Source: a virus. Taken from it: 21,057 nucleotides of DNA. The notes under the pieces were generated by a model. The model searched no databases. It saw only the letters and a program-made list of their open reading frames with translations, and was not told the origin of the DNA. The stretch is taken from IMG/VR virus record IMGVR_UViG_3300041402_000176, positions 1-21,057 of that record; one strand, 5' to 3'. Every line of letters begins with the position of its first letter. Position 1 is the stretch's first letter. Shown piece after piece: positions 1-21,057 of the stretch. The position numbers were made by a program, and so were the translations under genes.

Positions 1-2
1 CT

Positions 3-449
3 TCACTCATTACAATCCTCTAACAACGCACTAAGCCACAAGTCTCTGGGAGAGACACGCCACTTAGCTTCGTGTACTAATTCTACTCCACCAGCTTTAA
101 CGCTACAGAATACTAGCTCGCTACAAAACCAGCTAGCATCTAGTTGCCAATCTTTTCTAGTAACAAACCCAGAGATAGCAGTCCAGTCATATCGCTTGCC
201 TAACTGTGCCCTTGCGTGCTCGTAAATCTCTCTCGCTGAGTTCTCAGCCATCTCAATTGTCTTATAGGATACATCGCCAAGGGCTGACCTTTTAGGCCGC
301 TGTACGACCCCCTTAAAGGGCAATGCGCCCAGTAATGAGCCGTCTTCCATAACTAGATCGACATGACTCCACTCTGAACGAGTAAACCATCTGATTAACT
401 TACTAGTAAACCCATCAGTCTGAGAGAAAGCTATCTTAACTTGCGTCAT
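3..449 (-). CDS. Permuted papain-like (NlpC/P60 superfamily) hydrolase
   Basis: A 148-aa protein resembling the circularly permuted papain-fold family (YiiX/DUF830-like), whose members cleave amide or ester bonds and in phages often act on cell-wall peptides. The expected order for the permuted fold is visible: an early His in WSHVDLV (H29), a GKRYDW turn (about residues 84-89), then the nucleophile region WFCSELV with C109 and E111. There is no signal peptide or membrane segment. The open frame runs further upstream to 536, but the start at 449 is chosen because AAGGAGG (459-465) lies 9 bases before that ATG, and the upstream part overlaps the neighbouring gene. It overlaps the end of the M15 peptidase gene by 14 bases, which suggests translational coupling within the lysis module. 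It could be a second endolysin-type enzyme, or an esterase or amidase with another substrate. The fold is fairly sure; the substrate is not. Confidence 0.75.
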   Translation of the reverse strand: MTQVKIAFSQTDGFTSKLIRWFTRSEWSHVDLVMEDGSLLGALPFKGVVQRPKRSALGDVSYKTIEMAENSAREIYEHARAQLGKRYDWTAISGFVTRKDWQLDASWFCSELVFCSVKAGGVELVHEAKWRVSPRDLWLSALLEDCNE

Positions 450-975
450 GCCTCTCTCCCTCCTTGTCTGTCTCACCCGTACACTCGAAGTGCATCCCAT
501 CTGTCCTAGGGAAGTTACCACCCCAAGCAAATCCATGCCTCTCGAATATAGGGACGAGTCTTAGTACCGTACCAGACTCATGTGTGTCGGCTACGGCTTG
601 CCCAAGCTTATTATGCCTGGGATTAATATCAAAAGCGATACCATAGCTATGACGGGAGACCCTGGTATCTGAGCCACGTACCATACGAGGCACAAAGCTA
701 CCGCCCCAAAACACAATGTCTCTAACCAAGCCGTGTTCTTCAATCTCATCAAATGCATCCTTTAGCTGTTGATGGATAGCCTTGTTGCAGTACACCCTGC
801 CTGAGGACTTACCCCCATAGGTATGCTTACCTTTTAGCTGAGGGATATGTACCATACTCATGTTCTCTTGAACCCAGAACCTGTTAAGCTTAACCTCGCT
901 ACTATCATCTATGCGTATGTAAGGAAGCTTACCATATGCCTCCCTTACCTGCTCGTCACTAAGTGATAGTAACAC
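436..975 (-). CDS. M15-family zinc metallopeptidase (endolysin-like)
   Basis: A 179-aa protein matching the M15/VanY group of zinc peptidases, which includes L-alanyl-D-glutamate endolysins such as Ply500 and D,D-carboxypeptidases. The zinc and catalytic signature is complete: SRHSYGIAFDIN supplies H109 and D116, and DGMHFE supplies catalytic D159 and zinc ligand H162, with the D-x-x-H spacing seen in Ply500. Upstream blocks GGSFVPR and the aromatic GFAWGG also fit the family. The whole length is one catalytic domain with no cell-wall-binding domain and no signal peptide, so it would need a holin to reach the peptidoglycan. The start is GTG at 975, with AAGGGAT about ten bases upstream. It overlaps the preceding gene by 17 bases and the following one by 14. 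It is probably the main endolysin; whether it cuts as an endopeptidase or a carboxypeptidase cannot be told here. Confidence 0.88.
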   Translation of the reverse strand: MLLSLSDEQVREAYGKLPYIRIDDSSEVKLNRFWVQENMSMVHIPQLKGKHTYGGKSSGRVYCNKAIHQQLKDAFDEIEEHGLVRDIVFWGGSFVPRMVRGSDTRVSRHSYGIAFDINPRHNKLGQAVADTHESGTVLRLVPIFERHGFAWGGNFPRTDGMHFECTGETDKEGERHDAS

Positions 976-1255
976 GATCTCTATCCCTTAACTCTCCTAG
1001 CTTACCTTCGTTCCAGCCACTTACCTTAGAGAAGTAACCAGTGATACGAGTGATGTGATCTACATCCTTACCTTGTATCATATAGGCAGTTAGCGCACGC
1101 ATGTCATGCTCTCTAATAGCCTCAGTAGTAAAGTGAGTGACGGTATCCCATCTCTTGTTGCGTACATAGTACCCTGTCCCATGATCTTCTTTACCAAACC
1201 AGAAGGTCGTGTCTGTATCATCCCCAATAGCCTTAATGAAATCCCTAACTAGCAT
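959..1255 (-). CDS. Orphan protein with class III ribonucleotide reductase-like C-terminus
   Basis: A 98-aa protein. Its last third (about residues 67-94, RITGYFSKVSGWN then GKLGELRDR) resembles the C-terminal glycyl-radical end of anaerobic ribonucleoside-triphosphate reductase (NrdD). There a conserved R-x-x-G-Y carries the radical glycine and is followed by a WN-x-GK-x-E motif. The corresponding glycine here is G73. Residues 1-66 are not recognised and contain no NrdD catalytic barrel, so this cannot be a reductase by itself. The start at 1255 is preferred over the longer frame to 1309 because AAGGAG (1263-1268) lies 7 bases upstream of it. It sits between a Cys-rich micro-ORF and the M15 peptidase and overlaps both. 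Possible roles are a spare part for an oxygen-damaged host NrdD, by analogy with GrcA/YfiD and pyruvate formate-lyase, or a phage-specific reuse of the fold. The motif match is from memory of the family, not from a search. Confidence 0.6.
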   Translation of the reverse strand: MLVRDFIKAIGDDTDTTFWFGKEDHGTGYYVRNKRWDTVTHFTTEAIREHDMRALTAYMIQGKDVDHITRITGYFSKVSGWNEGKLGELRDRDRVTIT

Positions 1256-1370
1256 CCTGTCTCTCCTTATACCCTGTCTCGTCATCATGACACTCGCCAC
1301 AACACTCACCAGTACATGCTGGACATGTAGGAGGAGTATTCTTAGTAAGCGCCGAACCTGTAATTACCAT
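1245..1370 (-). CDS. Cys-rich 41-aa micro-protein
   Basis: A short open frame of 41 codons. It begins one base after the stop of the holin-like gene (TAATATG context) and ends by overlapping the start of the NrdD-like gene by 11 bases. The peptide has five cysteines in a tight cluster, CPACTGECCGEC (C16, C19, C23, C24, C27), followed by H28 and an acidic and basic tail. The spacing suggests a small metal-binding knuckle such as zinc. The Shine-Dalgarno is weak (GGTGG just upstream), so translation may depend on coupling to the previous gene. The snug fit between two genes, with no other explanation for this stretch, favours a real gene. No named family is recognised. A zinc ribbon precedes the radical loop in class III reductases, so the pairing with the next gene is suggestive, but this is inference. 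Confidence 0.5.
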   Translation of the reverse strand: MVITGSALTKNTPPTCPACTGECCGECHDDETGYKERQDAS

Positions 1371-1371
1371 A

Positions 1372-1659
1372 TTACCACCATGCCTGTGCTGCGGCTATCC
1401 AACCGCCTAGAGTTACACCTATCACACCTATAATATACCAGACTTTATAGAGCGTGTCAACCTTACCTGTGTTTTTAACTGTCTCTACCACTACAGCGTC
1501 TACTTTGTCAATTAGCCTAGTGGAGGTATCCTTGAGCGTGTTGATCGCTTCCTCAGCCTTGCCTGTTAGCAGCCCTACTTGTGCTACTAGGTCTGTTACG
1601 TTCTGTGCGCATTGCCTACGTTCGTCTCGTCTGTCGTTACTTGCACATTCATCAACCAT
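1372..1659 (-). CDS. Holin-like membrane protein, single C-terminal TM
   Basis: A 95-aa protein with a charged, helical N-terminal part (residues 1-70, likely coiled coil: heptad-like hydrophobics through DLVAQVGLLTGKAEEAINTL) and one hydrophobic segment at about residues 72-92, ending in Trp-Trp. This layout, a soluble coiled coil followed by one C-terminal membrane helix, resembles XhlA-type phage lysis proteins and some small holins. Two cysteines (C5, C17) lie near the N-terminus. The start overlaps the stop of the 1370-aa gene as TAATG, with a strong GGAGG upstream. It directly precedes the genes for the cell-wall enzymes, which fits a role in letting the endolysin out. A promoter-like sequence is embedded in its coding region. 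Alternative: a membrane-anchored virion or spanin-like protein. The membrane topology is clear; the holin call rests on context. Confidence 0.6.
   Translation of the reverse strand: MVDECASNDRRDERRQCAQNVTDLVAQVGLLTGKAEEAINTLKDTSTRLIDKVDAVVVETVKNTGKVDTLYKVWYIIGVIGVTLGGWIAAAQAWW
1432..1460 (-). promoter_or_regulatory. Sigma70-like promoter inside the holin-like gene
   Basis: On the minus strand TTGACA (1460-1455, a perfect -35) is followed after 17 bases by TATATT (1437-1432, five of six -10 bases). A TG dinucleotide one base before the -10 gives an extended -10 element. Transcription would start near 1425 and read the last ~50 bases of the holin-like gene, then the Cys-rich micro-ORF, the NrdD-like gene, the M15 peptidase and the papain-like gene. 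It lies within codons for VDTLYKVWYI, so a chance match is possible. Confidence 0.5.
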
Positions 1660-4600
1660 TAGTTACTCCCTCCTAACCCCTTAGCAAACGGGGAGCCTAG
1701 TTTTCTCTTCCTCTTTCCTAGTATCTTCTTCTTGCCTAGCTTACCCTTAAACAAGCTACCTAGCTGCCCCTTTGAGTCGAGGTCTTGAGTGTATAAGATG
1801 AAAGCCTCGATGCTGCCCTGCTCGATAGACTTAAGCAGGTTCTTATAAGCCGTACTAGCAAGGATACCCTTAAGCGTCTTGACATCCCTCTCTATCTGAG
1901 AGTCTCTTATCTTGTCCTGCATGACAGCGCCATCAGTAAAGATATTCCAACTCTTACTCATCATATTCACACTGATACGGCCTAATGCGAGAGCGGCTTT
2001 AGGGTTTATACCTGCTAGCTCTGTCGGTATCCATGCTGGGAATAGCGAACGCGCATACTTGGCACGATAATTATCTCTAAGCACCTTGTTGATTAGCCAT
2101 GCCCATGCTAAGTATCTAAACAAACCATACCGCCATGAGTTAGGTATCTTCTCACCACGATGGTTAGTGCCTGATGTGAGCCGCTTAAGAACTGATGGTG
2201 CGAACACCGTAGCGGACATCATCCACCAAGACTGTAGCTTATAGACTGACTTCTTGCCTGCTGAGGTGAACACCTGTGGCATACCCAAGATATGATACCA
2301 GTACTGAGTTGTAGCGGCTGAGTTGATAGACTCTTCTATCATCTCCTTAACAGAGCCGTCAGCAATAGCCTCGTCAAGTGTCTTTTTCTTCCAGTCAAGC
2401 CAAGCTCTCGCTGCTACTCTGCCTGCAAACAGGGAGTTGCTATTCAAGTGAGAGTTGCCATATGCTAAGTAGCCCACTCTCTCTATCCAGCTTAATGCAC
2501 CACTAAATCCACCATCGTCTGCTGGGACTATACCTTTCTGAGCCTTGAAGAATAGCTGGTTCATCAAGATATCATCCATCTTCTTATCTGGTGCCAGTGC
2601 ATCATACCAGTGTTTGCCTGGGTACTTAGCCAGCACTTGAAACTTCTGTAAGTTATTAAGAGTAACGAGTGGTATGTTCCCCCAAATTTTAAGGAAGTTA
2701 ATCCCACGTCCCATAATCTTACTTATATCTCTAGCCATATTATGAGAGGACTTGCCCGTCCACTTGTGTAAGAAACTCTCGAACCCTTTCACAGTCTTCA
2801 AGCTATTAAAAGCTTCCTCACCCTTACTAGGGGCGCGTAAGATAGCAATAGGGATAACAAAGTTGTCCATAAAGTCTATGGTTTCTTGAGGCAAAAGGTT
2901 CCTAGCTGAATAGTATTCCTTAGTCTCTTCCCACAACCTCATCGGCCTAATCAAATATGCCTGTCGCAGGTCTAGCCGAGCCATTAACTCTAATGCTTTC
3001 CAAGGGTCACGGATAAGGTTCTCTTCTCTCCACTTCTCACTACCCTCATCCTTAAGCTTGCGTCTCAGGGCAGTATGGTTAGCTGGCTTGCCTTGCCCAG
3101 CCTTAACCATTTTATTGAGAGCTTTAAGCGACTTCTCTGGCATATCCTCGAAGAGTTTCCTGTCATAAATATGGGTAATATACCCAGCTATATTGCTGAT
3201 AGGGGGTAGGCCGACAGCCTTACGTGCTGGGTTGACTGTGTCAAGCACAGCGTCAGTAAGGAACCTAGCATTAACAAAGACTTCCATCTCGTTATCGCTT
3301 AGGTCGGGAGGGGGATCGTCTAGAGTATACTTGTCTAACAGATTAAAGAAGTTTACCCCTGACTTGGAAACTTTCTCACCACCAGTTACAACATGTCCTG
3401 GTGTCTTATCTACTGTCTCCCATGCACGCCTAGCTTCTTTAAGAAAAGCCTTAGTCTCGTTGAATGCTACTTCAAACTTAAGCTGCCCTTGGATTAAAGC
3501 CTTCCCTTCTTGGTCTAGCCCCATCTTGTTGAAGGCGTTGATAAGAGTATCAAAGGCAAAGAAAGAAAGCAGTCCTTCACGTTGGCTTAATACCCCAGGC
3601 TTGGCAAACTTTCTAAGCGGGTCTGGTTTCCCTGGGATAGATGACTTAGTTAGCCCATCGTCAGGGTCTATGAATAATTGCGTATTGTCTAATATCTCTG
3701 TAGGGTCAGGAGGAGGATCATATGTAATCTCAGCTCTCTGCTCTGGGTATATGTTTGACTCTTGCTTAGGGGGAGGAGCTATCACCTCCCCATCGTCATT
3801 AGTGGGAGCGAACCCATCATCCTCTATCTTAGGGATAATACTTCCTACGAGTTTAGGGGCTAACTCTATTGCTTGTTGTGCTACAGCCGCAGCCCTGGCT
3901 TGCTCAGCCTGCAAAGCAGCCATACTAGCACTACCTGACATGTTATGTAAGACATGTGCTATCTCGAACTCTGATACTTTTCTAAATGTAGACTCGTCAC
4001 CCTGGCTTAAGGCTCTAGCTGCTTCACGTACCTTGGGCAGTATATCCCTGTTATGCTTAGTAGCTAGTTTGTTAAGGAAAGTGACAAGCTCGAACTTCTC
4101 TTGACGTGTAGCCTCAGCGCCTCTACCAGGATGTGCATGTAGCTCGGCTATCTCTGCCCTAAAGCCTGTGATAACTTCCTGGGGAGTAGGCAAAGCTGTC
4201 TTAGGAGGTGGAGGAGGTATAATAACTGTGGATATAGCGTCACCAGCAGTAACTGGCGGGGAAAACTTAGTCCCAGTAGGAGTATCTATAGGTGAGACAG
4301 TACGTCTCCCTGCCTGGTCTGTAGCAACTCGCCTCTGGGCTTGTCGTTGAGCAGCCTCTCGTGCTCTGACATCGCCTACTGCACTCTGCGCTACCAAGTC
4401 CCTATATATTCTTCTAGCAAAGTCAGCTTGCTTGCCACCCTTCTTAAGTTGCTCCGAATACCAACGAGGAAACCTTTTGTCTAACCTAGCTACCTCAGAA
4501 GCTTCTCTCATGCTCTCGAAGACTTGTGCCTTGGTAGCGAAGGGGGTCTTAGACATACCCCTGCCTAGTATCTTAAACATATCTTGAGCATCTTTAACTG

Positions 4601-5771
4601 GATTATCTAGTAAGAAGTCTACAGTAGCGAATACACCAGCTTGCCTCCAAGCACGCTTAAAGTCACCTGGATGTTCTAGTTGGCTTAATGTAAACCCAGT
4701 GGCCGCAGCGGCACTACGCTTTATAACGGGCTTAGGAAGTACACCAGCAAAATTACCTGCTAAACTAGTTATAAACTCAGCGCCTACACCAACACCTGTA
4801 CCAAAGACAACACCTTCTTCGAATCCTGCCACTCCTTGCTTAGCCATCTCAACTGGAGCAGCACCCTGTTCTTGGCCAGCTTCTAACGATGTACGTATAC
4901 CGTTCCATATGCCAACTGGGATACCATGTCTACCTATCGCCTCTATAACTTTATTAGGAACGAATGGGACAGCTCGGCTTAGCCTAGACCCAGCTTGTAC
5001 TTTGAACGTATCTAACCCAGTTATCTTTCTAGTAGCAGCCATAAATATAGCAGCACCAGTCATGTGTAGTACATCGCCAGCGAACTCTTGGCCTGGCGTA
5101 GGGTGTTTAAGTGTAGGCTTGTCACCTAATGGGATAACACCTCGCGCTAGGTTAGCAAACAAGTAGTCACCAGCAGTAGACTCTATACCTTCTATGAATG
5201 CAAACATTTCAGCATCTTCTGGGGGAAGGTCATCACCGCGTGGCCTATCATAAGGAAGGTTCGTTACAAACTGCTGGACTCTAGTAGGAAGCGCTTTGAA
5301 TTGCGCATATGATATGCCTTCTGCTGAAACTTGGTCTATAAACCCTTGCTCAGAAGCAGTGAGTTGACCAGCCCTGATCTGGGTAGCGTCATCTAGCACT
5401 TGCTGTTCTTCCTGGGATATACCAGTGATAGATTGAGTAGGAGTAGGCTCACTTAACCTACCTGTGTCCTCTCCTGTAGCAGGAAACTGTGTGCCAAAGT
5501 TAAACTTACGGGGAGTATCTATTGGGAGTGGTTCTTCAACTGGCTGGAATGTTTCCTCTGTAACAGCTACAGGTAAAGGCTCAGGCTGTACCGCCTCATC
5601 TTCTAACCCAGTACGAGTTACGAAGATATCACGAGCGCGATCTAAACTATTTGATGGAATTGTAGGCGCAACAACACTGTCAAAGAAGTGATCTCTAACA
5701 GCTAGCTTGCCCTCTGTTGGTAGCTGTTGGAATGTTTCTTGTTGGGTGACTTCTGTCCATGTTCTCGGCAT
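1659..5771 (-). CDS. Very large internal virion / polyvalent ejection protein
   Basis: A 1370-aa protein, the largest in the window, last of three genes at the position where podoviruses encode ejection (internal virion) proteins. The N-terminus has the motif WTEV followed by RDHFFDSVVAP (about residues 5-36), seen at the start of many large phage virion proteins. A Pro/Glu/Thr-rich linker (about 59-112) and proline runs near 516-535 and 665-690 separate domains. Gly-rich hydrophobic stretches at about 236-250 and 314-348 could contact membrane. The C-terminal third (about 1020-1230) is Trp/Tyr-rich and resembles the end of large polyvalent phage proteins; the C-terminal 30 residues are strongly basic. 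No lysozyme, transglycosylase or peptidase active site was recognised. It starts at the ATG at 5771 with AGAGAG upstream and ends overlapping the holin-like gene by one base. It is likely ejected with the DNA to build a channel through the envelope, like P22 gp16 or T7 gp16 in role, but this is inferred. Confidence 0.7.
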   Translation of the reverse strand: MPRTWTEVTQQETFQQLPTEGKLAVRDHFFDSVVAPTIPSNSLDRARDIFVTRTGLEDEAVQPEPLPVAVTEETFQPVEEPLPIDTPRKFNFGTQFPATGEDTGRLSEPTPTQSITGISQEEQQVLDDATQIRAGQLTASEQGFIDQVSAEGISYAQFKALPTRVQQFVTNLPYDRPRGDDLPPEDAEMFAFIEGIESTAGDYLFANLARGVIPLGDKPTLKHPTPGQEFAGDVLHMTGAAIFMAATRKITGLDTFKVQAGSRLSRAVPFVPNKVIEAIGRHGIPVGIWNGIRTSLEAGQEQGAAPVEMAKQGVAGFEEGVVFGTGVGVGAEFITSLAGNFAGVLPKPVIKRSAAAATGFTLSQLEHPGDFKRAWRQAGVFATVDFLLDNPVKDAQDMFKILGRGMSKTPFATKAQVFESMREASEVARLDKRFPRWYSEQLKKGGKQADFARRIYRDLVAQSAVGDVRAREAAQRQAQRRVATDQAGRRTVSPIDTPTGTKFSPPVTAGDAISTVIIPPPPPKTALPTPQEVITGFRAEIAELHAHPGRGAEATRQEKFELVTFLNKLATKHNRDILPKVREAARALSQGDESTFRKVSEFEIAHVLHNMSGSASMAALQAEQARAAAVAQQAIELAPKLVGSIIPKIEDDGFAPTNDDGEVIAPPPKQESNIYPEQRAEITYDPPPDPTEILDNTQLFIDPDDGLTKSSIPGKPDPLRKFAKPGVLSQREGLLSFFAFDTLINAFNKMGLDQEGKALIQGQLKFEVAFNETKAFLKEARRAWETVDKTPGHVVTGGEKVSKSGVNFFNLLDKYTLDDPPPDLSDNEMEVFVNARFLTDAVLDTVNPARKAVGLPPISNIAGYITHIYDRKLFEDMPEKSLKALNKMVKAGQGKPANHTALRRKLKDEGSEKWREENLIRDPWKALELMARLDLRQAYLIRPMRLWEETKEYYSARNLLPQETIDFMDNFVIPIAILRAPSKGEEAFNSLKTVKGFESFLHKWTGKSSHNMARDISKIMGRGINFLKIWGNIPLVTLNNLQKFQVLAKYPGKHWYDALAPDKKMDDILMNQLFFKAQKGIVPADDGGFSGALSWIERVGYLAYGNSHLNSNSLFAGRVAARAWLDWKKKTLDEAIADGSVKEMIEESINSAATTQYWYHILGMPQVFTSAGKKSVYKLQSWWMMSATVFAPSVLKRLTSGTNHRGEKIPNSWRYGLFRYLAWAWLINKVLRDNYRAKYARSLFPAWIPTELAGINPKAALALGRISVNMMSKSWNIFTDGAVMQDKIRDSQIERDVKTLKGILASTAYKNLLKSIEQGSIEAFILYTQDLDSKGQLGSLFKGKLGKKKILGKRKRKLGSPFAKGLGGSN

Positions 5772-5784
5772 AGCTCTCTTTCAG

Positions 5785-6894
5785 TTACTTAAGGTTCTTC
5801 CCGACCAGCTCATCTAATTCAGCATCGGTTAGGATAGGTTGCCCCTTAGTGTCTTTAGGTAAAGGAGTCTTGCGCTTAGCCTTCCCAAAGAATGGCTTCC
5901 TAACTTCACTAAGCTTCGTCTCGTCTAGAACTCTTCTCACAGCATCAGCTCCACCCTCTACGGCAACTTGCCCTAGTTGCTGGAAGACACTTTCTTTAAG
6001 TTCAGGCACGTCTAATGGGCTTAAACCAAACTCGTCCACAGTGCTATTAATTAGTTCTATAATACCGCCTACAGCAGCATCAACTTGTGCTTTATCCTTA
6101 GCAGCCTCAAGTCTATTCCTTAGATTAATCAGGTCTTCGTTAAACTTAAGCTTAGCAGCACTACCGAACCCTACTTCTTTCAGTAAGGCGGCAGAGATAC
6201 CCTCTCTCTCTAATCCTCTAGCTAAGGCTATTTGCCCTTCTTGTTCTTTAGTTAGGTCTAGCGTATCTAGTAAACTAGTCAGCGTCTGGTCATCAGCATC
6301 TTCATCTAGTGCGTCTAGTATATCATCAACGCGTTTAAGTTGCTGAGTATCGCCAGTGATACCGAGTTGTTGGCTTAGTCTATCAGCAGTAATTTCTAGG
6401 TCTTGTCTAGCTATCTCCCTACGTTCATCACCAGCAGGGATTCTATTAAATAAGTTCCTGGCAGCACTAAGCTCACCAGTAAGGGAACCTATCAAGTCTT
6501 GTCGTTCAGTCGTCTCACGATCTGTACGAGCTTGTTCAGCAGCAGTCTGTTGTGCAGCTTGTTCTCTAGCCGCACCAGTCCTAGCTGTTAGCTCAGTAGC
6601 GGCAGCTCTACGTCCAGTTATTCCACGCTGGAAAGTTGTTTCCTCAGCCTTAAGCCTAGCTTGTTCTATGGCAGCTTGTCTCTCACGTTCAGCTTGTACT
6701 TGATCGAAGATAAGCCTACCACCAGCAGTCTCTTGTGTAGATTGCTGTAAGCCTAACTGTTGTTGCTGTAGCTGTTGGGTAAACTGTTGTTGCTGAGCTT
6801 GTTGCTGTAGCTGTTGTTGTCTCTGGCCAACACCTATAACGTCGATTAGCTGCCCAGTCGTATTAGTTGCTTGGGGGAAGAATAAGTGTGCCAT
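5785..6894 (-). CDS. Gln-rich coiled-coil ejection-type protein
   Basis: A 369-aa, almost wholly alpha-helical protein. Residues about 24-52 are extremely Gln-rich (runs of Q with occasional L and R), followed by a long Arg/Glu/Ala/Gln coiled coil (about 60-135) and a second acidic helical region around 175-215 (LDALDEDADDQTLTSLLDTL). The C-terminus is Lys-rich (FFGKAKRKTPLPK). There is no signal peptide, membrane segment or enzyme motif. It lies one base after the stop of the 262-aa gene (TAAGATG context) with a strong AGGAGG upstream, and just before the 1370-aa gene. Position and composition resemble P22 gp20-type or T7 gp15-type ejection proteins, which are helical, Gln/Ala-rich and released into the cell with the genome. 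No sequence-level family match is claimed. Confidence 0.65.
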   Translation of the reverse strand: MAHLFFPQATNTTGQLIDVIGVGQRQQQLQQQAQQQQFTQQLQQQQLGLQQSTQETAGGRLIFDQVQAERERQAAIEQARLKAEETTFQRGITGRRAAATELTARTGAAREQAAQQTAAEQARTDRETTERQDLIGSLTGELSAARNLFNRIPAGDERREIARQDLEITADRLSQQLGITGDTQQLKRVDDILDALDEDADDQTLTSLLDTLDLTKEQEGQIALARGLEREGISAALLKEVGFGSAAKLKFNEDLINLRNRLEAAKDKAQVDAAVGGIIELINSTVDEFGLSPLDVPELKESVFQQLGQVAVEGGADAVRRVLDETKLSEVRKPFFGKAKRKTPLPKDTKGQPILTDAELDELVGKNLK

Positions 6895-6895
6895 C

Positions 6896-7684
6896 TTAGA
6901 ACCTCCTCGGCGGCAAGCCTATAGGTGGAGGTGCCGACATAGAAAACTGAGGCGTTAGTTGTTGCCCTGCTAAGGTAGGAGCGCCAGATGATCTGACTCC
7001 CCCTACTCCGCCACCACCTGCACCTTGTAGCTGATTAAGTAAAGCAAAGTTAAGAGGAGCTTGGCCTAGGGCATTGCCTATGCCTTGCCCTAACGCGCCA
7101 CCTACTGCTCCTATATTCTGTTGGATACCTACACCTTGTTGCCCAAACTGGCTAGCTATACCAAGCTGTTGCCCTGCCTGCCCGCCTAACTGACTAGCGA
7201 ACCCTAGCGTGCTCTCAGGGCGTTGGCTAGCTAAGAACTGTAGCGTCTGTAGCCGCTGTTGTTCAGCCTGTCCTAGTACATCACTAGTAACACGGCCTAA
7301 GCCTAGTCCAAACGCAGATGAGTCAGTAGACCCACCAAATCTAGATATACCAGATGCTAACTGGGTCTGACCTGACTGTAACAAGTTTTGAGTGCGTATA
7401 CTCCCACCCACAGGTGACTGAGCGAACTCCTGAAGCCCTGGTAGCGCTCCTAGTGCAGCTTGTGATAACCCTTGCCGCAATGGTGCCCCTTCTTCATACA
7501 CCTGTCGCTGGAAAGCTAGCATCTGTTGTGCCTGCCTACGGGCAGCACGAGCTTCTCTCCGAGCAGCACGGCCAGCAGACTCCAATCCAGCTTGTTGCCT
7601 ATTGGCACCAAATATCTGCCCACCAACATTCCCAGCAGTTGAAAGAGCTGTCGCAAGAGCAAAAGCAGTAAGCGGTTCTACCAT
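6896..7684 (-). CDS. Gly/Gln-rich ejection-type virion protein
   Basis: A 262-aa protein. It has a small-residue hydrophobic N-terminus (residues 1-25, ALATALSTAGNVGGQIFGAN), then a basic helical segment with repeated Ala-Arg (about 36-62, RAARREARAARRQAQQ), then a long low-complexity region rich in Gly, Gln, Ala and Leu with recurring GQQ, GIG and FGQQG units (about 110-235), and a Pro-rich end. The N-terminus followed by an Arg/Ala helix is commonly seen in podovirus virion proteins that sit inside the head and are delivered with DNA, a P22 gp7-like role. It starts at the ATG at 7684 with AGGAGAATAAC upstream. It is the first of three consecutive genes of this type (262, 369, 1370 aa). The amphipathic Gly/Gln stretches could insert in membrane. 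The function is inferred from layout and composition. Confidence 0.6.
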   Translation of the reverse strand: MVEPLTAFALATALSTAGNVGGQIFGANRQQAGLESAGRAARREARAARRQAQQMLAFQRQVYEEGAPLRQGLSQAALGALPGLQEFAQSPVGGSIRTQNLLQSGQTQLASGISRFGGSTDSSAFGLGLGRVTSDVLGQAEQQRLQTLQFLASQRPESTLGFASQLGGQAGQQLGIASQFGQQGVGIQQNIGAVGGALGQGIGNALGQAPLNFALLNQLQGAGGGGVGGVRSSGAPTLAGQQLTPQFSMSAPPPIGLPPRRF

Positions 7685-7693
7685 GTTATTCTC

Positions 7694-7954
7694 CTAGTCT
7701 AGCTGTCCTACATCACGCATATTAGCTAGCAATTCGTTTATCTTATCTATTACATCGGCTAAAGAAGCATCAGCAGGTAAGTCCTCTGTAGCTGTAGCAC
7801 CTGCTATATTGTCACCATCTAGTGTCCCGGTATCTAGTGGGCTTAAACCATATACATGACTAGTTACTTCTTCAACCCACCTGTTCATATCGTCCAAGTA
7901 AATCTCTAGGTCACCCTTATAGAAGGGAGCCTTAGCAAGTATAAGTTTAGGCAT
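7694..7954 (-). CDS. Small neck/tail protein of unknown role
   Basis: An 86-aa acidic protein between the gp10-like tail hub and the ejection-type genes. Residues 14-35 look helical and aromatic (DLEIYLDDMNRWVEEVTSHVYG); a Gly/Asp/Thr-rich middle is followed by a C-terminal helix (about 64-80, SLADVIDKINELLANMR). There are no cysteines, signal peptide or membrane segment. The ATG overlaps the stop of the hub gene as TAATG, so translation is probably coupled and the two products may be made in linked amounts. In P22 the gene after gp10 encodes the tail needle gp26, but this protein is too short and lacks the long heptad-repeat shape, so needle is not supported. It may be a short plug or a connector subunit. 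No family is recognised. Confidence 0.6.
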   Translation of the reverse strand: MPKLILAKAPFYKGDLEIYLDDMNRWVEEVTSHVYGLSPLDTGTLDGDNIAGATATEDLPADASLADVIDKINELLANMRDVGQLD

Positions 7955-9378
7955 TATCCTAGCAACCTCATAGTCAAGTTAATATCAGTAAGCACATACT
8001 TGGTAGCATCTGTCTCAATTATCTCTAGCTCCATCTCTCTGCCACTCCCTAGCCCTACACGTCTTATCCAGGGGTTCCTGTCCCCATGCTCGCCTAGGTC
8101 TAAATGCTCATAGTTCTTAAAGTCACCCTTGTCAAGATTATATCGGTAAATCAACTGAGGGTTACTAGTTGAAGGAGGCTCTACGCCACGTTTCACACGG
8201 AAGTCTATACGGTTAAACTTAACCTTCTGTCCTAGAGAAGGCTTAATCGCAAGCTTACGCTGTACCCTAATTGGTTTGCCGTCATCATCTTTATGTTCAT
8301 TACTCCACTCGAAGACCTTACCAGTAGGGTCATAGTCACCCACATACTGGCTACCATCTAGTTCCATATAGCTATTGATAGGGAACCGTACGAACTGACC
8401 ATTCTTCCACTCGTTATCTTCTGACCACACATTATGTAGATAGTCCCAAGCAAAACACTTCCCCTCTACTGGAGCAAACCAGCGGATAGTGTTATCAGCC
8501 CTAAAGTGTAACGCGTACACCAACTCAGGGCTAGTAAGCTTTCTTATCTCAGCATCTATATGATGCGATATCTTCACTGGTGCTCCACCTTGTAACTGGT
8601 ATATGCTATAGTCATCTCCTAGCCAGTAGAGCGTATTGTTAGCCTTAATAGCTGAGTAGTCAGCACCTAAGCCTGTATCTATAATCCTACTATCTGATCT
8701 AGCAAATACTAGACTACCACCAACAACGCTCCAAGGCTCAATGCTTCTGTCCTTGAAGAGATAGATAGCCTCACGTAACACGATCATGTTCCTGATAATG
8801 TCCCCATCCTTCTTAACAGATGAGAAGCCAGCATCAGTAAGCGCGCCTCTATCCCATTGCTCTGGGTTACCACTAGCTGACCATGAGAACTCAGTGTACT
8901 CGCCCTCTGCATCCTTGTACCCAGACATCACGGTGTAGTTGCTAATCGTATCCACAAACCTAGCCTTAGGAGGACTACCACCTAGCACTTCAAGTGTACC
9001 CTCTTCGATCTTGCTCGGCCTACCGCCATTTGCAATAACTAGAGTCTCATTATGTACTGACCAGGTAGGCCGCTGTGGAGCAGTAGGACTAGTAAATATA
9101 GAACCCATAGCAGATGGAATAGCAGCAGACAAGTTATACACAGTACTATTCCTAGTAATTGCATACCCACTATCCTCTGGAATAAGCGCCATAACATTCT
9201 GAGAAGCGCCTGTATCCCATCGCTGAGCATACCCAGGGCGTTTGATCCAGTTCTTCATAGTAGACATACGGCCATTCCTAAGCTCAATATGAGCAGGGAA
9301 GATCACCTCTAAAGAGTCATCATTCTTATTTAGTGATGGCGTAATAGCTACGTTTTTAACTTCACCTTGTGTGCCCAT
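7954..9378 (-). CDS. P22 gp10-like tail hub / packaged DNA stabilization protein
   Basis: A 474-aa protein resembling the gp10 (Phage_stabilise) family, which forms the hub of the short tail, closes the filled head and carries the tailspikes. The recognisable core runs from about residue 160 to 280: FSWSASGNPEQWD, then DGDIIRNMIVLREAIYLF, RSIEPW, and the IDTGLGADYS / LYWLGDD / ISHHIDAEI series. These follow the order of family blocks in P22-type proteins (a GNP-W block, a D-x-I-x-x-L-x-V block, a sieve of short strands, then a WLG-D block and an I-S-x-H block). The length matches P22 gp10 closely. The fold is probably a beta-propeller. The Shine-Dalgarno is not obvious (GGGAG about 14 bases before the ATG), and the gene starts 3 bases after the tailspike gene ends. 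The next gene overlaps by one base. This is one of the surer assignments. Confidence 0.8.
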   Translation of the reverse strand: MGTQGEVKNVAITPSLNKNDDSLEVIFPAHIELRNGRMSTMKNWIKRPGYAQRWDTGASQNVMALIPEDSGYAITRNSTVYNLSAAIPSAMGSIFTSPTAPQRPTWSVHNETLVIANGGRPSKIEEGTLEVLGGSPPKARFVDTISNYTVMSGYKDAEGEYTEFSWSASGNPEQWDRGALTDAGFSSVKKDGDIIRNMIVLREAIYLFKDRSIEPWSVVGGSLVFARSDSRIIDTGLGADYSAIKANNTLYWLGDDYSIYQLQGGAPVKISHHIDAEIRKLTSPELVYALHFRADNTIRWFAPVEGKCFAWDYLHNVWSEDNEWKNGQFVRFPINSYMELDGSQYVGDYDPTGKVFEWSNEHKDDDGKPIRVQRKLAIKPSLGQKVKFNRIDFRVKRGVEPPSTSNPQLIYRYNLDKGDFKNYEHLDLGEHGDRNPWIRRVGLGSGREMELEIIETDATKYVLTDINLTMRLLG

Positions 9379-9381
9379 TAT

Positions 9382-11463
9382 CTATGCTAAGCTCCCAACT
9401 AGGTCAACATCTCTTCTTCTGTGGTAGACATTAACTGTTATAGCTGCACCTGAACCAGCAGAAAGATTGATAGTCAATGTGCTTATCCCCGAAACTCTCC
9501 ATAGCCAGAATCTAGTGATAAGATTAGTATGGTTTGTTAACTCGCTATCGTCCGCAATAATTCTAGTTGCTATAAGAGGAGTAGCGACTTCATCCTCATA
9601 GTCAAAGTCTAGCTGCGTGATAGTATGAGCACCTGTCCCACTATTCCCAACGATATCAATCCTTGTGGCTTCTACCTCGCTATAGATACTAAAGGTTCCT
9701 GAGTCACTAGACCCAGCCAAGTTATCTGTAGCCTGTAATTCCCACACCTCCCCAGTACCGTCCCCTTCATCATCTCTAATATTAGGGTAGACTTTATAGG
9801 TATTGCTTATAGGGAAAGAGGTAGCACTAGCCAGCCGTAACGTAGAGGACTTTAAGACAATCTCATTACTGTCAGTCGGCGGGGTATCCATGTACCATAG
9901 TTGATATGGCTCGTTTTCTACCCATATCAAGTCGTGTTCTTCCTCTGCAACATCAGGGAATGTAACCCCAGAATCAGCTATCAAACCAGTCTCAGTTGAA
10001 GTAGTAGACCCAGTCGCTATGACATAGACAAAGTCACTTACCGCTAAGCCACCAGCAGGATCAGGAGAAACGCCACCTTGGTTAATTGTGCTTCCCCGGT
10101 TAAACCAAACAATAGTCGTCCCACTGACAACTTCAATAGGGACTGTAGTAAATCCACCAGTTACATCATTATGATTAATGTCATTAAATTCACTGGTACC
10201 ATCATTCTCTTCACATAAAATCCCATAAGCTTCAGGGTCACCAGAAGTAGCAGGTAGAATATTACCAGAAATTTCTGTGTGGCTTGTATCGTCAAGATGA
10301 ATCCCTGGGACAGTTGTCTCCCAATCAGAGATAGTGTTGTCAGCTACTTTGCAAAGAATTGACTCCTCAAACTTAATAGGAGTTCCCGTAAGGCCAGTAA
10401 AATTGTTTCCGATAATCTTAACCTTGTCTGCATAGAGAACATATATCCCATCATGCACATCATGGAAGTGACAAGCGCTATTCACGTCTGAGACACTTAT
10501 GGAATCATCAGCATCGCCATAAATCTTAAGAGCTACCCCTGCGCCTTGGTTCTCAAAGTGGCAACCTTTAATGGTAGTATGTGAGTGGTTCCCTGTGTCG
10601 TTGAATAGCGCCACAAGAATACTAGTGGCCTCATTAGTCCCATTCCCATCAAACCAGACATCCCGGATATCGACGTTAGTAAGATCATCACCCTTCATTA
10701 TGTAGTCGTCAGTAGTTACCCCTGCATCGGGGAATGAAAGCTTAGAACTATGCCCAAACCCTATCACCTGGATATCATCCACTAAGTCTAGGTTCTTGCC
10801 CTTCCACGTCCCAGGAGGAATTGAAAGAACACCACCTGACTGTGTTCCAAGAAAGTCTATAGCAGCCTGTATCGGGACAGAATCATCAGCCCCTCCAGTA
10901 GCACCGCCACTAAAGTCAGGGTGCCTAATATCTGCTGCAGGATATTTAGTAATAGGATCATCAAAGGACTGGTTCCCATCCTCATCAAAACTGAGCGCCT
11001 GAAAGTATTCGTCTCCATCATGGTTAACGTGTATTCCTCTAAGCTGCCCGTCTACTATCTCGCAGAACACATGCCCTATAGCAATAGACACAGGAGAGGG
11101 AATCGACGCGCCATGATTAAGCGCCTCTGTAAGATCAAAGTCATCAGCGTCATCATCCCAGTCTTTAGGGGAAAGATAAGCTGACGAGATAACCCAAGCA
11201 TCCTTGTCCAGGATAGTTGTAACATCATCCGAAGACTTGACTATAATCCTGTAGTTGCCATCACCCCAGAACGATACCCGCCCTGAATCATCAGCCACAA
11301 CAGGATTAGCGGCAGGTGTTGACTTGCCCTCGTCTGACCATACCGTCATTACCTCTGTCGCGCTACCAGCCCTATAATGGTATACCTTACAGCCAGCATA
11401 AGGCGTACCTGTGCTATCTGAAAACTGATCTGTCCATAATTGTGCGCCTAATGCTAGAGACAT
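9382..11463 (-). CDS. Tailspike with beta-helix (pectate-lyase-like) domain
   Basis: A 693-aa receptor-binding protein. Residues 1-92 form a podovirus-type spike/fibre N-terminal domain: FSDSTGTPYAGCKVYHY then AANPVVADDSGRVSFWGDGNYRI, matching the widespread pattern with AG-x-K-x-Y, NPV-x-x-D-x-x-G and G-x-Y. Around 175-215 comes the usual entry to a right-handed beta-helix (DDSVPIQAAIDFL, GGVLSIPPGTW), followed to about 455 by helix coils with N-rich turns (IGNNFTG, ISGNIL, INHNDV). The C-terminal part (about 470-693) is beta-rich and probably trimerises or binds. It would bind and perhaps degrade a host surface polysaccharide; the catalytic residues cannot be picked out. AGGAGAGTACT precedes the ATG. 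It lies between the adaptor genes and the hub gene. The first ~520 codons are poor in CTAG compared with neighbouring genes, consistent with exchange of host-range domains. Confidence 0.85.
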   Translation of the reverse strand: MSLALGAQLWTDQFSDSTGTPYAGCKVYHYRAGSATEVMTVWSDEGKSTPAANPVVADDSGRVSFWGDGNYRIIVKSSDDVTTILDKDAWVISSAYLSPKDWDDDADDFDLTEALNHGASIPSPVSIAIGHVFCEIVDGQLRGIHVNHDGDEYFQALSFDEDGNQSFDDPITKYPAADIRHPDFSGGATGGADDSVPIQAAIDFLGTQSGGVLSIPPGTWKGKNLDLVDDIQVIGFGHSSKLSFPDAGVTTDDYIMKGDDLTNVDIRDVWFDGNGTNEATSILVALFNDTGNHSHTTIKGCHFENQGAGVALKIYGDADDSISVSDVNSACHFHDVHDGIYVLYADKVKIIGNNFTGLTGTPIKFEESILCKVADNTISDWETTVPGIHLDDTSHTEISGNILPATSGDPEAYGILCEENDGTSEFNDINHNDVTGGFTTVPIEVVSGTTIVWFNRGSTINQGGVSPDPAGGLAVSDFVYVIATGSTTSTETGLIADSGVTFPDVAEEEHDLIWVENEPYQLWYMDTPPTDSNEIVLKSSTLRLASATSFPISNTYKVYPNIRDDEGDGTGEVWELQATDNLAGSSDSGTFSIYSEVEATRIDIVGNSGTGAHTITQLDFDYEDEVATPLIATRIIADDSELTNHTNLITRFWLWRVSGISTLTINLSAGSGAAITVNVYHRRRDVDLVGSLA

Positions 11464-11472
11464 AGTACTCTC

Positions 11473-12144
11473 CTATTTGTTTGCGTTGTCAAGACGCATA
11501 AGATTTAGTCCAGCTAGCCACTTCTGCTCGAAGCGTTCAGCACGGTTATCATCCATAAAGTACGAGCCAATAGCGACAACCCCATCTATAAGGTACTTCT
11601 CATACTTAGCTGGAATACCTACAGTAGTTGTAAGCTCATCAGTATCAGATGTCGGGAGAGTAATCTCCTCGTACCATCTAGCTGTAAGCAAAGGTAACGT
11701 ACCAGTAGCTACTCTAGGGAATAAAGAGATGTACTTCCCGGCTGTCACTTCCCCCTCAGTGAGTTTAAAATACCTTGGATTACCCTCAGTGGTATCAGCC
11801 ATCTCATTGAACTTATTAGCGTCTAGAAACACTAGTTCTCTGGGTACCGCACTAGATGCTATACGCATACCTTTACTGTAATTCGTAATGCCAGTACCCC
11901 CACCCCAATCTGAGAAGGCTATACTAAACAAGTCGTTCCCAGTATAGTGATGCTTAGAGTTCTCTAGGAACTTCCACCCTGCAATGTCGTCATCAAGAAC
12001 AGGCTTAGTAGGGTCAGCTTGAGGAGTAACAGAAGAAGTCTCAATCTCCTTCAACACCATATCTAGCCAATCTCTACCAGCTGCTAGTTCCTCATCAGCC
12101 CCTAGTATTTTAAGAGCTACTGCTAATAGTTCTCCTCTTGTCAT
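11473..12144 (-). CDS. Head-tail adaptor-like protein (second of two)
   Basis: A 223-aa protein with the general layout of podovirus adaptor/tail-accessory proteins: an N-terminal helical part (1-40, TRGELLAVALKILGADEEL then WLDMVLKEIE), a central beta region, the block GNPRYFKL with LFPRVATGTLPLLTARWYEE (about 122-162), then a C-terminal helical bundle (KYEKYLIDGVVAIGSYFMDDNRAERFEQKWLAGL). The order matches its upstream neighbour (290 aa), including a GNP-x-x-x, strand, L-x-P, strand, Y-x-E series and a C-terminal helical pair, although identity is low by eye. It probably sits in the ring between the portal and the tail hub (P22 gp4- or T7 gp11-like role). Strong AGGAGACTGAC precedes the ATG, and 9 bases separate it from each neighbour. 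The call rests on layout and context. Confidence 0.6.
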   Translation of the reverse strand: MTRGELLAVALKILGADEELAAGRDWLDMVLKEIETSSVTPQADPTKPVLDDDIAGWKFLENSKHHYTGNDLFSIAFSDWGGGTGITNYSKGMRIASSAVPRELVFLDANKFNEMADTTEGNPRYFKLTEGEVTAGKYISLFPRVATGTLPLLTARWYEEITLPTSDTDELTTTVGIPAKYEKYLIDGVVAIGSYFMDDNRAERFEQKWLAGLNLMRLDNANK

Positions 12145-12153
12145 GTCAGTCTC

Positions 12154-13026
12154 CTAGTAAGCAGAAGCTACTACGCTCTTGCTTGTCTTTTCAAAGTTTC
12201 TCTTATTCACAAGACCCTTAAGCCTAAAATACTTAGCCTCATATGAAGCCACCCTATTAAGGTCTATCCCATGTATGTCTCCAAGCGCTGAGGCAAGAGC
12301 ATATACAAGCGGCTCGATCCAATGCCTAGGGAAGACAGGCTCACCACTATGGGTATCCATATCATCTAGCTTCTTCTCTGCCCAGTAGACCAGTATCATA
12401 TCTGTGTCCGATGGCTGAGGGTATAGAAATATCCTGGGAGTAGTAAGCGGCCTAAAGTAAAGTTTAGTTGGATTGCCTAACTCTTGCTTAACGCACAGAC
12501 GCTGGAACTCGTCCCTGCCAATTATGTCCAGTGGCACATCTGTATCGCTTCTTCTTATAAAAGCACGAGTAACACTAAGCGTATCTATGTCAGGAGCAAA
12601 CTCTCCTATTGAAGAGTAAGTCAAGCCTGACTGCCACGTACCACCAGTCTCACCTCTAAGCTTCCAATACTTAGACCATTCAGCCCCAGTCACAGGCTCA
12701 TTATCAACAGATGAAGTATGTGTTCTATAGCACGTATAGATAGCCGAGTCTGATCCAGTCACCTCACTAGAGGCACCAAAGGTCTTAGTAACCTCTTCTT
12801 CTGCCCAGAGGAACACATTGTCAGCCTGTAGATTCTTAACTATACTATTAAGAGTATCCTCAGCCATTTCATAGCTGCCAGAAGGAGCACCTTTGACACC
12901 TGTATAACCTACCATTGTCAAGGCACGTTCGATTATCTTTAACCTAGTGATAGCCCAATCTGTAGAAGTAGGGGTGCTTTCAACAACCTCTTCCCTCATG
13001 GGTATTCTTATTACGCTAACAGTCAT
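12154..13026 (-). CDS. Head-tail adaptor-like protein with inserted small domain
   Basis: A 290-aa protein. Residues 24-83 (ITRLKIIERALTMVG, YEMAEDTLNSIVKNLQADNVFLW) match the common N-terminal helical hairpin of podovirus adaptor/tail-tubular proteins. Residues about 145-220 give the strand series with GRDEFQRL, GNPTKLYF and RIFLYPQPSDTD, and 230-275 form the C-terminal helices. Between the two halves an extra block (about 88-143: YTCYRTHTSS, EPVTGAEWSKYW, WQSGLTYSS) resembles small aromatic carbohydrate-binding-like modules found in other phage proteins. The likely role is to join the portal to the tail hub, in the place of P22 gp4. The ATG at 13026 has GGTGA upstream and lies one base after the previous stop. 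Family membership is inferred from layout; the insertion is directly visible as a break in the adaptor pattern. Confidence 0.6.
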   Translation of the reverse strand: MTVSVIRIPMREEVVESTPTSTDWAITRLKIIERALTMVGYTGVKGAPSGSYEMAEDTLNSIVKNLQADNVFLWAEEEVTKTFGASSEVTGSDSAIYTCYRTHTSSVDNEPVTGAEWSKYWKLRGETGGTWQSGLTYSSIGEFAPDIDTLSVTRAFIRRSDTDVPLDIIGRDEFQRLCVKQELGNPTKLYFRPLTTPRIFLYPQPSDTDMILVYWAEKKLDDMDTHSGEPVFPRHWIEPLVYALASALGDIHGIDLNRVASYEAKYFRLKGLVNKRNFEKTSKSVVASAY

Positions 13027-13027
13027 A

Positions 13028-13771
13028 TTAAGTCACCGTGAATTCTTTAACCATCACCTGCTGGATACCATTCCCATCAGCTACCAGCGTATAGGTCTGA
13101 GCATCAAGCCAAATAGGAGAGTCCCATTCGCCGTTAACATCAGAAGTTGTATATCCCTTATAGTAACTAGACGACACATTCCCTGCGTCATAATCCGACT
13201 TAAGGAAGATATAAACATTAGCATCTTCCACTGGAGAACTAGCAGCATCCTTAATGGTTAGGTTCCCTGAAGTTGGGTAATCATGGTCTACTTGTATAGT
13301 CCCACTGCCAAATGCAGGAGCAAAGCTAATAGCCAATCCATCAACCACCGTATCGACAGTTGTGATAAGCGCATCAGTAGTAGAAGCTATACTCACAGCA
13401 CTAGCCGTAGTCTGTAGATCACTAGTATCAATTGCATCCACAGCAGCCTGGACATCAACGATATCAGAAATAATAGTCGCTTGGCCTGTCTCAAGAACAT
13501 CTGGATAGATTACATCTCGCCACGCATCAGCTCCAGAGGCTGAAGCTATTACAGCTACTGAATCAGCATTTATTTCAGCTTGCGTTAGGTCTATCTTATA
13601 AAACCCAAGCGTTATCTCAGTGGCTGGGGTGTTAGTAGCAGCAGCAAATGCTGCCCCATCCTTAGATATACTTACTGGTACGGTTAGCCCCGCCAAACCT
13701 TCTGGCCTAGTGGCTGTATCAACCATGAAAATTATATAATCGTCCAGAGCTACGTTCTTAGGTATACTCAC
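13028..13771 (-). CDS. Virion neck/fibre protein with Ig-like C-terminal domain
   Basis: A 247-aa protein with three parts. Residues 1-85 form a beta domain with a recurrent phage pattern (VPVSISKDGAAFAAATN, then EITLGFYKIDLTQAEINADSVAVIA). Residues about 98-150 are an Ala/Ser/Asp/Val-rich helical linker that could trimerise. Residues 160-247 resemble a carboxypeptidase-regulatory or Ig-like beta-sandwich (LTIKDAASSPVEDANVYIF, KGYTTSDVNGEWDSPIW, YTLVADGNG). Such proteins are usually head or neck decorations or short fibres. The start is GTG, overlapping the stop of the beta-propeller gene as TAGTG, with GGGGAGGG upstream; the Shine-Dalgarno can pair with a nearby CCCC. It contains no enzymatic motif. 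Exact placement in the virion is not determinable. Confidence 0.55.
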   Translation of the reverse strand: MSIPKNVALDDYIIFMVDTATRPEGLAGLTVPVSISKDGAAFAAATNTPATEITLGFYKIDLTQAEINADSVAVIASASGADAWRDVIYPDVLETGQATIISDIVDVQAAVDAIDTSDLQTTASAVSIASTTDALITTVDTVVDGLAISFAPAFGSGTIQVDHDYPTSGNLTIKDAASSPVEDANVYIFLKSDYDAGNVSSSYYKGYTTSDVNGEWDSPIWLDAQTYTLVADGNGIQQVMVKEFTVT

Positions 13772-15510
13772 TATCTTATCCCTCCCCTTAATGGGGTTTC
13801 AAGCCCCGGTCTAAATTTATGTTCAAACAAATCTCCGTTACCACCGCCACCTGGTACGCTATAATCACTATTGACTAAATATCTTAATGTGGTTGATCCT
13901 GTATCATAGCCTATACCCCAAACATCCTCGCCTTCACCTATCGAGGCGGTACCTTTTGGGAAGGTTCTGATGTTGTACCCAGGCCACCAAGACACAGGAG
14001 AGCCGAAAACAGAATCAACCCCGATTTCAAACAACCTAACCGTGCCAGTGAAATCGCTTATGCTTTTGCTTATTATTAAGATATCGTTCTTTGTTATCTG
14101 TACAGCGCCAGTTTGGTAATCTAGCCCCAAGTCCTCAATCTCTGACCAACCACCGATATTGTTAACATATATTTTCCCTCTAGGGACTGCTTTGTCTTGA
14201 TAAAAAACATGCAAATTCCCATTAGAATCGCACAACGCTGTCATTTGCGTGGTAGCATCTGTAGCCTGGCTTGTAGAAATTTGAGTTGGTGAATCGTCCC
14301 AAGTATTAGTGGCTATATCATAAGCTTGGTGGAATATTTGCCAAGTAGTGGATCTCATGAAAGCATGTATTTTGCCGTTTGGTTGGTCATACACTAAAGA
14401 AAATTGATGGTCTTGGAAAATAGCAAAGTCTGGAACCGCTGCATCTGACCATGTATCAGTTGACTTGGTATACTTTTTCATATAAGGCGGCTTTGTATCG
14501 TCACCTATACCATACAGCATAAAAATATATGATTCACCGTCTATTTCGTCAGTGGCCACTGCATCAAAGTTGTCAGCCGTATTGCCAGACCCATCAAAAG
14601 CCTTAATCCTTTCACTCCACGTATCCGTTCCTGGGTCTCTGAACATGCCGAAGATATCTGACAGGGCGTTTGCCCCACCCAGGAAATAAAGGGTACCGTC
14701 AGCAAAGTGGACTAATACGTTTCTTTGCGTCCACTGATAAATCATGTCGGGGAATTCTGTAGTCCACGCGGAGAAAGGATCAGATTCAGCCCTAAGGCAT
14801 ACAACATCTGCACCCGTAGGGAAAGCCACGAACCAGCCTTCACTGCTTTTGGTACAGGAATATGTTGGTGCTTGCGTTGCAACAAAATCAAGCGAGCTAG
14901 AAATCTCATAAGTAGTAGGGTCAATATAAATCGGGGATGTTGCTTCGTCTAAAAATGTCTGTTCTAATGTGAATGTAATATTGCCGTCAACGTCTGGCTG
15001 ACCATATAGGCCAATTGTACGCAGGCCACTTGCATCAACTGTTTCGAGAAAACCCCAATAAAAAACAGCGTTGTTTATATCGTTGTCTTCACAGAAATGT
15101 ACAATCAATCCATCTTCTCTGACGATTACGTCATAATTAGTATTAATAATAATCTTAAATTCATTCCCGACTGGCTTGTTCTTTAAAACGAAGGTCTCTT
15201 TTACTTTGTAATTGTCAGACTCAATGAGAGTTTCAAAGTTCTGGTACTTCTTGCTAGCTTCGGTTCCTGATACGGGAGACAAAACAGGGTTCCCGTAATC
15301 ATACCCAGAGATTGTGTCAAGTTTCCACTCTAAATATTTACCTGCTTTTTCAACACAACAAGAAGCGTCAGCGGCTTTACTCCAAAAGACTTTACATGTT
15401 GGAGAGATATCAGCTTCTTTGGAAAAGTCTCCGCCACTATCTGAGAAGCTTAAGTCGCCTGACAAAGGTGGAGCTATTTGAAGTTCTGTCCCGTTTGCTA
15501 TTTCTGGCAT
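13771..15510 (-). CDS. Kelch-like beta-propeller virion protein
   Basis: A 579-aa, beta-rich protein. The first ~205 residues form a sandwich-like domain ending in SPIYIDPTTYEI, close to the Y-x-V-x-IDPT ending seen after beta-sandwiches in other surface proteins. Residues about 215-550 contain repeats of the type D/T-x-x-T-D/N-TWS-D/E (PGTDTWSER, KSTDTWSDA, IATNTWDDS, IGGWSEIED), spaced about 50 residues, with intervening G-x-L/I-H/Y-x-F strands. This points to a kelch- or sialidase-like propeller. A Gly-rich end follows. It may be a host-surface-binding or decorating virion protein; no sialidase Asp-box is clear. The ATG at 15510 (MPEIANG) is chosen because AAGG lies just upstream; the longer frame to a TTG at 15561 has no ribosome site. 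CTAG is scarce here (about 3 per kb by manual count) and the gene looks AT-richer than its neighbours, suggesting recent acquisition. Confidence 0.65.
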   Translation of the reverse strand: MPEIANGTELQIAPPLSGDLSFSDSGGDFSKEADISPTCKVFWSKAADASCCVEKAGKYLEWKLDTISGYDYGNPVLSPVSGTEASKKYQNFETLIESDNYKVKETFVLKNKPVGNEFKIIINTNYDVIVREDGLIVHFCEDNDINNAVFYWGFLETVDASGLRTIGLYGQPDVDGNITFTLEQTFLDEATSPIYIDPTTYEISSSLDFVATQAPTYSCTKSSEGWFVAFPTGADVVCLRAESDPFSAWTTEFPDMIYQWTQRNVLVHFADGTLYFLGGANALSDIFGMFRDPGTDTWSERIKAFDGSGNTADNFDAVATDEIDGESYIFMLYGIGDDTKPPYMKKYTKSTDTWSDAAVPDFAIFQDHQFSLVYDQPNGKIHAFMRSTTWQIFHQAYDIATNTWDDSPTQISTSQATDATTQMTALCDSNGNLHVFYQDKAVPRGKIYVNNIGGWSEIEDLGLDYQTGAVQITKNDILIISKSISDFTGTVRLFEIGVDSVFGSPVSWWPGYNIRTFPKGTASIGEGEDVWGIGYDTGSTTLRYLVNSDYSVPGGGGNGDLFEHKFRPGLETPLRGGIR

Positions 15511-15582
15511 ATTAACCTTATCCCTAGAGGGGACGGGAGGAGGATGAGCAACCCGCCCCAACTCTAGGTAATTTATTATCTA
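15511..15582 (-). other. 72-base gap before the beta-propeller gene
   Basis: This gap between the 108-aa gene and the beta-propeller gene is AT-rich at the upstream side (GATAATAAATTACC) and C/G-rich downstream (CCTCCTCCCGTCCCC on the minus strand). It holds the ribosome site AGGGATAAGG for the propeller gene. I see no convincing promoter or terminator in it. Nine bases at its downstream end (cttatccct, plus strand 15517-15525) recur at 13775-13783, beyond the other end of the propeller gene. Confidence 0.4.
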
Positions 15583-15909
15583 CTATAACCAATCTACATC
15601 CGTTGGCATCTGTCTAGTTTCTTTAAGCCGTTTAATAGTCTCGATCCTCTTGTATACTCCTAGTTCTTCTAAACTGCGTTGGTGGCCTTGCTTAAGCCTA
15701 GACTCGCATGTATCATACTCCACACACTCTAGACGACAACTCTGCTTTCTATCCGAACTAGAACATACAGCAATATCGATGCTTATTATTTGGCTGGCAT
15801 ATATATCCTCAGACTTCCTGTCATCCCAAAAAGAAGCGGGTGGAGAGTAGCTACGTGAAATGATATCTCGTATCTCTTCATCAGTAACTTCCCTCCACCC
15901 ATCAGTCAC
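15583..15909 (-). CDS. Small Cys-containing protein of unknown function
   Basis: A 108-aa, charged, mostly helical protein that I do not recognise. It has four cysteines (C49, C58, C62, C68) within 20 residues (AVCSSSDRKQSC, LECVEYDTC), which could bind a metal or form disulfides. The N-terminal part holds WREVTDEEIRDIISRS and a Pro-rich PPASFWDD turn; the C-terminal part is a basic helix (RIETIKRLKETRQ). The start is GTG, overlapping the stop of the decoration-like gene as TAGTG, and no close Shine-Dalgarno is seen, so translation probably relies on coupling. There is no signal peptide or membrane segment. Its place between head genes and neck genes suggests a minor virion or assembly role, but nothing in the sequence shows which. 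Confidence 0.55.
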   Translation of the reverse strand: MTDGWREVTDEEIRDIISRSYSPPASFWDDRKSEDIYASQIISIDIAVCSSSDRKQSCRLECVEYDTCESRLKQGHQRSLEELGVYKRIETIKRLKETRQMPTDVDWL

Positions 15910-16340
15910 TAGGTAGTATGCCTAGTATAGTGCGCTTTGATCTCAACGACAGCTGTATCAACCAACGTATCGGCTGTAAGCATAGTCAAGTCAATCGTGT
16001 CAGCAGCGGCATAATACTTGCCACCATGCACGTAAGCATCAGTCCCATCGGTACCTTGGGTAGTAGCGCCAGCAGAGTTAAGATTAGCCGAAGCGTCCCA
16101 ACTCGTATCACCTGCTCCATCACCAACAGAGGCTGTTAGAGTAGCCCCCTGCGCGGTAATACAGCGTACCTTCACATTGTCAATCCACATTCCAGCTCCG
16201 ACTTTAAGCGCCTGAACAATAGCAACGCTAGTCGCGTTAGTTACGCTAAAGTCGAGAGTGTTTTGCAGATAGCCTTGATAACCTTCCAGGATTTCGTGTT
16301 CCTGTGTGTTGTCAATAAAAGCAGTAATTGTATCGGGCAT
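15909..16340 (-). CDS. Capsid decoration-like protein
   Basis: A 143-aa beta-rich protein directly after the major capsid gene. It has a Gly/Ala/Thr-rich central stretch (about 65-100, ATLTASVGDGAGDTSWDASANL) and ends with strands YYAAADTIDLTML and DTAVVEIKAHYTR. The last part follows the pattern G-x-x-hydrophobic-x-Leu-T-x followed by A-x-V/I-x-I-x-A-x-Y that is common in small proteins coating phage heads. Size, position behind the capsid gene and a very strong ribosome site (AAAGGAGTGTAAAT before the ATG) all suggest an abundant structural protein. There is no signal peptide or cysteine cluster (a single Cys at about residue 60). Its gene is 15 bases downstream of the capsid gene and overlaps the next gene by one base. 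The role as decoration or cement is inferred from context. Confidence 0.6.
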   Translation of the reverse strand: MPDTITAFIDNTQEHEILEGYQGYLQNTLDFSVTNATSVAIVQALKVGAGMWIDNVKVRCITAQGATLTASVGDGAGDTSWDASANLNSAGATTQGTDGTDAYVHGGKYYAAADTIDLTMLTADTLVDTAVVEIKAHYTRHTT

Positions 16341-16355
16341 ATTTACACTCCTTTC

Positions 16356-17351
16356 TTAAGCGTCTGAGACTTGGGTTCTAGAAACGACAACGCTAACAGA
16401 ACCGTAATCTAAGCTGTTGAATACAGGTTTACCTGGTCGAGCAACCATTTGCCAAGACCATCCACGCTCGCGTTCGTAGTCTTTGGTTTGTTGTACCATC
16501 TTAGGACGTTCGCCCCATGCCCACAAGCCAGCTTGTTGACCCATAAACAAGGTCTTAGCATAAGGGATATCGCTTCCAGCCCCTCCAGTAGTCAAAATAT
16601 TGACTCTGCGGTGTTCGTGAATAACAACATTATCCCAGAAGAAGGTAGCTCTTTTGAAGAACGGGTGATCTGGTGCGCGATCTAACGCAGTACCAGCAGC
16701 CGTAACCCACACAGAGTTCTGCTTCCAATCGTATAGTACGTCTGGATGCACAACCATAGCGTAGTAGCTTCCGCCCTCAATGTTAACTTCTTGAATAACT
16801 GGCTGGGCATCATTCCCACCAGTTCTTGCCCATGTTGCAACTTTGGACACTAAAGCTGGGGTAAGCTTATCAGCGGCCTCCAGGGAAGCGATGCTGTCAG
16901 CATCTCCACCATAGAAGATTTTAGTAGAGCTAGCATCGATAGTTGTAAACAACTCAGTATCAATCTTATCTCTACCCCATCGCTGGAGCTTGGCAACAGC
17001 AGTAGAAGGGATATCAAACACAACACGCTTCTGAGACATCTTATTAGTCTTGACAGCGTGTGCATACTCTTTAAGCGTTAACGCGTAATCGTAATGCGTA
17101 AGAGATTCTTCATTACCTTCTAGTGTTTGAGTTTCATCAACACCCAGGCCAGTCAGATCGTACACGATACCAAAGGTAATCGCGTCACCTTTAGTCTTAG
17201 TAAGATCAGTCTTGACTTGTACGATGTTGTTTTCACTCTCGCCAGCAAAACGAGTCATAAAATACGATTCGTTTTCCATAACGTTAAACATCTGCTTTTC
17301 CCAGAGCTTTACTGTAAGCGCATCATTAGTTGTAATAGCTGTAATAGCCAT
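16356..17351 (-). CDS. Major capsid protein, N4-gp56 / DUF4043 family
   Basis: A 331-aa HK97-fold type coat protein matching the N4-gp56 (DUF4043) family. Recognisable blocks are the N-terminal VKLWEKQMFNVMENESYFMTRF (quoted in part: LWEKQMF, SYFMTRF), then GDAITFGIVYDLTGLGV, the strongly conserved TLEGNEESLTHYDY, and KMSQKRVVFDIPSTAVAKL with the long spine helix RWGRDKIDTELF (residues about 105-135). The C-terminal part includes YYAMVVHPDVLYDW and VVIHEHRRV, typical of the P-domain region of this family. It has no cleaved pro-domain that I can see. A strong AAAGGAG precedes the ATG. A Rho-independent terminator lies just upstream, between scaffold and capsid genes. CTAG is scarce and codons look more selective than in neighbours, as expected for a highly expressed gene. 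Confidence 0.85.
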   Translation of the reverse strand: MAITAITTNDALTVKLWEKQMFNVMENESYFMTRFAGESENNIVQVKTDLTKTKGDAITFGIVYDLTGLGVDETQTLEGNEESLTHYDYALTLKEYAHAVKTNKMSQKRVVFDIPSTAVAKLQRWGRDKIDTELFTTIDASSTKIFYGGDADSIASLEAADKLTPALVSKVATWARTGGNDAQPVIQEVNIEGGSYYAMVVHPDVLYDWKQNSVWVTAAGTALDRAPDHPFFKRATFFWDNVVIHEHRRVNILTTGGAGSDIPYAKTLFMGQQAGLWAWGERPKMVQQTKDYERERGWSWQMVARPGKPVFNSLDYGSVSVVVSRTQVSDA

Positions 17352-17379
17352 ATGTAAAGTCTCCTTTTAATTTTTAGAC

Positions 17380-17412
17380 AAAACAAAACCCCACCAGAAA
17401 ACTCTGATGGGG
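17380..17412 (-). terminator. Rho-independent terminator between scaffold and capsid genes
   Basis: On the minus strand CCCCATCAGA (17412-17403), loop GTTT, and TCTGGTGGGG (17398-17389) form a 10-bp stem with one G-U wobble, followed at once by TTTTGTTTT (17388-17380). This is a textbook terminator for leftward transcription. It lies after the scaffold stop and only 28 bases before the capsid start codon, so it must be partial, or the hairpin may instead stabilise or mark a processed capsid mRNA. Confidence 0.85.
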
Positions 17413-17445
17413 CATGTAGTGGAACAGTGCTAGTCTAACAGAGAG

Positions 17446-18405
17446 TTATCCTGTCTTCTTCCTCAACTCCTCACGTATTCTTTTAGCTAATAGCTCAGTC
17501 ACCTGTGTAGGTGAGAGGTGTTCTATAGCCTCCATTGTAAGTTTGGGAGAGGGATCTCCCGTCGAAGCTCCAGCCTCATCGATACTCTTAGTCTTACCTG
17601 ACACCTTCTTAATCTTCTTCACAAGTTTAGCAGGTCGTTCCTTCAACTTGTCGCGTTCAGCCTTAAGCGATACTAGTTCTCGCTCTGCCTTAGCGCGTTG
17701 TGCATAAGCATACACAGTATTAGGATCGAACTGATATGGATCAGCCCTAAACTGTGCAACAGCCTGAGGGTCAGTCTGCCCATCTCGTGTTAAGATAGAA
17801 GCAATATCAGGGATAAGAGAATCAAAGTCAGGGATGCTCGCCTTGAGTGCTTGTTCATTCTGAGTTCTTGTTGCGTTTTGTTGAGCGTAATATTTTGTCT
17901 GAGCTTCTTGTGCCTGCCTAAGCCTTGCTTGCACAATCTTGTCAACAGCGGCTACATCTATGCCATCATACTCGTCACCAAGCACATCAGCGGGTAATGC
18001 AGTTTGTTGAGATTGAGTACTAGCAGCAGCTAGGGCAGCTTCAAGCTCACTTATACGCTTCCTGGATACTCCAACTTCCTCAGTATGAGTCTTGAAGATT
18101 GCTTCCTTCTCCGCCACTTGGCGACGAAGCTTAGCAACTTCATCTTCCTCAGGTTCAACATCTTCTTCTGATTCTTCTACGGTTTCAGTTTTTTCCTCTT
18201 GCTCGTCTGTTTCCTCCACAGCCTCGTCTTCGTTTTCTTGAATAGAATCTTCTTCTACCAATACAACTGTAGGCTCTCTACCTTCTTGCTCAGCGCTGAT
18301 ACGTTCGAGAATCATAGCGTTAACTTGGTCTTCGCTTAATTCCTCGACATCAACAGCGGTACTCTGCTCATCTAGATCAGAGGCCATATTTACTCCATCA
18401 CCCAT
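17446..18405 (-). CDS. Scaffold protein
   Basis: A 319-aa, highly acidic, helical protein between portal and capsid genes, the standard position of the phage scaffold. The N-terminal third is very rich in Glu and Asp (about 40-90, repeats like EETDEQEEK and EEDVEPEEDEV). It is followed by coiled coil (about 90-130, AKLRRQVAEKEAIFKTHTEE type), an Ala/Gln-rich helical middle (about 155-195, VDKIVQARLRQAQEAQ), and a Lys-rich region (KERPAKLVKKIKKVSGKTK) with a C-terminal helix (SPTQVTELLAKRIREELRK). Basic C-terminal helices of scaffold proteins usually bind the coat protein. No protease signature is present, so a separate prohead protease is not suggested here. The first ATG is chosen: AAAGGAGG lies 6-7 bases ahead of it. 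A sigma70-like promoter and a 144-base leader precede it. The identity is set by composition and position. Confidence 0.8.
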   Translation of the reverse strand: MGDGVNMASDLDEQSTAVDVEELSEDQVNAMILERISAEQEGREPTVVLVEEDSIQENEDEAVEETDEQEEKTETVEESEEDVEPEEDEVAKLRRQVAEKEAIFKTHTEEVGVSRKRISELEAALAAASTQSQQTALPADVLGDEYDGIDVAAVDKIVQARLRQAQEAQTKYYAQQNATRTQNEQALKASIPDFDSLIPDIASILTRDGQTDPQAVAQFRADPYQFDPNTVYAYAQRAKAERELVSLKAERDKLKERPAKLVKKIKKVSGKTKSIDEAGASTGDPSPKLTMEAIEHLSPTQVTELLAKRIREELRKKTG

Positions 18406-18549
18406 GTTATCCTCCTTTAGGCATCGTTTGATGGTGTTCCTATAATTAGGCGCTTTCGCGGTATTCCCAGTTCGGGTGAGAATAAGCTAGTATTTAATTT
18501 GCTTGTATTCTCCTATACCTGACTATCTTACTCAGGTTTGTTTGGCGGT
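18406..18549 (-). promoter_or_regulatory. Structured leader upstream of the scaffold gene
   Basis: About 140 bases between the promoter and the scaffold start, without a gene. On the minus strand it can form a stem CCTGA/TCAGG (18536-18532 with 18522-18518), and a stem-loop in which GAGAAT and AAGC (18512-18507, 18504-18501) pair with GCTT and ATTCTC (18487-18478) around a 13-base AT-rich loop. There is also a short CGC-GAAA-GCG hairpin (18460-18451), and AAAGGAGG lies just before the ATG. No known riboswitch or leader family is recognised. Confidence 0.45.
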
Positions 18550-18578
18550 ATTCTACCACACTTGTCAACAATTGTCAA
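18550..18578 (-). promoter_or_regulatory. Near-consensus sigma70 promoter for scaffold/capsid genes
   Basis: On the minus strand a perfect TTGACA (-35, 18578-18573) and TAGAAT (-10, 18555-18550, five of six) are separated by exactly 17 bases, beginning directly after the portal stop codon. Transcription would start near 18543. The -35 box lies in two nearly identical 10-mers in tandem, TTGACAATTG and TTGACAAGTG (18578-18559). This points to use of host RNA polymerase and possibly a regulator site. Confidence 0.75.
18559..18578 (-). repeat. Tandem 10-bp repeat over the promoter
   Basis: TTGACAATTG (18578-18569) is followed directly by TTGACAAGTG (18568-18559); nine of ten bases are identical. 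The period is about one DNA helical turn, so both copies face the same side. They cover the -35 box and most of the spacer. This could be two operator half-sites, or a duplicated -35 element. Confidence 0.6.
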
Positions 18579-20693
18579 CTATTGCAACCCTTGCTCTTGG
18601 TTTGCTATCTGAGTTTTGGTAATCTCTGTCTGCTGTCTACCCTCTTCTAAGTGCTGCTCTCGCTCTCTTTGTGCAGTAATAGAAGCCATTATAGTTTTCT
18701 TCTGTTCTTCTGGGATATCAAAGAACTCGATAAAGATTTCAGTTGGTATAGGTGCGCCTACTCTGGCGAGTTCAATGAACTGGGATAGGTTCTCTTGCCG
18801 TACAGTTGGAGTATATCTGCTCTCAGTAACAACAACATCAAACTTAGAGATATCGGTATCTTCTAACGCGCGCATTACATCTTCCGAGCTAATCTGTGTT
18901 TGGTCTTGGGCTTGTTGTTGTCCCACAAACTCGCGGCCACCCAAAGTAAGCCCTTGCTGTCCTTGGCTGCTATCTTCTACTAGCCGCAATATACGCTCTG
19001 GTGTCCACACCTTAGGTATAAGTTTAAGCAAGATACGTCCTTCTAGCCTATTAGCTAGAGACAAATTATCATACAGGAACTCGTTCCCTAACATGGATTG
19101 CCGCTTCTTCTCAGCTATAGCCACACCAGATTCAGCACGAGTGCTGATCCCTTGCAGCTCAGCATTAATATTAGATATCTCTCGTAAGGTCTGGGTAGAT
19201 AGTTGCTCTAGATTAGCTATCCCAGTAGGGAAACCAGATGACTCTAGTTTAACGGGGGGGTTATTAACTGGGTCAGAAGAAGTTAGGACTGCTCCTGGGG
19301 TAGATGAATTTCTAATGAACTCCTCTTTCTGGTTCTCATCATCAAACGTAGTGCCACCCACTAGCCAGTTCCAGTTAATCATCTTATTGACAATATCTAT
19401 AATCTGAGAGTGGCGCTTGTTAATCTCTTCCTGGATACCCTTCATTCCCTCTACTTTGCCCCATATCTTATTCTTCATCTTCTTAGCATATACAGGGACG
19501 ATAGGAAATTCTGTATCAAAATTATCATCAATCTCGTTACTAATCAGCACATTGCCAGCAATCTTAACTACACGCATGAATGTCTTAGCAATAGGGATGA
19601 CAGTAAAACCTTCTATAGTCTTAACCTTAGAGATATCCTCAGAAGTCCAATCATCAGCTTCTATGAAGACTTCCTCTTCATGGTTCATTACGACATGTAC
19701 CTGCTCGAACTCTTTGATCCAACACTCGACAGCTTTAACTCTCTTTTTATAGCCATCAACCCATTTAAGACCACTCACCCCACCAGCAGTAGGGTCTTCA
19801 CGAGTCTTACCTTTATCCTCTTCAGCAGGCCAGATAATGTTCTTAGCTTTCTTAGGCCACAACCCTTCAACTTTATTCCTGCTAAGCCATTTGGTCTTAG
19901 CTATGAACTCGCAATCGCCCAGATCAAGCTTGTCATGCTCTCCAAAGACCACCTCATCCCAAGGGTAATGTTCGATCACAATATCCCCCAGTGGATTCCT
20001 GTCGTATCTTATCTTAGTATTGAGTAATCCTCTCCCTACGATAGCTGAGTCACGAAACGCTATAGTCTGCTCATAGTCATAATTAGTAGCTTCTGTAATA
20101 TTTTTAGATACGAGATTGTAGATATCAGCGATTACCTGGTCGCCTCCTTCTACTGGAAGGTATTTGATATCGAGCTTATTCTGCCGCTGGAACCCTACTA
20201 GAAGGTCTATAAGCGGCTCAATCTTGTTAAGGGTAATAGCAGCCCTCATTGACTCTTGTAAGTTAGACTTATCGTCTGACGACCACTGCTGGGTGCCATC
20301 GTAATAACCTATTGAAAGGTCGCCATTATCCTTAAACTCTTGCTGGTATTCCTCACCTAAATCTACCTTGGCTTGTACATCACTTACCCAGTCATCCTCA
20401 CTCTTGCCACTCTCACCACTAGTTGTCTCGCTAAACCTCTGTGGAGCGAAGTCATGTGTGTGCCCATCAGCACTAAAGATAATCAACTCACCACTAGGCT
20501 CAGGAGCATCAGGCGGGAGTATGCCTTGTAGCTTCATTGCCTGTATAGTTTCTATCTCAGCCTGTTCTTCCGGCTTAACACCTACATCATGCCTATGTTT
20601 GTTATCTCTAGAGGTTATGCCAATCCCTAAATCATCCAAGAAGATAAGGTGTGTATGCCCCTTCTCCTTAGTTGTACTCATAAAAGTTGCCAT
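18579..20693 (-). CDS. Portal protein, P22-type
   Basis: A 704-aa portal (connector) protein, matching the large P22-type portals in size, order and motifs: FQRQNKLDIKYLPVEGGD (about residues 167-184), the long helical region with NITEATNYDYEQTIAFRDSAIVGRG, then LGDIVIEHYPWDEVVFG, and a C-terminal region with GIQEEINKRHSQIIDIVNKMIN, NAELQGIS and a Gln/Glu-rich helical end likely to form the barrel. It would form the 12-fold ring at one head vertex through which DNA is pumped. An unusual N-terminal extension carries three H-x-H motifs (H13/H15, H33/H35, H78/H80) with GHTH repeated, possibly a metal-binding module. The ATG at 20693 follows the terminase stop by one base, with GGGAG upstream. 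It directly precedes the promoter for the scaffold gene. The family call is strong; the role of the His-rich extension is unknown. Confidence 0.82.
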   Translation of the reverse strand: MATFMSTTKEKGHTHLIFLDDLGIGITSRDNKHRHDVGVKPEEQAEIETIQAMKLQGILPPDAPEPSGELIIFSADGHTHDFAPQRFSETTSGESGKSEDDWVSDVQAKVDLGEEYQQEFKDNGDLSIGYYDGTQQWSSDDKSNLQESMRAAITLNKIEPLIDLLVGFQRQNKLDIKYLPVEGGDQVIADIYNLVSKNITEATNYDYEQTIAFRDSAIVGRGLLNTKIRYDRNPLGDIVIEHYPWDEVVFGEHDKLDLGDCEFIAKTKWLSRNKVEGLWPKKAKNIIWPAEEDKGKTREDPTAGGVSGLKWVDGYKKRVKAVECWIKEFEQVHVVMNHEEEVFIEADDWTSEDISKVKTIEGFTVIPIAKTFMRVVKIAGNVLISNEIDDNFDTEFPIVPVYAKKMKNKIWGKVEGMKGIQEEINKRHSQIIDIVNKMINWNWLVGGTTFDDENQKEEFIRNSSTPGAVLTSSDPVNNPPVKLESSGFPTGIANLEQLSTQTLREISNINAELQGISTRAESGVAIAEKKRQSMLGNEFLYDNLSLANRLEGRILLKLIPKVWTPERILRLVEDSSQGQQGLTLGGREFVGQQQAQDQTQISSEDVMRALEDTDISKFDVVVTESRYTPTVRQENLSQFIELARVGAPIPTEIFIEFFDIPEEQKKTIMASITAQREREQHLEEGRQQTEITKTQIANQEQGLQ

Positions 20694-20694
20694 C

Positions 20695-21057
20695 TTATAC
20701 TCCCATAAAGGTTAATTTTCTAGGTGGAGAGGTATCGACTTTCTTCCATTTACTCCGCCTCTTAGCTTGCTCGCCAAAGATTCTATTGTCTAGATAGTGG
20801 AACATCATCACGCAGTCAGCCTTATCAGGACTATGCCCACCTCTGCTCTTTAAGTGTTTCTTGCTTTCTACTTGTACCTGCCCTGTTGACTCATCGTACA
20901 TCAACACGCATAACTCATCTTTAAGCTCAGGATCGTTAGGTATCTTTATCGTGCCAGACTCGAACGATTCTCTGGTACGCCACCATAACTCATCACGTAA
21001 CCGTCTAAACCTCTCTCGGTTAGTAGCCTTGCGTGAGACATCCACTGGGTATACCCT
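20695..21057 (-). CDS. Terminase large subunit, C-terminal part (cut by window edge)
   Basis: The open frame enters from the right edge of the window and ends in TAA at 20697-20695, giving about 120 residues without an in-window start (the first readable residues are RVYP). It matches the end of the nuclease domain of the large terminase: NRERFRRLRDELWWRTRESF, then GTIKIPNDPELKDEL, YDESTGQVQVESKKHLK, and SPDKADCVMMF. The SPD-x-AD motif carries a metal-binding Asp of the RNase H-like nuclease that cuts packaged DNA. The ATPase domain (Walker A and B) must lie beyond the window. A basic tail (AKRRSKWKKVD) precedes the end. The portal gene begins one base after the stop, the classical terminase-portal order. 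The GTG at 21045 is not taken as a start, since the family needs several hundred more residues. Confidence 0.85.
   Translation of the reverse strand, partial: RVYPVDVSRKATNRERFRRLRDELWWRTRESFESGTIKIPNDPELKDELCVLMYDESTGQVQVESKKHLKSRGGHSPDKADCVMMFHYLDNRIFGEQAKRRSKWKKVDTSPPRKLTFMGV

Follow-up and report, generated by a model that had tools for sequence, protein, structure and literature searches.

A phage-encoded NrdD-type glycyl-radical tail protein with homologues beside tail-less class III ribonucleotide reductase genes in Omnitrophota

Stand-alone glycyl-radical domains and a 98-residue phage protein

Pyruvate formate-lyase is cleaved by oxygen at its radical glycine, and the small proteins YfiD and Y06I, the latter from phage T4, are spare parts for this enzyme (PMC8683613). 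According to Andorfer et al. (2021), only YfiD and Y06I have been validated in this role, and other glycyl radical enzymes may also have spare parts (PMC8683613). YfiD (GrcA) and Y06I are each a small stand-alone glycyl-radical domain with an extra N-terminal part, one kind of protein found in both a bacterium and a phage, and their proposed job is to rescue a glycyl radical enzyme that has lost its tail by cleavage. The phage protein described here is likened to them by its sequence: it has the same build, and its family likewise has bacterial and phage members. It differs in that its radical tail is of the type found in class III ribonucleotide reductase (NrdD) rather than the pyruvate formate-lyase type of YfiD/GrcA, and in that some of its relatives also serve as an apparent fixed second subunit. 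A ribonucleotide reductase (RNR) in two polypeptides is known from class II, namely NrdJa/NrdJb (as cited in PMC9669993); this enzyme, however, is B12-dependent and its division puts no protein radical on the small part. Among viruses, the 144-aa protein of ANMV-1 (KP703175) is also an orphan NrdD tail, annotated as anaerobic ribonucleoside triphosphate reductase, i.e., as the whole enzyme, but it retains zinc-type cysteine pairs and its N-terminus is unrelated to that of our protein.

The stretch of viral DNA that we analysed (hereafter the window) is 21,057 nucleotides long, and an earlier note, made from its letters without database searches, had pointed to an orphan NrdD-like tail at 959-1255 on the minus strand. 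The 98-aa ORF there starts with an ATG at 1255 and is preceded by a Shine-Dalgarno sequence, AAGGAG, at 1263-1268 of the same strand. A search with the Pfam NRDD model PF13597, which the note had asked for, matched residues 63-93 above the curated cut-off (E=8.6e-7, with 28.4 bits where the gathering cut-off is 26.2), and the NCBIfam NrdD model TIGR02487 matched the same stretch (E=8e-6), bearing out the proposal; a solved NrdD matched the stretch weakly. The PF13597 match was confined to columns 531-560 of 562, where the NrdD C-terminal glycyl-radical domain carries the RxTGY...WNxGK..E...R motif that the window protein also has. No pyruvate formate-lyase-type glycyl-radical family matched in Pfam or NCBIfam at E-values up to 1, and the NrdD-type models were the only glycyl-radical models in either collection to do so. 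Judged by these profiles, the 98-aa protein ends in a genuine class III RNR glycyl-radical tail. The note's further remark that reductase barrel and active-site cysteine domain are missing was also correct: the protein contains not a single cysteine, hence neither the finger-loop cysteine nor the cysteine pairs of the zinc ribbon, and columns 1-530, including the ten-stranded barrel, are uncovered. For these reasons the protein is not itself an NrdD; unlike that enzyme it lacks the ATP cone, barrel, finger loop and zinc ribbon, and it has another N-terminal domain ahead of the tail.

From the profile match, the invariant residues and an AlphaFold2 model we assign the radical tail to residues 62-95 (971-1072, minus strand), which hold the R70-I-T-G73-Y hairpin, W81-N-x-G-K, E88, R92 and a C-terminal helix. 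The predicted radical glycine, G73 by alignment to NrdD tails, is encoded at 1037-1039 (minus strand). Conservation of G73 and a hairpin around it were two further points on which the note's idea could have failed, and both held: G73 is invariant in 32/32 full-length relatives, together with R70, T72, N82, G84, K85, E88 and R92, and AlphaFold2 run on the 98-aa protein alone predicted strands at 68-71 and 74-77 with G73 at the turn, followed by a helix at 83-96 (middling confidence; pLDDT 75, pTM 0.51). Across the same 32 relatives the mean share of the commonest residue was 0.74 in residues 62-93 and 0.44 in residues 1-61. In close pairs dN/dS was ~0.09 (a phage pair) and ~0.07 (a host pair); constraint in this analysis was stronger still on the tail segment of the Omnitrophota subunits described below. 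The pattern fits a part that has retained its radical chemistry.

Residues 1-61 (1073-1255, minus strand) are modelled as one helix, three strands and two helices, to which Foldseek and VIA-align assigned no fold (the best rows, HicA-type with Z 5.4, were within noise). A profile of this domain built without the radical tail (see below) matches these residues, and none of 74 long NrdD-type ORFs contained the domain. On these comparisons it is a separate domain and no remnant of NrdD, presumed to be a docking domain.

The gene does lie beside lysis-type genes, as the note had said. Downstream on the minus strand is an M15 D-Ala-D-Ala peptidase, a probable endolysin (436-975; PF13539, E=5e-18), whose first codons, by the start as listed, overlap the tail gene's end, and then a C92/YiiX-like papain-fold protein (6-449; phrog_1128, E=6e-31). 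The phrog_1128 family is labelled enoyl-CoA hydratase-like, a label that looks wrong given that NCBIfam points to YaeF/YiiX enzymes. Upstream, also on the minus strand, is a 95-aa protein with a hydrophobic C-terminus (1372-1659), holin-like by position and with no significant family match; with these three neighbours, "lysis-like module" is a fair description. Between it and the tail gene, and overlapping the start of the latter, the ORF list has a 41-aa cysteine-rich ORF (CPACTGECCGEC; 1245-1370, minus strand) with no family match, whose last codons contain the ribosome-binding site of the tail gene. A separate zinc-peptide role for this ORF can be imagined, as the tail protein has no zinc-ribbon cysteines; nothing supports it. 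The viral record, a 21-kb fragment from IMG/VR, contained no other NRDD match and no NrdG-type activase that we could find. The major head protein of this phage is ~30% identical to its counterparts in Bcep22-like and rhizobial phages, and the records of its two nearest relatives (L007 and L008) start upstream of the terminase and stop shortly after the head genes, so they do not take in the lysis locus.

Split nrdD genes in Omnitrophota

We sought the tail family in GTDB genomes by a pattern scan and then examined 35 Omnitrophota genomes. In 'bacterium SKW160' and in one Omnitrophota MAG, both of the same phylum, a tail gene comes after an NrdD gene that lacks its own tail. Ten of the 35 genomes have this arrangement, with an NrdD core that matches the profile only to column ~528-535 and then a separate tail gene, and an eleventh has a tail-less core at a contig end. 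The split cores retain the ATP cone, the reductase domain and the zinc ribbon, and terminate in sequences such as CPWCSASRKGVVRV, just short of the expected radical glycine. In all ten the tail gene starts 12-49 nt after the core with its own ribosome-binding site (the gene order in G058 being nrdR-nrdD-tail), and since the same arrangement recurs in ten divergent genomes a sequencing frameshift is ruled out. Of the 11 genomes in which NrdD is split or lacks its tail, four, which may be incomplete, gave no class I or class II RNR, a result that does no more than suggest sole dependence on the class III enzyme there. Our search of the open-access literature turned up no report of a split class III RNR or of an NrdD spare part.

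A different kind of interruption was seen in other Omnitrophota nrdD genes (L087/L113 in G028:C12, and those of G048, G055, G060, G061 and G063), which have long in-frame insertions, with frames of ~690-2500 aa open and the NRDD match in pieces. In L087 the insertion resembles an intein, and more than one may be present in several of these genomes.

The Omnitrophota tail subunits are ~100 aa long, and their homology to the window protein extends along all of it, in an alignment with one single-residue gap and 35-41% identity. An HMM of the N-terminal domains of these subunits only, with the radical tail removed, matched window residues 1-61 with E=2.9e-7, the significant part being residues 22-55 only; the best of 5,000 shuffles scored E=0.014, and 5,035 other ORFs scored worse. 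The same HMM matched a second phage protein, L146 (E=8.4e-7), which is the closest viral relative (51% identity across residues 28-97 of the window protein) and whose gene immediately precedes a 600-aa ORF, by its place a possible terminase (no Pfam match); it did not match the N-terminal domain of the protein of phage L148. In a tree, the window protein, L146, L148 and all ten Omnitrophota subunits grouped together (support 98/94), apart from the type of tail protein found in delta-proteobacterial genomes and other phages; the tree has long branches, and the order within the group is not resolved. An HMM of the delta-proteobacterial-type N-terminal domain did not match the window protein, and the two types are thus linked by the radical tail only. 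The window protein accordingly has the N-terminal domain common to the operon-encoded tail subunits; its gene, however, follows the 41-aa ORF rather than a tail-less nrdD, with no core in the 21-kb record, which makes it a viral homologue and not an operon subunit itself. A portal search of the 35 Omnitrophota genomes found no prophage related to the window phage, a result that bears neither way on the host.

Relatives in other phages and beside stress genes

IMG/VR was scanned with a profile pattern from which the radical glycine had been left out; this returned 42 loci, and the glycine was retained at every one. At 18 of them the match lay in a short ORF (<160 codons) rather than a reductase, some of these being near-duplicates, and eight of the short ORFs form one family with a common N-terminal part and no zinc-ribbon cysteines ahead of the tail. 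Other viral orphan NrdD tails (L018, L021, L026, L028, L033, L034, L040 and L041) have unrelated N-termini, some with CxxC zinc-type motifs, and these differences suggest more than one origin for such tails. The orphan-tail viral records examined contained no NrdD core, and the 14 tested for class I or II RNR contained neither, many of the records in both sets being fragments; among relatives, the longer records (37-91 kb) have the tail and no core. Some phages, such as that of L010, have a full nrdD gene with a very similar tail. Full-length homologues of the window protein recur in unrelated phages and in bacteria. The recurrence that the note had proposed to look for was therefore found as regards the short form, and not as regards its lysis-gene neighbours: relatives sit near terminase or replication genes, and we accordingly judge the lysis location of the window gene to be incidental.

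Several candidates fell away. A single-protein scan of viral contigs gave no close relatives, Vibrio phage BA6-type tblastn matches (E ~2) lay within a 554-aa gene and were noise, and the phage matches L003-L005 turned out to be full-length NrdD. G001 has a weak match to the NrdG family (E=3e-9), below the cut-off and away from the tail gene.

In bacteria, tail genes also occur where nrdD is intact. Delta-proteobacterial MAGs have a tail gene of the same kind located away from an intact nrdD, and in two of these MAGs the chromosomal tail gene adjoins a FUR-family regulator (L074:4021-4920 and L076:3350-4159) whose best NCBIfam model is PerR, below the equivalog cut-off. The Omnitrophota genome G058 has, besides its operon, a second and nearly identical tail gene (L108:8364-8710, in G058:C82) 39 nt after hcp, which encodes hydroxylamine reductase/hybrid-cluster protein, and an Rrf2-family regulator lies upstream. 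This second gene contains a run of N; because its flanks, several bases and the gene order differ, it is probably a real copy and no assembly duplicate. Oxygen cleaves pyruvate formate-lyase at the radical glycine and nitric oxide destroys glycyl radicals, so the PerR-like and hcp neighbours (three cases, without a background rate) suggest a part in repair after oxidative or nitrosative stress. Separately, NrdD-tail matches in frames of ~52-74 codons were seen in the delta-proteobacterial phylum (G091, G128, G148, G187, G215, G230, G238 and G240) and are possibly another widespread class of orphan tail.

Possible roles of the tail protein

We consider it likely that the window gene encodes a stand-alone glycyl-radical subunit for class III RNR that is used in trans on the host's NrdD. 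What was observed is the homology to the Omnitrophota subunits, the split genes, the invariance of the glycine, and the lack of an NrdD core in those viral records with an orphan tail that were tested; docking, formation of the radical, catalysis, benefit and host are what we infer from them. The split operons supply the link between a tail protein of this kind and an enzyme that apparently needs one. The C-terminal 35 residues would fold into the radical hairpin, G73 being at the turn, and the N-terminal domain would dock the protein onto an NrdD core. Once the host's activase had placed the radical on G73, the radical loop would insert into the barrel and oxidise the cysteine of the finger loop, so that the enzyme would work without a tail on the core itself. 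This host core might naturally lack a tail, like the split NrdD cores of Omnitrophota, or might have lost its tail to damage by O2 or NO at the glycine, and the benefit to the phage would be a supply of dNTPs during infection under oxidative exposure. Counting against such a role are the late, lysis-type location of the gene, where demand for dNTPs may already be falling, the failure to find an NrdG-type activase in the viral record, the short reach of the significant N-terminal match (residues 22-55) and the middling confidence of the structure model.

That same location would suit a decoy or inhibitor, since in a late module aid to replication matters less: a mimic of the tail might tie up the host's activase, or fill the active site of NrdD, and so stop host dNTP synthesis or a competing phage, and mimicry by short phage proteins is common. 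A blocker needs no exact radical glycine, yet G73 is invariant along with seven other tail positions, and the closest bacterial homologues sit in the nrdD operon as the enzyme's only tail, which is the place of a subunit; we regard a decoy as unlikely. The note had left two options side by side, a spare part for host NrdD or a fold reused for another purpose. With its gene lying between holin-like and endolysin genes and its zinc-ribbon cysteines absent, the protein might indeed be a tail motif now with a lysis, structural or regulatory role unconnected to NrdD. In split NrdD, however, the zinc ribbon remains on the core and its absence from the window protein is thus expected, relatives are not tied to lysis genes, and the radical motif is strictly conserved in phage and host members, all of which makes a reused fold rather improbable; the full-length homologues whose genes come straight after a tail-less nrdD in Omnitrophota favour the spare-part option of the two.

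The remaining alternatives concern nrdD genes of the phage itself. As the window record is a 21-kb fragment, bacterial split NrdD exists and some phages carry nrdD, the tail might work only with a phage-encoded core on the missing part of the genome; in the split operons, though, tails directly follow the core, which the window tail does not, and the 37-91 kb records of relatives have no core for the tail to serve, and we hold a phage enzyme of this kind to be quite improbable. That the gene is a functionless, decaying piece of a former phage nrdD is conceivable given full-length phage genes with very similar tails such as that of L010, but it is scarcely credible for an ORF with its own start, a Shine-Dalgarno site and a domain that NrdD does not have. 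The recurrence of full-length homologues in unrelated phages and bacteria, and dN/dS below 0.1 in close pairs of relatives, add to this, and decay appears largely refuted by conservation across the family.

Returning to the subunit used in trans on host NrdD, a broader proposition is that class III RNR has a natural two-subunit form with the radical on a small, exchangeable protein, copies of which are carried by phages and stress operons, so that a virus supplying only this ~11-kDa part would take over or repair host dNTP synthesis; for this wider view we find the case about evenly balanced. Viruses and hosts may both use the radical tail as an exchangeable spare. Spare parts have so far been validated only for pyruvate formate-lyase, and whether they exist for other glycyl radical enzymes is a question already raised in the field (PMC8683613). 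The family described here offers candidates for NrdD; as the operons hold an enzyme that appears to depend on a separate part, the question could be put to the test with the small protein and a tail-less core. If the proposal is right, it would correct the annotation of 50-140-aa proteins as whole reductases, provide a naturally divided radical enzyme in which to study activation and insertion of the glycyl loop, and mean that phages of anaerobes have a cheap route to dNTPs.
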